Source: Malaciobacter mytili LMG 24559
Lineage (GTDB): Bacteria; Campylobacterota; Campylobacteria; Campylobacterales; Arcobacteraceae
Direction of reading: 5' to 3'
Length of the DNA: 64,000 nucleotides
Assembly: GCF_003346775.1 (NCBI RefSeq)
Contig: NZ_CP031219.1
Span: 1,240,001-1,304,000, forward strand
The notes beneath the pieces were generated by a model. The model did no database searches. It had not been told where the DNA came from and was given only the letters and a program-made list of their open reading frames with translations. This document shows positions 1-64,000 of this stretch, one piece after another (position 1 is the first letter of the stretch; every line of letters begins with the position of its first letter). The position numbers were made by a program, and so were the translations under genes.

Positions 1-309
1 ATGAATTTTATAAAAATTTGGAAGTTTTTGTTTTAATAAAGTAATAGAAGTATCAGAAAGATTTGATTTTATATCATCAATAATCTTTTCCCTTTGTAAA
101 GTTACTATTTTACTTACTTTTATATTTGCTAATTCATTTATCTGCTCTTTTATTAAAGGCGTATTTGTAATAACTACAATTGAGTAATCATTTGAGATTT
201 TCTTTTTATATTCTTTTACTATATTTTGTGTAAATAAATATAAAGTAAAAGTTATTAACATAGCACAAAGTGGTATTACAAAAGCAAATATATTTTTAAG
301 AAACTTCAT
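1..309 (-). CDS. ftsX: Cell division protein FtsX, N-terminal part (runs off window)
   Basis: The first 103 codons of a gene reading leftward out of the window. The product starts [10 protein letters not shown], with a hydrophobic membrane segment at about residues 6-26, followed by a basic linker and the start of an extracytoplasmic domain. FtsX is the membrane subunit of the FtsEX complex, which couples ATP hydrolysis to cell-wall hydrolase activation at the division site. FtsX sequences are poorly conserved, so the call rests mainly on position: its ATG (307-309) lies inside the 3' end of ftsE with a 14-nt overlap, typical of translationally coupled ftsE-ftsX. The C-terminal membrane segments are outside the window. 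Confidence 0.75.
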   Translation of the reverse strand, partial: MKFLKNIFAFVIPLCAMLITFTLYLFTQNIVKEYKKKISNDYSIVVITNTPLIKEQINELANIKVSKIVTLQREKIIDDIKSNLSDTSITLLKQKLPNFYKIH

Positions 310-958
310 ATATTATCCCATCTTCAATTGATAACTGTCTAAACCTAATGCCAAAATTTTTAGGAACTCTATGTGTAACAACTACAACTGTAATCCCTAG
401 TTGTTCATTGGCACCTTTTAGTAAATTCCATACCACTTCAGCAGAATAATCATCTAAATTTCCTGTTGGTTCATCAGCAATAATTAGTTTTGGATTATGG
501 GCAAGTGCACGAGCAACGGCAACTCTTTGTTGCTCTCCACCACTTAATTCATTTGGATAATATCCAGCTCTATGTGCTAACTTAACATGAGCTAAAAGTT
601 TATTTGCTTGATCTTTTGATATGTCATGTGAATAGCCATTTATTTTTAGAGGAATCATAATATTTTCCTCTATTGTCCATTCATTTATAAGTTTATAATC
701 TTGAAAAATAATACCAATATCTCTTCTTAACTTTCTTAAGCTTTTAGAAGAAATACTATTCATCTCTTGGCCATCTATATTTAAACTTCCATGTTTAAGT
801 CCAATATCTCCATAAAAAGACTTTAGTAGGGTAGATTTACCACTACCACTTGTCCCTCCAATAAAAATAAATTCTTTACTATTTATTGAAAAGTTACCTT
901 TTTTTATAATAAATTTATTTTCATCATATGCCAAGTAGATATTTTTTGCTTGTATCAT
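296..958 (-). CDS. ftsE: Cell division ATP-binding protein FtsE
   Basis: ABC-type ATPase of 220 residues, the normal FtsE length. Walker A GTSGSGKS is at residues 35-42, the signature LSGGEQQ at 138-144 and Walker B LIIADEP at about 158-164, followed by the D-loop region TGNLDD and a switch histidine in VVTHR. It acts at the inner membrane with FtsX to regulate peptidoglycan hydrolysis during division. The LolD/MacB-type ABC family is related, but the adjacent ftsX and the location beside trmB favour FtsE. The start codon overlaps the trmB stop by one base (TAATG arrangement) and the stop overlaps ftsX, so the three genes appear translationally coupled. Confidence 0.92.
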
Positions 959-2142
959 TATTTTAAAATCTCTTTTAACCTTTCATGAGCTTTTATATTT
1001 GCACTTGTTGGAAGAGGATTTCCTTGGAAATATCTAGCTTTTTTATTTTCAATATAGATATATTTGCTAAGTGGTCTATTAAAACTTCCAATAGTTACTT
1101 GAATAAGTCCAGAATCTTTATCTATTGTAAAAACTTCTTCAATATTTATTACAAAATCTTCTTCAACCATAGGTTTAGAAGGGATATTTTTTACTAGTTT
1201 TTCTAAATCAATCTCATCAAATGAAAAATCATGTTTTAAGTTTATATCTTCATCTTCTTTTTGTGCTTCTAATACCACATCATAAATATGTTTACCTTGT
1301 TTTTTCCATCTATCTTCATATTTACTAGATACTTGTAAATCTTTATTAATATCAATAGTGATTTTTCCACTATTTAAATTTGTAAGAAGACCTACACAAA
1401 AATCAAAATACTTTCTACTATCTGTTCTAAGTTCTAAAGTTCCAGAAGGTTTTAAAACTCTTAATGCTTCATCTATAAAAGCATTTGAATAGATTCTTCT
1501 ATGTGGTTTTTTATCCCAAGGCACAGGGAAATGAACAAAGATTTTTCCTACTTTATTTGAATTAATAAATTCCATAAATAGTCTTGCATCATAATTTACT
1601 ACTAATACATTTGTAATATTTTGAATTTTTAATTGTTTTAAAAGTTGCTCTATTGAAGGAGTATGTATCTCTAAACCAATAAATTGAACATCAGGATTAT
1701 TTTTTGCTTGATAAAGTAGATGTCTTCCACTTCCAAAACCAATTTCAATTTGAATCTCTTTAGTAGTTTGAAACTCATTTACAAAATAATCAATCTCTTT
1801 TAAATACTCTTTTTGTGGTTGTATTTTAAGAGCAGTAAAACTATTAGTATTTGAAAATACTATATTACCTTCTACTTTTTGTATAAAACTATTTAAAGCC
1901 TCTTTAACTATTGTTACAGGTGTAACTCTTGTTATTTTATCTGCTTTTAACATCTTATCTTCATTTTTATTTTTTAAAGTTAATAAAAACTCTTTGTTTT
2001 CATAACTTACACCTATTTTATACTCTGTTCTTCTTTCTTTATCTGTAAAGTTATATGATTGTGCACAAAAATTAAATAAGACACCATTTTTTTCAAATGG
2101 TGTCTTAATATCTTCATAATTATTAAATACGATATGTGGCAT
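958..2142 (-). CDS. trmB: tRNA (guanine-N7-)-methyltransferase TrmB, long form
   Basis: Catalyses m7G46 formation in the tRNA variable loop using S-adenosylmethionine. The SAM-binding motif EIGFGSGRHLL is near residue 133, the acidic FIGLEIHTPS motif follows, and the TrmB signature HFPVPWDKKPHRRI is near residue 205. At 394 residues it is much longer than the roughly 210-240 residues of typical TrmB. The extra N-terminal ~110 and C-terminal ~120 residues match the long form known in Campylobacter and relatives. It lies 3 nt after flpA and overlaps ftsE by one base, so it sits in the middle of a minus-strand operon. The function of the extensions is unknown. Confidence 0.9.
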   Translation of the reverse strand: MPHIVFNNYEDIKTPFEKNGVLFNFCAQSYNFTDKERRTEYKIGVSYENKEFLLTLKNKNEDKMLKADKITRVTPVTIVKEALNSFIQKVEGNIVFSNTNSFTALKIQPQKEYLKEIDYFVNEFQTTKEIQIEIGFGSGRHLLYQAKNNPDVQFIGLEIHTPSIEQLLKQLKIQNITNVLVVNYDARLFMEFINSNKVGKIFVHFPVPWDKKPHRRIYSNAFIDEALRVLKPSGTLELRTDSRKYFDFCVGLLTNLNSGKITIDINKDLQVSSKYEDRWKKQGKHIYDVVLEAQKEDEDINLKHDFSFDEIDLEKLVKNIPSKPMVEEDFVINIEEVFTIDKDSGLIQVTIGSFNRPLSKYIYIENKKARYFQGNPLPTSANIKAHERLKEILK

Positions 2143-2145
2143 GGA

Positions 2146-3426
2146 TTAATTTAACTCTTTCAATTTTGGTAATACTAATTCTGTTGGTGCAGTTTTTTCA
2201 GAAGCAATTCCAAATTCATCAACTGCTTGTATTGCATAACTATATTCAACACCTCTTACAATATCTTTATCTTCATATCTTAAGGCATCTATTCCAGTTA
2301 TTTTTATAGTTTTTTTATCAAAAAAACCATCTTTGATTGTTTTATATACATTGTAACTAACTGTTCTTTTATCAGCACTTTGCCAGTTTAATATAGCTCT
2401 TTCTCCTTGAATTTGAGCTAGAGTGATAATAGGTTTATTAACTTTTGCTAATGTTGAACCCATAACAGCATTTATTTCTTTACTACTTTCTAAGTTATCA
2501 ACATCTGTAGTTGTAACCTTATAAAAATAGATTTTTCCATCTTCATTTACAAAATCTTCAAAATTTAAAGTTTGTGCATTTACTGTTTTTACTAAAGAAA
2601 AACCACCTGTTGCACTTGAACTTCTATAAATATTATATTTTAATACATCAGAAGATTCAGAAGGTTGCCAATTTAAGATTATTTTTCTTGGTTTATCATT
2701 TGTTGCATTTAATTGTGTTGTTCCATTAGGAAGAGCTTTTGTTTGAGCTTTTACTATTTCACTTGGTTTTGTTGCAATATCATCAAAAGTATAAGCAATT
2801 ACTCTATAATTATAAACAACATTATCTTTTAAATCTTCATCTATATATTCAGCTTGTAATCTTCCTTCAACTTCAGCTAATTTTTCCCATTTTGGAGTTT
2901 GTGGTGAACTTTTTTCTATTTTATAGTAAGCAATTCTTTCATTTGTATGTGGTCTCCATACAATTTTAATTTGTCTTGGAAGATTTGAAATTGCTTGTAT
3001 AAAACTAACACCTTCAGGAACATCTAGTGTTGATACTACATAATCACTTGTTGTTCTTGATTCAATATCGCTTTTTGTTGCACTTGAAATTTTATAAACA
3101 TATTTTGTATTTGGTTCAACTTCAGTATCAACATAATGTGTTGCATATTTATTTTTAATTGTATCAATTAATTGTAGTTTAGTTCCGTCTTTTTCAAGAT
3201 TTGCTCTATAGAAGTGGTATCCCACAACTCTACTATCATCAACTTTTCTCCATTCAAAGGCAATGGCATTAATATCTGCTATTGTTCTAATTGAATTAGA
3301 ATCAACAACTTCTAAAGTATCATCAATTTTTGGTTTTTTAGGATCTAATAAATCTCCTTTATAACTACACCCACTAACTAAAATTATTAAAGCAAGTGAT
3401 GATGTTATTTTCATCAAGTTTTTCAT
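2146..3426 (-). CDS. flpA: Fibronectin type III repeat lipoprotein (FlpA-like)
   Basis: Predicted outer-surface or periplasmic lipoprotein of 426 residues. The N-terminus has a signal sequence ending in a lipobox (LVSGC, Cys about residue 20). Four tandem beta-rich modules follow, with fibronectin type III features such as YRVIAYT, YNIYRSSSATGGF and YAIQAVDEFG spaced about 95 residues apart. Position between rluD and trmB matches the Campylobacter jejuni FlpA locus, where FlpA is a fibronectin-binding adhesin; a similar role here is inference. The ATG at 3426 is preceded by AAAGGA and overlaps the end of rluD by 53 nt; an ATG at 3414 would also give a good signal peptide but has no visible Shine-Dalgarno. 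Confidence 0.8.
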   Translation of the reverse strand: MKNLMKITSSLALIILVSGCSYKGDLLDPKKPKIDDTLEVVDSNSIRTIADINAIAFEWRKVDDSRVVGYHFYRANLEKDGTKLQLIDTIKNKYATHYVDTEVEPNTKYVYKISSATKSDIESRTTSDYVVSTLDVPEGVSFIQAISNLPRQIKIVWRPHTNERIAYYKIEKSSPQTPKWEKLAEVEGRLQAEYIDEDLKDNVVYNYRVIAYTFDDIATKPSEIVKAQTKALPNGTTQLNATNDKPRKIILNWQPSESSDVLKYNIYRSSSATGGFSLVKTVNAQTLNFEDFVNEDGKIYFYKVTTTDVDNLESSKEINAVMGSTLAKVNKPIITLAQIQGERAILNWQSADKRTVSYNVYKTIKDGFFDKKTIKITGIDALRYEDKDIVRGVEYSYAIQAVDEFGIASEKTAPTELVLPKLKELN

Positions 3427-4360
3427 TCAGTCCATTCCTTTCAAAGTTATTTTCTAAAAACTCTTTCATATCATTTGGTATCTTAGCTTTAAAGTTCATC
3501 TTTTCATTTGTAGTAGGATGATATAAATATAAACTATAAGCGTGTAGATAAAATCTATTTATTTTATTTAATTCGCCCTTAAATCCATATAAATTATCCC
3601 CTAGTATATGCCTATTTATCGAACTTATATGAACTCTAATCTGATGTGTTCTTCCTGTAAAAAGTTTTGCTGCTATAAGCTCATATTTTTCATTTTTACT
3701 TAATGCAATTTTACAAAAAGCAGACTTTGCATTTTTACCATTTTCAATTATTGCCATTTTAAGTCTATTTGTTGGATTTCTAGAAATTGGTTTTTCAATA
3801 ACTAAATTTTCTTTTAAAGGTAAATCAATTATTGCTAAATAATATCTTCCCATTGATTTATCTTCAAGCTGTTTAGCTAAATTAACATGAGCTTCATTTG
3901 ATTTTGCCACAACCATAACACCACTAGTTCCTTTATCTAATCTATGAACAATCCCATGTCGTTCTTCTCCACTAATTGTAGATAAAGAGATATTTTTTAG
4001 TTTAAGCCAATCAACTAAGGTTGCATCTTTTACACTTGGGGCTTCATGCACTGTTAAATTATAAGGTTTATTTATTACTAAAATATGTTCATCTTCATAA
4101 ATAATTTCAACATCTTTATCTTTTAATGAATTTTTTAAAAATTCTTCATCTTTTATGGGTGAAATTTCAGCTTCTGGAAAATTTACTTCTATATTTTGAT
4201 TCTCTTTTAATTTTATCCCAGTTTTTTCAATAACCTTACCTTCAACCTTTACAAAACCCTTCTTTATTAGTTGTTCTATTTGATTTCTTGATGCGTCTAT
4301 ATGCAACGCTAAAAATTTATCTAGTCTATTTGTCTCTTGAACAATAAAATTTTTATTCAT
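3374..4360 (-). CDS. rluD: RluA/RluD-family 23S rRNA pseudouridine synthase
   Basis: Protein of 328 residues with an N-terminal S4-type RNA-binding segment (about residues 9-60: LDKFLALHIDASRNQIEQLI) and a pseudouridine synthase domain. The catalytic motif HRLDKGTSGVMVVAKS near residue 138 contains the essential Asp. Later motifs GRTHQIRVH and HILGDNLYG are also typical of the RluA family. It isomerises uridine in large-subunit rRNA; which sites it modifies cannot be read from sequence, so rluD is the nearest family name. It is the first gene of the flpA-trmB-ftsE-ftsX run and starts only 19 nt from the divergent rodA start. Confidence 0.85.
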   Translation of the reverse strand: MNKNFIVQETNRLDKFLALHIDASRNQIEQLIKKGFVKVEGKVIEKTGIKLKENQNIEVNFPEAEISPIKDEEFLKNSLKDKDVEIIYEDEHILVINKPYNLTVHEAPSVKDATLVDWLKLKNISLSTISGEERHGIVHRLDKGTSGVMVVAKSNEAHVNLAKQLEDKSMGRYYLAIIDLPLKENLVIEKPISRNPTNRLKMAIIENGKNAKSAFCKIALSKNEKYELIAAKLFTGRTHQIRVHISSINRHILGDNLYGFKGELNKINRFYLHAYSLYLYHPTTNEKMNFKAKIPNDMKEFLENNFERNGLNEKLDENNIITCFNNFS

Positions 4361-4379
4361 ATTTTGCTACTCTTTCATT

Positions 4380-5486
4380 ATGCGAATATTTGATAAGAGA
4401 ATTGTATCTCATTTTGATTATGTATTAATTATATTTATTTTACCATTAATCTTATTATCATATCATTTGATAAATGAAACAAATGAAATTTTAGCTAATA
4501 AGCAATTGGTATATTTTTCTATTTCACTACTGGCTTTTATTGGTGTATTTATTTTTCCAATAAGAAAAAATATTAGGTTTATTCCTTTTTTATATTGGTT
4601 AGGAATAATATTACTTTTAGCAGTGGAATTTTTTGGTGAAGCAAGGCTTGGGGCTAGGAGATGGTTGAGTATTCCTTTTATAAATACTACAATACAGCCC
4701 TCAGAATTAATAAAACCTGTTTTTATTTTAATGTTAGGTTATCTAATTCAAAATAGACCACCTCAATCTGGTGGATATAATTTAAAAGATTTTATATACT
4801 TTTCATTTTATATTCTTTTGCCTTTTGTTTTAATAGCAAAAGAGCCTGACTTAGGAACAGCTTTAGTTTTATTACTTGTAGGTTATGGAATTTTATTTAT
4901 TATTGGAGTTAATTGGAAAATTTGGGCTACTATTATTCTTTTTATAGGAATTAGTTCCCCTTTATCTTATACTTATTTAATAAAAGATTACCAAAAGAAA
5001 AGAATAAAAGATTTTATTTCAGAAAAACCAAGCTATCACGTTCAACAATCAATTATTGCAATAGGTTCGGGTGGACTTAGTGGAAAAGAAAGTGATGAAG
5101 CAACTCAAACACAGCTTAAGTTTTTACCTATTGCTACAAGTGATTTTATTTTTGCTTTTTTTGTTGAAAGATATGGTTTTTTAGGTGCAGTAGGGCTTAT
5201 TTGTTTATATGCTTTAATAATATTTCACCTTTTATTAATGAATTACTATTTTAAAGATGATTATGTCATTAGAGTCTTTGCTTCAGGCTTAGGACTTTTA
5301 ATTTTCTTAAATATGAGTGTAAATATTCTTATGGTTATAGGATTTGCACCTGTTGTTGGACTTCCTTTGCCTTTATTTTCTTATGGCGGAAGTTCTTTTA
5401 TTAATTTTATAGTTTTATTTGCTATTTTGGAAAATTTATTAGCATTTAGATTTATGGATATGTATGAATTTGAAAGAAAATTATAA
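4380..5486 (+). CDS. rodA: Rod-shape determining protein RodA (SEDS glycosyltransferase)
   Basis: Polytopic inner-membrane protein of 368 residues with about ten hydrophobic segments, belonging to the SEDS family (RodA/FtsW) that polymerises lipid II into glycan strands with a class B penicillin-binding protein. Diagnostic stretches are GARRWLSIPF, QPSELIKPVF, KEPDLGTALVLL (containing the conserved catalytic Asp), QQSIIAIGSGGLSGK and the terminal VGLPLPLFSYGGSS. The compact N-terminus and location opposite rluD fit RodA (MrdB) rather than FtsW. No Shine-Dalgarno is visible before the ATG. TAAAAT at 4345-4350, within the rluD coding region, is a possible -10. Confidence 0.88.
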   Translation: MRIFDKRIVSHFDYVLIIFILPLILLSYHLINETNEILANKQLVYFSISLLAFIGVFIFPIRKNIRFIPFLYWLGIILLLAVEFFGEARLGARRWLSIPFINTTIQPSELIKPVFILMLGYLIQNRPPQSGGYNLKDFIYFSFYILLPFVLIAKEPDLGTALVLLLVGYGILFIIGVNWKIWATIILFIGISSPLSYTYLIKDYQKKRIKDFISEKPSYHVQQSIIAIGSGGLSGKESDEATQTQLKFLPIATSDFIFAFFVERYGFLGAVGLICLYALIIFHLLLMNYYFKDDYVIRVFASGLGLLIFLNMSVNILMVIGFAPVVGLPLPLFSYGGSSFINFIVLFAILENLLAFRFMDMYEFERKL

Positions 5487-5498
5487 CTTATAAACTAC

Positions 5499-5544
5499 AA
5501 GTGCAAAAAAGACTTTTATATAATTAAAAGCTTCTTTTGTGCTT
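5499..5544. terminator. Bidirectional terminator between rodA and the PhnD-like gene
   Basis: Arms 5499-5518 and 5525-5544 are 20 nt each around a 6-nt loop. They pair with two mismatches and some G-U pairs. The right arm reaches the stop codon of the minus-strand gene at 5543-5545. Such a hairpin between converging genes would terminate both transcripts; flanking T-tracts are interrupted, so strength is uncertain. Confidence 0.6.
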
Positions 5545-6358
5545 AATAATTATTGCTTTTTATTATACTTTTAATATCTTCAAAAACATTTTCTTTAACT
5601 TTTGTAAATCCTAAAATTTGATTTATTTCCGGTTTTGCTTTATATTCTAATAAAAGTTTTTTTATATTATTTGTATCTTGAAAGTTTAATTTTGAAGAAG
5701 AGATAAAAACATCTAAAGGTATAGGGTAACTAACAGCTAAGATTTTTATTTGATTTGCGTAAAGTTTTTGAGTATCATAAACAACTTGATCAAAAGTTCC
5801 TGCTGCATCAATTGAGTTATTTAATAAAGCTTCTATTACTCTATTATGCTTTTTTAAAAAGAAATATTTAGAAAAATCTTTTTTATAATCTATACCTTCT
5901 TCTTTTAGCATAAAATTTGGATATAAAAATCCAGAAGTTGAATTTTTATCAGTAAATCCAAATCTTTTTCCTTTTAAATCTTTTATACTATTTATTTCAT
6001 TATTTTGCATTTTTGTAATGATAAAGCTATTGTAATACCAAGTTATTTTATCATTTATTAATCTTAAGCTTGTTGCTAAGTAATTTGTATTTTCCAATTC
6101 ATTAAGATTTTTTATATATAAATAGCTACCAAGTGATGCTATATCAATTTGATTTTTTTTAATAAGTGAAATTAGATGTTTGTAGTCTCTACTAACTATT
6201 AATTCTAGTTTATATTCACTATTTTTATTAATATATTCTAATAAAGGAGAATATACCTTTACTAGTTCTTCTTTTGATTTATATGGAATTACTCCAATTA
6301 TAAGATTTTTTGAAAAAAGTGAAATAGTAAAAAATATACTTAAAATAAAAAATCTCAT
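5543..6358 (-). CDS. PhnD-like periplasmic substrate-binding protein
   Basis: Periplasmic binding protein of 271 residues with a signal peptide (about residues 1-17, ending LFSKN). The family features are those of phosphate/phosphite/phosphonate-type binding proteins: LIIGVIPYKSKEELVKVY, a central IASLGSYLY, KGKRFGFTDKNSTSGFLYP and a hinge motif AAGTFDQVVYD. These proteins bind small oxyanion-like ligands in phosphonate uptake, but no permease or ATPase gene is nearby. It follows the diguanylate cyclase gene after 3 nt, with AAAGGA about 6 nt before the ATG. A role as ligand receptor for that membrane enzyme is therefore likely, by inference. The ligand is unknown. Confidence 0.75.
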   Translation of the reverse strand: MRFFILSIFFTISLFSKNLIIGVIPYKSKEELVKVYSPLLEYINKNSEYKLELIVSRDYKHLISLIKKNQIDIASLGSYLYIKNLNELENTNYLATSLRLINDKITWYYNSFIITKMQNNEINSIKDLKGKRFGFTDKNSTSGFLYPNFMLKEEGIDYKKDFSKYFFLKKHNRVIEALLNNSIDAAGTFDQVVYDTQKLYANQIKILAVSYPIPLDVFISSSKLNFQDTNNIKKLLLEYKAKPEINQILGFTKVKENVFEDIKSIIKSNNY

Positions 6359-6361
6359 AAT

Positions 6362-7765
6362 TTATCCTTTTATACAGTCTCTTCCTGAATTTTTTGCTTC
6401 ATATAAGAAATTATCAGCAATTTTAAACATATGGTCTTTTGAAGTAAAATTACTATCATATTCCACATATCCAAAACTTGAAGAGATTTTTAATCCATTA
6501 ATATTTATATTACGTATTTTATCTCTTAGTTTTTCACAAAGTTTTTTACACTCCGCTGCATTTGTTCTTGTACAAACTATTAAAAACTCTTCTCCACCAA
6601 ATCTTGCTATATAATCAGTTACTCTAATATTAGTTCTTAAAATTCTTGCAAATTCTACTAAAACTTTATCTCCCATATCATGTCCATACTTATCATTTAT
6701 GGCTTTAAAATAATCAATATCTAAGATAATTATTGAAAAAATTGTGTTGTATCTTCTTGCTTCTTCAAATTTTAAACTAAAAATAGAATCTATTTTTCTT
6801 CTATTATAAACTTGAGTTAATTGATCAATTTGAGATAACCTTTCAAGTTTAATTTTATCTTTTTGAACTTGTATTGCCATACTTTGAATAGCTTTTGCAA
6901 TAGAGTTTATTTCATGCATCACATTTGTTTTATATATTTGTTTTACATCTTTTCTTAATTGTATTAAAGAGATTTTATTATTAGAAAAAGAAGATAGAAT
7001 TTCTGTTAATTTTATATATGGTTTTAGATGTTTTTTTATAATAATAAAAAGTAGTATTGATAAAAATATAACTAATGAAAGTAATGAAAAGAAAAGAAAT
7101 TCTCTTAACTTTTTAGTTGCTTCAATATCTTTATCAAGTAAAGAATTATAAATTAAAATATCTTCTATTTTTTCTATTTTATTTATATCTATATTCTTTT
7201 TTACTGATAGATTAAAAAGCGTACCATTTTCTAAATTTTCTAAAAAGTTACTCTTAATTTCTTGAGCAATTAAGATAAAACCAACACTTTTCCCATATTG
7301 AAGAACTTTTTTCCCAATTATTAAGCATAAAGTATTATCAATATAATCAATTTTATGTAAAACACCATTTGTTTTAAGTATTTTATAAAAATCTTTATTT
7401 ATTAAAGTATCAGAAAATTTAAATTCATCATGGGCTCTTGATAATACAACTGCATTTAAGTCCACAAAAAAAATCATTTTTTGAGAGTCTAAAAACTTTT
7501 TACCCCATATTGTAAGAAGGTCATTATCATTGAACCTAAAAGCATCTTTTACTTCATAAACAGAAGAAATTATATTTAAATTAACATATATTTGTTTTAT
7601 AATTTCATTTATTTTATTGCTTATAATTGATTTATCTTTTAACTCTTTTTTATAAAAGTTTTTAATTTGATTATTTATTACATGGTCAATTTGAATAAAA
7701 CTTATAGATATAATTATAATAAGAGGAATTAATGCAGTTACAAAGATTTTTGTATATAGGTTCAT
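6362..7765 (-). CDS. Membrane diguanylate cyclase with periplasmic sensor domain
   Basis: Protein of 467 residues. Transmembrane segments lie at about 7-26 and 222-245. The ~195-residue region between them is predicted periplasmic and looks like a dCache/sCache-type sensor (VIDLNAVVLSRAHDEF-like region). A HAMP-like linker follows. The C-terminal GGDEF domain has the active-site motif GGEEF at residues 390-394 and an inhibitory RxxD site (RVTD) five residues upstream. It should make cyclic di-GMP from two GTP and be product-inhibited. It is coupled to the downstream PhnD-like binding protein gene (3 nt gap), suggesting that protein presents a ligand to the sensor domain. Confidence 0.85.
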   Translation of the reverse strand: MNLYTKIFVTALIPLIIIISISFIQIDHVINNQIKNFYKKELKDKSIISNKINEIIKQIYVNLNIISSVYEVKDAFRFNDNDLLTIWGKKFLDSQKMIFFVDLNAVVLSRAHDEFKFSDTLINKDFYKILKTNGVLHKIDYIDNTLCLIIGKKVLQYGKSVGFILIAQEIKSNFLENLENGTLFNLSVKKNIDINKIEKIEDILIYNSLLDKDIEATKKLREFLFFSLLSLVIFLSILLFIIIKKHLKPYIKLTEILSSFSNNKISLIQLRKDVKQIYKTNVMHEINSIAKAIQSMAIQVQKDKIKLERLSQIDQLTQVYNRRKIDSIFSLKFEEARRYNTIFSIIILDIDYFKAINDKYGHDMGDKVLVEFARILRTNIRVTDYIARFGGEEFLIVCTRTNAAECKKLCEKLRDKIRNININGLKISSSFGYVEYDSNFTSKDHMFKIADNFLYEAKNSGRDCIKG

Positions 7766-7844
7766 TGTGTCATTCTTATAACTTTTTTATTAATATAACT
7801 AAATTATAATAATATTTCTATTAACTTAAATTTTATTAAATATA

Positions 7845-8645
7845 TTAATAAAGTCTATAATATACATAGATTCTAATCTTTGTAACTTCTTTTGGCCTTG
7901 GATAATCTTTATATGCAATCTCAATTGTTTCTATGGTATTTTTATCTAAAGTAGCATAACTAGAAGAATTAATAATTTTTAAATCCTTTATATCGCCGTT
8001 TGGATATAAGAAAAATTCTACTACATTTACTCCTTGTTGTCCTGTTCTTACTGCAATTCGTGGATAACCTTTTTCATATAAATATCTTTGAGTTATTTCT
8101 CCAATTTTTTTTAAACTATTTTGTAAGAAAGCTTTTTGAACTTTTGTAAATTTATTATACTCTTCTCCATATAGTTTTATATAGCTTTTTGTAACTTCAT
8201 CTAGTAACTCTTTATCTAATACAGGCTCACTTAATAAAAAGTTTTCTAAAGATTTTTTATCAACACTTTTTCTTCTTTCTTGCGGTTTTATTTCCTCTTG
8301 AACTTTTTTAAAGTTTTGTTCTTCTTTTTGAATTTGTTTTTTTGCTTCTTTTTTTATGGGAATTATAGGTTTTTTTTCTTTTTTTTGTGGTTCTATTTTT
8401 TTAGGAACTTTTTTTAATTCTTTTTTATACTCTTTTTGTACTACTTGTTCTTTTGGTTTAACAACCTCTTTTACAATAGGTTTAGGTTTTGTTAGCTTTA
8501 CATAAGTAATTGTGCTTTTATTATCTTTTGCTTTTTTATCAAAAGTTTTTTCAACTTTTTCTTCTTTTTTTTCCAGTTTATAGTTGTATAAAAATAAAAT
8601 ATGAATAGTTATTGATAAAATAAATGCTAGTATAATCGTTTTCAT
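7845..8645 (-). CDS. tonB: TonB-family energy transducer
   Basis: Protein of 266 residues. One N-terminal signal-anchor (about 3-20) is followed by a Lys/Pro/Glu-rich periplasmic spacer (about 25-130) with repeats such as KPKPIVKEVVKPKE and KKVPKKIEPQKKEKK. The C-terminal domain ends with GYPRIAV, VVEFFLYPNGDIKDLKI and YPRPKEVTKIRIYV, the conserved TonB core. It would transmit proton-motive force from ExbB/ExbD to outer-membrane receptors, but no exbBD or receptor gene is in the window. I chose ATG at 8645. An upstream in-frame TTG at 8663 exists, but TATAAT at 8652-8657 lies between them, ending 6 nt before the ATG, so the mRNA may be leaderless. Confidence 0.82.
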   Translation of the reverse strand: MKTIILAFILSITIHILFLYNYKLEKKEEKVEKTFDKKAKDNKSTITYVKLTKPKPIVKEVVKPKEQVVQKEYKKELKKVPKKIEPQKKEKKPIIPIKKEAKKQIQKEEQNFKKVQEEIKPQERRKSVDKKSLENFLLSEPVLDKELLDEVTKSYIKLYGEEYNKFTKVQKAFLQNSLKKIGEITQRYLYEKGYPRIAVRTGQQGVNVVEFFLYPNGDIKDLKIINSSSYATLDKNTIETIEIAYKDYPRPKEVTKIRIYVYYRLY

Positions 8646-8651
8646 AACGGG

Positions 8652-8664
8652 ATTATAGTACAAT
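8652..8664. promoter_or_regulatory. Back-to-back -10 boxes for tonB (-) and hemL (+)
   Basis: On the minus strand TATAAT occupies 8652-8657, 6 nt before the tonB ATG. On the plus strand TACAAT occupies 8659-8664, 35 nt before the hemL ATG. The two hexamers are separated by one base, implying mutually exclusive or coordinated divergent initiation. This is read from consensus only. Confidence 0.5.
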
Positions 8665-8699
8665 AATGCTTTTAAATTTAACTAAGAATAGGATTATAA

Positions 8700-9980
8700 A
8701 TGTTTGATAAGTCAATAACTGCATATGAAGAAGCAAAAAAAGTAATTCCAGGTGGGGTAGATTCTCCTGTAAGAGCCTTTAAAAGTGTAGGGGGAACACC
8801 ACCATTTATTCAAAAAGGGGAGGGTGCTTATCTTTATGATATAGATGGAAATAAATATTTAGATTTTGTTCAAAGCTGGGGACCATTGATTTTTGGTCAT
8901 TGTGATAAAGATATTGAGCAAGCAGTTATTGCAACAGCAAAAAATGGTTTAAGTTTTGGAGCACCAACTATATTAGAAACTGAACTTGCAAATGAAATTG
9001 TTGAGATGTATGATAATATTGATAAAGTAAGATTTGTAAGTTCAGGAACAGAAGCTGTAATGAGTGCTATTAGATTAGCAAGGGGAGTTACTTCAAAAAA
9101 TGATATTGTAAAATTTGAAGGATGTTACCATGGACACTCTGATTCTTTACTTGTTCAAGCAGGTTCAGGGATGGCTACATTTGGAAGTCCTAGTTCTCCT
9201 GGTGTTCCAGCAGATTTAACAAAACACACTTTACTTTGTGAATATAATAATATTGAAAATTTAAGAAAGTGTTTTAAAGATAGTTCAGATATTGCTTGTA
9301 TAATAATTGAGCCAATTGCTGGAAATATGGGATTAGTACCTGCAACTCAAGAGTTTTTAGATGAGTGTAGAAAACTTTGTGATGAAAATGGTGCTCTTTT
9401 AATTTTTGATGAAGTTATGAGTGGCTTTAGAGCAAGTTTAACAGGAGCTCATGGAGTAGTAAACACAAAAGCTGATATTGTAACTTTTGGAAAAGTAATT
9501 GGTGCTGGTATGCCTGTTGGTGCTTTTGCTTCTTCAAAAGAGATTATGGGGCATTTAAGTCCAGATGGGGCAGTTTATCAAGCAGGAACTTTAAGTGGAA
9601 ATCCAGTTGCTATGGCAGCAGGACTTGTAAGTCTTAGAAAACTAAAAGCAAATAAAGAGATTTATGAAACTCTTTCTTTAAAAGCATTAAGATTAGTTAA
9701 TGGTTTAAAAGAAGTTGCAACAAAAAATGGTATAAATTTACAAGTAAATACAAGAGGGTCTATGTTTGGATTTTTCTTTTGTGATAAAGAACCAAAAAAC
9801 TTTAAAGAAGTTGGAACTTGTGATTTTGCTAAGTTTGGAAAGTTTCATAATGAAATGCTTAAAAAAGGTTTTTATTTTGCTTGTTCACAATATGAAGCAG
9901 GATTTATTTCAACAGTAATAACTGATGAGATGATTGATGAGTGTATAAATGCTGCAAATGAAGTTATGTCAAATTTATAA
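8700..9980 (+). CDS. hemL: Glutamate-1-semialdehyde 2,1-aminomutase
   Basis: Class III aminotransferase-fold enzyme of 426 residues converting glutamate-1-semialdehyde to 5-aminolevulinate in the C5 haem pathway. Seen are [11 protein letters not shown] near the N-terminus, the [15 protein letters not shown] cofactor region, the FDEVMSGFR motif and the PLP lysine in [13 protein letters not shown] (K265). The family length is about 425-430, so the gene is complete. AGGA about 7 nt before the ATG is the Shine-Dalgarno. The following three genes are closely spaced and probably co-transcribed. Confidence 0.96.
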
Positions 9981-9993
9981 TTAGGGAAAAAAG

Positions 9994-10308
9994 ATGCAAT
10001 CATTTAAAAATGTAGAGTTAATTAAAAAAGCAAATGTTTACTTTGGTGGTAATGTTACAAGTAGATCATTTGTGGATGAAAATGGTGAAAGTAAATCATT
10101 AGGTATTATGTTAGTAGGTGAATATAAGTTTGGAACAAATGCTGCTGAGCTTATGGAGATAATTGATGGTGAAGTTGAAGTAAGACTTGATGGAAGCCAA
10201 GAGTGGAAAACTTATGGTGCAAATAGCTCTTTTAGTGTTCCTGCTAATTCAAGTTTTGATATAAAAGTAAAAACAATAACTGATTATTGTTGTTCATATA
10301 TTAAATAG
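9994..10308 (+). CDS. ppnP: Pyrimidine/purine nucleoside phosphorylase PpnP
   Basis: Small cupin-fold protein of 104 residues of the DUF1255/YaiE family, which cleaves nucleosides by phosphorolysis. The whole length matches the family: NVYFGGNVTSRSF, LGIMLVGEYKFGT, a GEVEVRL strand with the W-containing QEWKTY, then SFSVPANSSFDIKV and YCCSYI at the end. It starts 13 nt after hemL with GGGAAAAAAG upstream of the ATG. It is likely a passenger salvage gene of the hemL operon. Confidence 0.88.
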   Translation: MQSFKNVELIKKANVYFGGNVTSRSFVDENGESKSLGIMLVGEYKFGTNAAELMEIIDGEVEVRLDGSQEWKTYGANSSFSVPANSSFDIKVKTITDYCCSYIK

Positions 10309-10316
10309 GTTTACTA

Positions 10317-10616
10317 ATGGAAGAAAAAGAACCTAAACATCAAGGTAAAATTAGAGCTTTAGATAATTTATCTTTAGGTATTTCAATTGTTGCAGCTATT
10401 TTAATTGGGGTAGCTATTGGAATGGGATTAAGACATCTATTTGGATACAATTGGTTATTATGGCTTGGAATTGCTTGGGGAATAGCAGCTGCTGGATTAA
10501 ATATTTATAAAGCTTTTAGAAGAGCTCAAAAAGAGTTTGAAGGTTTAGAAAATGATCCAAGATATGCCCATAGGGCAAAATATGGTGATAACAAATATAA
10601 TGATGACGATGATTAA
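10317..10616 (+). CDS. AtpZ/AtpI-like membrane protein
   Basis: Protein of 99 residues with two membrane segments (about 19-42 and 46-65: SIVAAILIGVAIGMGLR and LLWLGIAWGIAAAGLN), Gly-rich in the manner of AtpZ/AtpI proteins that accompany F-type ATP synthases. The C-terminus is acidic and ends in a run of Asp. In this phylum such a gene commonly follows hemL. A direct role in ATP synthase assembly or ion transport is family knowledge, not shown here. It starts 8 nt after ppnP. Confidence 0.72.
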   Translation: MEEKEPKHQGKIRALDNLSLGISIVAAILIGVAIGMGLRHLFGYNWLLWLGIAWGIAAAGLNIYKAFRRAQKEFEGLENDPRYAHRAKYGDNKYNDDDD

Positions 10617-11157
10617 AAGTTTTGCAAAGGTCTTCTTTTTAGTTGACCTTTGTATTATTATATATGCTTTGGTTTTTCAATCATCTCTTTGGCTGTTAAA
10701 CTCACAAGTTGCTTTTTTTGCTTCTATGTTTGTAACTATTGCTTCTTTTTTATCATATAGAAGAAATGTACAAAATAGATTATCAAATCTTGATACTTCA
10801 AAACAGTTAAAAGATGAACCAAGAGATAAAATAGATGAAATTGATGATCCATATGACCTATATTCAGAAGATATTGAACCTGTAAAAGAAGAGGATTTAA
10901 CTGCCCAAAAAATAAAACAGATTATTCAAGAAGAAAAAGCAAAAGTTAAAAGAAACTCTTTTAAAAATACAGTTTTCTCAGCAGGTGGATTTGTATCAAT
11001 ATATAGAGTAATAGGTTATGCATCTTTAATATTTGGATTTTTTGCTTTAAATAACAATAATTTATTTATCCCCGTAGCTTTTTTAGTAGGTTTAGGAATA
11101 GTTCCTATAGCTGTATTATTTACAAAGTTTATTTTAAAATCAGAGGTAAATCAATAG
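10609..11157 (+). CDS. Conserved Campylobacterota integral membrane protein, function unknown
   Basis: I place the start at the ATG at 10609, overlapping the atpZ-like stop by 8 nt; in-frame ATGs at 10600 and 10603 are alternatives and none has a strong Shine-Dalgarno. The product (about 182 residues) has two membrane segments near the N-terminus, an acidic cytoplasmic stretch (DKIDEIDDPYDLYSEDIE) with a short basic helix, and two membrane segments at the C-terminus (VIGYASLIFGFFAL and FIPVAFLVGLGIVPIAVLF). I recognise no domain; in C. jejuni similar small membrane proteins sit next to hemL. The 3' end overlaps the convergent PAS-like gene by 29 nt. Confidence 0.65.
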   Translation: MIKSFAKVFFLVDLCIIIYALVFQSSLWLLNSQVAFFASMFVTIASFLSYRRNVQNRLSNLDTSKQLKDEPRDKIDEIDDPYDLYSEDIEPVKEEDLTAQKIKQIIQEEKAKVKRNSFKNTVFSAGGFVSIYRVIGYASLIFGFFALNNNNLFIPVAFLVGLGIVPIAVLFTKFILKSEVNQ

Positions 11158-11818
11158 AAATTTTTGATTTATCTTTTGTTAAAATAAAGTAAGCATTTGT
11201 TTCATCAAATTTAAAGTTTGTAAAATCTGCACCATTTTCCCCAGAAACTTCAATAGAAATCAATGAATATTTTTTACCTTCAAGTTTAATATACTCACCA
11301 ATTTTTAACATAACTGTTGTTGTAATAGTTGATGAAGTTTTAAAACAATCCAATGTGGCATTTAAAACTTTTATAATTTCACTAGCATTTAATTTAAAAT
11401 CAGGAATAGAAGGGTCATAATTTTTAATATATTTAATATCTGATTTTAATTTCATTGCAGAAATTGATAAATCAACTAAAGTAAAAATATTTCCCATATC
11501 ACTATTTTTAGTATTTAATTTAGACTCTTTTTTACCCATTGTACTTTTATATAGTTTAATATTAATAGCCTCTTCATCTTCATATGAAATAGTAACCGCA
11601 TAAAAAGTATAATTTTTTAAATGTAAGTCTATATATGTAGTTTCAACACCAAAAGTTTTTGGTGCATATTTAATAGCAATGTCAAATATCTCTTTTTGAG
11701 ATATTCGACTAAGTAGAAATTGGGCTTCTTGATTTGAGTAGAGTATTTTTCCACTCGAAGAAAATGAAATTATTGGATTTAAATCTAACTCTACCCAATT
11801 CTCAAAGAAGTTCCCCAT
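11129..11818 (-). CDS. PAS-like protein encoded directly behind rpoD
   Basis: Protein of 229 residues, soluble, with no signal peptide. Residues 1-90 resemble a PAS domain (LDLNPIISFSSSGKILYSN, then QEAQFLL). The later region NYDPSIPDFKLNASEIIKV recalls the N-box region of a histidine kinase ATPase domain, but the catalytic Asn and the glycine boxes are missing. I infer a degenerate kinase-like or regulatory protein; the function is not known. It begins 4 nt after the rpoD stop, so it is expressed with sigma-70. Its 3' end overlaps the converging membrane-protein gene by 29 nt and no terminator hairpin is visible. Confidence 0.6.
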   Translation of the reverse strand: MGNFFENWVELDLNPIISFSSSGKILYSNQEAQFLLSRISQKEIFDIAIKYAPKTFGVETTYIDLHLKNYTFYAVTISYEDEEAINIKLYKSTMGKKESKLNTKNSDMGNIFTLVDLSISAMKLKSDIKYIKNYDPSIPDFKLNASEIIKVLNATLDCFKTSSTITTTVMLKIGEYIKLEGKKYSLISIEVSGENGADFTNFKFDETNAYFILTKDKSKISIDLPLILK

Positions 11819-11822
11819 TTTT

Positions 11823-13709
11823 TTAACTCTCTACGTAATTTTTAAGATTTTTCCCAACTTTTGGGTGTTTTAATTTTTTAATAGCACTTGATTCAATTTG
11901 TCTAACTCTTTCTCTAGTAACATTTAACTCTTTACCAATTTCTTCTAAAGTTCTATCACTAGCATCTTCCATAAGTCCAAATCTCATTCTAACTACTGCT
12001 TGTTCTCTTTCATTTAGTTGTGCAAGGATTTGATCAATTTGACCTTGTAAATCCTCTTTCATAATATTATCAATTGGAGTTGGTGCTTTTTCATCTGGAA
12101 CAAAGTCTCCAAATTTACCATCATCATCACTTCCAATAGGTGCTTCAAGTGAAACAGGTTCTTTTGTAATTTTAATAACTTGTTTTACTTTATCAACTGG
12201 TAATCCAACTTCTTTTGCAATATCTTCTACATCTGGTTCTTTACCATTTTCTTGAATACCTTTTCTAATAATTTTATTAATTCTATTAATAGTTTCAATC
12301 ATATGAATTGGAATTCTAATTGTTCTTGCTTGGTCAGCAATTGCTCTACTAATTGCTTGTCTAATCCACCAAGTTGCATAAGTAGAAAATTTATAACCTT
12401 TTTTATATTCAAACTTATCCACAGCTTTCATAAGACCAATATTTCCTTCTTGGATTAAATCTAAGAAAGGTAATCCTCTATTTGTATATCTTTTTGCAAT
12501 AGATACAACAAGTCTTAAGTTAGATTTAGCCATTCTAGTTTTAGCTTGGTCTGTTATTTGCTTTCCTCTTTTAATTTGTTCTAAAACATCTTTTAATTCT
12601 TGAGGGTCTAAATCAAATCCATCTTTACTAGCTTCAGCTGTTTGGAAAAGTTTTTTAATCTCCATATAAGTACTTACCATTGTTGCTTCTGGAACCATTG
12701 CTGTAATTTGAGCTTTTGAAAGATTTAAAATATTATCTAAAATCTTTTGGTGATTCTTTTTAAGCATATCATTAAATAATGGTAATTTATACTCTAATCT
12801 TTTTAACTCATTATCAAAACCACTATCTGATTTAAGTGCAGTTTCCATAGCTTTTACAATTTCTGTAATAAGTTTTGAAGTTGGACCTAAGTCTAATAAT
12901 GCTTCTTTTAAAATTTTCTTTTTAAAAGCAACTGATAAATTATATTGCATAACATCAGATTCGTCATCAGATTTAGCTGTTTCTTTTACTTGGAACTTCA
13001 ACCATTCTTTTTTTGCTTTTTCTAATATTTTAAAAGCTTCGATAATAGTTTCAGCTCTTTTATCTAGTTTCTTTTGTTTTTTACCTTTTGATTCGTCCTC
13101 ATCTGATTCTTCACTATCAGAATCCTCTTCATCAATATCTTCTTCATCAGTATCTTCATCTTCTGTTTCTTCGTCATCAGAATCTTCATCATCAAAGTTT
13201 CTAAATAACTCTTTTACTTTTCTTTCTCTGTTTACTAAAGGCTCTCTATACTCTAATATAAAATCAATTAAGTATGGAACATAACAGATAGCATCAAGAA
13301 TAATATCTTCACCCATTTCAATTTTTTTAGAGATTTCAATCTCTTCTTCTTTTGTAAGAAGAGGGATTTGTCCCATCTCTCTTAGATACATCCTAACTGG
13401 TGAATCTGAACGACTCCATTCTAAAAGCTCTTTACTTTTTAGTAAGTCATAAACATCCTCTTCATTCTGTTTTAGCTTATTTCTATGCTCTTCTTTTCTT
13501 TTAGCCTCTTCTGCGTTCATTCTTTTAGCTTGTTCTTGTGCAGTTATAAGTGAAACATTATATAGTTGCACTAAAGCTATAAGTTTTTTAACGTTTGCTG
13601 AAGAAGGAGCTTTAGGAAAGATTTTAATGATTTTTTCGTAAGTTAAAATAGAATCTTTGTACTCTTTAACAATTTGTTCTATCGATTTATTTAAATCTTT
13701 TACACTCAT
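11823..13709 (-). CDS. rpoD: RNA polymerase primary sigma factor (sigma-70)
   Basis: Group 1 sigma factor of 628 residues. An N-terminal region 1.1 is followed by region 1.2 ([21 protein letters not shown]), a very acidic non-conserved insert (runs of Asp/Glu around residues 170-215), region 2 ([41 protein letters not shown]), region 3 and region 4.2 with [11 protein letters not shown]. Of two possible starts I prefer ATG 13709: it has AAGGAA 8-9 nt upstream, whereas the ATG at 13739 lies only 2 nt after a TATAAT (13742-13747) and would be upstream of or at the expected transcription start. Confidence 0.95.
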
Positions 13710-13741
13710 ATAGTAAAGTTCCTTATTTAAGATAGTCATAT

Positions 13742-13747
13742 ATTATA
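13742..13747 (-). promoter_or_regulatory. -10 box for rpoD
   Basis: TATAAT on the minus strand preceded by GGG and a T-rich stretch. Transcription would start near 13735, giving a leader of about 26 nt that contains AAGGAA before the ATG at 13709. Confidence 0.6.
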
Positions 13748-13810
13748 CCCAAATTAGTTAAAAAAATAATTAATTTTACCTCTTTAATCTATTATTTTTA
13801 AAAAATTAGG

Positions 13811-13853
13811 TAAAATGCGTCTTCTTTTGAACAAATGGTATGGGAAGTACTAA
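13811..13853 (+). promoter_or_regulatory. Upstream region of leuD: TAAAAT -10 or Leu-rich mini-ORF
   Basis: Two readings compete. TAAAAT at 13811-13816 resembles other -10 boxes in this window. Alternatively ATG 13815 opens a 12-codon mini-ORF (MRLLLNKWYGKY, stop 13851-13853) with three consecutive Leu codons and AGG 4 nt upstream, ending 14 nt before leuD. That would be a leucine leader peptide. If the -10 is used, the mini-ORF start is not transcribed. Confidence 0.35.
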
Positions 13854-13867
13854 ATTAAGGACAGAAT

Positions 13868-14368
13868 ATGAATGTAATTACTGGTAAAGTATGGAACTTC
13901 GGAGCTAACATCGATACTGATGTTATTATTGCAGCAAGATATTTAAATAGCTCTGATCCAGAGCACTTAGCAAAATATGTTATGGAAGATGCAGATCCTG
14001 ATTTTCCAAAGAAGTTAAACAGAGGCGATATTATCGTTGCTGGAGAAAACTTCGGTTGTGGTTCAAGTAGAGAGCATGCTCCAATCGCATTAAAAGCAGC
14101 TGGTGTTGCTGCTGTTGTAGCACCATCTTTTGCAAGAATTTTTTATAGAAATGCTTTTAATATGGGGTTACCAATTTTTGAATTACCTGAGGCTTTAGAG
14201 ATTAAAGAGGGAGAGGAAATCTCTATTGACCTTGATAATGGTAAAATTATAAATAACACAACTAATAAAACTTATGAATTTATTCCTATCCCTGAGTTTA
14301 TGCAAGAGCTAATTGCTAGTGGTGGATTAATAAACTACGCAAAAGCTGAAATAGCTAAAGGAAAATAA
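13868..14368 (+). CDS. leuD: 3-isopropylmalate dehydratase small subunit
   Basis: Swivel-domain protein of 166 residues that with LeuC isomerises 2-isopropylmalate to 3-isopropylmalate in leucine synthesis. The conserved motifs [31 protein letters not shown] and [15 protein letters not shown] are complete. The stop overlaps the leuB start by one base (TAATG), so the two are translationally coupled. leuA and leuC are not adjacent and must be encoded elsewhere if the pathway is complete. Confidence 0.95.
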
Positions 14369-15435
14369 TGAAAAATTATAATATTTCAATAATTAAAGGT
14401 GATGGTATTGGACCTGAGATTGTAGATGAAGCAATTAAAGTATTAGATGCTGTTTCATACTCTTGTGGATTTACATTAGAGTATAAAGAGTATTTAATGG
14501 GTGGAATTGCTATTGATATGACAGGAACTCCATTACCAAATGAGACAGTTACTGGTGTTTTAGAATCTGATGCTTGTTTATTTGGTTCTATTGGTGGAGA
14601 GAAGTGGGATACACTTCCAAGGGAATTAAGACCTGAGACTGGACTTTTAAAGTTTAGAGAGGCTATGGGAGTTTATGCTAACTTAAGACCTGCTGTTATT
14701 TATGATGAACTTTTAAATGCTTCAACATTAAAACCTGAAGTTATTGAAGGTTGTAATATTATGGTAGTAAGAGAGCTTATTGGTGGAATTTATTTTGGTC
14801 AGCCAAGGGCAAATGATGGTTTTAAAGCTTATAATACTATGGTATATACAAAACCAGAAATTCAAAGAATTGGTAAACAAGCTTTTGAATTAGCTATGAA
14901 AAGAGATAAAAGAGTATGTTCTGTTGATAAAGCAAATGTTCTTGAAGTTTCTCAATTATGGAGAGATACTATGGAAGAAGTTGCAAAGGATTATCCAGAA
15001 GTTAAACTTTCTCATATGTATGTAGATAATGCTGCTATGCAACTTGTAAGAAATCCAAGACAATTTGATGTTATTGTTACTGGAAATATTTTTGGTGATA
15101 TTTTATCAGATACTGCTTCAATGGTTGTGGGGTCTATTGGCTTATTACCTTCAGCATCAACAGGTGAAAAAACAGCTATATATGAGCCAATTCATGGAAG
15201 TGCACCTGATATTGCTGGTCTTGGAATAGCAAATCCTATTGCAACAATTGAAAGTGCTGCTATGATGCTTAGATACTCTTTAGGTGAAGAAGAAGCTGCA
15301 AATAAAATTGAAGCTGCAATTAAAAGAGCATTAAAAGAGGGTTATAGAACAAAAGATATAGCTGCTTATGATGCAAAACAAGTAGTTACAACTGCTGAAA
15401 TGGGTGATATTATCGCTAACTTTATAAATAAATAA
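14368..15435 (+). CDS. leuB: 3-isopropylmalate dehydrogenase
   Basis: NAD-dependent oxidative decarboxylase of 355 residues, acting after LeuCD. Seen are [19 protein letters not shown] at the N-terminus, the substrate-binding [19 protein letters not shown] and [13 protein letters not shown], the catalytic Tyr in the YFGQPR region and Lys in SVDKANVL, and the metal/NAD motif [20 protein letters not shown] plus [12 protein letters not shown]. Length is normal. Coupled to leuD by a one-base overlap; followed after 19 nt by a permease gene behind a hairpin. Confidence 0.96.
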
Positions 15436-15455
15436 GAGGCTAGGTCTCTTATTTA
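15429..15455 (+). promoter_or_regulatory. Hairpin spanning leuB stop and the start of the next gene
   Basis: Arms 15429-15438 and 15446-15455 are 10-nt perfect complements with a 7-nt loop. The left arm contains part of the leuB stop and GAG, and the right arm reaches the A of the next ATG. It could act as a weak terminator or sequester the start site of the permease gene. No T-tract follows directly. Confidence 0.5.
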
Positions 15456-16750
15456 TGAAAACTTTTATTTCCCTTTCGGGAGTTTTCCTTTTTTTTAGTT
15501 TTATTTTTTCTATTCTTTATGAATTTAAACTATTTCCTACACTTTTTATTAGTGGTGCTTTAGCTTTTTTTAGTGCAACAATTCTTTTTCATAAATTATC
15601 CTCTTTTCAAAAAGTTTTTATTTCTTTACTTTTTTTATTAGGTCTAATATTTTGGGCGATTTCATATAAGATTAATCCAACTTTAGATTTAACAAAAATG
15701 GTAACAGCAAATCAGTTTTTATTAACACTTTTAATAGGGGTACATTTTTTAAGACTTATTTCTTTTTCAAAAAAACAAGAAGAAAAAGAGCTTCCAAGGG
15801 GTAAAAATACTTTTTTTAAAACCTATTTAAGTATTCATCTTTTTGGTTCAATTATTAATTTATCTTCTGTTTTATTAGTTGCGGATAATTTATATAAAAA
15901 AGCAAAACTTTCAAAAGAACAACTAATTGTTGTAACTAGAGCTTTTTCTTCTGATGCTTTTTGGTCTCCTTTTTTTGTTGCTTTTGCAGCAGCAATTACT
16001 TATGCACCAAATACGCAAGTAAGTCATATTATTTTTTATGGAATATTTATAGCTTTTATAGCTTTTGTTTTCACTTATTTTGAATTGAAAAAAAGTAATA
16101 TTTATAGTTTAAATAATTTTGTTGGTTATCCAATTTCTATGGAAACTTTATGGTTGCCTTTTACTTTATTGATTCTTGTTTTAATCTCTCATAATATTTT
16201 ACCAAATATAAAAGTTATAGTTTTGATTTCTTTTTTTTGTATTTTAATAACTTTTATTACTTTGTTATTTACACAACAAATTAAAGAAATAATAAATAAA
16301 TTTTCAAATCATATAGTTGAAAAACTTCCTTCTATGTATTCAGAATTAATATTATTTTTAGTTGCAGGTCTATTTGGTACAGGAGTTAGTAATCTTTTAT
16401 TGGTAAATAATATTACTTTACCTTTTGATACTTTTAATGCACTTAATGCCTCTTTAACTTTATTTGTAATTATATTAGTTTCATATATAGGAATTCATCC
16501 AATTATTTCCATTTCTATTTTAGGAAATTTATTAAATAATATAGATGCAAATCATACTTTTATGGCAACAATGTTTTTAATGTCTTGGGCTATTTCAGTA
16601 GGTGCAAGTCCTATTTCTGGATTAAATTTAACTTTACAAGCTAGATATAAGGTGAATTTAAAAGACATTTATACAATTAATATTAAATATGCACTATTTA
16701 TGTATTTTATTTGTGTTATTTTTTTAGTTGCTATTTTTAAGTTTATTTAA
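15455..16750 (+). CDS. Polytopic membrane transporter-like protein, substrate unknown
   Basis: Protein of 431 residues with about 11-12 hydrophobic segments and very short loops. The general layout, two halves joined by a charged loop near residue 280 and Gly/Ala/Ser/Pro-rich segments such as SWAISVGASPISGL late in the protein, recalls ion-transporter-superfamily permeases, but I recognise no specific family. The ATG is immediately after a hairpin that includes the leuB stop. Being behind leuD-leuB suggests, weakly, transport linked to branched-chain amino acid or keto-acid metabolism. The start is supported only by being the first in-frame ATG after leuB. Confidence 0.6.
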   Translation: MKTFISLSGVFLFFSFIFSILYEFKLFPTLFISGALAFFSATILFHKLSSFQKVFISLLFLLGLIFWAISYKINPTLDLTKMVTANQFLLTLLIGVHFLRLISFSKKQEEKELPRGKNTFFKTYLSIHLFGSIINLSSVLLVADNLYKKAKLSKEQLIVVTRAFSSDAFWSPFFVAFAAAITYAPNTQVSHIIFYGIFIAFIAFVFTYFELKKSNIYSLNNFVGYPISMETLWLPFTLLILVLISHNILPNIKVIVLISFFCILITFITLLFTQQIKEIINKFSNHIVEKLPSMYSELILFLVAGLFGTGVSNLLLVNNITLPFDTFNALNASLTLFVIILVSYIGIHPIISISILGNLLNNIDANHTFMATMFLMSWAISVGASPISGLNLTLQARYKVNLKDIYTINIKYALFMYFICVIFLVAIFKFI

Positions 16751-16781
16751 ATATACAAAGCCAAATTTATTTTTTTTATGA

Positions 16782-16787
16782 TAAAAT
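16782..16787 (+). promoter_or_regulatory. -10 box for the DHH phosphoesterase gene
   Basis: TAAAAT within TATGATAAAATC, preceded by a run of eight T. It lies about 31 nt upstream of the ATG at 16818, in a 67-nt gap after the permease gene. Confidence 0.5.
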
Positions 16788-16817
16788 CAGACAAAATATT
16801 TTAGATATGGAAAAATT

Positions 16818-17747
16818 ATGGCTGAAAAAAAGTTTAGATTAGTAACTAGAAGTGATATGGATGGACTAGTTTGTGGTACTTTACTTAAGTATTTAGGTAT
16901 TATTGATGAAATTACTTTTGTACATCCTAAAGATATGCAAGATGGTAAAGTTGAAATTACTTCAAATGATATAACTACAAATCTACCTTATGTAGAAGGT
17001 GTATATTTAGCTTTTGACCACCATTTTAGTGAAACACTAAGAAATGAAAAAAGAGATAATCATATAATTAATGCAGATGCTCCAAGTGCAGCAGAAGTTG
17101 TTTATCAATATTATGGGGGAGATGAAAAATTTCCTTCTAAATTTAGACCAATGATGGAAGCTTCAAACAAAGCTGATAGTGCTGCTTTTACAATTGATGA
17201 TATTTTAAATCCAAAAGGATGGGAGCTTTTAAGTTTCCTAATGGATAGTAGAACAGGACTTGGTAGATTTAGAGATTTTAGAGTTTCAAACTATCAATTA
17301 ATGATGGATTTAATTGATTATTGTAAAGACCATGATATAAATGATATTTTATCACTTACTGATGTAAAAGAGAGAGTTGATTTATACTTTAAATATGAAG
17401 AAGAGTTTAAAGAACAACTAAAAAGATGTACAAAAGTTTATAAAAATCTTTTAGTAATTGATTATAGAGATGAAGAGATAATTTATCCTGGAAATAGATT
17501 TATGGTATATGCAATGTATCCTGAAGCAAATATTTCTATTCATGCTGTTTGGGGAAAAGATAAACAAAATGTAGTTTATAGTATAGGTAAATCAATTATT
17601 AATAAAACTTCAAATACAAATGTAGGTGAATTAATGCTTAAATATGGCGGTGGAGGTCATAAAGCAGCAGGTGGTTGTCAGCCAAACCATGAAGAAGCAC
17701 CAAAAGTTTTAGAAGAATTAATTAAAAAAATAAATGCAGATGGTTAA
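16818..17747 (+). CDS. DHH-family phosphoesterase
   Basis: Protein of 309 residues with an N-terminal DHH domain (TRSDMDGLVCGTLL, AFDHHFSET near residue 75, then NADAPSAAEVVYQYY) and a C-terminal DHHA1 domain with the substrate motif YGGGGHKAAGGCQ. Family members hydrolyse oligonucleotides, cyclic dinucleotide products or polyphosphate; the exact substrate cannot be read here. NrnA-type nanoRNase or exopolyphosphatase-like are the main options. The gene has its own promoter-like sequence and ends inside a palindromic terminator shared with the HIT gene. Confidence 0.85.
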   Translation: MAEKKFRLVTRSDMDGLVCGTLLKYLGIIDEITFVHPKDMQDGKVEITSNDITTNLPYVEGVYLAFDHHFSETLRNEKRDNHIINADAPSAAEVVYQYYGGDEKFPSKFRPMMEASNKADSAAFTIDDILNPKGWELLSFLMDSRTGLGRFRDFRVSNYQLMMDLIDYCKDHDINDILSLTDVKERVDLYFKYEEEFKEQLKRCTKVYKNLLVIDYRDEEIIYPGNRFMVYAMYPEANISIHAVWGKDKQNVVYSIGKSIINKTSNTNVGELMLKYGGGGHKAAGGCQPNHEEAPKVLEELIKKINADG

Positions 17748-17776
17748 AAGATAAGTTAATTTAACTTATCTTTTAA
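17744..17776. terminator. Palindromic bidirectional terminator, DHH/HIT genes
   Basis: A perfect inverted repeat with 16-nt arms (17744-17759 and 17761-17776) around one central base. It contains the stop codons of both converging genes (17745-17747 and 17756-17758). A-rich and T-rich ends provide a T-tract on each strand. Confidence 0.75.
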
Positions 17777-18121
17777 AAGCTTAAAAAACTCCTCAAAAGA
17801 GGGTAGATTTAAATTTGCAACTCTTTGTTTTTTACCCCACATTGGTTCAGGGAAAAAAGAATCCTCTTTAAATCTTGCCATAATATGAAAATGTACATGA
17901 GGTACATAATTACCAAATGAAGCAATATTTATTTTTGCTGGGTTAAAATATTTTATCATCTCTTTTTCTATAATATCTAACTTGCTGCAAATCTCTTCTT
18001 TTACTTCTTTGGGACATTGACTAAATTCTTTGTAGTTTTGTATAGTAAAAATCTTAAGCCAAGGAATTTCACTCTCTTCAATTTCTATTTTAATTAATTC
18101 ATTTATATATATATAAGACAT
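17756..18121 (-). CDS. HIT-family (histidine triad) hydrolase
   Basis: Protein of 121 residues carrying the histidine triad HVHFHIMARF near residue 87, characteristic of nucleotide hydrolases/transferases that act on nucleoside phosphoramidates or dinucleoside polyphosphates. The start at 18121 is chosen because GGAAAAAGA lies directly upstream; upstream in-frame sequence to 18313 has no homology-like content and follows the probable promoter. The gene is transcribed away from the alpha ribosomal operon and converges on the DHH gene. Confidence 0.88.
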   Translation of the reverse strand: MSYIYINELIKIEIEESEIPWLKIFTIQNYKEFSQCPKEVKEEICSKLDIIEKEMIKYFNPAKINIASFGNYVPHVHFHIMARFKEDSFFPEPMWGKKQRVANLNLPSFEEFFKLLKDKLN

Positions 18122-18353
18122 TCTTTTTCCTTTAATTTTTTGGATTTTATCAAAAAAAATACTAATAGAATATAAATTGACATAATGTATAAGTAATTCA
18201 ACATACTTTAAGTTATAATTAAATATAATCCAATTCCATTTTTCAACCAAAAAGGAATTTTTTATAAAATATTTGTGTTTTATAAAGAGTTGGGCAGAAC
18301 CGGAAAAAAGCAAATAATCCTTATCTACATATAGATTTAAGGTTGTTTTAGCT
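18122..18353. other. Intergenic region between HIT gene and ribosomal leader
   Basis: No gene is seen. On the minus strand, ATAAAATCC (18142-18150) is a probable -10 for the HIT gene. At 18232-18259 there is a hairpin (AATTCC and TTTTT pairing with AAAAA and GGAATT) followed on the plus strand by T-rich sequence, so it looks like a terminator although no plus-strand gene precedes it. The promoter of the ribosomal operon should lie in this region; no strong consensus is obvious. Confidence 0.4.
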
Positions 18354-18359
18354 TGGCTC

Positions 18360-18402
18360 CGCCGATTTTATCACAATATTGTGATATGAAAAATCGGGGC
18401 GA
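18360..18402 (+). ncRNA. Leader hairpin 1 upstream of rpmJ
   Basis: Outer arms CGCC-GATTTT (18360-18369) and AAAATC-GGGGCG (18390-18401) pair with a two-G bulge. They enclose a perfect 16-nt palindrome ATCACAATATTGTGAT at 18370-18385. The stem is strongly supported by complementarity. Its role (leader regulation or protein binding site) is inferred from its position before the alpha operon. Confidence 0.55.
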
Positions 18403-18472
18403 ACTACAAAAAAGTTAGTGCAATGCACTCTTTTGAGAAAGCAAATTTGCTTTTTTCAGTGTAGTTCTTCCC
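18396..18472 (+). ncRNA. Three-way-junction leader RNA upstream of rpmJ
   Basis: A closing stem GAACTACA (18401-18408) with TGTAGTTC (18460-18467), extendable by GGG/CCC, encloses two hairpins: AGTGC/GCACT at 18417-18429 and AAAGCAAA/TTTGCTTT at 18438-18453, the latter followed by T-rich sequence. The element ends about 43 nt before the rpmJ ATG. The layout resembles ribosomal-protein leader regulators; S4, encoded downstream, is a natural candidate ligand, but this is inference. Confidence 0.55.
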
Positions 18473-18514
18473 TGTTGTAAAGTGGTAAATAACACAAAAA
18501 AGAGGACAAGACTT

Positions 18515-18628
18515 ATGAAAGTAAGAGCTTCAGTTAAAAAAATGTGTGATAAATGTAAAGTTATCAAAAGAAAAGGGATCGTAAGAGTAATTTGCGATAA
18601 CAAAAAACACAAACAAAGACAAGGATAA
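18515..18628 (+). CDS. rpmJ: 50S ribosomal protein L36
   Basis: A 37-residue protein that is easily missed because of its size. The zinc-ribbon ligands are retained (C11, C14, C27, H32) in [14 protein letters not shown] and [23 protein letters not shown] before the ATG serves as Shine-Dalgarno. It heads the alpha operon, immediately behind the structured leader and 6 nt ahead of rpsM. infA and secY, which often precede rpmJ, are not present here. Confidence 0.97.
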
Positions 18629-18634
18629 AAAAAC

Positions 18635-19003
18635 ATGGCTAGAATTGCAGGTGTTGATTTACCAAATAAAAAAAGAATGGAGTATGCATTAACATACATT
18701 TATGGTATTGGTTTACATAACTCTAGATTAATCTTAGATGCGGTTGGGATTGATTACAATAAAAGAGCTTTTGAATTAACAGAAGACGAAGCAGCAGCTA
18801 TTAGAAAAGAAATCCAAGAAAACTACATGGTAGAAGGGGATTTAAGAAAAAAAGTTGCTATGGATATTAAAGCTTTAATGGATTTAGGTTCATACAGAGG
18901 TTTAAGACATAGAAAAGGTTTACCTTGTAGAGGGCAAAAGACTAAAACTAATGCTAGAACTAGAAAAGGTAAAAAGAGAACTGTTGGTGCAGCAACTAAG
19001 TAA
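18635..19003 (+). CDS. rpsM: 30S ribosomal protein S13
   Basis: 122-residue S13, located in the head of the 30S subunit and contacting the P-site tRNA and 50S bridge. The start [14 protein letters not shown], the helix-two-turn-helix region and the C-terminal basic tail with [19 protein letters not shown] and ARTRKG are all typical. Second gene of the alpha operon; 9 nt separate it from rpsK. Confidence 0.98.
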
Positions 19004-19012
19004 GGATAACTG

Positions 19013-19405
19013 ATGGCAAAAAGAAAAGTAACTAGAAAAAAAATAGTAAAAAAGAATATTGCTGACGGAATCGTACACATTGCAGCAACATTCAACAATA
19101 CAATGGTAACAGTAACTGACAATGCTGGTAATGCAATTGCATGGTCAAGTGCTGGAAACTTAGGTTTCAAAGGTAGTAAAAAATCTACTCCATTCGCTGC
19201 TCAACAAGCAGTAGAAGATGCAATGACAAAAGCTATGGAACACGGAATTAAAAATGTTGGTATCAAAATCCAAGGACCAGGTTCAGGTAGAGATACAGCA
19301 GTTAAATCAGTTGGTGCTATGGATGGTATCAGAGTTACATGGTTAAAGGATGTTACACCACTACCACACAATGGTTGTAGACCTCCTAAGAGAAGAAGAG
19401 TGTAA
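19013..19405 (+). CDS. rpsK: 30S ribosomal protein S11
   Basis: 130-residue S11 of the 30S platform. Conserved stretches include [49 protein letters not shown] and the C-terminus THIP-like region [19 protein letters not shown] short alternative reading on the opposite strand is not a gene. It is 10 nt upstream of rpsD. Confidence 0.98.
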
Positions 19406-19415
19406 GGAGTAGGTA

Positions 19416-20042
19416 ATGGCAAGATATAGAGGACCAGTAGAAAAAATCGAAAGAAGACTTGATGCAGATCTTGGACTTAAAGGTGAGAGAAGATTAGCAG
19501 GTAAAAGTGCTTTAGAAAAAAGACCATATGCTCCAGGTCAGCATGGACAAAGAAGAGCAAAAATCTCTGAGTATGGTTTACAATTAAGAGAGAAACAAAA
19601 AGCTAAATTTATGTATGGTGTTTCTGAAAAACAATTCAGAAAATACTTTAAAGAAGCTGCAAGAAGAGAAGGTAATACAGGGGCTAACCTTATTACTTTA
19701 ATTGAACAAAGATTAGATAACGTTGTATATAGAATGGGATTTGCTACAACTAGAGCAAATGCTAGACAATTTACAACTCATGGACATGTTTTAGTAGATG
19801 GGAAAAAAGTAAATGTTCCTTCTTACATTGTAAAACCTGGACAAAAAATTGAAATTAAAGAAAAATCTAAATCAAACCCACAAGTTGTTAGATCTTTAGA
19901 ATTAACAAACCAAACTGGTATTGTTGAATGGGTTGATGTAGATAAAGATAAAGTATTTGGTATTTTTACAAGAATCCCTACAAGAGAAGAAGTAGTTATT
20001 CCTGTTGAAGAAAGATTAATCGTAGAGTTATATTCTAAATAA
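19416..20042 (+). CDS. rpsD: 30S ribosomal protein S4
   Basis: 208-residue S4, an early-assembly 30S protein binding the 16S five-way junction. Seen are the N-terminal [24 protein letters not shown], and the S4 RNA-binding domain with [20 protein letters not shown] and [15 protein letters not shown]. The N-terminal zinc-binding cysteines of some S4 proteins are absent (zinc-free type). In several bacteria S4 represses its own operon through the leader RNA, relevant to the folded leader upstream of rpmJ. Confidence 0.98.
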
Positions 20043-20057
20043 TAAATAAGGTAGCAT

Positions 20058-21056
20058 ATGAAAAAGTTTGCAGACACACCGTTTTTACCGACAGAAGTTG
20101 AAATAGAAGCTATCAGTGATACTGAAGCTAAAATATCAGCATATCCATTTGAGAGTGGTTTTGCAATAACTTTAGCTCACCCTTTAAGAAGACTTCTATT
20201 AAGTAGCTCAATTGGATACGCTCCAATTGCAGTGAAAATAGAAGGTGCTAATCATGAGTTTGATTCTTTAAGAGGTATGCTTGAAGATATAGCTATTTTT
20301 ATAATTAATCTTAAAAATATTAAGTTTAAAATCAATAGTGATGAAGAGCAAGTTATAGTAGAATATTCTTTTGATGGTCCAAAAGAGATTAAAGGTGCAG
20401 ATTTAGCTAACGCTGATGTTGATGTTGTTAGTCCAGATGCACATTTAGCTACAATTAATAGTGATTGTAATTTAACTTTCTCAATTATTATTCAAAAAGG
20501 TATTGGTTATGTACCTTCTGAAGATATTAGAGATATAGTTGGACCTGATTACATTCCAATTGATGCATTCTTCACACCTGTAAAAAAAGTTGTTTATGAT
20601 ATTGAAAAAATGTTAGTTGAAGATAATCCTAACTATGAAAAAGCTGTATTTACTGTACAAACAAATGGTCAAATTACACCAATTACTGCATTTAAAGAAG
20701 CAGTATCTGTTATGTACTCTCAAATGTCAGTATTTAATAAAGTTTTTGATTTATCTGAAGTAACTGTAAATGATTCTGGTGAAGAGCCAGTTGAATTAAA
20801 AGACTTAATCGTAAAAATTGATGATTTAAATTTAAGTGCTAGAAGCTTTAACTCTTTAGATAGAGCAGGATTAAAATATCTTGGTGAATTAGTACTTATG
20901 AGTGAAGTAGAAGTTAAAAATATCAAAAACTTAGGAAAAAAATCTTTTGATGAGATAGCTGAGAAATTAGATTCACTAGGTTTCCCAATTGATAATACAC
21001 TTCCAGAGAATATTGCGTCGGCTTTAAGAAGAAAGCTTGAACAATTAAAAGCATAG
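20058..21056 (+). CDS. rpoA: RNA polymerase alpha subunit
   Basis: 332-residue alpha subunit. The N-terminal domain for dimerisation and beta/beta-prime contact includes FAITLAHPLRRLLLSSSIG and GYVPSEDI. The C-terminal domain for UP-element and activator contact includes LNLSARSFNSLDRAGLKYLGELV and KNLGKKSFDEI. Length matches the family. Fifth gene of the alpha operon, 15 nt after rpsD. Confidence 0.98.
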   Translation: MKKFADTPFLPTEVEIEAISDTEAKISAYPFESGFAITLAHPLRRLLLSSSIGYAPIAVKIEGANHEFDSLRGMLEDIAIFIINLKNIKFKINSDEEQVIVEYSFDGPKEIKGADLANADVDVVSPDAHLATINSDCNLTFSIIIQKGIGYVPSEDIRDIVGPDYIPIDAFFTPVKKVVYDIEKMLVEDNPNYEKAVFTVQTNGQITPITAFKEAVSVMYSQMSVFNKVFDLSEVTVNDSGEEPVELKDLIVKIDDLNLSARSFNSLDRAGLKYLGELVLMSEVEVKNIKNLGKKSFDEIAEKLDSLGFPIDNTLPENIASALRRKLEQLKA

Positions 21057-21071
21057 TAGTAAAGGTTAAAT

Positions 21072-21425
21072 ATGAGACATAAGCACGGATATAGAAAGCT
21101 AAATAGAACTTCTTCTCATAGAAAAGCATTGTTAAAAAACTTAGCAATCGCTTTAATTGAAAGAGAAAAAATTGAAACAACAGTTCCAAAAGCTAAAGAA
21201 TTAAAAAGATATATTGAAAAATTAGTAACTGTATCAAGAAATGCTGATTTTAATACTCACAGACAAGTATTTGCAGCTTTACAAGATAAAGAAGCTACTA
21301 AAAAATTAATCAATGAAATTGCACCAAACTACGTAGGTAGAAATGGTGGATATACTTCTATTATCAAAACAAGAATTAGAAGAGGTGATGCTACACCTAT
21401 GGCATTTATCTCTTTTGTTAAATAA
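21072..21425 (+). CDS. rplQ: 50S ribosomal protein L17
   Basis: 117-residue L17 near the exit tunnel. [20 protein letters not shown], the [18 protein letters not shown] stretch and the final [12 protein letters not shown] are conserved. It is the last gene of the alpha operon, followed after about 20 nt by a clear intrinsic terminator. Confidence 0.98.
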
Positions 21426-21445
21426 TTAGAAATTATTTACTTTTT

Positions 21446-21479
21446 AAGGGATAGGGGCTTTGCCTCTATCCCTTTTTTT
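21446..21479 (+). terminator. Intrinsic terminator of the alpha ribosomal operon
   Basis: AAGGGATAGGGGC pairs with GCCTCTATCCCTT around a TTT loop (one wobble/mismatch), then a run of seven T. It is the strongest G+C-rich terminator in the window. Confidence 0.9.
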
Positions 21480-21539
21480 ATTCCTAAAAAATTTTATTAT
21501 CTCCTTTTTTGCTTTACTAGAATTTAATCATTTTTTTTA

Positions 21540-21545
21540 TATAAT
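21540..21545 (+). promoter_or_regulatory. -10 box for gatA
   Basis: TATAAT after an eight-T run; the TTG start at 21589 lies 43 nt downstream, with TTTTAGGAGC as Shine-Dalgarno. Confidence 0.55.
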
Positions 21546-21588
21546 ATCGCGTAATACTATATTTGTAAACAAATTTTAGGAGCAATAA

Positions 21589-22950
21589 TTGATAACTCTA
21601 AAAGAAGCACTACAACTAAGTAGTGAGGAAATTAAAAACTTAAGAGAAGAATTAAAAACAAAGATTAAAAAGAGTAATATAGGTGCTTATGTAGAACAAT
21701 TAACAAATAGTGATATCTCAATTTCTGGTGAAGGTATTCCTATTGCTATTAAAGATAATATAAATGTTAAAAATTGGGAAATTACTTGCTCTAGTAATAT
21801 TTTAAAAGGTTATGTATCTCCTTATAATGCTACTGTTATTGAAAATCTTGAAAAAGCTGGTTTAAGTGCTTTTGGTAGAACTAATATGGATGAATTTGCA
21901 ATGGGAAGTTCAACAGAATCTTCTTGTTATGGAAAAACTTTAAATCCAGTTGATAACTCAAAAGTTCCAGGTGGAAGTAGTGGAGGTAGTGCTGCTGCTG
22001 TTGCAGGTGGGATTGCTATTGCTGCATTAGGAACAGATACAGGTGGGAGTATTAGACAACCTGCTGCTTATTGTGGTTGTGTTGGTATGAAACCAACTTA
22101 TGGAAGAGTTTCAAGATATGGAATCACTGCTTATTCATCATCTTTAGACCAATGTGGACCAATAACTCAAAATGTTGAAGATGCTGCTATTTTATATGAT
22201 ATTATTTCTGGTCATGATGTAAAAGACTCAACTTCTGCTAATATTGAATATACAAAAGTTAGTGAAAATTTAAATAGTGATAGAAAACTTACAATTGCAG
22301 TAATTGAAAACTTTATTGAACAAGCAAGTAGTGAAGTTAAAAATGGATTTAATAAAGCAGTTGAAGCATTAAAAGAGGCTGGACATACAATTGTTTATAA
22401 AAATATGGTAGATACTTCAAAAATACTTTCTTCATACTATATTGTTGCAACTGCAGAAGCTAGTGCGAATTTAAGTAGATTTGATGGTGTAAGATATGGA
22501 AATAGAAAAGGAAATGGTGGCTTAAAAGATATGTACACTCAAACAAAATCTCAAGGTTTTGGTCCTGAAGTACAAAAAAGAATTATGCTAGGAAGCTTTG
22601 TATTAAGTTCTGGATATTATGATGCTTATTATATTAAAGCTCAAAAAGTTCGACATTTAATTAAAGATGAGTATGAAGAGATTTTTAAAGAGGCAGATTT
22701 AATTTTATCTCCTGTATCTCCTACAACTGCTCCAGAATTTGGAAGCTTTAAAACTTCATTAGAGATGTATTTAAGTGATATTTATACAATTTCTATTAAC
22801 TTAGCAGGTCTTCCAGCTATCTCACTTCCTGTTGATAAAGATAATAGTGGAATGCCAGTTGGTGTTCAATTAATTGGTAAAGCATATGATGAACAAACAG
22901 TATTTGATGGTGCTTTATCTTTAGAAAAAACAGTTAACTATACAAAATAA
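21589..22950 (+). CDS. gatA: Asp-tRNA(Asn)/Glu-tRNA(Gln) amidotransferase subunit A
   Basis: 453-residue amidase subunit releasing ammonia from glutamine to convert mischarged Glu-tRNA(Gln) or Asp-tRNA(Asn). The Ser-cisSer-Lys triad is visible as K55 (AIKDNINVK), S130 (PGGSSGGS) and S154 ([10 protein letters not shown]). The start is TTG, chosen because AGGAG sits 6-8 nt upstream and the sequence begins [10 protein letters not shown]. gatB/gatC are not adjacent. Followed by guaB after 17 nt; the gatA-guaB order is also found in Campylobacter. Confidence 0.96.
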
Positions 22951-22967
22951 TTATAAGGGGATATTAG

Positions 22968-24413
<1,446 letters not shown>

Positions 24414-24424
24414 TATTTAATTAC

Positions 24425-24450
24425 TTTAGAGACAGTTTTCTGTCTCTAAA
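24425..24450 (+). terminator. Hairpin terminator after guaB
   Basis: TTTAGAGACAG and CTGTCTCTAAA are perfect 11-nt complements around a TTTT loop. The following T-tract is weak (TATTTAT). Confidence 0.7.
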
Positions 24451-24519
24451 TATTTATCTACTTTAACTTTTTAATCTAAAAATATTTTTTTTATATTTTA
24501 ATTGTCATTTAAATTTTGA

Positions 24520-24525
24520 TATACT
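24520..24525 (+). promoter_or_regulatory. -10 box for the polysaccharide deacetylase gene
   Basis: TATACT, placing transcription start near 24532. That is downstream of the ATG at 24527 and supports the ATG at 24554. Confidence 0.4.
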
Positions 24526-24553
24526 AATGTTTATTTATAAAAAAGTGAGTTTT

Positions 24554-25465
24554 ATGAAAAAACTTAGTATTTCAACTATATTTATCTTAGGCTTTTTTTT
24601 CAATCTTTTTGCAAATGAATTAGAGCAAATAACTAATTATCAAGTTCTAAATAAATCAATAATCAATAAAGGTATATCTTATACTATCTTGCGCTCTTTT
24701 AGTAAAAATTTAAATAAATATTTTTTAATTGTAGATGAAACTACTTTACATACAAAAGTTGTAAATGCCTCAAGTTTAAAAATAAGTGAACCAAGTATTA
24801 AACAAACCAAATATAAAAAGCTTTTAAAGCAGTATTCAAAAGAGCCTTTTACTTTACAAAACTATGGTTTAAAACATATTAATTCAAACTATATTTATCT
24901 TACTGCTGATTTATGTCCTTCTTCAAAATATGGATATGAAAAAGAGTTTATTAATGCTCTTATTTCTAGGCATAAAAAGGCAGTTCCTATTACATTTTTT
25001 ATTTCTGGACTTTGGATAGAAAAACATAAAAATGAGTTTTTAGAGCTAATCTCTTATCAAAAAGAAAATAAACTAGATATTACTTGGGCAAATCATACTT
25101 TTACTCACTATTATAATCCTAAAGAACCCCTTGAAAGAAACTTCTTATTATCAAAAAATAAAGATATAACTAATGAAATATTAGAACTTGAAAAGTTGCT
25201 TTTAACTTATAATATAACCCCTTCTATTTTATTTAGATTTCCCGGATTAGTATCAAATAAACAAACTGCTTTAATAGTAAATAGTTTTGGTTTAATACCT
25301 GTTGGAAGCGATACTTGGCTTGCAAAAGATGAAAAGATTAATAAAGGAAGTATTATATTAATTCATGCTAATAAAAATGAACCAAAAGGAATAGAAATTG
25401 CCAAAAAATCACTACTTGAAAATAATAATTTTTCTCTTCATAATATATTAGATAATTTAAAATAA
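24554..25465 (+). CDS. Exported polysaccharide deacetylase-family protein
   Basis: 303 residues with a signal peptide (about 1-20, FFFNLFANE). The C-terminal half carries the NodB-like motifs: TADLCPSS (catalytic Asp), WANHTFTHYY (metal His pair), FRFPG and a late ILIHAN. Members remove N- or O-acetyl groups from extracellular glycans or peptidoglycan; the target here is unknown. Start at 24554 was preferred over 24527 because it gives a standard signal peptide, has GTGAG upstream and lies after the -10. The first ~110 residues have no recognised domain. Confidence 0.78.
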   Translation: MKKLSISTIFILGFFFNLFANELEQITNYQVLNKSIINKGISYTILRSFSKNLNKYFLIVDETTLHTKVVNASSLKISEPSIKQTKYKKLLKQYSKEPFTLQNYGLKHINSNYIYLTADLCPSSKYGYEKEFINALISRHKKAVPITFFISGLWIEKHKNEFLELISYQKENKLDITWANHTFTHYYNPKEPLERNFLLSKNKDITNEILELEKLLLTYNITPSILFRFPGLVSNKQTALIVNSFGLIPVGSDTWLAKDEKINKGSIILIHANKNEPKGIEIAKKSLLENNNFSLHNILDNLK

Positions 25466-25490
25466 AAATCTTTAATTAAGTTAATTAGTA

Positions 25491-25496
25491 TATAAT
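25491..25496 (+). promoter_or_regulatory. -10 box for the LOG-family gene
   Basis: TATAAT in TAGTATATAATTTACAC; the leader contains AAGGA (25521-25525), 9 nt before ATG 25535. Confidence 0.5.
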
Positions 25497-25534
25497 TTAC
25501 ACTTTATTTGAAAAAATTAAAAGGAATAATAATT

Positions 25535-26092
25535 ATGAAAATAGCAGTTTTTTGTGGTTCAAGTATGGGAAATAATATAAAATATTTAAATGCTACAAAA
25601 GCTTTAGGAAAATTTTTTGCTCAAAATAATATTGATGTTGTTTATGGTGGAGGAAAAGTAGGACTTATGGGTGCTATTGCTGATTCTGTTATGGAAAATG
25701 GTGGAAAAGTTTATGGGGTAATTCCAGAAAAATTAAAAAGTAAAGAGTTAGCTCATACGGGTATTACTGAACTTCATGTGGTTTCAACAATGCATGAAAG
25801 AAAAGCTATGATGGCAGAACTTGCTGATGCTTTTGTTACACTTCCTGGTGGTGCAGGTACTTTAGAAGAGATATTTGAAGCTTGGACTTGGGCACAACTT
25901 GGTTATCATAATAAACCTTGTGCTTTTTATAATGTTGATGGTTTTTATGATAAATTATTTGAATTGATTAATAATATGTGTGAATGTGAATTTTTAAAGC
26001 CTGAATACTCTAATATGCTTATAAAAACAGATAATAAAGAGGAATTATTGGAAGCTATTAAAAATTATAAAGCTCCTTTAAATAAGTGGTAA
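25535..26092 (+). CDS. LOG-family (TIGR00730) nucleotide 5'-monophosphate phosphoribohydrolase
   Basis: 185-residue Rossmann-fold protein with the LOG signature PGGAGTLEEIFEAWTW near residue 105 and VYGGGKVGLMG near residue 37. Family members cleave the base from nucleoside monophosphates, including cytokinin-type ribotides, and are widespread in bacteria. ATG 25535 with AAGGA is preferred to a TTG at 25508. The 3' end enters a palindromic terminator shared with the converging SocA-like gene. Confidence 0.87.
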   Translation: MKIAVFCGSSMGNNIKYLNATKALGKFFAQNNIDVVYGGGKVGLMGAIADSVMENGGKVYGVIPEKLKSKELAHTGITELHVVSTMHERKAMMAELADAFVTLPGGAGTLEEIFEAWTWAQLGYHNKPCAFYNVDGFYDKLFELINNMCECEFLKPEYSNMLIKTDNKEELLEAIKNYKAPLNKW

Positions 26093-26116
26093 TAAAAGAG
26101 TTTTTAACTCTTTTAT
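26092..26116. terminator. Palindromic bidirectional terminator, LOG/SocA-like genes
   Basis: Perfect 11-nt arms (26092-26102 and 26106-26116) around TTT, containing the stop codon end of each converging gene. Confidence 0.75.
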
Positions 26117-26601
26117 ATAATTATTTCACCCTTTGGTGTCTTTCTAACTTCTTCTATTTGAAATGTGGCATTTGCTATATTTCTTGTAGTTGTATCAAAA
26201 TATGTTTCTACAATTTTATGTATAGTTTTCATTTCATCTTTTGTAAATAAAGTTTCATCAAACTCTTCTTCCATTTTTAAAAATCTAAGTTCAATAAATT
26301 TTTCTTTTTCTTCCACTTCAATATCTAAATAATCAAGTAATTCTTGAATAAGATATAATCTTTCATCCTCTTCTTCTAAATCTTCACCATTTGCAATAAT
26401 ATCAAAAATTTCACCTAGAACTTTTGGTTCAGGGTTTCTTGAACTTTTTATATATTCCTCACCAAAAATCTTTTTACCACAAAATTTTAGATGATTAAAA
26501 TCCATTAAAAACAACATAATAGATAGTTTTTTATCATTTAAATGTTTTACTTGTTTATGTAACATATAAAGTATAACATTTGCAACTTTTGTTATATCCA
26601 T
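26113..26601 (-). CDS. Panacea (SocA/DUF4065) domain protein
   Basis: 162 residues. The N-terminal ~70 residues match the Panacea/SocA pattern (VANVILYMLHK, KLSIMLFLMDFNHLKFCGKKIFGEEYIK, PEPKVLGEIFD). Panacea domains occur in type II antitoxins, in phage-related proteins and in SocA, a proteolysis adaptor. The C-terminal half is acidic and helical. No toxin-sized partner lies beside it; the neighbours are LOG and AcpH genes. Whether it is an antitoxin relic or a housekeeping adaptor is open. AAAGGA precedes the ATG. Confidence 0.7.
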   Translation of the reverse strand: MDITKVANVILYMLHKQVKHLNDKKLSIMLFLMDFNHLKFCGKKIFGEEYIKSSRNPEPKVLGEIFDIIANGEDLEEEDERLYLIQELLDYLDIEVEEKEKFIELRFLKMEEEFDETLFTKDEMKTIHKIVETYFDTTTRNIANATFQIEEVRKTPKGEIII

Positions 26602-26656
26602 ATTAAAAAATCCTTTAAATATTTAGCGAAGTATAACAAAATTAAACATAAAGATA

Positions 26657-27271
26657 TTAAATCTTCCAATGGCTTAATTTTGATTTATCTACATTTTCTC
26701 TAACAGTATTACATAATTGAGGGAAAAACTCTAAAAAATCTTTTTCAAGATTCTCAATATTTGTTGATACAATATTAAAATAATTTATTGTTTTATCTCT
26801 TAAAAGAAGTCTTTTTGAGATTCTTTTATCTACTCTTTCAAAGGTTTTGTATAAGTCTTCTAAAGAGTTATATTTATTTAGTAAATCAAACTCAATTAAT
26901 CTTTTTAAATAAGTTTGTGCATTTAAAGGAAGAGTTGGAAGATTTGACATTGCTTGTTTATAAAATTCATTTAAAAATAACTCTTTGGAAATATTTGAAA
27001 AGTTTTGCCAATTTTTTGTTAATAAATAATCATAAGTAAGATCAACTACTACTGCTTTTAATAAACCTTTTTTTCCAAGTCTTTCTTTGCTAGATTTAAA
27101 AAGTATGTGGGAGTCTGTATAAGAGTCTATAAGTTTATGAATTCTCATACCTTTTTGTAAAGAAATACTTGCCCCTTCCCAAACTCTACCTTTTAGTGGA
27201 TCTGCAAGATAATTTCCAATTTGAAAATCAATATTTTTTTCAGAAAGAAAGATATGAGCTAGCCAATTCAT
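26657..27271 (-). CDS. acpH: Acyl carrier protein phosphodiesterase (AcpH/DUF479 family)
   Basis: 204 residues of the AcpH family, which removes the 4'-phosphopantetheine arm from acyl carrier protein using a metal-dependent HD-like fold. Seen are MNWLAHIFLS, IGNYLADPLKGR, HKLIDSYTDSH and VVDLTYDYLLTKNW. The AcpH name follows family homology; activity is not shown for this phylum. It begins 16 nt after the small acidic gene at 27288-27539 and probably shares its transcript. Confidence 0.8.
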   Translation of the reverse strand: MNWLAHIFLSEKNIDFQIGNYLADPLKGRVWEGASISLQKGMRIHKLIDSYTDSHILFKSSKERLGKKGLLKAVVVDLTYDYLLTKNWQNFSNISKELFLNEFYKQAMSNLPTLPLNAQTYLKRLIEFDLLNKYNSLEDLYKTFERVDKRISKRLLLRDKTINYFNIVSTNIENLEKDFLEFFPQLCNTVRENVDKSKLSHWKI

Positions 27272-27287
27272 ATATTATATTTAATGA

Positions 27288-27539
27288 TTAAAAATCATCT
27301 TCATTTTTCATATTTTCTAAAGCAGCTAATATATCTTCAGCTTGTTGTATTGATAATTTATCTTCTTCAATAGCTTTTAAAGTTTCATCAAAATATCTTT
27401 TTAAATCTTTTAAATATTGAAGTTCTTCTTTATCTTCTTCTGTAGTTACTTGGTCTTCTACTTCTTCTATACTCTCTATAAGCTCTACTAGTACATCATT
27501 TTCAAGTAATTGTTTTAATTCTTCTATTTTAGAATTCAA
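27288..27539 (-). CDS. Small acidic coiled-coil protein, function unknown
   Basis: 83 residues, highly acidic, predicted almost wholly helical with heptad-like pattern (IEELKQLLENDVLVELIES). The start is TTG, with AAGGAT about 5 nt upstream. No recognised domain. It is upstream of acpH in the same direction and downstream of a CopD-like gene. Its reading frame and Shine-Dalgarno make it a likely real gene. Confidence 0.6.
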   Translation of the reverse strand: MNSKIEELKQLLENDVLVELIESIEEVEDQVTTEEDKEELQYLKDLKRYFDETLKAIEEDKLSIQQAEDILAALENMKNEDDF

Positions 27540-27581
27540 TTTATATCCTTATGTTTTTTTACATAGTATAGCTAAAATTTA

Positions 27582-28013
27582 TTAAACCCAAAACATAATC
27601 TTTGCTAAAATAGTGATAATAATAGTTAAACAAAAAGCAAATAAATGAAAATGTTTCATTATTTTAAAAGGTTCTTTTTTCCTTATTTTGCAACTAAGAG
27701 AGTAAAGTATTCCTAAAGCTATAATCAATACTAAAAAGAATTTTACTAAAAGTAAAATTTGTAAGTTAGTCTCTATATAACCTAAAGATGAATTAATATA
27801 TTTTGAAAACATATATCCACCACTAAGTATTAATAACAGCACAGAAAAAGGATAGATTTTAACTGCTTTATTATATATAGGTTTTTTTATCTCTTGTGCA
27901 TTCTCATATTTACTATCTAAAGCTTTAATTACAAATATATCTGCAAATAAAAATCCTATAAAGATAATTGCACAAAAAAGATGAATTAAAAGCATAATAT
28001 TATATATTTGCAT
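27582..28013 (-). CDS. CopD-like four-helix membrane protein
   Basis: 143 residues with four predicted membrane segments (about 5-25, 49-67, 83-105, 121-141). Conserved-looking His residues lie in the first (LIHLF) and fourth (MKHFHLFAF) segments, as in the small CopD/haem-type membrane proteins of this phylum. The function in copper or haem handling is inference. AAGGAG lies 6-7 nt before the ATG. Confidence 0.65.
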   Translation of the reverse strand: MQIYNIMLLIHLFCAIIFIGFLFADIFVIKALDSKYENAQEIKKPIYNKAVKIYPFSVLLLILSGGYMFSKYINSSLGYIETNLQILLLVKFFLVLIIALGILYSLSCKIRKKEPFKIMKHFHLFAFCLTIIITILAKIMFWV

Positions 28014-28110
28014 TTTTTCTCCTTATTAATTTTGATAATTATATTCAAAAAAATAAGAAGTTTATTTGATTGAAATCAATATTATTTTAAATAATAAAGA
28101 AGAAAATAGC

Positions 28111-28116
28111 TATAAT
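28111..28116 (+). promoter_or_regulatory. -10 box for the YwqK-like gene
   Basis: TATAAT within TAGCTATAATCCC, 32 nt before the ATG at 28148. Confidence 0.5.
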
Positions 28117-28147
28117 CCCAATAATTTGATAATCTTTTAGGAAAAAA

Positions 28148-29173
28148 ATGCAAATACTTTTATCTTTTATACTTACTTTAAATATATTATATGCTCAAAA
28201 TCTAATAGAAAAAAATGGAAAATTTTATGAAAATAAGAAACTATATTCTGGGGAAATAAAAAAAGAAAAGTTTTTCTTAAATAGCTTTAGTGAAGAGATA
28301 ACAACATATAAAAATGGAGATATTATTGCAAAAAAAAGATATGTTTATGAGAAAAACCAAGTGGGGTATACTAATAAATATATAAAAGATTTAATCTCTT
28401 CAGAATATATCTGGGATTTTAATAAAAATAGAATTTTATATAAAGGTTATTATTTAGGGAATCTAAGAGAAGAGGGCTTTTTTGATTTTAAATTTAAAAA
28501 AGTAGGTATTTGGAAAAAATACTTTTATGGAGATTTGTTAAAAGAAGAGTTTAATTATGACCTTTATAATGAATATTTTTCAAATAAAGATGATTTTTAT
28601 GTTCCAAAAGAAAAATGGCAAGAGTTTGAAAAAAAATATGAGTATAAAGAAACCTCAGTTTATTATGATGAAAAAGGAACTCTTTTTATTCCTGATAAAA
28701 ATTTTAAATATTCTACTTTTAATGGAACAGTGAAACATTTAGTAAATGAAAAACCTATTTTATCTTATAAATATAAAGATGGTTTTTGTTATGAAAATAT
28801 AGAATACTATTATAATGGAAAAAAGAAAAGTGAGATGATTTTAGAAGAAAAAGAGTTTGGTTTTTTTAAAAAGAAAAAGTGGGTAGGGGTATTAAAAAAC
28901 TACTATTATAATGGGAAGATAAAAGAAGAATTTACAATTACTATAGGAAAAGCATATAGAAGTGAATTGGATGTTTTAAAAAGCTCTTTAAATCCAGCAA
29001 ATACTAAAAGTTTATCTCCGGGAGTTTATGAAACCTTTTCAACTTCTGGACCTTTTAAACAATATTATTCAAATGGACAATTAATGGTTGAAGGAGAAAA
29101 CTATAATAAAAGTAATAATATTGAAGAGTTGATAATATATGATAAAAATGGAAATAGAATATTTTTACAATAA
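28148..29173 (+). CDS. Exported MORN/YwqK-repeat protein
   Basis: 341 residues with a short signal peptide (cleavage about residue 16, LYAQN). It contains scattered MORN-type/YwqK repeats of the form KxYYxNGxxxxE: KNYYYNGKIKEEF, FKQYYSNGQLMVEGENY, and weaker ones such as ENIEYYYNGKKKSE and IWKKYFYGDLLKEEF. YwqK-like proteins are called antitoxins in some annotations but many are just secreted repeat proteins. AGGAAAA before the ATG. Function unknown; it stands alone between promoters. Confidence 0.65.
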   Translation: MQILLSFILTLNILYAQNLIEKNGKFYENKKLYSGEIKKEKFFLNSFSEEITTYKNGDIIAKKRYVYEKNQVGYTNKYIKDLISSEYIWDFNKNRILYKGYYLGNLREEGFFDFKFKKVGIWKKYFYGDLLKEEFNYDLYNEYFSNKDDFYVPKEKWQEFEKKYEYKETSVYYDEKGTLFIPDKNFKYSTFNGTVKHLVNEKPILSYKYKDGFCYENIEYYYNGKKKSEMILEEKEFGFFKKKKWVGVLKNYYYNGKIKEEFTITIGKAYRSELDVLKSSLNPANTKSLSPGVYETFSTSGPFKQYYSNGQLMVEGENYNKSNNIEELIIYDKNGNRIFLQ

Positions 29174-29207
29174 CTTAAATACTTTGCTTAATAAAGAATA
29201 AACTTGT

Positions 29208-29213
29208 TATAAT
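29208..29213 (+). promoter_or_regulatory. -10 box for the phosphatase-like gene
   Basis: TATAAT in CTTGTTATAATTTTTG, 29 nt before the ATG at 29242, which has AAAAAGGA upstream. Confidence 0.5.
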
Positions 29214-29241
29214 TTTTGTATCTACTTAAAAAGGATAAGTT

Positions 29242-29691
29242 ATGGATACTATTTTAAACTATATTAAAATTAATGATAAAATATCTACTTCTGGACAACC
29301 TACACTTGAAGAGTTAAAAATAATTGCAGATAATGATTTTAAAGTAGTAATAAACCTAGCCTTATCAAACTCCTCATTGGCTTTGGAAAATGAAGATAAA
29401 ATTGTAAGTCAATTAGGAATGACATATATTCATATTCCTGTTGATTTTGAAAATCCTGAAATTGATAACTTAAAGATTTTTTTAGCAATTTTAAATAGTT
29501 TTACAAATATAAAAGTTTGGGTTCACTGTGCTAAAAATTATAGAGTAACTGCTTTTATGTATGTTTTTCATAAATACTTTTTAAAAACTCCTTTTGAAAA
29601 TATTAACCTTTCAATGTTTGATATATGGACTCCAAGTAAGAAATGGCAGGAGTTAATGAAAATATCATTGGAAGAGTTGCAAAATAGCTAA
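29242..29691 (+). CDS. Tyrosine-phosphatase-like protein (DUF442/BLH type)
   Basis: 149 residues. The start region ISTSGQPTLEELKIIADNDFK and the P-loop VHCAKNYRVTAF resemble the small phosphatase-like family related to beta-lactamase-hydrolase-like N-domains. The P-loop has Cys and Arg separated by four residues (C-A-K-N-Y-R), as in that family, rather than the five of classical protein tyrosine phosphatases. Substrate unknown. It stands alone with its own -10 box. Confidence 0.65.
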   Translation: MDTILNYIKINDKISTSGQPTLEELKIIADNDFKVVINLALSNSSLALENEDKIVSQLGMTYIHIPVDFENPEIDNLKIFLAILNSFTNIKVWVHCAKNYRVTAFMYVFHKYFLKTPFENINLSMFDIWTPSKKWQELMKISLEELQNS

Positions 29692-29776
29692 CAAAGACAC
29701 TTTTATGAATGTTTTTGATAAAATTATTGGCAATTATAATAAATACACAAAAATATTAAAAATTATGGGATAAATT

Positions 29777-30886
29777 TTGAAAATAGAGACTAAAACAGCA
29801 AGATTTACCAATCCTTTATATTTGGAGAGTGGTCGAATCTTAGAGCCATATGAAATAATATATGAAACATATGGACAATTAAATGAAGATAAATCAAATG
29901 TTATAGTAATCTGTCATGCCTTATCAGGTTCACATCATGCAGCAGGTAGATATGCTGATGAAGCAAAAGCTGGATGGTGGGATAAATTTATTGGAGATGG
30001 AAAAGCTATTGATACTACTAAATATTTTGTAATTTGTACAAATAATATAGGTTCTTGTTTTGGTTCAACAAATCCAATGAGCCCAAACTATCCAAGTAGT
30101 GAGCCATATAGATTTAAATTTCCAGTTTTAACAATTTCTGATATTGTAAAAGCACAAAGAATACTTTTTGATTCATTGGGTATTCATCATGTAAGGGCAG
30201 TAATTGGTGGTTCAATGGGAGGAATGCAAGCTCTTTGTTATTCAATAGAACATCCAAGATTTGCAGATATTGTAATACCAATGGCTACAACAGCATATAC
30301 TAGACCTTGGGCAATTGCCATAAATAAAATAGCAATGGAAGCAATAAGACATGACCCAGCTTTTAAAAATGGACATTATAAGAAAAATGATTTAAGTGCA
30401 AATGGATTACCTGGACTTGCTATTGGAAGAATGGCAGGGCTTATTGCATATTTAAGCCCAAATTTATTTAATAAAAAATTTGGAAGAAACTATTCTCATA
30501 CTGATGGTTTATATGAACTCTTTGGAAGATTTGAAGTGGAGAGATATTTAGAATATAACTCATATAGTTTTCCTAAATTTTTTGATCCACTTTCATACTT
30601 ATATATTTGTAAAACAATGAATATATTTGATGTGGCAAGAAATAAAGATAAGTTAGAAGACTCTTTTTCTAAAATAAAATGTAAGTTGCATCTTATTTCT
30701 TTTTCTGATGATATGTTATTTTTCCCAGAAGAGATGGAAGAAATATATGAAATTATGTGTAAAATAGGAAAAGAAGAACAAGTTACTTATAAAATGATAG
30801 AGAGTGAATCAGGGCATGATTCTTTCTTAGTTGAAGTAGAAAAATTTGAAGATTATGTAAGAGATATATTAGAGGATAAAATATGA
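29777..30886 (+). CDS. metX: Homoserine O-acetyltransferase
   Basis: 369-residue alpha/beta-hydrolase transferring acetyl from acetyl-CoA to homoserine in methionine synthesis. Nucleophile Ser146 is in GGSMGGMQAL; the oxyanion and substrate regions CHALSGSHHAAG and NNIGSCFGSTNP are present; the catalytic His is in SGHDSF near the C-terminus. The start is TTG at 29777, chosen because it gives the standard MetX N-terminus (TKTARFTNPLYLESG) and GGGAT lies upstream. The stop overlaps xseB by 4 nt (ATGA). Confidence 0.94.
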   Translation: MKIETKTARFTNPLYLESGRILEPYEIIYETYGQLNEDKSNVIVICHALSGSHHAAGRYADEAKAGWWDKFIGDGKAIDTTKYFVICTNNIGSCFGSTNPMSPNYPSSEPYRFKFPVLTISDIVKAQRILFDSLGIHHVRAVIGGSMGGMQALCYSIEHPRFADIVIPMATTAYTRPWAIAINKIAMEAIRHDPAFKNGHYKKNDLSANGLPGLAIGRMAGLIAYLSPNLFNKKFGRNYSHTDGLYELFGRFEVERYLEYNSYSFPKFFDPLSYLYICKTMNIFDVARNKDKLEDSFSKIKCKLHLISFSDDMLFFPEEMEEIYEIMCKIGKEEQVTYKMIESESGHDSFLVEVEKFEDYVRDILEDKI

Positions 30887-31083
30887 GTGAAGAAGTACAA
30901 GAAAAATTAGCTTTTGAAGAAAAAATTTTAAAAGCAAAAGAATTATTAGAAAAATTAAATAATCCAGAAATAACTCTTCAAAACTCTATTGAAGTTTATA
31001 AATCTGGAATTAAAGAACTAGAAGAAGCACAAAAACTTCTTGATGAAGCAAAACTTATCTTTACTACAAAAGAGAAAAACTAA
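30883..31083 (+). CDS. xseB: Exodeoxyribonuclease VII small subunit
   Basis: 66-residue helical protein with the XseB pattern FEEKILKAKELLEKLNNPEITLQNSIEVYKSGIKEL. It forms exonuclease VII with XseA, not encoded here. Start ATG overlaps the metX stop in an ATGA junction, implying translational coupling. A hairpin terminator follows. Confidence 0.88.
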   Translation: MSEEVQEKLAFEEKILKAKELLEKLNNPEITLQNSIEVYKSGIKELEEAQKLLDEAKLIFTTKEKN

Positions 31084-31090
31084 TTAATAT

Positions 31091-31118
31091 AGACTTTTCA
31101 AGTATTACTTGAAAGTCT
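31091..31118 (+). terminator. Hairpin terminator after xseB
   Basis: AGACTTTTCAAGT pairs with ACTTGAAAGTCT around ATT with a one-base bulge; T-rich sequence follows (ATTTATCTTTTT). Confidence 0.7.
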
Positions 31119-31251
31119 ATTTATCTTTTTAAACACAACTATAATACTCAAGATTAAATTTGATTAGGGTCATTGAAATTTAATTATATTTTGCTATTAT
31201 TACAATATATAATTAAAAAAATAAACTTTACTTATTTACTAAGGATTTAAA

Positions 31252-31932
31252 ATGAGCGAAATTCATGAGTTTTTTAATAGACAAATAAAACTTTGGGGAG
31301 AAGAGACACAAGATTCACTTCAAAATAAAAAAGTAGCTATCATAGGTAGTGGAGGATTAGGTTGCTCACTAGGTATTGCTCTTGGAGCTTCTGGTATTGG
31401 AGAATTTGCTTTTGTAGATTTTGATGAAGTAGGTGTACATAATATCCATAGACAAATAGGTTTTAAAGTTGGAGATGATGGAAAATATAAAGCTGAGGTT
31501 TTAAAAAAACTAGTTGAAGATAGATGTCCATATACTAAAGTAACAGCTTATACTGAAAGTTTTGATGAATTTGCAAAAAGAGGTTTAAAATTTGACTTAC
31601 TTATAGATGCAACTGATAACTTACCTAGCCGTGCTGCAATAAATGAATATTGTATAAATAATAATCAACCTTGGATTTATGGTACAGTTGAAGAGTTTCA
31701 TGGACAAGTTTGTTTTTTCAATAAAGCTTCTTATGAAGCAGTATTTCAAATAAATGATAGAAAACCAAATGGTATTGCATGTCCTATTGTAATGCATATT
31801 GCTTCTCTTCAAGCAAATTTAGCTATTAGATATTTAACAGGGCTTCCTGTAAAAAAAGATATTTTATACTATTTATCTTTTGATGAAGAGGGTGTTTTAA
31901 ATACAAAAAAATTTAATTTACCAACAGATTAA
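31252..31932 (+). CDS. ThiF/MoeB/HesA-family adenylyltransferase (E1-like)
   Basis: 226 residues. The nucleotide-binding IIGSGGLGCSLGIALGASG, the VDFDEVGVHNIHRQIGF strand with Asn/Arg/Gln, and IDATDNLPSRAAIN are all E1-like, so it should adenylate the C-terminal Gly of a small ubiquitin-like sulfur carrier (ThiS or MoaD type). It lacks the usual C-terminal pair of CxxC zinc motifs: one Cys (IACPIVMHI) is seen. No thi or moa genes adjoin it. TAAGGA precedes the ATG. Carrier partner unknown. Confidence 0.82.
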   Translation: MSEIHEFFNRQIKLWGEETQDSLQNKKVAIIGSGGLGCSLGIALGASGIGEFAFVDFDEVGVHNIHRQIGFKVGDDGKYKAEVLKKLVEDRCPYTKVTAYTESFDEFAKRGLKFDLLIDATDNLPSRAAINEYCINNNQPWIYGTVEEFHGQVCFFNKASYEAVFQINDRKPNGIACPIVMHIASLQANLAIRYLTGLPVKKDILYYLSFDEEGVLNTKKFNLPTD

Positions 31933-31939
31933 GTAAAAA

Positions 31940-31968
31940 ATCAATTTGGAAATCTTCTCCAAATTGAT
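31940..31968 (+). terminator. Hairpin terminator after the ThiF-like gene
   Basis: ATCAATTTGGA pairs perfectly with TCCAAATTGAT around a 7-nt loop, then A/T-rich sequence. Located between the ThiF-like gene and carB. Confidence 0.6.
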
Positions 31969-32064
31969 ATAATAATTTTATAAAACTTCTCAAATAACCA
32001 AGATTTAAGCACTTTTTAGATAGACTTCACAAATTTTAACTACTACACTAATGGGGAACTATAA

Positions 32065-35000
32065 ATGCCAAAGAGAGAAGATATAAAATCTATTTTACTT
32101 ATCGGTTCTGGTCCAATTGTTATTGGTCAAGCATGCGAATTTGACTACTCAGGAACACAAGCTACTAAAACATTAAAAGAGTTAGGATATAGAGTTGTTT
32201 TAATCAATTCAAACCCTGCTACTATTATGACTGACCCTGAATTTGCTGATAAAACATATATTGAACCAATTACAGAAGAGGTTGTTGCAAAAATCATTAA
32301 GCAAGAAAATATTGATGCAATTTTACCTACAATGGGAGGTCAAACGGCATTAAATGTTGCTACTTCTATGTATGAAAAAGGTATGTTAGAAGGTGTTAAG
32401 TTCTTAGGTGCAAATCCAGAAGCTATTAAAAAAGGTGAAGATAGACAACTTTTTAAAGAAGCTATGATTAAAATTGGTATGGATTTACCAAAATCAAGAT
32501 ATGCGTATAATATGGACGATGCACTTATAGCTGCTGAAGAGATAGGTTTTCCTATCATTATTAGAGCTTCATTTACATTAGCTGGTGGAGGTTCTGGAGT
32601 TGCTTATAATATTGATGAATATAAAGAATTAGCAAAAATTGGTCTTGATGCTTCTCCAATTAATGAAATCTTAGTAGAAGAGTCACTACTTGGATGGAAA
32701 GAATATGAAATGGAAGTTATAAGAGATAGTAAAGATAACTGTATCATTGTATGTTCTATTGAAAATTTAGACCCAATGGGAGTACATACAGGAGATTCTG
32801 TTACTATTGCTCCTGCTTTAACTCTTACAGATAAAGAATATCAAGATATGAGAAATGCTTCATTTGCCATCTTAAGAGAGATTGGTGTTGATACAGGAGG
32901 TTCTAATGTACAGTTTTCAATTAATCCTGAAACAGGAAGAATGATTGTTATTGAAATGAACCCAAGAGTTTCAAGATCTTCTGCTTTAGCTTCTAAAGCT
33001 ACTGGTTATCCAATTGCAAAAGTTGCAACACTACTTGCAGTAGGATTTACACTTGATGAAATTACAAATGATATTACAGGAACTGCAGCATCATTTGAAC
33101 CTGTTATTGACTATATAGTTACAAAAATCCCAAGATTTACTTTTGAAAAATTCCCTAAAGCTGACTCTACTCTTACAACAGGAATGAAATCTGTTGGTGA
33201 AGTTATGGCTATTGGTAGAACTTTTAATGAATCTATTCAAAAAGCTTTATGTTCAATGGAAACAGGTTTAGTTGGATTTGATAAAATTGATGCATCATTA
33301 GAAAAAATTAAAAAAGAAATTAGAAGACCAAACTGCGATAGATTAAGATATATTATGCAAGGTATGAGAGAAGGTCTAACAAATGAAGAAATTTTTGAAT
33401 TATCAAAAATTGATCCTTGGTTCTTAAGTAAATTTAGAGAAATTTGTGAATTAGAAAAAACAATTGATGAGTCTATTTTAACTGATGAAATTGCAATGAG
33501 AAATATTAAAGCAAATGGTTTTAGTGATAAAATGATTGCAACTCTTATTGGAAAATCTGAAGATGATGTTTATAATGCTAGAAAAGCACTAGATATTGAT
33601 TTTGAATATAATGAAGTTGATACTTGTGCTGCTGAGTTTAAAGCTTTAACTCCATACCTTTATTCAACAACAAATGTTCATAGATTACCAAAAGTTGAAA
33701 AAACTCAATCTGATGAGAAAAAAGTTTTAATTATTGGTGGTGGTCCAAATAGAATTGGTCAAGGTATTGAGTTTGATTATTGTTGTGTACATGCTTCATT
33801 TGCTTTAAATGAAATGGGTGTTAAAACAATAATGTACAATTGTAACCCAGAAACTGTATCAACAGATTATGATACTTCTGATATTTTATATTTTGAACCA
33901 ATTGACTTTGAACATGTAAGAAGTGTAGTTGAAAAAGAGAATCCAGATGGTGTAATTGTACACTTTGGTGGGCAAACTCCTTTAAAACTTGCAAATGCTT
34001 TAACTAACGCTGGTGCTAAAATTATAGGAACTACAGCTGAAGTTATTGATTTAGCAGAAGATAGAAAAAAATTTGCTACATTTGTAGAAAAAGCAGAATT
34101 ATTACAACCTGAAAATGGTACAGCTGTAAAACTAGAAGAAGCTTTAGAAATTGCTGAAAGAATTGGTTATCCTGTATTGGTAAGACCTTCTTTTGTACTT
34201 GGTGGAAGAGGTATGAGAATTGTTTATTCTTCTGATGAGTTAAAGCAATATATGGATGAGGCAGTTTCTGTTTCAAATGATGCACCTGTATTAATTGATA
34301 AATTCCTAGATAGAGCAACTGAACTTGATGTTGATTGTATTTGTGATGGTAAAGAAGTTTATATTGGTGGAATTATGCAACATATTGAAGAAGCAGGTGT
34401 TCACTCAGGGGATTCTGCTTGTTCTTTACCTCCTGTTTCTATTTCAGATGAATTAATTATTCAATTAGAGCAAAAAACTAAAAAAATGGCTTTAGGTTTA
34501 GGTGTTGTTGGTCTAATGAATGTTCAATATGCTATTCATAAAGGAGAAATTTACTTAATTGAAGTAAATCCAAGAGCTTCTAGAACTGTTCCTTTTGTTT
34601 CTAAAGCTACAGGTATGCCTTTAGCTAAAGTTGCTACAAGAGTAATGTGGGGTGAAACTTTAAGAGAAGCACTAGCTGTATATGATAAAAATATTGTATA
34701 TGAAGATAATGGTGTATTAAAACCAATTCTTAAAAATCATATTGCTGTAAAAGAAGCTGTTTTTCCTTTTAATAAATTAAGTGGTTCAGATATGATTTTA
34801 ACACCTGAAATGAAATCAACAGGTGAAGTAATGGGTATCTCTTCTACTTTTGGAGAATCTTATGCAAAAGCACAAAGTGCTGCTAAAAATGATCTTCCTA
34901 CTTCTGGAAAAGTATTTATTTCATTATGTGATTTAGATAAAGAATATGCTTCTAGAATTGCACAAGGACTTGTAAATGAAGGGTTTAGTATAGTTGCAAC

Positions 35001-35307
35001 AGATGGAACATATAAAGCTATTACTGAATCTGGAATTGAGTGTGAAAAAGTTCTTAAAATTTCTGAAGGAAGACCAAATATTGCTGACTTATTAACAAAT
35101 GGTGATATAGCACTTGCTTTTAATACTAGTGATGGAAAAGAGTCTTCAAAAGATGATGGTAAAAATATTAGAAGGACTGTTTTAAGAATGAATATTCCAT
35201 ATGTAACAACAGCAGCAGGAGCACTTGCTTGTGTTGAAGCTATGAAGGCTTTAAAACAAAAAGATGGTATCTGCGTTAAATCTATTCAGGAATTCTTAAA
35301 CGATTAA
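32065..35307 (+). CDS. carB: Carbamoyl-phosphate synthase large subunit
   Basis: 1080-residue enzyme making carbamoyl phosphate for arginine and pyrimidine synthesis, with ammonia from CarA. Two homologous ATP-grasp halves are visible: first half with [20 protein letters not shown] and [21 protein letters not shown], second half with [20 protein letters not shown] and [18 protein letters not shown], plus the C-terminal allosteric MGS-like domain (from about residue 940). carA is not adjacent. The stop overlaps the next gene by one base. Confidence 0.97.
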
Positions 35308-35750
35308 TGAACTGTGAACTTGTTTATTTAGTACAAACAGATACAACTGTTGGCTTCTCATCAACTAATGATGAGAAGCTTTCAAACTTAAAAAAAAGAC
35401 CAACAACTCAAAAAATTCTTCAAGTAGTAGATAGTTTCACTACGTTAAAACAATATACAAGAGTTCCTAAAAATCATAAAAAACTTGTAAGAAAAGCTAG
35501 AAAAACAACTTTTATTTATCCTAATACACACTCTTTTAGAATTATAAGTAAAGAGGATAAATTTTATGACTTTGTTAGAAAATTTAAAAATATCTATTCT
35601 ACTTCTGCAAATATCACAACTAAAAGTTTTGATGAAGAGTTTGCAAGAACAAATGCAAATATTATTGTAGAGACAAAAGAAGGCTTTAGTGAAACAGTTT
35701 CTTCTTCTATTTATCTTTTAAAGAAAAAGAAATTAAAGAAAATTAGATAA
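35307..35750 (+). CDS. Short Sua5/YciO/YrdC-family protein
   Basis: 147 residues. Family hallmarks are a TDTTVGF stretch (TDTxxG), LKKRPTTQKI (KRP), SFRII and YSTSANITT (SANxTG-like). It is shorter than TsaC/Sua5 proteins (usually 190 residues or more) and some catalytic-pocket motifs, such as PGP, are missing. Campylobacterota commonly have this short form. Whether it supports t6A synthesis is uncertain. It overlaps carB by one base, hence translational coupling. Confidence 0.7.
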   Translation: MNCELVYLVQTDTTVGFSSTNDEKLSNLKKRPTTQKILQVVDSFTTLKQYTRVPKNHKKLVRKARKTTFIYPNTHSFRIISKEDKFYDFVRKFKNIYSTSANITTKSFDEEFARTNANIIVETKEGFSETVSSSIYLLKKKKLKKIR

Positions 35751-35798
35751 ATATTTAAAAAAGAAAAGAATTTAAGCAAAATACAAAATAATCTAAAC

Positions 35799-35804
35799 TA
35801 TAAT
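35799..35804 (+). promoter_or_regulatory. -10 box for tRNA-Glu
   Basis: TATAAT 15 nt before the mature tRNA 5' end (35819), so a short 5' leader would be removed by RNase P. Confidence 0.5.
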
Positions 35805-35818
35805 TTCTCCCTTAATAT

Positions 35819-35894
35819 GACCCTATCGTCTAGTGGCCAAGGACCTCAGGATTTCCTCCTGATGACGCTGGTTCAAATCCAGCTGGGGTCGCCA
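35819..35894 (+). tRNA. tRNA-Glu (anticodon TTC)
   Basis: Cloverleaf: acceptor GACCCTA pairs with TGGGGTC, the D arm contains GTCTAGTGGCCAAGGAC, and the anticodon stem TCAGG/CCTGA encloses ATTTCCT, with anticodon TTC. The T arm is CTGG-TTCAAAT-CCAG. The discriminator G is at 35891 and CCA is encoded at 35892-35894. No integrase or repeat was seen beside it. Confidence 0.93.
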
Positions 35895-36181
35895 TCTTAT
35901 AAATACCATAAATTGCTGCTTTTAAATAAGTATTAATATTTTAATTGATTTTTTATCCTATACTTAAAAATTACTTTCTAATAAACACAACCTACTGGAA
36001 ATACTTTATTGTTTAGAGTATATCTCTAACTTTAAAATCCCAAATTATATTTGTAATAATATAGACATAAATTTTACTCTTTATTTAAAAGTAGAATTAA
36101 CAATAAAGCTAAATTTAGTTATTTTTTTAAATTGTGACGCAAATTATGACAAGTATATTACATAATAAATAAGAATTTCAA
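35895..36181. other. Intergenic region downstream of tRNA-Glu
   Basis: About 287 bases, very A+T-rich, with no gene or clear hairpin terminator. Nothing recognisable as an integration relic or direct repeat of the tRNA 3' end was seen by eye. Confidence 0.4.
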
Positions 36182-36742
36182 TTGAAAGAATTAGTAATGT
36201 TAAATAAAACTAGAAAAAATCTAAAAACTTATTTTTTTTCATTTTTCTTATTATTTATTATAGTTTCAATACTTTTATTTTTAAATCATAAAATACAACT
36301 AATTACTTTTGTATGTGGAATAATTATATTTTTATGTTTTTCTGCTTTATTTTGGTATTTTTTAAAAAAAGATAGACTTAATAAATTTTTAATTAAATTA
36401 AAAAAATCAAATACTAGAATAATAGAAAAAAGTTTATGTCTTATTGAAATATCATTATTTAAAAATGATAATTTTTTAATTAAAGTTATGTATGTATATT
36501 TAGTATTTCTATTAGGAATTATTATATTTTTTATTATTATAGAAGATAAAAAGCTAAATACAGAAACTTTTCTAATAAGTTTAGCCAAAATTTTAAATGA
36601 TAATTTTTTTAATATTGTTGGATATATTACAGTATTAGGAATAATATGTATTTTAATAGTATTTTTTAATGCAAAATTATTATCAGAATATAGAAATAAA
36701 ATTGAAAATATATTAAATGAAGAATATGAAAAAGATAAATAA
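36182..36742 (+). CDS. Small orphan membrane protein, function unknown
   Basis: Up to 186 residues. Membrane segments are predicted at about 18-33, 40-60, 99-117 and 139-160, with a basic first loop and charged C-terminal helix. A TTG at 36182 and an ATG at 36197 are possible starts; neither has a good Shine-Dalgarno. The codon use is very A+T-rich, even compared with neighbours. It is flanked by tRNA-Glu and the EAL gene. No family recognised; it may be a lineage-specific gene. Confidence 0.45.
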   Translation: MKELVMLNKTRKNLKTYFFSFFLLFIIVSILLFLNHKIQLITFVCGIIIFLCFSALFWYFLKKDRLNKFLIKLKKSNTRIIEKSLCLIEISLFKNDNFLIKVMYVYLVFLLGIIIFFIIIEDKKLNTETFLISLAKILNDNFFNIVGYITVLGIICILIVFFNAKLLSEYRNKIENILNEEYEKDK

Positions 36743-36818
36743 AATATAAAGTCTTAAAATTTTTACAAATAAGTTATTAATTTGTAGCAATTAACTAAGA
36801 CTTATATTAGCTTATTTT

Positions 36819-37877
36819 TTATATCTTTCTTATTGGTTCAGAAGAAGGTTTTGCAAAATAGTAACCTTGTGCAAGATCCACACCAATTTCTTTTATAGTT
36901 TCAAATTCTTCTTTTGTTTCTATTCCTTCTGCTAAAACTGTGATATTATGTTCTTTTGAAAGATTAAATAGTGCTCTATAGACAGACTGTTTTAAATGAT
37001 TTGTATTAATACTATTTATAATATTTCTATCTATTTTTATAATATCTGGTTTAAGTTCTATAAGCATATTTAAACTAGAATAACCTTCCCCCACATCATC
37101 AAGGGCTATTTTAAAGTTTTGTAATCTATAATATTCTAATATATTTTTTAAATGCCTTTGATCTTTTACTAATTCTGTTTCTACCACTTCAAAAACAATT
37201 TGAGAAGGGTCAAATTCTAATTGTTTTGCCCATTTCTCAGTTGATTTCAAACAAAATTCAGGGTCATAAATCGAAGTTGGTATAAAATTTATAAAAACTT
37301 TTTGATGGATTTTTTTTGTTGCGGCAGTTTTTAAAGCAGTCTCTCTACAAAGTCTATCTAATTTAAAGTTATAATCATTTCTTTTTGATTTTTCAAATAA
37401 AATGTCAGGATACATTAAACTTCCATCTTCTTTTACCCCTCTAGATAAAGTTTCATAACCATAGATTTGATTGTTTTTTACATCAATAATTGGTTGAAAA
37501 TGAGCAGTAAGTGATTCATTATTAACAATATCAAAAAAATCTTGGTCATCAAAAATATTAATAAACCTTTGTAAAGGTTTAGCTTTTAAAATAGATTGAA
37601 TAGTAAAAGATTTTTCATTATCTGAAATAAAGATTTTTATTGTATTTCTTTCAAGTTCATTAAAATGATTTTTAAACTTTTCTAAGTTTTTATGAAAAAA
37701 TTTATAAACATCTTTGGTTTTTATTATAAGTAAGCCATTTGAATTTTCACAATCTATTGATAAATTATTAAAAAATAGTTCAAGTTTTTTTACTAATTCT
37801 TCTATTTCACTTACGAAAAATAAAACACCAAAACTATTTTTTAAAATAAATTTTTCATTACATTTAGAACAAGACAT
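36819..37877 (-). CDS. EAL-domain cyclic di-GMP phosphodiesterase
   Basis: 352 residues. Residues ~125-345 form an EAL domain in which the motif is ETL (residues 142-144, YGYETLSRG). The other catalytic and metal residues appear present: FINFIP, FEVVETE, ALDDVGEGYSSL, DIIKIDR, LAEGIET and LAQGYYFAKP. It probably hydrolyses cyclic di-GMP. The N-terminal ~110 residues begin MSCSKCNEKF (a CxxC pair) and have no clear sensor domain; BLUF- or PAS-type features are not seen. Standalone gene. Confidence 0.82.
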   Translation of the reverse strand: MSCSKCNEKFILKNSFGVLFFVSEIEELVKKLELFFNNLSIDCENSNGLLIIKTKDVYKFFHKNLEKFKNHFNELERNTIKIFISDNEKSFTIQSILKAKPLQRFINIFDDQDFFDIVNNESLTAHFQPIIDVKNNQIYGYETLSRGVKEDGSLMYPDILFEKSKRNDYNFKLDRLCRETALKTAATKKIHQKVFINFIPTSIYDPEFCLKSTEKWAKQLEFDPSQIVFEVVETELVKDQRHLKNILEYYRLQNFKIALDDVGEGYSSLNMLIELKPDIIKIDRNIINSINTNHLKQSVYRALFNLSKEHNITVLAEGIETKEEFETIKEIGVDLAQGYYFAKPSSEPIRKI

Positions 37878-37973
37878 CTAATTTCCTTTATTTTTTATAA
37901 GTTTATCAAATAAGAAAAAAATTAGTAGTTCTATAATGTCAAATAAAACTATTTTAAGTAAAGTTAATAAAAT

Positions 37974-38450
37974 TTAAAAAAGAGTATAAGTTAACTTTTT
38001 TAGAATTTTTTCCAGTGAATCTATCTCTTCTTTTGAAAGAACTTCAAAAATATTTCTTCTATTTTCTACCATCTCTTTCAAACACAAAGTTACTAACTCT
38101 TCACCTTTTATCTCAAGTTTTACAAGCATACTTCTTTTATCCTCTTTTGAAGCTATTCTTGAAATATAACCTCTTTGTTCAAGTTTTTTCAATATTTTTG
38201 TCATCCCTCCTGATGAAAAAACAGTAGCTGCATATAAGTCAGTTGGTGATAAAAGCTTGCCATTAAAATATAAAGCTGCAAGTACATCAATTTCAGAATG
38301 AATTAAATCATATGTCTCTTTTAAATAATGTTCTGTTTCATTATATAAATTTTTGTAAATTAATGTAATTGGTAAAGTTAATCCAAATTGTTTATATTCT
38401 TGCATTTTTACGGTTGTATTAAAAAAATTATCTAAATGTTTCTTTTCCAT
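37974..38450 (-). CDS. MarR-family repressor, divergent to the efflux operon
   Basis: 158-residue winged-helix regulator. DVLAALYFNGKLLSPTDLYA and GGMTKILKKLEQRGYISRIASKEDKRSMLVKLE match the recognition helix and wing of MarR. It is transcribed divergently from the TolC-RND genes across an interval holding two matching palindromes, so it probably represses them and itself until a ligand binds. The ATG at 38450 is 6 nt after TAAAAT and has no Shine-Dalgarno, so the mRNA may be leaderless. Confidence 0.85.
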   Translation of the reverse strand: MEKKHLDNFFNTTVKMQEYKQFGLTLPITLIYKNLYNETEHYLKETYDLIHSEIDVLAALYFNGKLLSPTDLYAATVFSSGGMTKILKKLEQRGYISRIASKEDKRSMLVKLEIKGEELVTLCLKEMVENRRNIFEVLSKEEIDSLEKILKKLTYTLF

Positions 38451-38456
38451 TTTGAA

Positions 38457-38462
38457 ATTTTA
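38457..38462 (-). promoter_or_regulatory. -10 box for marR-type gene
   Basis: Minus-strand TAAAAT ending 6 nt before the ATG. Confidence 0.45.
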
Positions 38463-38485
38463 GCAGAAATAAGATTAAAAGTTAA

Positions 38486-38501
38486 ATCTTTCTAGAAAGA
38501 T
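38486..38501. promoter_or_regulatory. MarR operator copy 1
   Basis: Perfect 16-bp palindrome ATCTTTCTAGAAAGAT. The same sequence recurs, with one change, 37 bp downstream. It lies between the divergent MarR and efflux promoters. Confidence 0.65.
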
Positions 38502-38522
38502 AAATTTAAGGTGAGAAATGTT

Positions 38523-38538
38523 ATCTTTCTAGCAAGAT
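38523..38538. promoter_or_regulatory. MarR operator copy 2
   Basis: ATCTTTCTAGCAAGAT, identical to copy 1 except one base, and just upstream of the GGAG Shine-Dalgarno of the TolC gene. Binding here would cover the transcription start region of the efflux operon. Confidence 0.65.
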
Positions 38539-38552
38539 AAAAAGGAGTGAAT

Positions 38553-39782
38553 TTGAAAAAAATTTATTTATTATTTTTTATTCCTATTTTTTTAATGGGA
38601 CAGGATTTAAATGAATTAATTGATTTATCTATAAAAAATAGATTAGTTAACTCATACAAAAATGATTTGGAATCACTAAAAAAAGAGTATTCAAGTGTGA
38701 GAAGTAGCTATCTTCCAAAGCTTGATGTAGGTGCTAATTATTCAAAAGCAAAATATGAAACAGCTTCAACTGCAAGTAAAAGTTCAACAGCTTATGCTTC
38801 TTTGGATTTTACTTTATATGATGGAGGAAAAAGAGAGAATAGATTTGATAGTTATGAAATGAGTATTAAAAGTAGTGAAAAGACATTGGAATCTATAAAA
38901 AATCAAATTTCTTTAGATGTTACTACTTACTATTATAACTATTTAGGACTTTTTGCAACGCAAGATGCAAAAATAAAAGAGATTGAGCAATTAAGGGCGC
39001 AATATGATAGATTAAGTAAATTTTTAGAAGTTGGAACAACTACTGAAGATGAATTAAAAAAGATTGATTCAAGGCTTCAAAGTGCAACTGTACAACTGCA
39101 TGAAATAGAACTTCAATTACAAACAATTTTACATAATTTAGAATATATAACAGGAAAAAAAGTTTCTATTCAAGAGGGGTCATTAGTTGATTTAATATTA
39201 ACTAATGATAAAAATAAACAAAGAGCAGATATAGAATCTTTAAAATTTAATGTAGAAACAATGCTAAAAAATGCAGATATTGAAAAAAGTGGGTATCTTC
39301 CTACAATTAGTCTAAATAATACATATTCTTATTATGATATGAACTTTGATAATAAAGCTTTTGAAAATGATTTAGATGAACAAAATATTTTATCTATTAA
39401 TTTAAAATGGAATATTTTTTCTTTTGGTGAAACTAAAAATAGTTATGAATCAAAATATAAAAAATATTTAAGTGCAAAATCAAATTATGAATATGAAAAA
39501 AATAAAGCAAATGTTGATTTACAATTGGCATTAAGAGCTTTTGATATTGGAAAACTTAAAATAAAATCAGCACAAGCTAGTTTAGATGCTGCAAATAGTG
39601 CATATGAAGTAATTAAATCAAAATTCCAAAATGGACTTATTGATAATGTTGCTTATTTAGAAGCTTTAAGTGAAAAATATGATGCTTTAAGTGTTTTAAA
39701 AACGGCAATATATGATTTAGAAATAAAAAAAGCTAATGTGATTTATCATAGTGGTGAAAAAGTAAAGGATTATGTTAAATGA
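38553..39782 (+). CDS. TolC-family outer-membrane efflux channel
   Basis: 409-residue outer-membrane factor with signal peptide (about 1-17) and two long alternating alpha-helical hairpin repeats (SLKKEYSSVRSSYLPKLDVG; later QNGLIDNVAYLEAL and LRAFDIGKL). It forms the outer channel of a tripartite efflux pump. I prefer TTG 38553 because GGAG lies 5 nt upstream; GTG 38547 would put the Shine-Dalgarno on the start itself. It overlaps the adaptor by 4 nt and is under probable MarR control. Confidence 0.85.
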   Translation: MKKIYLLFFIPIFLMGQDLNELIDLSIKNRLVNSYKNDLESLKKEYSSVRSSYLPKLDVGANYSKAKYETASTASKSSTAYASLDFTLYDGGKRENRFDSYEMSIKSSEKTLESIKNQISLDVTTYYYNYLGLFATQDAKIKEIEQLRAQYDRLSKFLEVGTTTEDELKKIDSRLQSATVQLHEIELQLQTILHNLEYITGKKVSIQEGSLVDLILTNDKNKQRADIESLKFNVETMLKNADIEKSGYLPTISLNNTYSYYDMNFDNKAFENDLDEQNILSINLKWNIFSFGETKNSYESKYKKYLSAKSNYEYEKNKANVDLQLALRAFDIGKLKIKSAQASLDAANSAYEVIKSKFQNGLIDNVAYLEALSEKYDALSVLKTAIYDLEIKKANVIYHSGEKVKDYVK

Positions 39783-40882
39783 AAAAAATATTACCATTTA
39801 TAGTTTTAGTAGCTTTAGGTTTTAGTGGATGCAATGATGAGAGTAATAAAGCTCAAAATATAAGTGTAGCTAAAGAAAAACCAGCATTACCAGTAAAAGT
39901 TTTTGAAGTAAAACAAGAGACTCCAACAATCTCAAAAGAGTATCCTGCAATTATTAAACCTTTTGAAGAAGTTGATGTGATGGCAAGGGTTTCTGGAACT
40001 TTAGAGCAAAAATATTTTAATGAAGGTGAATTTGTAAAAAAAGGTAAGCTTTTATATAAAATAGAACAAGATACTTATTTAACAAATTTAAATATGGCAA
40101 AAGCAAATGTTAAAAAAGCTCAAGCAAATTATAATAAAGCTTTAAAAGATCAAAAAAGAGCAGTTTCATTATTGAAAAGTAAAGCTATTAGTGTTCAAAA
40201 ATATGATGAGTATATATATATTTATGAAGATGCCCAAGCAACTTTACAAAGTGCAAAGGCTAGTTTAAAACAATCTCAAATTCAGTATGATTATACTACT
40301 GTTGAAGCACCAATTAGTGGAATAGTAGGTATTAAAAAAAGTGATATTGGTGATTATGTTGGAAGCAATAGTGAAAACTCATTATTAGTAACAATTACAG
40401 CAGTAAATCCTGTGCATATAGAATTTTCTTTAAGAAAAGAAGATATTTCAAGTTTTCTATCGCAAATAAAAAATAAAAGTGTAAAAATATCTTTAGATAA
40501 TAATGGAAAAATTTTAGAAAATGGAATTATTGATTATATATCTGCTAAATTAGATGAAAATACAGATACTTTACTATTAAGAGCTAAATTTGAAAATAAT
40601 GATAATAGTTTAATTATTGGTGAGTTTACAAAAATAAAACTTGATAATATAGTAATAAACAATATTCATATAATCCCAGAAAATGCCCTTCTTAAAACAG
40701 TAAATGGAAACTTTGTTTATGTGGTCGAAGATTCAATTGCAAAACTAAGACCAATTGAAATTGGGATATTATTAGAAAAAGGGGTTGCAATTAAAAAAGG
40801 TTTAAATATTGGTGATAAAGTAATTGTAAGTAATATTGCTAAAGTTAGACCAAATACAAAAGTACAAGTTTTAGGAAAATAA
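39779..40882 (+). CDS. RND efflux periplasmic adaptor (membrane-fusion protein)
   Basis: 367-residue lipoprotein: signal with lipobox GFSGC (Cys about 19), a biotinyl-lipoyl-like domain (VSGTLEQKYFNEGEFVKKG), a helical hairpin (about 95-165) and a beta-barrel region with TTVEAPISGIVG. It bridges the inner-membrane RND pump and the outer TolC channel. The ATGA overlap with the TolC gene indicates translational coupling. Confidence 0.9.
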   Translation: MKKILPFIVLVALGFSGCNDESNKAQNISVAKEKPALPVKVFEVKQETPTISKEYPAIIKPFEEVDVMARVSGTLEQKYFNEGEFVKKGKLLYKIEQDTYLTNLNMAKANVKKAQANYNKALKDQKRAVSLLKSKAISVQKYDEYIYIYEDAQATLQSAKASLKQSQIQYDYTTVEAPISGIVGIKKSDIGDYVGSNSENSLLVTITAVNPVHIEFSLRKEDISSFLSQIKNKSVKISLDNNGKILENGIIDYISAKLDENTDTLLLRAKFENNDNSLIIGEFTKIKLDNIVINNIHIIPENALLKTVNGNFVYVVEDSIAKLRPIEIGILLEKGVAIKKGLNIGDKVIVSNIAKVRPNTKVQVLGK

Positions 40883-40883
40883 T

Positions 40884-43800
40884 ATGTTTTCTTCATTTTT
40901 TATAAAAAATCCAGTTTTTTCAGCAGTTGTCTCAATTATTATTGTATTAGCTGGATTGGCTTCTATGATAAATTTGCCAATTGAGCAATATCCTAGAGTT
41001 ATTCCTCCTCAAATAATTGTTACTACTGCTTATCCCGGAGCTAGTGCAGAAACTATTGCAAAAACAGTTGCTGCTCCTATTGAAGAACAAATCAATGGGG
41101 CAACAAATATGATTTATATGAACTCTGTTTCTGCTGATAATGGAAGTATTAGTATAAATGTATTTTTTGAAGTAGGAACAAATCCTAATGATGCAAAAAT
41201 TGATGTAAATAATAGGGTACAAGCAGCTTTATCAAAGCTTCCTGAACAAGTACAAAGACAAGGTGTTAATGTAAGAGAAAGATCACCTAGTATGTTACAA
41301 GTTATTATGTTATATTCTCCTACAAATGAACATGATATTACTTATTTATCAAATTATGCACTTATAAATATTGTGGATGATTTAAAAAGAATCAATGGAG
41401 TAGGGGATGCTACGATTTTTGGAGCAAAAGATTACTCTATTAGAGTTTGGTTAGATCCACAAAAACTAGCAAAACAAAAATTAACTACTAGTGATGTTGT
41501 TAATGCAATAAAAGAACAAAATGCCCAATATGCAGCAGGTAAGTTTGCAGCTGAGCCTATTAAAAATAAGCAAATGTTTACTTATACTTTGCAAACACAA
41601 GAAAGAATGACAGACCCAAAACAGTTTGGTGAAATTATTATAAAAGCAAATGAAGATGGAAGTTCTTTAATGCTTAAAGATGTTGCAACAGTTGAACTTG
41701 GGGCACAAAGTTATAATATGACTACAAAGCTAAATAATGCACCTTCAATTCCAATTGGTATATTTTTACAAAGTGGAGCAAATGCCCTTGATACTGCAAA
41801 AGCAGTTGAAAAGGTTCTTGAAAATGCAAGTAAAAATTTTCCAGAAGGTTTAGCTTACAAAATACCATATGATAGTACGGATTTTGTTGAGATTTCGATA
41901 AAAGAAGTTGCAAAAACATTTTTAGAAGCTATTATTTTAGTTATTGCAATTATTTTCTTATTTTTACAAAATTGGAGAGCTACACTTATCCCAATTTTAG
42001 CAGTTCCTGTTTCAATTATTGGAGCTTTTGCAGGAATGTATGCTTTAGGATTTAGTATAAATTTATTAACTTTATTTGGTCTTGTATTAGCAATTGGTAT
42101 TGTTGTTGATGATGCTATTATTGTTATTGAAAATGTGGAAAGGCATATGAGTGAGGGAATGAGTGCAAAAGAGGCTTCTTTTCAGGCTATGAAAGAAGTA
42201 TCAAGTGCGCTTATTGCTATTGTATTAGTTTTATCTTCTGTATTTATTCCTGTTGCTTTTATGGGTGGATTAAGTGGAGAGATGTATAGACAATTTGCAA
42301 TTACAATTGTAGTTTCTATTGCTATATCAGGCTTTGTTGCTTTAACTTTAACTCCTTCTTTATGTGCTTCTATTTTAAAAGATGACCATAAAAAACCACA
42401 AGGATTTTTTAAGTGGTTTAATGAAATGTTTGATAAAGCTACAAATAAATATTCATATTTAGTTCAAAAAACAATTAGATATTCAGTTTTAAGTGTATTG
42501 CTATTTGGTGGATTGATTTTTGTTTCATATGATTTATTTAAAGATTTAAAAACAGGACTTGTTCCACAAGAAGACCAAGGAACTATTTTCTTATTTAGTT
42601 ATAACCCTCCAGGTTCATCTTTATCAAGAACAGAGAATTTAACAAATGAGATAAATGATATTGTAATGAAAGATGAAAATGTTAAAGATGTTCTTACATT
42701 AGCAGGACTTGATTTAGTGACATTTGGAGAAAGAACACATGCTGCTGCAACAATTGTAAAATTAAATGATTGGGAGAAAAGAAAAGCTGCTTCTCAACAT
42801 GCAGAAGTTATAAATCAAAAGTTTAATAAAGAACTTATGGCAACTTCTGATGGTTTTAGTTTTGGAGTTTTACCTCCCCCTATTATGGGGATGAGTATCT
42901 CTGGTGGATTTGAAATGTATGTTCAAGATAGAAGTGGAAAAAGTGTAAAAGAATTAAGTAATTATGTAAATCAAATAGTTGAAAAAGCAAATCAAAGAGC
43001 AGAACTTCAGGGTGTAAGAACATCACTAACTCCAAATATACCTCAATATAAAATTTTAGTTGATACTAAAAAAGCAAAAGCAAAAGGGGTAAAGGTAGAT
43101 GAGATTTATAATACTTTAAGTGCTACATTTGGAAGTTATTATGTAAATGATTTTAACCTTTATGGAAGAACATATAAAGTTAATTTACAAGCAAAAAGTG
43201 AATTTAGAAAAGGTGTTGATGATTTAAAATTTGTACTTGTTAGAGGAAATAATAATGAGTTGATTCCTATAAGTTCTTTAGTAAAAGTTGAACCAACAGT
43301 TGGGGCAGATATTGTTGAGAGATTTAACCTTTTTCAAGCTGCAAAAGTTTCAGGACAACCTGCACTTGGATATAGCTCAGGTGATGCTTTAAATGCAATT
43401 GAAGAAGTTGCAAAAGAGATTTTACCACAAGGTTATACAATTAGCTGGGTTGGTACAGCATATCAAGAAAAACAAATTTCAAGTAGTAGTGCGCAAGCTT
43501 TTATTTTTGGGGTAGTTTTACTATTTTTAATTTTAGCAGCACAATATGGAAAATGGCTAATGCCAATTTCAGTAGTATTAGCAGTACCTTTTGCAATTTT
43601 TGGTGCAATTTTAGCAACTTTATTAAGAGGATTGGAAAATGATATTTATTTTCAAGTTGGACTTTTAGTTCTTGCGGGACTTGCTGCTAAAAATGCAATT
43701 TTAATTGTGGAGTTTGCTTTACAAAAACAAAAAGAAGGATTAAGTTTAATTGATTCTGCTATTCAAGCAGCAAAAATTAGGTTAAGACCAATTATTATGA

Positions 43801-43979
43801 CTTCTTTAGCCTTTACTTTAGGAGTTGTTCCTTTAGCTATTAGTAGTGGAGCAGGGGCAGCAAGTAGGCATTCAATTGGTACAGGTGTTATTGGAGGAAT
43901 GTTAGCTGCCACATTCTTAGCTATTATTTTTATACCATTATTTTATATTTTGGTATCAAAACTAAGTAAAAAATCATAA
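40884..43979 (+). CDS. RND multidrug efflux permease (HAE1/AcrB type)
   Basis: 1031-residue proton-driven inner-membrane pump. Twelve membrane segments with two large periplasmic loops are evident. The HAE1 proton-relay region GIVVDDAIIVIENVERHM (paired Asp) and GLAAKNAILIVEFA (Lys) are conserved, as are the N-terminal PVFSAVVSIIIVLAGL and MDPxTGPQ-like QYPRVIPPQI. Substrates cannot be predicted. The stop overlaps the following TetR gene by one base. Confidence 0.93.
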   Translation: MFSSFFIKNPVFSAVVSIIIVLAGLASMINLPIEQYPRVIPPQIIVTTAYPGASAETIAKTVAAPIEEQINGATNMIYMNSVSADNGSISINVFFEVGTNPNDAKIDVNNRVQAALSKLPEQVQRQGVNVRERSPSMLQVIMLYSPTNEHDITYLSNYALINIVDDLKRINGVGDATIFGAKDYSIRVWLDPQKLAKQKLTTSDVVNAIKEQNAQYAAGKFAAEPIKNKQMFTYTLQTQERMTDPKQFGEIIIKANEDGSSLMLKDVATVELGAQSYNMTTKLNNAPSIPIGIFLQSGANALDTAKAVEKVLENASKNFPEGLAYKIPYDSTDFVEISIKEVAKTFLEAIILVIAIIFLFLQNWRATLIPILAVPVSIIGAFAGMYALGFSINLLTLFGLVLAIGIVVDDAIIVIENVERHMSEGMSAKEASFQAMKEVSSALIAIVLVLSSVFIPVAFMGGLSGEMYRQFAITIVVSIAISGFVALTLTPSLCASILKDDHKKPQGFFKWFNEMFDKATNKYSYLVQKTIRYSVLSVLLFGGLIFVSYDLFKDLKTGLVPQEDQGTIFLFSYNPPGSSLSRTENLTNEINDIVMKDENVKDVLTLAGLDLVTFGERTHAAATIVKLNDWEKRKAASQHAEVINQKFNKELMATSDGFSFGVLPPPIMGMSISGGFEMYVQDRSGKSVKELSNYVNQIVEKANQRAELQGVRTSLTPNIPQYKILVDTKKAKAKGVKVDEIYNTLSATFGSYYVNDFNLYGRTYKVNLQAKSEFRKGVDDLKFVLVRGNNNELIPISSLVKVEPTVGADIVERFNLFQAAKVSGQPALGYSSGDALNAIEEVAKEILPQGYTISWVGTAYQEKQISSSSAQAFIFGVVLLFLILAAQYGKWLMPISVVLAVPFAIFGAILATLLRGLENDIYFQVGLLVLAGLAAKNAILIVEFALQKQKEGLSLIDSAIQAAKIRLRPIIMTSLAFTLGVVPLAISSGAGAASRHSIGTGVIGGMLAATFLAIIFIPLFYILVSKLSKKS

Positions 43980-44569
43980 TGGCTATAGTAGTAGATAAAC
44001 AAGAAAAAAGAAGAAATATTGCACTTGCTTGTAAGGAAATAATCTTACAAGCTGGTGTTGAAAATATAACTATTTCCCAACTTGCAGCAAAGGCAGATAT
44101 AGGTAAAGGTACAATTTATCAATATTTTGCAAATAAAGAAGATATATTATTAGAGCTAGTTTGTTTAGTACAAAAGGATTATAAAGAAGAGACTTTAGAA
44201 ATAATAAATAGTATTGATGATGAAAAAGAGAAAATTAAAATATTTTTTACAAATTGCTACAAAGAAAAATACAATGGTTATAGAAAATTTTTTAAAGAGT
44301 TTATAGGTGTTTCTTACTGTAAAACAAATTGTGCTTTAATATTTTTTCAAAAAGAGTGGTATTTTAACTCTTTTGAGATACTCTCTTCAATAATTAAAGA
44401 GGGAATAAATAAAAAAAGATTAAAAAAAGAGTCTATAAATTTAGTAGATGGAATATTAAATAGTTTAGTTGGGTATTTTATCTTTTCTTTTTATAATAAA
44501 ACAATTGATGAGACAAAAAACAGTATCAACTTATATCTTGATACTATTTTTAAAATGATAAAAGTTTAA
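43979..44569 (+). CDS. TetR/AcrR-family regulator, last gene of efflux operon
   Basis: 196 residues with an N-terminal TetR helix-turn-helix (about 9-55): ACKEIILQAGVENITISQLA, then AAKADIGKGTIYQYFANKEDILLELV. The C-terminal ligand/dimer domain is divergent. Being last in the operon and coupled by a one-base overlap, it is made with the pump and may repress it or another locus. The gene converges on the histidine kinase gene, with 4-nt overlapping ends and no hairpin. Confidence 0.87.
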   Translation: MAIVVDKQEKRRNIALACKEIILQAGVENITISQLAAKADIGKGTIYQYFANKEDILLELVCLVQKDYKEETLEIINSIDDEKEKIKIFFTNCYKEKYNGYRKFFKEFIGVSYCKTNCALIFFQKEWYFNSFEILSSIIKEGINKKRLKKESINLVDGILNSLVGYFIFSFYNKTIDETKNSINLYLDTIFKMIKV

Positions 44570-46740
44570 GTGTTAAATATTATAGTAAAGCAAGCACCTG
44601 TATATGTTTTATTATTATAAATAAAGCTTTCATTACTTACTTTAATTTCACTATGGTGATTTTCTGTGATGATTTGATAAGTCATAGATAACCCAATACC
44701 TGTACCTATACTTTGATGTTTTGTAGTAAAGTAAGGCTCAAAGATTTTATCAATAAACTCTTTTTTTATTCCCTTACCACTATCTTTTATACTTAAACTT
44801 AGATTTTTATCATTTATTTTTTTAGTCTCAATAAAAATAACTCTATCTTCTTCATTATCAATATTTTCTTTTAAAGCATCTTTTGAGTTATTTATAATAT
44901 TAATAAAAGCTTGTATAAGTTGATTTTCAAAGCCTTCAATATTTATATCATCTTCTAAATTGCTAATTAAAATAATATTATTATTTACCATTGTAGAGTT
45001 AATAATAGAAAGAGCTTTTTTTACAGTATTTACAATTGATAATTTATCTTTCTTATTTGTATTTTTTATAAAATTCCTAAAATCATCAATAGTTCTTGAT
45101 AAGTATTGAGTTTGATTAATAATACTATTCATATCTTCTAAAATCTCTTCAAGCTTTATTGTTCCAAATTCATTTCTAACTTTAACACTACTTGCTATTG
45201 TAGAGATTATATTTAAAGGTTGTCTCCATTGATGGGCAATATTTCCTATCATCTCACCCATTGAAGCTAATTTTGATTGAGATTCAAGTAATTTTAACTG
45301 TGTTACATCTTTTGCACTAATTAAAATCATATTTTTTTCAGGAAGTAAAACTAAAGACATATTTATTCTAATTGCTTTACCATCTTTTACAATACAAGTT
45401 TTTTCAAAATTTGTTACATAGTTATTTTCTAAAATAGTTTCAAAAATCTCTTTTGCTTTTTGAAAATCTTCACTAGAAGTTAATTCTAAACAAGATTTTG
45501 TAAGTAACTCTTCTCTTGTAAAACCTGTCATTTCCAAATAGGCTTCATTAAAATCTATAAAATTACTTTCTAAATCAAGTAATGCTAAACCATCTTTTGC
45601 ATATTTAAAAATAGCTTCAAATTCATTTTTTTGTTGTTCAAGTAATTTTTGTAGCTCTTTTTCTTTTGTAACATCATAAAACCAACCAATAACAGAAGCT
45701 TCTTCTTTAAATTTTATATTCATATAAGAAGATAAAACCCAAATATCTTTTCCTTGAATATTTAAATTGATTAGTTTATTTATAACATCTTGATTATTTT
45801 CTAATTTTTCAAGAACTTCTTGATAATCTTTTTTATCTTTATAATAATCAATTGGATTTTTTTGATAGGTTTTTTCTTTACTTGTTTTTATAAGATTTGA
45901 GTATGCTTTATTGGCAAAAACAACTGTTTCCCCTCTATCTTTTGCAATTCTTACTGCAATGGGACTTAACTCTAAAAGATATTGTAATCTATTTTCATTT
46001 TCTTTTAAAATAAATCTTGATTCTTTTATGGTTTTAATCATATTATTTATTCTTACAGATAAAGCATTTATCTCTTTTGAACCATATAAAGGAATTAAAC
46101 TAATAGGAATTCCATCTTTATCTGTTATAGAAATAATATCCATTATATTTGAAATAGGTTTTAAAACAAAATATTTTATAGCCAAAAACAGAACTAAAAC
46201 TAGCAAAATAGAGATTATTATTGTATTTTTAATAGTTTCAATTATTATTTCTTTTAATTTTTCATTTAAATTTTTATTTGAAATATAAATAGTTACTTTT
46301 CCTACTTCTTTATCTTTTGATATAATTTTAAAAGAGTCTTTATAAAAGCAATTTTCAAGTTCTTCAAGTTGTATTTTATTTTTAATATTATAATTTTCAA
46401 CTTGCCAATTTTTATCTCTTATTTTTCCCGTTATATATGCAGGTTTTCCTACAATCTCTCCCATATTATAATCTTCAACAATAATTGCAAAAATCTGTTT
46501 TTTTTGTATTTCATTTAAAATTAATTTATCATATTCATTTATTGCATATGCAGAGATTAAAGTTGAAAGATTTTTCTTTAAAGTTAAAATAGTTTCTCTA
46601 GAATTTTTCTTTATATCTTCTATTGTTCTATCTTTTATATTTAGATATTGATATGTAGAATTTATACTTATTATTATTGTTACAGCTATAATAATAACAA
46701 TAGCTAGTGAGGAGTATAAGGATTGTTTACTTTTTCTCAT
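44566..46740 (-). CDS. Membrane PAS sensor histidine kinase
   Basis: 724 residues. Transmembrane segments at about 9-29 and 168-190 bracket a ~140-residue periplasmic domain. Then come a HAMP-like linker, two PAS domains (about 245-365 and 370-485), a dimerisation domain with H-box MIGNIAHQWRQPLN and a HATPase domain with N-box INIINNSKDAL, IKDSGKGIKKEF, FEPYFTTK and GTGIGLSMTYQI. All catalytic boxes are present. No response regulator or receiver domain is nearby. It begins 1 nt after a periplasmic binding protein gene, which may supply the sensed ligand. Confidence 0.88.
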   Translation of the reverse strand: MRKSKQSLYSSLAIVIIIAVTIIISINSTYQYLNIKDRTIEDIKKNSRETILTLKKNLSTLISAYAINEYDKLILNEIQKKQIFAIIVEDYNMGEIVGKPAYITGKIRDKNWQVENYNIKNKIQLEELENCFYKDSFKIISKDKEVGKVTIYISNKNLNEKLKEIIIETIKNTIIISILLVLVLFLAIKYFVLKPISNIMDIISITDKDGIPISLIPLYGSKEINALSVRINNMIKTIKESRFILKENENRLQYLLELSPIAVRIAKDRGETVVFANKAYSNLIKTSKEKTYQKNPIDYYKDKKDYQEVLEKLENNQDVINKLINLNIQGKDIWVLSSYMNIKFKEEASVIGWFYDVTKEKELQKLLEQQKNEFEAIFKYAKDGLALLDLESNFIDFNEAYLEMTGFTREELLTKSCLELTSSEDFQKAKEIFETILENNYVTNFEKTCIVKDGKAIRINMSLVLLPEKNMILISAKDVTQLKLLESQSKLASMGEMIGNIAHQWRQPLNIISTIASSVKVRNEFGTIKLEEILEDMNSIINQTQYLSRTIDDFRNFIKNTNKKDKLSIVNTVKKALSIINSTMVNNNIILISNLEDDINIEGFENQLIQAFINIINNSKDALKENIDNEEDRVIFIETKKINDKNLSLSIKDSGKGIKKEFIDKIFEPYFTTKHQSIGTGIGLSMTYQIITENHHSEIKVSNESFIYNNKTYTGACFTIIFNT

Positions 46741-46741
46741 A

Positions 46742-47701
46742 TTAGTTTAATCCTAAAACATTTCTTTTTATAATAGGTAGCTTTTCTTGTATATTATCTT
46801 TTGAAATCCCAAGAACTGGTAATTCAATAAACTTTTCTACTTTTTGCATATTAAAGTAACTATTAATTATCTCAACTGCTTTTTCTCCCATTAAAAATGG
46901 TTGCTGCATTCCGGCACCTACTAAAACACCACTAGGAATTAATTCTAAGAAATTTGGTTCTGCATCAAAAGTAATAAGTAAAATCTCTTTTTTACTCTCT
47001 TTTATGGCTTTTAATGCCCCTTCGTACTTATCAGAACCTTGAAGCCATAAAGCTTTTAAATCAGGATAAGTATTTATTAATTTTTTACTTAATTTATATG
47101 TCTCTTCTAGTGAAAAATTAACTTGTTGTTCAATACCTGCACCTTTAATATTCTCTTCATTTAAAGCTTTTAAAAAACCAGCTGTTCTTTCTTGACCATT
47201 TTTTCTTTTTTGAGGAATTGAAATAATTCCAACTCTTGCATTTTCATAGTGTAATTCTTTCATTTTTTTTGCAAGAATTTTTCCTATATCATATGCACCT
47301 TTGTAGTTATTTGAAGAAATAAAAGATAAAAATTCCCCACTATCTGTTCCAATATCAGAAATTACAACAGGAATATTTGCCTCTTTTGCTAATTTTAAAA
47401 TAGTTACACAAGCTGAGGAATTTGTAGGTGACACAATAATTGCATCTACTTTATTTTTTATAGCATTAACAGTGGAAATTAGTTCTTCTTTTGCTTTATT
47501 TTTTGAATTATATATCTTAATATTATATTCAAACTCTTTTGCTTTATTTTCAATACCTCTGCTCATAATTTGCCAAAAAGGAATACTCATATCAGAAACA
47601 ATGTAGGCTATATTTTTTTTATTACTCTTTTCTAAATCATTTGCAAAAGCACAAATTGATAAAAAAAACAATAATAAATAATTAATTATTATTTTATTCA
47701 T
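46742..47701 (-). CDS. Periplasmic binding protein (sugar-type, LacI-like fold), sensor partner
   Basis: 319 residues with a signal peptide (about 1-20, SICAFAND). The fold is that of the Peripl_BP_4 group: AYIVSDMSIPFWQIMSRGI, IIVSPTNSSACVTILKLA, NIPVVISDIGTDSGEF and GERTAGFLKALNEEN-like segments. No transporter genes adjoin it, unlike uptake systems; the next gene is a sensor kinase, as in TorT/TorS or LuxP/LuxQ arrangements. The ligand is unknown. GGGAAGA lies upstream of the ATG. Confidence 0.82.
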   Translation of the reverse strand: MNKIIINYLLLFFLSICAFANDLEKSNKKNIAYIVSDMSIPFWQIMSRGIENKAKEFEYNIKIYNSKNKAKEELISTVNAIKNKVDAIIVSPTNSSACVTILKLAKEANIPVVISDIGTDSGEFLSFISSNNYKGAYDIGKILAKKMKELHYENARVGIISIPQKRKNGQERTAGFLKALNEENIKGAGIEQQVNFSLEETYKLSKKLINTYPDLKALWLQGSDKYEGALKAIKESKKEILLITFDAEPNFLELIPSGVLVGAGMQQPFLMGEKAVEIINSYFNMQKVEKFIELPVLGISKDNIQEKLPIIKRNVLGLN

Positions 47702-48006
47702 TTAGATTCTTCCCTTATCTAAAATCTTTGTAATTACCCAATTTTAGCACATAAAAGGTAAAAAATATAAAAATAATTTATATTTATGAAAAAAATATTT
47801 TTTATTGAAAAATAATGAAGTTTAAACTTATATAAATTTAAAAAAATATAAAAATTTATTAACTTTTTTTAGATAAATTTACAATTTTTTATAAAAAGAT
47901 GCTTTTTTATTTATAATTTATATAAATACCCCCAAAACAACTCTTTTAAACCGATAATTAGTAAAAATTAGATAAAATCTAGTAAATTACACTAAATGGA
48001 TTTTTA
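47702..48006. other. Divergent intergenic region, binding-protein gene and aroB
   Basis: About 305 bases of extremely A+T-rich DNA with no gene. On the minus strand TAAAAT at 47741-47746 is a probable -10 for the binding protein/kinase operon. On the plus strand TAAAAT at 47973-47978 is a probable -10 for aroB. Long A and T runs between them may mark a bent-DNA or UP-like region. CCCCC at about 47928 stands out. Confidence 0.45.
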
Positions 48007-49044
48007 ATGATAGTAAATATTACTTTACCAAATAATACTTCTTATGATATTACAATTGACAGATTAACAAATATATATTTTGATACTAAAGTTGTTGTGG
48101 TAACAAACCCAACAATTAGTGGATTTCATCTAGAATATTTAAAAGAAAAATTAAGTGCTAAAGAGTTAAGCATTGTAACTATTCCTGATGGGGAAGAGTA
48201 TAAAAATATGCAAACAATTGATATGATTTTAAATCATTGTTTTGAAAATAGACTTGATAGAAAGTCATTATTAGTAGCTTTTGGTGGTGGTGTTATAGGG
48301 GATATGACAGGTTTTGCAGCTTCTATATATCAAAGAGGAATAGATTTTATACAAATACCTACAACTCTTTTATCTCAAGTTGATGCAAGTGTTGGTGGAA
48401 AAACAGGAATAAACAATAAATATGGGAAAAATTTAGTAGGAGCTTTTCATCAACCAAAAGCTGTATTAATTGATCCTTACTTTTTAACTACTTTACCAAA
48501 AAGAGAATATGGTGCAGGAATTGCTGAAATTGTAAAAATGGCAGTTACTTTTAATAAAGAGTTTTTTGAATGGTTAGAACAAAATGATTTAACAAATGAA
48601 GAAAATATTAAACAAGCCATTAGAAAATCAGTTGAAACAAAAGCTTTGGTTGTTTCTCAAGATGAAAAAGAGACAGGTATTAGAGCTGCTTTAAATTATG
48701 GACATACTTTTGGTCATGTAATAGAAAATGAAACAAACTATAAAACTTACTTACATGGTGAGGCTGTTGGTATTGGTATGGTTATGGCAAATGCACTTGC
48801 TTTAAAAGTTGGACTAATAAGTGAACAAGAGACTTTAAGAGTTAAAAATCTATTGGAAAAATATGAAATTCCTACTTCTTATAAAATAAAAGATGTACAA
48901 GACTTTTATGAACATTTCTTTTTAGATAAAAAATCACTTGATAATAAAATTAAGTTTATTCTGCCAAAAGGTATTGGTGATTGTGTAATTACTAATGAAA
49001 TAAAAAAAGATGATGTAATCGAAACTTTAAAGGCATTTAATTAA
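48007..49044 (+). CDS. aroB: 3-dehydroquinate synthase
   Basis: 345-residue NAD- and metal-dependent enzyme of the shikimate pathway. Seen are ALLSFGGGVIGDMTGFAA-like FGGGVIGDMTGFAAS, TTLLSQVDASVGGKTGIN and the metal ligands in HTFGHVIEN (later HGEAVGIGM). Length normal. It starts an aroB-mscS-mtaB-AAA-bioV run, and overlaps the following MscS gene by one base. Confidence 0.95.
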   Translation: MIVNITLPNNTSYDITIDRLTNIYFDTKVVVVTNPTISGFHLEYLKEKLSAKELSIVTIPDGEEYKNMQTIDMILNHCFENRLDRKSLLVAFGGGVIGDMTGFAASIYQRGIDFIQIPTTLLSQVDASVGGKTGINNKYGKNLVGAFHQPKAVLIDPYFLTTLPKREYGAGIAEIVKMAVTFNKEFFEWLEQNDLTNEENIKQAIRKSVETKALVVSQDEKETGIRAALNYGHTFGHVIENETNYKTYLHGEAVGIGMVMANALALKVGLISEQETLRVKNLLEKYEIPTSYKIKDVQDFYEHFFLDKKSLDNKIKFILPKGIGDCVITNEIKKDDVIETLKAFN

Positions 49045-50729
49045 TGAAAACTAAATTTTTTCTTTTATTTTTATTTGTAACTTTTTTTTCTATTTCTTCT
49101 TTTGCTCAAGAAAAAGTTGAACAAACTAATACTTTAACAAAGCAAGAGTTAGAAAATAAGCAAATTGCCCAAAAGCAAAAAGCTTTAGAAGAAAAAAGTA
49201 TGCAGGACTTGGCTCAAATAACTGTTTTACAAAGTAAAATTGAAAATTTAAATGAGAAGTTAAAAGATAATATTTTATTAAAAAGATATAGTAACTATAT
49301 TGCATATAGAAAAATCTCTACTGAGCTTGACTCTTTAAAAAAGAGTTTAAAAAATAAAGGAAAAAGTGAAGAACAATACTCTCAACTAAATAATAAAATT
49401 AGAATTAAAGAAAATGAGTTAGAGCTTATTTCAGAATATAAAGGCTCTCCTATTGGAAATCTTTTAAATCCACCTGATGTGGAAAAATATGAAGGAATTA
49501 CTAACCCTTTTGGAATAATTAATGCACTTTCTTATATTAAAAAATTAGAAAACAATAAAAAAGACTTTATCTCTGTTGAAAAAAGTATTTCAGATTTATT
49601 ACTTTTACTTGAAGAGAAAAGTTTTTTATATCTTGAATTATATAATTTAGAACAGAAAACTGAATATAAACAATTACTTAATTTTTTAGATAAACAAAAA
49701 AAAGATTTTACTATGGTTTTAGAGATTGTTTCTACTACTGAAGAGGTATATACAAGAAAAGTAGAACAAGTGACTTTAGAGATAAAATCACAAATTTCAA
49801 ATCAAATAGAGAAGATTTTTACTATATTAATAATTATTTTCTTACTATTTTTTATAACTTTTTTAATAAAACTTGGACTTAAAAAGTATTTTTCACAAAA
49901 TGAAAACTATTATATGATTAATAAAATTATCAATTTTATAGTGGTATTAATTATAGTTTTAATTATTCTTTTTTCATATATAGATAATGTTTCATATGTG
50001 GTAACAATCTTAGGATTTGCATCTGCTGGTATTGCAATTGCATTAAAAGATTGGTTTATGTCAATTTTTGGATGGATGGTTATTGTAACTTCAGGTTCTA
50101 TTCAAGTTGGTGATAGAATTAAAGTTACAAGAGGTGGAGTTGAAGCTGTTGGAGATGTTTTAGATATTTCTTTATTTAAATTAACAATTAGAGAAGATAT
50201 TACTTATACTTCATATACAACAAATAGAAGAACAGGAAGAATTTTCTTTATTCCAAATAACTATGTTTTTTCTGAAATGATAGCAAACTATACTCACTCA
50301 GGATTAAGAACAGTTTGGGATGGAATTGATATTACAATTACTTTTGATTCAAACTATAAAAAAGCTCAACATATTGCAAAAGAGATATTAAAACACTACT
50401 CAAAAGGATATACTGATATTACAAGAAAACAGTTATCTAAAATGAGAAGTAAATATCAGTTAAGAGCAACAGGAGTTGAACCAAGGGTTTATACTTTTGT
50501 AGAGCCAAATGGAATAGTAATTTCTTCTTGGTATCTTACTAACTCTTATGCAGCTTTGGTTCTTAGAAGTACAATGTCTCCTGAGATATTAAAAGCTTTT
50601 ATGGAAGAAGATGATATTCATATTGCTTACCCAACTCAACAAATTAATATTAATGATACAAATAATGCTTATGGGCCTTCAAGAAGACCTGTGCCAAAAG
50701 ATTTGGAAGAGCAAATTATTAAAAGATAG
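49044..50729 (+). CDS. Large MscS-family mechanosensitive channel
   Basis: 561 residues with a signal peptide (about 1-21) and a long periplasmic coiled-coil region (about 30-230, QKALEEKSMQDLAQITVLQSK). Three membrane segments lie at about 255-275, 293-313 and 317-345. The last carries the MscS-type pore sequence ASAGIAIALKDWFMSIFGW, then a cytoplasmic beta domain. It should open on membrane stretch to release solutes in hypo-osmotic shock. Position after aroB is conserved in Helicobacter. Confidence 0.87.
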   Translation: MKTKFFLLFLFVTFFSISSFAQEKVEQTNTLTKQELENKQIAQKQKALEEKSMQDLAQITVLQSKIENLNEKLKDNILLKRYSNYIAYRKISTELDSLKKSLKNKGKSEEQYSQLNNKIRIKENELELISEYKGSPIGNLLNPPDVEKYEGITNPFGIINALSYIKKLENNKKDFISVEKSISDLLLLLEEKSFLYLELYNLEQKTEYKQLLNFLDKQKKDFTMVLEIVSTTEEVYTRKVEQVTLEIKSQISNQIEKIFTILIIIFLLFFITFLIKLGLKKYFSQNENYYMINKIINFIVVLIIVLIILFSYIDNVSYVVTILGFASAGIAIALKDWFMSIFGWMVIVTSGSIQVGDRIKVTRGGVEAVGDVLDISLFKLTIREDITYTSYTTNRRTGRIFFIPNNYVFSEMIANYTHSGLRTVWDGIDITITFDSNYKKAQHIAKEILKHYSKGYTDITRKQLSKMRSKYQLRATGVEPRVYTFVEPNGIVISSWYLTNSYAALVLRSTMSPEILKAFMEEDDIHIAYPTQQININDTNNAYGPSRRPVPKDLEEQIIKR

Positions 50730-50748
50730 AATCAAGGATTAGATTTTA

Positions 50749-52017
50749 ATGAATTTTTCAACAAATAAGCCAAAGGTTTACTTTAAAACTTTTGGTTGTA
50801 GAACAAATGTATTTGATACTCAAGTGATGATGAGTAATTTAACTGATTTTGAAGTTACAACTGATGACAAAAATGCAGATATTGTAATTATAAATTCATG
50901 TACTGTTACAAATAGTGCAGATTCAACTGCAAGGGGATATATTAACTCACTAAATAAACTACCAAAAAAACCAAGAGTTATTTTTACAGGTTGTGGAGTT
51001 TGGACAAAAGGTGAAACTTTATTTAATGAAAATAAAATTGATGCACTTTTTGGACATAGTGAAAAAGAAAAAATCAATGATTTATTAAAAAGTGAAGATA
51101 GATTTTTTCAAGCTGGTGATTTAGAGCATATTGATGAAACAATAGTTGAAGAGTTTATTGGTAAAAGTAGAGCTTTTATAAAAATACAAGAGGGTTGTGA
51201 TTTTAGATGTAGTTATTGTATTATCCCTTATGTAAGAGGTGATGCAAGAAGTTATAGTGAAGATAAAATCTTAGAGCAAGTGCAAAAACTTGCAAGCAAT
51301 GGCTTTGGAGAGTTTATTTTAACTGGAACAAATGTGGGAAGCTATGGGAAAAAACAACATACTTCTTTAGCAAAACTTTTAAAGAAAATGTCTTTAATAA
51401 AAGGTGTAAGGCGTATTAGAATGGGAAGTATTGAGCCTATTCAAATTGATGATGAATTTAAAGAGATAATTAATGAACCTTTTATGGCTAAACATCTTCA
51501 TATTGCACTACAACACACTTCAAAAGAGATGCTTAAAATTATGAATAGAAGAAATAAAGTTCTTTCTGATTTAGAACTTTTTGAATTTTTAAGAGATAAT
51601 GGTTATGCTTTAGGAACAGATTTTATAGTTGGACATCCTGGTGAAACTAATCAACTTTGGGCTGAAGCTATGGAAAATTTAAGAAAATTTCCTCTTACTC
51701 ATATTCATGCTTTTACCTATTCAAAAAGAGATGGAACACCAAGTGCTATTATGAAAGATATTGTAAAAGGTGATATTGCAAAAGAGAGATATAATGAACT
51801 TGTCTCTATAATAGAAGAGAAAAATTACCAATTTAGAAAAAATAATACAAAAAATTTAGAAATATTAATTGAACAAGAAAAAAACGGGAAATATATAGGT
51901 CTTGATCAATTCTTTAATCAAATTGAAGTTGAAAGTGAAGTTGATTTGGTTGGGGATTGGATATTTTTAGATGATTATAAGGTAAGGCAAGATAAAAATG
52001 TCGCAAAATTCAAATAA
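50749..52017 (+). CDS. mtaB: tRNA ct6A/t6A37 methylthiotransferase MtaB
   Basis: 422-residue radical-SAM methylthiotransferase making ms2t6A at position 37 of tRNAs reading ANN codons. The N-terminal domain has KTFGCRTNVFDTQVM; the radical-SAM cluster motif CDFRCSYC is near residue 152; NSCTVTNSA and GTNVGSYG match the family; the C-terminal TRAM-like region is degenerate. The 3' end overlaps the AAA gene by 20 nt. Confidence 0.9.
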   Translation: MNFSTNKPKVYFKTFGCRTNVFDTQVMMSNLTDFEVTTDDKNADIVIINSCTVTNSADSTARGYINSLNKLPKKPRVIFTGCGVWTKGETLFNENKIDALFGHSEKEKINDLLKSEDRFFQAGDLEHIDETIVEEFIGKSRAFIKIQEGCDFRCSYCIIPYVRGDARSYSEDKILEQVQKLASNGFGEFILTGTNVGSYGKKQHTSLAKLLKKMSLIKGVRRIRMGSIEPIQIDDEFKEIINEPFMAKHLHIALQHTSKEMLKIMNRRNKVLSDLELFEFLRDNGYALGTDFIVGHPGETNQLWAEAMENLRKFPLTHIHAFTYSKRDGTPSAIMKDIVKGDIAKERYNELVSIIEEKNYQFRKNNTKNLEILIEQEKNGKYIGLDQFFNQIEVESEVDLVGDWIFLDDYKVRQDKNVAKFK

Positions 52018-53473
52018 AAAATTAGATAAAAATCTAAAACTTATGAGTCTATCAGCAACCATTTTGCTGATTTTATTTATCTATACAATGTATAAAAGTA
52101 GTACACAAATTGAAGGAAGCTCTTACTATGTAGGGCTTCTTTTTTTATTTTTATTACTTGTAGTTGCAATATATATAAGATTAAAGCAAGATAAGATTAA
52201 AGAGTTTTTCGAAAAAAAAGGTGTAAATACAACTGCTTTTGAAAAAGAGTTACAAAAGCAAAAAGAAGAAGCTGTAACTACAACAAAAGAAGAATTAACT
52301 TCAAATATTAAAGCAGTAACTTCAAATATAACTTTTAAAGATGTGGCAGGTATTTCTGAAGTAAAAGAAGAACTTGAAGAGATAGTTGATTTTTTAAATT
52401 CTCCTAAAAAGTATATCTCTCATGGGGTTAAACTTCCAAAAGGTGTACTTTTAGTAGGTCCTCCTGGCGTTGGGAAAACACTTATTGCACGAGCCGTGGC
52501 AGGAGAAGCTGATGTACCATTTTTTTATCAAAGTGGTGCAAGTTTTGTTCAGATTTATGTGGGAATGGGAGCTAAAAAAGTAAGAGAGCTATTTATTAAA
52601 GCAAAAGCTTGTGCTCCTGCAATTGTATTTATTGATGAAATAGATGCAATTGGTAAAAAAAGAACAGGAACTTCAAATGATGAAAGAGAAGCAACTTTAA
52701 ATGAACTTCTTACTCAAATGGATGGATTTGAAGGAGATAGTGGAGTTATTGTTATTGCTGCAACAAATAAAATTGATGTTTTAGATGATGCATTACTTAG
52801 AGCTGGAAGATTTGATAGAAGAGTTTTTGTAAGTTTACCAAATATTGAAGATAGAAAACATATTTTAGAACTATATTTAAAAGGTAAAAATTTAGAGTTT
52901 GATGTGAATAAACTAGCTGTTTCAACAGCTGGTTTTTCTTCTGCTGCACTTGCAACTTTAGTAAATGAAGCCCTATTAAATATGATAAAAAGAAATTCTA
53001 AAATATTAGAAGAAGAAGATATAGAAATTGCTAAAAATAAATTACAATTTGGTAAAAAACAAGCAAAAATCTTAGATGAAAAGCAAAAAGAGATTTTAGC
53101 AATTTATCAAGCTAGTAAAGCTTTTGTTTCTAAACATAAAACAGCTTTATTTGATGAGGGGATTTCTAAATTAGACTCAACATATCCTTCATATCATGAA
53201 TTAGTTGAAAATATTAGAAGATATTTAGCTGGAAATATTGGAGTTGAAGTTATAAAAAAAGAACAATATGCTGTAAATAGTGAGGATTTAAAAGAGGCTA
53301 TGAATATTGCTTTAAATATGGTAGATAATTATAAAATGGTTACTGATGCAAATGAACTTATAAATAGAGTTAAAAATGAACTAAGAGCAGAATTATCACA
53401 TAATGCAATACAAATAAATAGATTAAAAGAGATAATGCTTAAAAATGAGGTAATTTTTGAAAATGATTTCTAA
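51998..53473 (+). CDS. FtsH-like AAA ATPase lacking the protease zinc motif
   Basis: 491 residues. Two N-terminal membrane segments (about 15-33 and 42-60) are followed by an FtsH-type AAA module: Walker A GPPGVGKT (154-161), Walker B IVFIDEID (209-216), SRH with ATNKIDVLDDALLRAGRFDR. Where FtsH has HEAGH, this protein has YQASKAF (about 370-376), with no HExxH anywhere after it. It is therefore predicted to be ATPase-active and protease-dead, perhaps a membrane unfoldase or adaptor. H. pylori has a similar second FtsH next to mtaB. It overlaps mtaB by 20 nt and bioV by 17 nt. Confidence 0.85.
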   Translation: MSQNSNKKLDKNLKLMSLSATILLILFIYTMYKSSTQIEGSSYYVGLLFLFLLLVVAIYIRLKQDKIKEFFEKKGVNTTAFEKELQKQKEEAVTTTKEELTSNIKAVTSNITFKDVAGISEVKEELEEIVDFLNSPKKYISHGVKLPKGVLLVGPPGVGKTLIARAVAGEADVPFFYQSGASFVQIYVGMGAKKVRELFIKAKACAPAIVFIDEIDAIGKKRTGTSNDEREATLNELLTQMDGFEGDSGVIVIAATNKIDVLDDALLRAGRFDRRVFVSLPNIEDRKHILELYLKGKNLEFDVNKLAVSTAGFSSAALATLVNEALLNMIKRNSKILEEEDIEIAKNKLQFGKKQAKILDEKQKEILAIYQASKAFVSKHKTALFDEGISKLDSTYPSYHELVENIRRYLAGNIGVEVIKKEQYAVNSEDLKEAMNIALNMVDNYKMVTDANELINRVKNELRAELSHNAIQINRLKEIMLKNEVIFENDF

Positions 53474-53975
53474 TTATTTTAGTGGCTTTTGTTTAAAAGA
53501 AGAAAAAGAGCTATTTAGTGAATATTTAATAGAAAATGATTTTACTATTTCAGGTTTTTCATATGGAGCTATAAAAGCTTTTAAAAAGGCATTAAATACT
53601 CAAGAAAGAGTTGATTTAATACAGCTTTTTTCTCCTGCTTTTTTTCAAGATAAAGATAAAAAATATATAAGAATGCAATTAATGTTTTTTAAAAAAGATG
53701 CAAAAAATTATTGTGAAAATTTTTTAAAAAATATTGCATATCCTAAAAGTGTAGATACTTCAAAATATTTTAAGCAAGGAACATATGAAGAGTTAGAAGA
53801 ACTTTTAACTTTTATTTGGGAAAAAGAAGAACTTGAAAAACTAATAAATAAAGGTACGAAAATAGAAGTTTATTTAGGTTCTGAAGATAAAATAGTTGAT
53901 GCAAATAAAACAAGAGAGTTTTTTAGAGAATTTGCAACTATTTATTATATAAATAATGTAGGACATATTTTATAA
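53457..53975 (+). CDS. bioV: Pimeloyl-ACP methyl ester esterase BioV-like
   Basis: 172 residues of alpha/beta-hydrolase type. The nucleophile Ser35 lies in GFSYG, Asp144 or Asp148 in GSEDKIVD and His170 in NVGHIL, a complete triad order. It matches the short BioV family, which frees pimeloyl-ACP for biotin synthesis in Helicobacter and relatives. I prefer TTG 53457, with GAGG 6 nt upstream; ATG 53463 is an alternative. It overlaps the AAA gene by 17 nt. No other bio genes are near. Confidence 0.75.
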   Translation: MKMISNYFSGFCLKEEKELFSEYLIENDFTISGFSYGAIKAFKKALNTQERVDLIQLFSPAFFQDKDKKYIRMQLMFFKKDAKNYCENFLKNIAYPKSVDTSKYFKQGTYEELEELLTFIWEKEELEKLINKGTKIEVYLGSEDKIVDANKTREFFREFATIYYINNVGHIL

Positions 53976-53991
53976 ATATAAAAGGATTTTA

Positions 53992-54519
53992 ATGAAAGCA
54001 AAAATTGGAATAATAACAGCAAGTGATAGGGCAAGTAAAGGTATATATGAGGATTTAAGTGGTCAGGCTATTATTGATACTTTAAATGAATATTTAACTT
54101 CTCCTTGGGAAAGTGTATATAGATGTATTGAAGATAATCAAAAAACTATTGAAGAGACTTTAAAAGAATTAGTTGATAAACAAGGATGTTGTTTAGTAGT
54201 AACAACAGGTGGAACAGGTCCAGCTGCAAGAGATGTAACACCAGAAGCTACAGAAGCAGTTTGCGATAGAATGATGCCAGGTTTTGGTGAATTAATGAGA
54301 GCTGAGTCTTTAAAATATGTACCAACAGCAATTTTATCAAGACAAACAGCAGGACTTAGAGGAAGCTCATTAATTGTAAATTTACCAGGTAAGCCAAAAT
54401 CAATAAGAGAGTGTTTAGATGCAGTTTTCCCTGCAATTCCATATTGTATTGATTTAATGGAAGGTCCATATTTAGAATGTAATGAAGAAATAATAAAGCC
54501 ATTTAGACCAAAAAAATAG
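53992..54519 (+). CDS. mog: Molybdopterin adenylyltransferase
   Basis: 175 residues. The MPT-binding motif TTGGTGPAARDVTPEAT is near residue 72, and SRQTAGLRGSSLIVNLPG is the second conserved stretch. It adenylates molybdopterin before molybdenum insertion. MogA rather than MoaB is suggested by length and motif, but the distinction is not firm. It follows bioV by 16 nt with AAAGGA upstream. A 190-nt gap follows. Confidence 0.9.
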   Translation: MKAKIGIITASDRASKGIYEDLSGQAIIDTLNEYLTSPWESVYRCIEDNQKTIEETLKELVDKQGCCLVVTTGGTGPAARDVTPEATEAVCDRMMPGFGELMRAESLKYVPTAILSRQTAGLRGSSLIVNLPGKPKSIRECLDAVFPAIPYCIDLMEGPYLECNEEIIKPFRPKK

Positions 54520-54709
54520 TCACAAATTGTACCTTAAAGTGTATAAATAGTGTAGGCTAAATGTACATCATATGTGAAATAATTTTTTTGTGTAACTTTA
54601 AGTAATAAAATTTTTTTTATATCATAATAATTTCTAATTTACAAAATTATTTAGTAATTAAAAATTAAAATAATTTAATTAAGAGGAAATTTTACAAAAA
54701 GGAATATTT

Positions 54710-56044
54710 TTGAAAAAAATTGTTTTTGCATTGATTTTAGCCTGTGCAATGTTTATGTTGGCTAGTCTCGCTTTTAGTACCCAGCATTCAATACTATTGG
54801 CGATTATTGTTTTATTAGTTGTTTTATGGACTAATGAAGCTTTACCAATTGGAGTTGTATCTTTACTTCCAATTATATTATTCCCCACTTTTGATATTTT
54901 GAGTACAAATGCAACAACTGCAAATTACTCTAAGTCAATTATTTTTCTATTTTTAGGTGGTTTTATGATTGCTATTGCAACTCAAAAAACTAATTTACAT
55001 AAATATGTTTCTAGTAAATTACTAACACTGTTTCCTAATACTCCAAGGGGAGTTATTTTTTCACTTGCAATTACTTCAGCATTTTTAAGTTCACTAATTT
55101 CTAATACAACAACTGCACTTTTACTTATACCAATTGCAATGTTTTTAACAACTGATATAAAATTAAAAGTAAGACTTGTTTTAGCAATAGCTTATGGAGC
55201 AAGTATTGGTGGTATAGTAACTCCAATTGGAACTCCTCCAAACTTAATTTTATTAGGATTTTTGGAACAACATCAAATTGAGCCTATTGCTTTTGTTGAG
55301 TGGATATTATTAACAGGTCCTTTAGCTTTAATTATGTTAATAATAATTCCTTTCTTTTTATCAGTTGGAGTAAATCATTTAAAATTTGATACACATTTAG
55401 AGGATAGAGAGCACCTTACAAGTGATCAAAGAAGATTACTTTATATAATGGGAAGCTTAATAGTTTTACTTTTTGTAAACTCTAAAATTGAACCTTATTA
55501 TTCAGGATTAGGTTTAAATGAAAAAGGAATTTTGCTAGGATATGGTCTTTTAATGTTTTTACCAAAAATTGGATTTTTAAATTGGGATGATACTAAAAAA
55601 ATCCCATATGAAATTATCTTTTTATTTGGGGCAGGTTTTTCAATTGCTGCAGCTTTTTCAAAAACAGGTCTTGCATCAGAGATTGCAAATTATTTATTGG
55701 ATTTAACAAATCTTCCATTTATCGTAATGATTTTATTGGTTGCAAGCTTAATTACTTTCACAACTGAAATTACTTCAAATACAGCACTTATTTCTATTGC
55801 TTTACCAATTATTTACTCTTTAGGTGAGGCTGCAAATATAAATATTACTTTAATTTTATTAGTATCAACAATTTGTGCTTCTTATGCCTTTATGCTTCCA
55901 ATAGCAACCCCTCCAAATGCAATAGCCATGAGTAGTGGCGCCGTTAAAGTAAAAGATATGGCAAAATTTGGATTATTATTTAATATTTTAGGTATTTTAG
56001 CTATTACTGCAATTGCTTTATTATATTGGCAATTTTATTTATAA
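54710..56044 (+). CDS. SLC13/DASS-family anion:sodium symporter
   Basis: 444 residues with about 11-12 membrane segments. Motifs are the paired SNT sequences (ISNTTTALLLIP and TSNTALISIALP) and the GTPPN/ATPPNA-type sequences (GGIVTPIGTPPNLILL and LPIATPPNAIAMSSG), which form the substrate and sodium sites of DASS transporters. Substrates of the family are dicarboxylates, sulfate or phosphate; I cannot say which. The start is TTG at 54710, with AAAAAGGA about 6 nt upstream. Not linked to sulfur or succinate genes. Confidence 0.88.
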   Translation: MKKIVFALILACAMFMLASLAFSTQHSILLAIIVLLVVLWTNEALPIGVVSLLPIILFPTFDILSTNATTANYSKSIIFLFLGGFMIAIATQKTNLHKYVSSKLLTLFPNTPRGVIFSLAITSAFLSSLISNTTTALLLIPIAMFLTTDIKLKVRLVLAIAYGASIGGIVTPIGTPPNLILLGFLEQHQIEPIAFVEWILLTGPLALIMLIIIPFFLSVGVNHLKFDTHLEDREHLTSDQRRLLYIMGSLIVLLFVNSKIEPYYSGLGLNEKGILLGYGLLMFLPKIGFLNWDDTKKIPYEIIFLFGAGFSIAAAFSKTGLASEIANYLLDLTNLPFIVMILLVASLITFTTEITSNTALISIALPIIYSLGEAANINITLILLVSTICASYAFMLPIATPPNAIAMSSGAVKVKDMAKFGLLFNILGILAITAIALLYWQFYL

Positions 56045-56046
56045 AA

Positions 56047-56072
56047 GTATTATAGCCATTTGGCTATAATAC
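56047..56072. promoter_or_regulatory. 26-nt perfect inverted repeat overlapping the mutS2 -10
   Basis: Arms GTATTATAGCCA (56047-56058) and TGGCTATAATAC (56061-56072) are perfect, with TT between. The right arm contains TATAAT (56065-56070), 6 nt before the mutS2 ATG. Located just after the SLC13 stop, without a T-tract. It fits an operator on the mutS2 promoter better than a terminator. Confidence 0.55.
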
Positions 56073-56076
56073 GCGA

Positions 56077-58278
56077 ATGCAAGAGATTATAAAAAAACTA
56101 GATTTAACAGAATATTTAGAATCATTTCAAGAACTTTTTTCACGAAAAAAAAATATTATTCTTGAAGGTGATATTAACTTACATTATAAACTAATTGAAG
56201 AGCTTTCAAGGTTTGAATTTAATCCTCCAAGTGAGGTTGCAAATTTAGATACTGCTTTAATACATATTCAAAAGCAAGCTGTTTTAAGACTTGATGATAT
56301 TTTTGAATTTGTAAAAATAATCAGATATTTTTTATACTTAAAAAGATTTAGTTTTGAAGGGAAACTAAAAGAGTGGATTGATAAAATAATCATTCCTGAA
56401 GATATTTTGAAGCTTGAGTTATTTTTTGATAGTAAGGGTAATTTAAAAGATGGTGTTGATGAAGATTATGATTTAATTAAAGATGCTATTTATAGAAATA
56501 AAGATTCTATAAAACAAAACTTGTATAAAATCATCAATTCTTCTAAACTTAAACCTTATTTAGTAGATTCACAAGTTCATTTAGTAAATGATGAAGAGGC
56601 AATTTTAGTAAGAGGTGGATTTAATCATGTGGTAAAAGCTACTGTTGTACATAGGTCTAATTCTGGATTTTTCTATATTGTTCCTCACTCTATTAGTGAA
56701 CTAAAACAAAAAAGAAGTGATTTAATAAATAAGCAAGAAGAGGTTATTTTAAAGCTATGTAAGCAAATAACTTCTAGTTTTGAAAAAAATATTTTATTTT
56801 TAAAATTTATAAATAAAGAGTTTGATAGGTTTGATCATTATCAAGCAAGATTATTTTTTGCAAAAATAAAAGATAAAAACTTTATTTTACCAACAAAAAA
56901 AGATAGTTGTAAATTAATTAACTTTAGACATCCAGCACTTCATGATGCAAAACCAATTTCTATTGACTTTTCTAAAGCTGTAATAATGATTACAGGAGTA
57001 AATGCAGGTGGAAAAACAATGATGTTAAAATCAGTTTTAAGTGCTGTTTTTCTATCAAAATATTTAATTCCTTATTATACGGATAAAAATACTCAAGTTG
57101 GAACTTTTAAAAATATAATTGCAGTTTTAGATGACCCTCAAAGTGTAAAAAATGATATTTCTACTTTTGCAGGAAGAATGGTAGAGTTTTCAAATTTATT
57201 TACTAAAAAAAATGCAATTGTTGGAGTTGATGAAATTGAACTTGGAACAGATTCTGATGAAGCTGCAAGTTTGTTTAAAGTAATAATTGAAGAGCTAATA
57301 AAAAAAGATATAAAGATTATTATTACAACTCACCATAAAAGATTAGCTGCACTTTTGGCTGCAAATGAAAATGTAGAGTTAATTGCTGCACTTTATGATG
57401 AAGAAAACCAAAGACCAACCTATGAGTTTTTACATGGAACAATAGGAAAGTCTTATGCTTTTGAAACTGCAAGTAGATATGGTATTCCACATAATATTAT
57501 AAAATATGCAAAGCAAGTATATGGGGAAGATAAAGATAAATTAAATGAACTTATTGAAAGAAGTAGCTCTTTAGAAAGACAGTATCAACGAAAACTTGCC
57601 CTTTTAAATGAAGAAATAGAAAAAATTGAAAAATTAAATAAGAGTTTAAAAGAGCAAAAAGAGAGTTTGGATATGCATATTTTACAAGAGAAATCTAAAC
57701 TTCATAAAGAGTATAAAGATGCAAGAGAAGAAGCTAAAAAAGCTATAAAAGCAAAAATTATGCAAGATGGACATAGACATTTAAATATTGCACATACAAA
57801 AGCTTCAAGTATTAAAACTGAAAAAGTAAAAGAGGTTGAAGAGTTAAAAGAGGGTGATAGGGTTAAATATAGAAACTCAAAAGGTGTAATTATTTCTATA
57901 AAAGGTAAACAAGCTTTTATTGAAAATGATTCAGGAATGAAAATGAAAGTTCCCTTAGAAGAGCTTTCAAGAAGTGGAAATGCTCCTAAACCACAAGTAA
58001 AACCAAAAGCAACAATAACTGTGGCAAAACCAGAAACTGGACATATAAAGCTTGATTTACATGGACAAAGAGTAGAAGAAGCTTTAGAAAACCTAGATAA
58101 ATTTATTTCAGATTCTTTAATTGCAGGATTTGATGAAGTATTGGTTTATCATGGTATTGGTATGGGAAAATTAGCTGCTGCTGTTAAAAAGTATCTTGAT
58201 AAGCATCCAAAGGTTAGAGGTTATGAAGATGCACATCCAAGTAGTGGTGGCTTTGGTGCAAAAGTTATTAAGTTATAA
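56077..58278 (+). CDS. mutS2: Endonuclease MutS2
   Basis: 733 residues. A MutS-type ATPase domain with Walker A GVNAGGKT (about residue 307), Walker B region VGVDEIELGTDSDEAAS and TTHHKRL, then a helical region and KOW-like segment. The C-terminal Smr nuclease domain (LDLHGQRVEEALENL, VYHGIGMGKLAAAVKKYL, GGFGAKVIKL) is complete. MutS2 limits homologous recombination and in this phylum protects against oxidative DNA damage; ribosome rescue is a second known role. No Shine-Dalgarno; possible leaderless mRNA. Confidence 0.92.
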   Translation: MQEIIKKLDLTEYLESFQELFSRKKNIILEGDINLHYKLIEELSRFEFNPPSEVANLDTALIHIQKQAVLRLDDIFEFVKIIRYFLYLKRFSFEGKLKEWIDKIIIPEDILKLELFFDSKGNLKDGVDEDYDLIKDAIYRNKDSIKQNLYKIINSSKLKPYLVDSQVHLVNDEEAILVRGGFNHVVKATVVHRSNSGFFYIVPHSISELKQKRSDLINKQEEVILKLCKQITSSFEKNILFLKFINKEFDRFDHYQARLFFAKIKDKNFILPTKKDSCKLINFRHPALHDAKPISIDFSKAVIMITGVNAGGKTMMLKSVLSAVFLSKYLIPYYTDKNTQVGTFKNIIAVLDDPQSVKNDISTFAGRMVEFSNLFTKKNAIVGVDEIELGTDSDEAASLFKVIIEELIKKDIKIIITTHHKRLAALLAANENVELIAALYDEENQRPTYEFLHGTIGKSYAFETASRYGIPHNIIKYAKQVYGEDKDKLNELIERSSSLERQYQRKLALLNEEIEKIEKLNKSLKEQKESLDMHILQEKSKLHKEYKDAREEAKKAIKAKIMQDGHRHLNIAHTKASSIKTEKVKEVEELKEGDRVKYRNSKGVIISIKGKQAFIENDSGMKMKVPLEELSRSGNAPKPQVKPKATITVAKPETGHIKLDLHGQRVEEALENLDKFISDSLIAGFDEVLVYHGIGMGKLAAAVKKYLDKHPKVRGYEDAHPSSGGFGAKVIKL

Positions 58279-58286
58279 GGAATAAA

Positions 58287-59117
58287 ATGCAAGAAGAAAT
58301 AGAATCAGTACAGAAGATTTATAATCTTCTAATAGAGTTTTTTATGAATTATAGTTTTCAAATTCTTGGAGCTATAATTATTGTTTTTTTAGGTTTTTTT
58401 GTAGCTAAAAAATTTGCACAAGCTGTGGAGAGATTATGTTTAAAAAATGATTTAGATGTAACTCTTACAAAGTTTATTGTAAATATTGTAAAGTTTGGGA
58501 TAATTATAGGTGCAGCTATAATTGCTATTGGTAAATTAGGAATTACCTTAACACCTTTTATTGCAGGTATTGGTGCTGCTTCACTTGGTGCAGGATTGGC
58601 ACTTCAAGGAACACTGTCAAATTATGGAGCAGGGTTATCTATTATAATTACAAGACCTTTTATAGTTGGAAATACAATAACTGTTCAAGATGTTTTTGGA
58701 ATAGTAGAAGAGATAAAACTAGGTCATACTATACTTTTAACAGAAGATGGAGAAAAAATCACTGTTCCAAATAAGTATATTATTGGAGAGGTAATTATTA
58801 ACTCTTTTGAATATAGAATAGTTGAAGCAACGGTTGGAATATCATATGAAAGTGATATGCAAAAAGCTATTAATATTATTTTAGATGAGATAAAAAGTTT
58901 TGAAGATTCAATCTCAACAAGTTCTAAACCTCAAGTGGGAATTAAAGAGTTTGCTGATTCTTCTGTTAATATAGAGTATAGATATTGGGCTAAAACTGAG
59001 ATTTATTTTGAGACACAATATAAAATAAATTTAGCTATCTTTGAAGCTTTAAAACAAAATAGTATTGAAATTCCTTATCCTATTAGAAACTTATACTTAC
59101 ATCAACAACAAGCTTAA
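58287..59117 (+). CDS. Small MscS-family mechanosensitive channel
   Basis: 276 residues, close to the size of E. coli MscS. Three membrane segments (about 20-43, 60-82, 92-115), a pore helix with GAASLGAGLALQGTLSNYGAG, and a cytoplasmic beta domain with VGNTITVQDVFGIVEEI and ITVPNKYIIGEVIINS. It starts 8 nt after mutS2 and ends within a palindromic terminator. It is the second MscS homologue within 10 kb. Confidence 0.92.
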   Translation: MQEEIESVQKIYNLLIEFFMNYSFQILGAIIIVFLGFFVAKKFAQAVERLCLKNDLDVTLTKFIVNIVKFGIIIGAAIIAIGKLGITLTPFIAGIGAASLGAGLALQGTLSNYGAGLSIIITRPFIVGNTITVQDVFGIVEEIKLGHTILLTEDGEKITVPNKYIIGEVIINSFEYRIVEATVGISYESDMQKAINIILDEIKSFEDSISTSSKPQVGIKEFADSSVNIEYRYWAKTEIYFETQYKINLAIFEALKQNSIEIPYPIRNLYLHQQQA

Positions 59118-59146
59118 TAAAATAGAAGAATTCTTCTATTTTATTA
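59115..59146. terminator. Perfect 32-nt palindrome terminator, mscS/hypothetical
   Basis: Arms 59115-59130 and 59131-59146 are exact complements. The stop of the MscS gene (59115-59117) and the stop of the converging gene (59136-59138) both lie inside. Confidence 0.75.
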
Positions 59147-59678
59147 GTAAAAATGAGTTTATTGCACAAGTAATTCTTTTTTCTAAATCACTTAAATCTG
59201 TATTTATATAATCAATTTGTATTTTATATAAGCTTTTATTTTTATAAATAAACTCTAAAATAAAATACCCAGCATATAACTTGGCTTTTTTATTTTTTTT
59301 ACCCTTATCTTCTTTATCATTTTCATATAAGTGAGCTTTTATAAGAATATTTTCCAAGTTGCTATTTTTACTTTGTTTTATATATTTTAAAAGTATATTA
59401 TTAACTTTTTGTTCAAATATTTTAAGAGTAAAACTATCTTTTAGATTACTTTTCATATATTTTGAGTATTCAATTGAACTTTTTAATTTATAGTTATTTA
59501 GATAAAAGAGTTCTTGGGCTTTTTTTATATACTCTTTATTTTCAATTTTTTCAAAAGTGGTAGTTTGATTTTGGCAAGGTACTCTTTTTACTTTTTGTGA
59601 GGGTTTATTTAGTTGTTCATATATAGCATATGAGAAAAACAAAAAAATTAAAAATAGAATTGAATAGAGAAACTTCAT
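59136..59678 (-). CDS. Hypothetical protein with signal anchor
   Basis: 180 residues with one N-terminal hydrophobic segment (about 3-19), then a lysine-rich predicted extracytoplasmic domain with helices and a C-terminal beta stretch (GYFILEFIYKNKSLYKIQI). One pair of Cys (about 35 and 173) might form a disulfide. No family recognised. AAGG lies before the ATG. Convergent with the small MscS gene. Confidence 0.6.
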   Translation of the reverse strand: MKFLYSILFLIFLFFSYAIYEQLNKPSQKVKRVPCQNQTTTFEKIENKEYIKKAQELFYLNNYKLKSSIEYSKYMKSNLKDSFTLKIFEQKVNNILLKYIKQSKNSNLENILIKAHLYENDKEDKGKKNKKAKLYAGYFILEFIYKNKSLYKIQIDYINTDLSDLEKRITCAINSFLLIK

Positions 59679-59782
59679 AAATAAACCTTATATATTTTAT
59701 TTGAAAATTGTATATTATCAAAGTAAAATATATAAGTCAATATTATTTTAAAATTATAAGTAAAAATAATATTTATAAAGAG

Positions 59783-62521
59783 CTATTTTCTTTTAGCTAC
59801 TGTAATCTCTAAGTCAAATTTAGTAAAGTTTTTATTTGTCTCACTCTGTTTTTCTTCACTAATTATAAGTTTTGAACTATCTACTTTTTTAGTTTTAAAA
59901 TAATCTAAAATAGTTTTAATTCTATTTTGTGTTAAAAGTTTAATCTCATCTTCTGTAATAATTTGTTTTAAAGCAATATTTTCTTTTAGGTTTGCTAAAT
60001 ATTTATCTTTTAAAAATACTTCTTTTTTATTTTCATTTATAATAAACTCTTTTTTTATCTCTTTTAACTCTTTTTTATTTTTATATGAAGTATATAAATT
60101 TTCAATTGCAATTTGATATTTATCCCCTTTTGATACTTTTTTCATTTGCTCTTCTATTAATAAAGTTGCTTTTGAATTTTGTAAAGCTTTTATATCATTT
60201 GAAGTATAGTTTGGAATAATTTTTATAGCAATATTTGGTCTTTTTTCCATAATTAAAGCAAGATTATCAAGGGCTTCTTTTTCTGATGGAAGTAATTTAC
60301 TACTTGCATATTCAAAATCAATAGTTTTTATTTCATCAGCTTGAATACCTAAAAGTGAAGCTAATAAGTTAAAAGGTGCACTTACTGCTTTTAATATCAA
60401 GTTTGTAAAGGCTTTCCAAATAATAGGACCCACTGAAAAGTTAGGATCATTAACATCCCCAGAAATAGGTATATCTAAGTTGATTATTCCTTTTGAATCT
60501 TCAAGTAATGCAATTGCTAGTTCTAGTGGAAGTGAAACTGCATCTTCACTTTTTATTTCTTTCCCAAATCTAATATCACTTATAATTATGCTATTTTTAG
60601 CATCTAAATTTGAACTTTTTATATTATATTTTAAATCAAGATTTAATTTACCTGAGTCTATTTCTCTACCTAAAAATTTACCTGAGTAAGAAGTGAAATT
60701 TTTAATAGTAATATTTTTAAATATCATATTTATATCTGTTAGATTTTTTATATTTTGATGTTCAACTAATCCTGTAATTTTTGTATAACCATATGTATCA
60801 ACAGCACCTTCTAAATTAAGTTTTGTTGGTTTCGAACTTTTTGAGTTGAATTCAGAAAAGTTTCCATTTAAATTTGAAACCAATGTTTTAAAAGGTATTG
60901 GTAAATTTTTATCTTCAAAATTAAAAGAAGCATTTTCTATTTTAAGTGGGCCTATATCTAAGTTTAAATTATCTTTTGAATTGTTTTCTTTTTGTGTATT
61001 AGTAGTTAGTTTATCTTTTTGCTCTTTTTTATTTGTTGTAGTATTTTTAGGAAGCGTAATACTTATATATGGCTCTTTTAACTTTGTATTTTTTATTGCT
61101 AAAGTATTATTTTCAAATACAATTTTATCAATAATTAAATCTATGTTTTTTGTAATAATTTCAGCTTGTAACTGTTTAGTTAAAAATAAAGCTTCTTTTT
61201 TTAAATCAATTTTATCTAAAAAGATTTTTTCTTTTTCTTTTTTTAAATTTGTTGCAACTAATGATAGGTTTTTTATATCAAGATTTAGTTGTTCTTTTTT
61301 ATTAGATATTTTAATTGAAGGTTCATTTAAAGTAATTGTTGAGATTTTTAAATCCTCTTTTTTTACTTTAAAATTATCAATATTAAAACTAAGATTATTT
61401 AGTCTTACTTCATTATTGTTACTTTTATCACTATATTCAAGCTGTGCTTTTGAAATATTAAATGTTTTTAAATCAAAAAACCACGGTAAAGAGTTTTCTT
61501 CTTGTTTTGTAGGTTCTTTTTTTTCTATTGTATTTATAAGTGTAGTAAAGTTTATCTCTTTGTTTTTAGATATAATTGCCTTTACAAAGGGTTTTTCTAA
61601 AGATATTGATTCTATATCAATTATTTGTTTTGGGTATTCTAAAAATAGGTTTTTAACTAATAAATTTTCAAATTTTGCTAATGTAGAGTTTTTTTGTTTT
61701 AAATCAATATTTTTTATAGCTAAATTTAAATTTTGAACTTTTAAATCTAAAGAGTTATTAAAATTTATTTGATAACCAAAGTTTAAATCAATAGAAGCCT
61801 TATCCTCTAAGTTAAAATTTAACATACTTTTTTTATAGCTTAAAAACTCAGTTGGTTTTAAATTTTGTAAACTTACATTTGCATACATAGAAAAAGGTTC
61901 TAATTTAAAGCCACCTTTCATATTTAAAGTTGTATTTTCATTTATTTTTGTACTTAAAGTTTGTGAAGCAACAATATTTTTAAAACTTCCTAAATCATGA
62001 AAAACATAGTTTAAGTTATTTAATGAAATAGAAAAAGGATCAATTTTACTATTTCTTGTATAGTTTATTGTTGCATTATTTATATTTGTTGTAAGTATTA
62101 AAAAATCAATTATAGAAGAGTTTGTATTTTTATTTTTTTCTTCTTTTTTTTCTTTTGCTAATTTTGTAAGATTTATAATACCTTTATCATCTTCAATTAT
62201 ATTAATTTTTGCATCAGTTAAATTAATTTTTTCAAATCTTATATGATTTTTATCAATTGTTTTAAAAATAGAAAAATCAATATATAAATTTTTAAAATAA
62301 ATTAATGATGTTTCTTTATCTTTTATTTCAAACTCATCAATATTTATTTCAAAAGTAAAAGGATTTAATCTAAGATTTTCTATAAAAACCTCTTTTGTAA
62401 TATTTTCATTGATTATTTTTATTATTTGTGGTTTAAGAAAATAGGGAATAATAAAAAATCCAATTAAAGAGTATAGTAATACTAAAGATATTAGTATTTT
62501 TATAGTTTTATTAGTTTTCAT
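59783..62521 (-). CDS. DUF748/AsmA-like large envelope protein
   Basis: 912 residues. One N-terminal membrane segment (about 9-27) is followed by a long periplasmic region rich in alternating hydrophobic beta strands, ending in repeats such as LNLDLKYNIKSSNLDAKNS and GKLNLDL, as in DUF748/AsmA-like lipid-transport or envelope-integrity proteins. A C-terminal section (PNIAIKIIPNYTSNDIKALQ; later TILDYFKTKKVDSSKLIIS) resembles an OmpA-like fold. Family members are thought to bridge membranes for lipid transfer; specific role unknown. Confidence 0.75.
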   Translation of the reverse strand: MKTNKTIKILISLVLLYSLIGFFIIPYFLKPQIIKIINENITKEVFIENLRLNPFTFEINIDEFEIKDKETSLIYFKNLYIDFSIFKTIDKNHIRFEKINLTDAKINIIEDDKGIINLTKLAKEKKEEKNKNTNSSIIDFLILTTNINNATINYTRNSKIDPFSISLNNLNYVFHDLGSFKNIVASQTLSTKINENTTLNMKGGFKLEPFSMYANVSLQNLKPTEFLSYKKSMLNFNLEDKASIDLNFGYQINFNNSLDLKVQNLNLAIKNIDLKQKNSTLAKFENLLVKNLFLEYPKQIIDIESISLEKPFVKAIISKNKEINFTTLINTIEKKEPTKQEENSLPWFFDLKTFNISKAQLEYSDKSNNNEVRLNNLSFNIDNFKVKKEDLKISTITLNEPSIKISNKKEQLNLDIKNLSLVATNLKKEKEKIFLDKIDLKKEALFLTKQLQAEIITKNIDLIIDKIVFENNTLAIKNTKLKEPYISITLPKNTTTNKKEQKDKLTTNTQKENNSKDNLNLDIGPLKIENASFNFEDKNLPIPFKTLVSNLNGNFSEFNSKSSKPTKLNLEGAVDTYGYTKITGLVEHQNIKNLTDINMIFKNITIKNFTSYSGKFLGREIDSGKLNLDLKYNIKSSNLDAKNSIIISDIRFGKEIKSEDAVSLPLELAIALLEDSKGIINLDIPISGDVNDPNFSVGPIIWKAFTNLILKAVSAPFNLLASLLGIQADEIKTIDFEYASSKLLPSEKEALDNLALIMEKRPNIAIKIIPNYTSNDIKALQNSKATLLIEEQMKKVSKGDKYQIAIENLYTSYKNKKELKEIKKEFIINENKKEVFLKDKYLANLKENIALKQIITEDEIKLLTQNRIKTILDYFKTKKVDSSKLIISEEKQSETNKNFTKFDLEITVAKRK

Positions 62522-62606
62522 TAAATTACCTCTCTTTGCAGTTAGTTTTATTATAGCAAAATAAACATAACTTCGCTACAATCCCATTAGAGAAAAAAGG
62601 ATAAGA

Positions 62607-63707
62607 ATGACAGTTATAGAAATATTTCAAAAATTATTAAAATTTAAGTCAATTACTCCTAATGATGATGGGGCTTTTGATTTTATAGAAGAGTATTTAG
62701 GTGAAGAGTGGAATTGTATAAATATTGATAGAGAAGATACAAAAAATAGATTTTATTATAAAAAATTCAATGAAAATCCCCAACATTTATGTTTTGCAGG
62801 ACATATAGATGTGGTACCTCCTGGGAATGGTTGGGAAGTTGATCCATTTGAAGCAAAAGTTATAGATGGTATAATAACTGCAAGGGGAGCACAAGATATG
62901 AAAAGTGGTGATGCTGCTTTTTTATATGCTTGTAAAAATGCTAAAAATTTTGATGGGACTTTATCTATTTTACTAACAAGTGATGAAGAGGGTGAAGGAA
63001 CTTATGGAACTATTAAAGCTTTAGAGTATTTAAAACAAATTAATATGATTCCAAACTATGCAGTTGTTGCAGAACCTACTTGCGAAGAAGTTTTTGGAGA
63101 TGCAATAAAAGTTGGAAGAAGGGGAAGTATTAATGGATATATTACAATTAAAGGAAAGCAAGGTCATGCTGCTTATCCTGAAAAATGTATAAATCCAATA
63201 CATAATTTTGCTTCAGTATTACCAAAAATAGCTGGTATTAATTTAGATAATGGAGATGAATATTTTTCTCCTAGTAAATTAGTAATTACAGATATTAGAG
63301 GTGGTATGAAAGTTACAAATGTAACTGCAAATGAATTAGAAATTATGTTTAATGTAAGAAATTCTACAAATACTACAAGAGAAGATGTTGAAAATTTTAT
63401 TTATGAAAATTTAAAAGGTTTAGATTATGAATTTAGAACTACACAAGGTTCCTTTCCTTTTGTTACAAATAAACAATCAAAAGTAGTAAAAGCTATGGAA
63501 AATTCAATTAAAGAAATATTAAATATCACTACAAAACATAGTACAGCTGGAGGTACAAGTGATGCTAGATATTTTGGTGCTTTTGGAATAGAAGCAATTG
63601 AATTTGGTGTAATAAATGATACTATTCATAGTGTAGGTGAGAGAACTTCTGTTAAAGAAGTGGAAGATTTATGTTTAGTATTTGAAAATTTAATAGCAAA
63701 GTTTTAG
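62607..63707 (+). CDS. dapE: Succinyl-diaminopimelate desuccinylase
   Basis: 366-residue M20 metallohydrolase of lysine/diaminopimelate synthesis. Metal motifs are CFAGHIDVVPPGNGW, ARGAQDMKSGDAAF, LLTSDEEGEGTYG and a C-terminal HSVGERTSVKEVE. The protein is near the family length of about 370. AAAAGGATAAG lies before the ATG. It is followed after 13 nt by a GNAT gene. Confidence 0.93.
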   Translation: MTVIEIFQKLLKFKSITPNDDGAFDFIEEYLGEEWNCINIDREDTKNRFYYKKFNENPQHLCFAGHIDVVPPGNGWEVDPFEAKVIDGIITARGAQDMKSGDAAFLYACKNAKNFDGTLSILLTSDEEGEGTYGTIKALEYLKQINMIPNYAVVAEPTCEEVFGDAIKVGRRGSINGYITIKGKQGHAAYPEKCINPIHNFASVLPKIAGINLDNGDEYFSPSKLVITDIRGGMKVTNVTANELEIMFNVRNSTNTTREDVENFIYENLKGLDYEFRTTQGSFPFVTNKQSKVVKAMENSIKEILNITTKHSTAGGTSDARYFGAFGIEAIEFGVINDTIHSVGERTSVKEVEDLCLVFENLIAKF

Positions 63708-63720
63708 AACTCTTTTAAAT

Positions 63721-64000
63721 ATGCAAATAATAATTTACGATAAAAGTTACTTAAATAAAATTCCAGAACTTTTTGTAAATTCTATTTATAATAGCTGTAA
63801 AAAAGATTATACTCTTAAGCAGTTAGAAGCTTGGGCTGGTTTAAATATTGATTATAAGTTTTGGGAAAATAAACTTAAAAAAACAAAACCTTTTCTTGCT
63901 ATTTTAGATGGAAAATTAGTAGGTTTTGCAGAATTTTATAATGATTATATAGATTGTTTTTATGTGGATTATACTTTTCAAAAAAAAGGTATAGGCAAAG
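63721..64000 (+). CDS. GNAT-family N-acetyltransferase, N-terminal part
   Basis: Only the first ~93 codons lie in the window. The start MQIIIYDKSYLNKIPELF and the strand-helix LAILDGKLVGFAEFYNDYIDCFYVDYTFQKKGIGK, which ends in the acetyl-CoA-binding Q/RxxGxG/K-type motif, indicate GNAT. Substrate unknown. It is probably co-transcribed with dapE. Confidence 0.75.
   Translation, partial: MQIIIYDKSYLNKIPELFVNSIYNSCKKDYTLKQLEAWAGLNIDYKFWENKLKKTKPFLAILDGKLVGFAEFYNDYIDCFYVDYTFQKKGIGK

Follow-up and report, generated by a model that had tools for sequence, protein, structure and literature searches.

Genomic context of the alpha operon

The window, the whole 64,000-nucleotide stretch of Malaciobacter mytili LMG 24559 to which all positions refer, contains an alpha operon in which rpmJ is followed, as the preliminary description of this DNA had it, by rpsM, rpsK, rpsD, rpoA and rplQ, as judged from open reading frames and Pfam. 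Upstream, a HIT-domain protein gene (17756-18121, minus strand; Pfam E 2.7e-6) is oriented away from the alpha operon, and a predicted 431-aa membrane-like protein (15455-16750, plus strand) had no Pfam match at E 0.001. The features of the locus are as follows.

18207-18212, plus strand: upstream promoter element TTTAAG; a TTAAG-like element lies 5′ of the −10 box in 95 of 99 Arcobacteraceae loci
18224-18229, plus strand: −10 box TATAAT, start predicted at about 18236
18236-18247, plus strand: P1 5′ strand CCAUUUUUCAAC, pairing with 18474-18485 in the single-sequence fold; covariation
18248-18256, plus strand: junction J1/2 CAAAAAGGA, with RGAA before P2 conserved in alignments
18257-18268, plus strand: P2 5′ strand; covariation, and a match of covariance model R2 at 18235-18313 (E 1.6e-6)
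18279-18290, plus strand: P2 3′ strand; covariation, followed by conserved UUGG
18292-18472, plus strand: P3 arm, variable domain, with 177 nt of variable sequence in the window
18292-18300, plus strand: P3 basal helix 5′ strand GGGcAGAAC, pairing with 18464-18472
18308-18354, plus strand: P3 inner hairpin, previously called terminator-like; single-sequence folds
18362-18397, plus strand: P3 palindrome hairpin, previously called the long stem; pairing in relatives
18401-18467, plus strand: 8-bp closing stem with enclosed hairpins; minimum-free-energy folds and relatives
18464-18472, plus strand: P3 basal helix 3′ strand GUUCUUCCC, pairing in 14 relatives
18474-18485, plus strand: P1 3′ strand GUUGUAAAGUGG, whose GUGG sister families use for the pseudoknot
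18502-18506, plus strand: Shine-Dalgarno sequence GAGGA of rpmJ, read from the sequence
18515-18628, plus strand: rpmJ (bL36), first gene of the alpha operon; Pfam PF00444, E 9.2e-19
18635-21425, plus strand: rpsM, rpsK, rpsD, rpoA and rplQ; open reading frames, S4 also by Pfam

A three-way-junction leader precedes rpmJ in Arcobacteraceae

The regions upstream of rpmJ were collected from about 100 Arcobacteraceae genomes, and 99 leaders were analysed. A leader with the helices P1, P2 and P3 arranged in a three-way junction was present in the 99 loci, all taken from 5′ of rpmJ, and its conserved span in the window runs from about 18236 to 18485. The element had originally been delimited at 18360-18472, boundaries that proved too narrow, and conservation across the family resides in two blocks flanking this segment rather than in the segment itself. 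The 5′ block reads TATAAT-CC-NNN-CCAUUUUUCAAC-CA-NNN-RGAAG-[P2]-AGAGUUGG, and the 3′ block reads CCU-GUUGnAAAGUGG.

In the window, 11 of the 12 positions of the two P1 strands are paired. The mean energy of the P1 duplex over the 99 leaders was −11.4 kcal/mol when each leader was paired with its own strand, versus −8.6 kcal/mol with cross-species strands, and matched changes were observed on both sides of the helix (for example UCCAAC/GUUGGA, UACAAC/GUUGUA, CUAUAG/CUGUAG and CUGUUUUCUAAU/AUUAGAGAACAG). P2 is maintained with differing sequences in distant members of the family, and the UUGG on its 3′ side is nearly invariant in alignments across the class. Folding from the predicted start at 18236 gave a z of −4.8, with P1 and P2 forming unguided. 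The end of the junction or P3 lies 30-58 nt from rpmJ in Arcobacteraceae, and the P1/pseudoknot strand is located about 16 nt 5′ of the Shine-Dalgarno sequence. A GTG at 18482, in frame with rpmJ, was considered as a start codon and rejected, its distance to rpmJ differing among relatives.

In 98 of the 99 loci, the P1 5′ strand is preceded at a distance of 4-9 nt by a −10-like hexamer, compared with 23% in control slots, and the exact −10 sequence TATAATCC occurs in 68 of them. The arrangement of this box and the TTAAG-like element resembles the Campylobacter sigma-70 pattern. The start at about 18236 is predicted from these conserved motifs, which strongly suggest that the leader has its own promoter directly 5′ of P1. 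A start 3′ of 18472, named beforehand as the outcome that would speak against a leader RNA, is unlikely given the hexamer in 98 of 99 relatives. A second promoter at TTTTATAAAG (approximately 18278-18287) was rejected because these bases form P2, and relatives with a different sequence here (L124-L128) preserve the pairing by compensatory changes.

The P3 arm is a variable domain

The length of P3 ranges from 9 to 177 nt among the 99 Arcobacteraceae leaders, the window having the longest, and in about 40 of them P3 measures only 9-35 nt with P1 and P2 retained. All the stems originally described for 18360-18472 are present in the window at the positions given: the 16-nt palindrome ATCACAATATTGTGAT at 18370-18385 lies within CCGATTTT/AAAAATCGG, the 8-bp stem is formed by GAACTACA (18401-18408) and TGTAGTTC (18460-18467), and two enclosed hairpins are found at about 18417-18430 and 18436-18455. 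The local fold is also very stable (−39.2 kcal/mol for a 120-nt piece, z −5.1, equalled by 0 of 200 shuffles). The three-way junction proposed for this segment does fold in the window, but it is specific to this species, because the hairpin at 18417-18430 exists in this species only.

Covariation, suggested in the preliminary description as a check, was examined in 14 long-armed relatives. Most of them preserve the palindrome hairpin through compensatory changes; 86 of 91 cells were paired in its outer part and 61 of 72 in its inner part, where the pairs covary. The inner seven pairs of the 8-bp stem hardly vary, and none of them showed a double-sided change. The GUUC of this stem at 18464-18467 is also part of the P3 basal helix, which is paired in 111 of 126 cells in the same relatives and shows one compensatory change, from C-G to U-A in L059. 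This locus, from the same genus as the window, is without the 18360-18400 hairpin. The segment first described as the functional unit corresponds to an expansion of P3. A relationship to SRP RNA, prompted by CAGAACCGGAAAAAAGC at 18295-18311, was rejected: Rfam gave no match and the loop stem is unpaired.

Homologous leaders in other Campylobacteria

In most of 36 genomes of other families, the same junction was recognized by eye, composed of P1 AAACUG/CAGUU, GUGUGAAGAAU, P2, AUUGGU and P3 GGUUUAA/UUAAACC. A covariance model (R1) was built from the regions of 15 of these 36 genomes, with Arcobacteraceae left out. R1 recovered Arcobacteraceae leaders, the best being L065 (E 1.8e-9) and another L033 (E 1.2e-7), and it ranked the leader locus first in the 64-kb window, but with a weak E of 0.014 because P3 is long there. 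Of 200 genomes sampled across the class, 114 matched R1 at E 0.1. The best 30 loci of this unbiased genome scan were all located 5′ of rpsM on the same strand, and the best matches elsewhere in the class all precede rpmJ-rpsM-rpsK-rpsD-rpoA-rplQ. The leader model matched 16 of 28 named Campylobacterota loci, among them a Campylobacter isolate and Sulfurovum MAGs. It gave no match in any of the 52 ribosomal loci taken from other phyla.

A second covariance model (R2), derived from 62 leaders, matched the window locus with the E of 1.6e-6 given above and, at E 0.01, detected the leader in 176 of the 298 genomes of the class. R2 also added a locus of Nautiliaceae (L223, E 3.2e-6), a family of a different order in the same class (NCBI taxonomy). 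The named Helicobacter loci and the outgroups to which R2 was applied gave no match; the Helicobacter-type loci L217, L218, L219, L221, L157 and L158 have rpmJ-rpsM and gave no leader-model match. The leader RNA thus appears to have been lost in Helicobacter, which would mean a loss of leader regulation in that lineage. Five Sulfurimonas-type loci (L131, L140, L201, L205 and L209) show by eye a junction with a long P1, with weak or no model scores. Altogether, the comparative computations demonstrate conservation of the predicted three-way-junction leader across Epsilonproteobacteria (Campylobacteria), except in Helicobacter and some other lineages.

The position of the leader varies in a few lineages, where it lies 100-490 nt 5′ of rpmJ. 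A Hydrogenimonas-like family and one other sister family (L134, L198, L199, L147 and L207) have extra sequence between leader and rpmJ; where detected, the leader of this group is found 320-490 nt 5′ of rpmJ. The extra sequence is GC-rich in L134 and L199, both of which carry GCGTATCAAGGAG just 5′ of rpmJ.

Covariation of the junction and a sister-family pseudoknot

The support for the helices was evaluated with a tree-based null in which every column's substitutions are re-placed on a tree built on the short rpmJ gene. Class-wide, p was ≤0.0025 for each of P1, P2 and P3, with 22, 48 and 45 same-branch compensatory changes, respectively; within Arcobacteraceae, p was ≤0.0025 for P1 and 0.0125 for P2. 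Class-wide covariation counts also exceeded those of 500 shuffles in five out of five measures and those of all slid registers, in an alignment that was fitted to the model and hence leans towards it.

Many sister families have a pseudoknot between the P2 loop and the tail immediately 5′ of the Shine-Dalgarno sequence (CCACU/AGUGG, GGCACU/AGUGCC, GCACC/GGUGC, GGGAA/UUCCC). Its permutation p was <1/20000 in 37 leaders, which are related sequences, so that this value cannot be taken as a probability in the strict sense. The pseudoknot is missing from a few sister-family leaders (e.g., L164 and L163) and from Arcobacteraceae, whose GUGG tail closes a longer P1 with a CCA at the 5′ end. These computations establish, at the level of sequence comparison, the predicted P1/P2/P3 fold, its homology and the sister-family pseudoknot. 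In sister families, the loop of P3 often reads GACUCAU or similar (L141, L144 and L149 are examples), a motif absent from Arcobacteraceae and possibly a second conserved contact in those families.

Relation to known leaders and proposed function

In Gammaproteobacteria, the alpha-operon S4 leader is a folded RNA, including a pseudoknot near the first ribosome-binding site, that acts by translational control. The Campylobacterota leader resembles this Alpha_RBS element in its alpha-operon position and in the pseudoknot near the first ribosome-binding site, but it is a three-way junction (P1-P3) instead of a nested pseudoknot, and it sits 5′ of rpmJ, whereas Alpha_RBS overlaps rpsM. The S4 leader candidates of Fusobacteriales and Clostridia (PMC7247131) are likewise predicted from covariation and precede rpsM-rpsK-rpsD-rpoA-rplQ; they belong to other lineages, and their motifs, GUAA in Fusobacteriales and Firmicutes and GAAA in Clostridia, are not obvious in the Campylobacterota leader. 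The Firmicutes rpsD (S4) leader is also a 5′ leader under autogenous S4 control, but its GUAA rRNA-mimic motif (PMC7247131) is not conserved here and Rfam gave no match.

Rfam r-leader families gave no match at gathering or relaxed thresholds in the window and 20 sister loci, and this result, together with the covariation, sustains the initial proposal that the alpha operon is preceded by a novel leader RNA. No earlier description of it was found in Rfam 15 or the literature searched: Eckert and Weinberg (2020; PMC7247131) name no Campylobacterota leader, and PMC6429828, which analyses Arcobacter intergenic regions and leaves most of them unnamed, may hold this region in its supplementary lists.

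We consider it probable that this RNA is a new three-way-junction ribosomal-protein leader that represses the alpha operon translationally, with S4 as the most likely ligand. An alpha-operon ribosomal protein, most likely S4, would bind the junction at the conserved GAAGA/UUGG of the P2 base, and would stabilise P1 and, where present, the pseudoknot. The stabilised structure, ending shortly 5′ of the start codon, would hinder 30S loading on rpmJ, so that an excess of that protein over free rRNA would repress the operon. P3 would mainly close the junction and tolerate large expansions, the 18360-18472 fold being one of them. Direct ribosome exclusion fits poorly with a P1 strand about 16 nt 5′ of the Shine-Dalgarno sequence and with leaders 100-490 nt away in a few lineages.

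As to the ligand, S4 is a primary 16S binder, which argues in its favour. By contrast, the leader resembles neither the S4 leaders in Rfam nor rRNA sites, and the first gene behind it is always rpmJ, rpsM being the second and rpsD the fourth, as might suit the same autogenous leader responding to S13, S11, L17 or bL36. Comparison with the genome's own 16S and 23S rRNA gave only weak, chance-level helices, and the GUAA mimic of 16S rRNA, compared at the level of the sequence motif, was not conserved in the 99 leaders, where the base after GUGG varies; in the absence of such mimicry, the assignment rests on precedent. S4 leaders control the alpha operon in other phyla, and the listed alpha-operon leaders preceding rpsM or rpsD have S4 as their validated or presumed ligand (PMC7247131), which makes it the first candidate and a different ligand unlikely. 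Equally doubtful is a class-wide leader of new architecture that answers to a protein other than S4 (e.g., S13, S11 or bL36) and whose GUGG switches partner between the P2-loop pseudoknot and the extended P1.

The remaining readings appear less probable. A folded 5′ UTR with no protein ligand, serving solely to stabilise the mRNA or to present the ribosome-binding site, would suit a structure at the 5′ end of a presumably abundant mRNA whose ligand is putative, but the strict conservation of the junction nucleotides GAAGA/UUGG and of the pseudoknot near the start site exceeds what stability needs, and we regard it as improbable. Transcription attenuation, in which ligand binding decides whether a leader hairpin terminates, had been suggested for 18438-18453. 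The A/T hairpin followed by T's at 18438-18459 is compatible with it, as are the comparable AAAAAAGC..GCUUUUUU hairpins of long-armed relatives; nevertheless, the hairpin is absent in the many short-P3 members, its U-run makes up the 3′ arm, no plus-strand terminator-like site was called there, and no conserved terminator was seen between P1 and rpmJ, so that attenuation is very unlikely. Least plausible, and only barely so, is the local fold at 18360-18472 as the regulatory unit: its high stability and the covariation of its inner hairpin among close relatives would favour it, but the approximately 40 relatives with a short P3 keep P1 and P2, L059 dispenses with the long hairpin, and one hairpin is unique to the window.

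The literature searched contains no description of how Campylobacterota, including Campylobacter and Arcobacter, balance their ribosomal proteins, and a leader with named helices makes this regulation directly testable in the phylum. The leader also provides a case in which the core of a regulatory RNA is kept while one of its arms expands from 9 to 177 nt and a pseudoknot is swapped for an extended stem.
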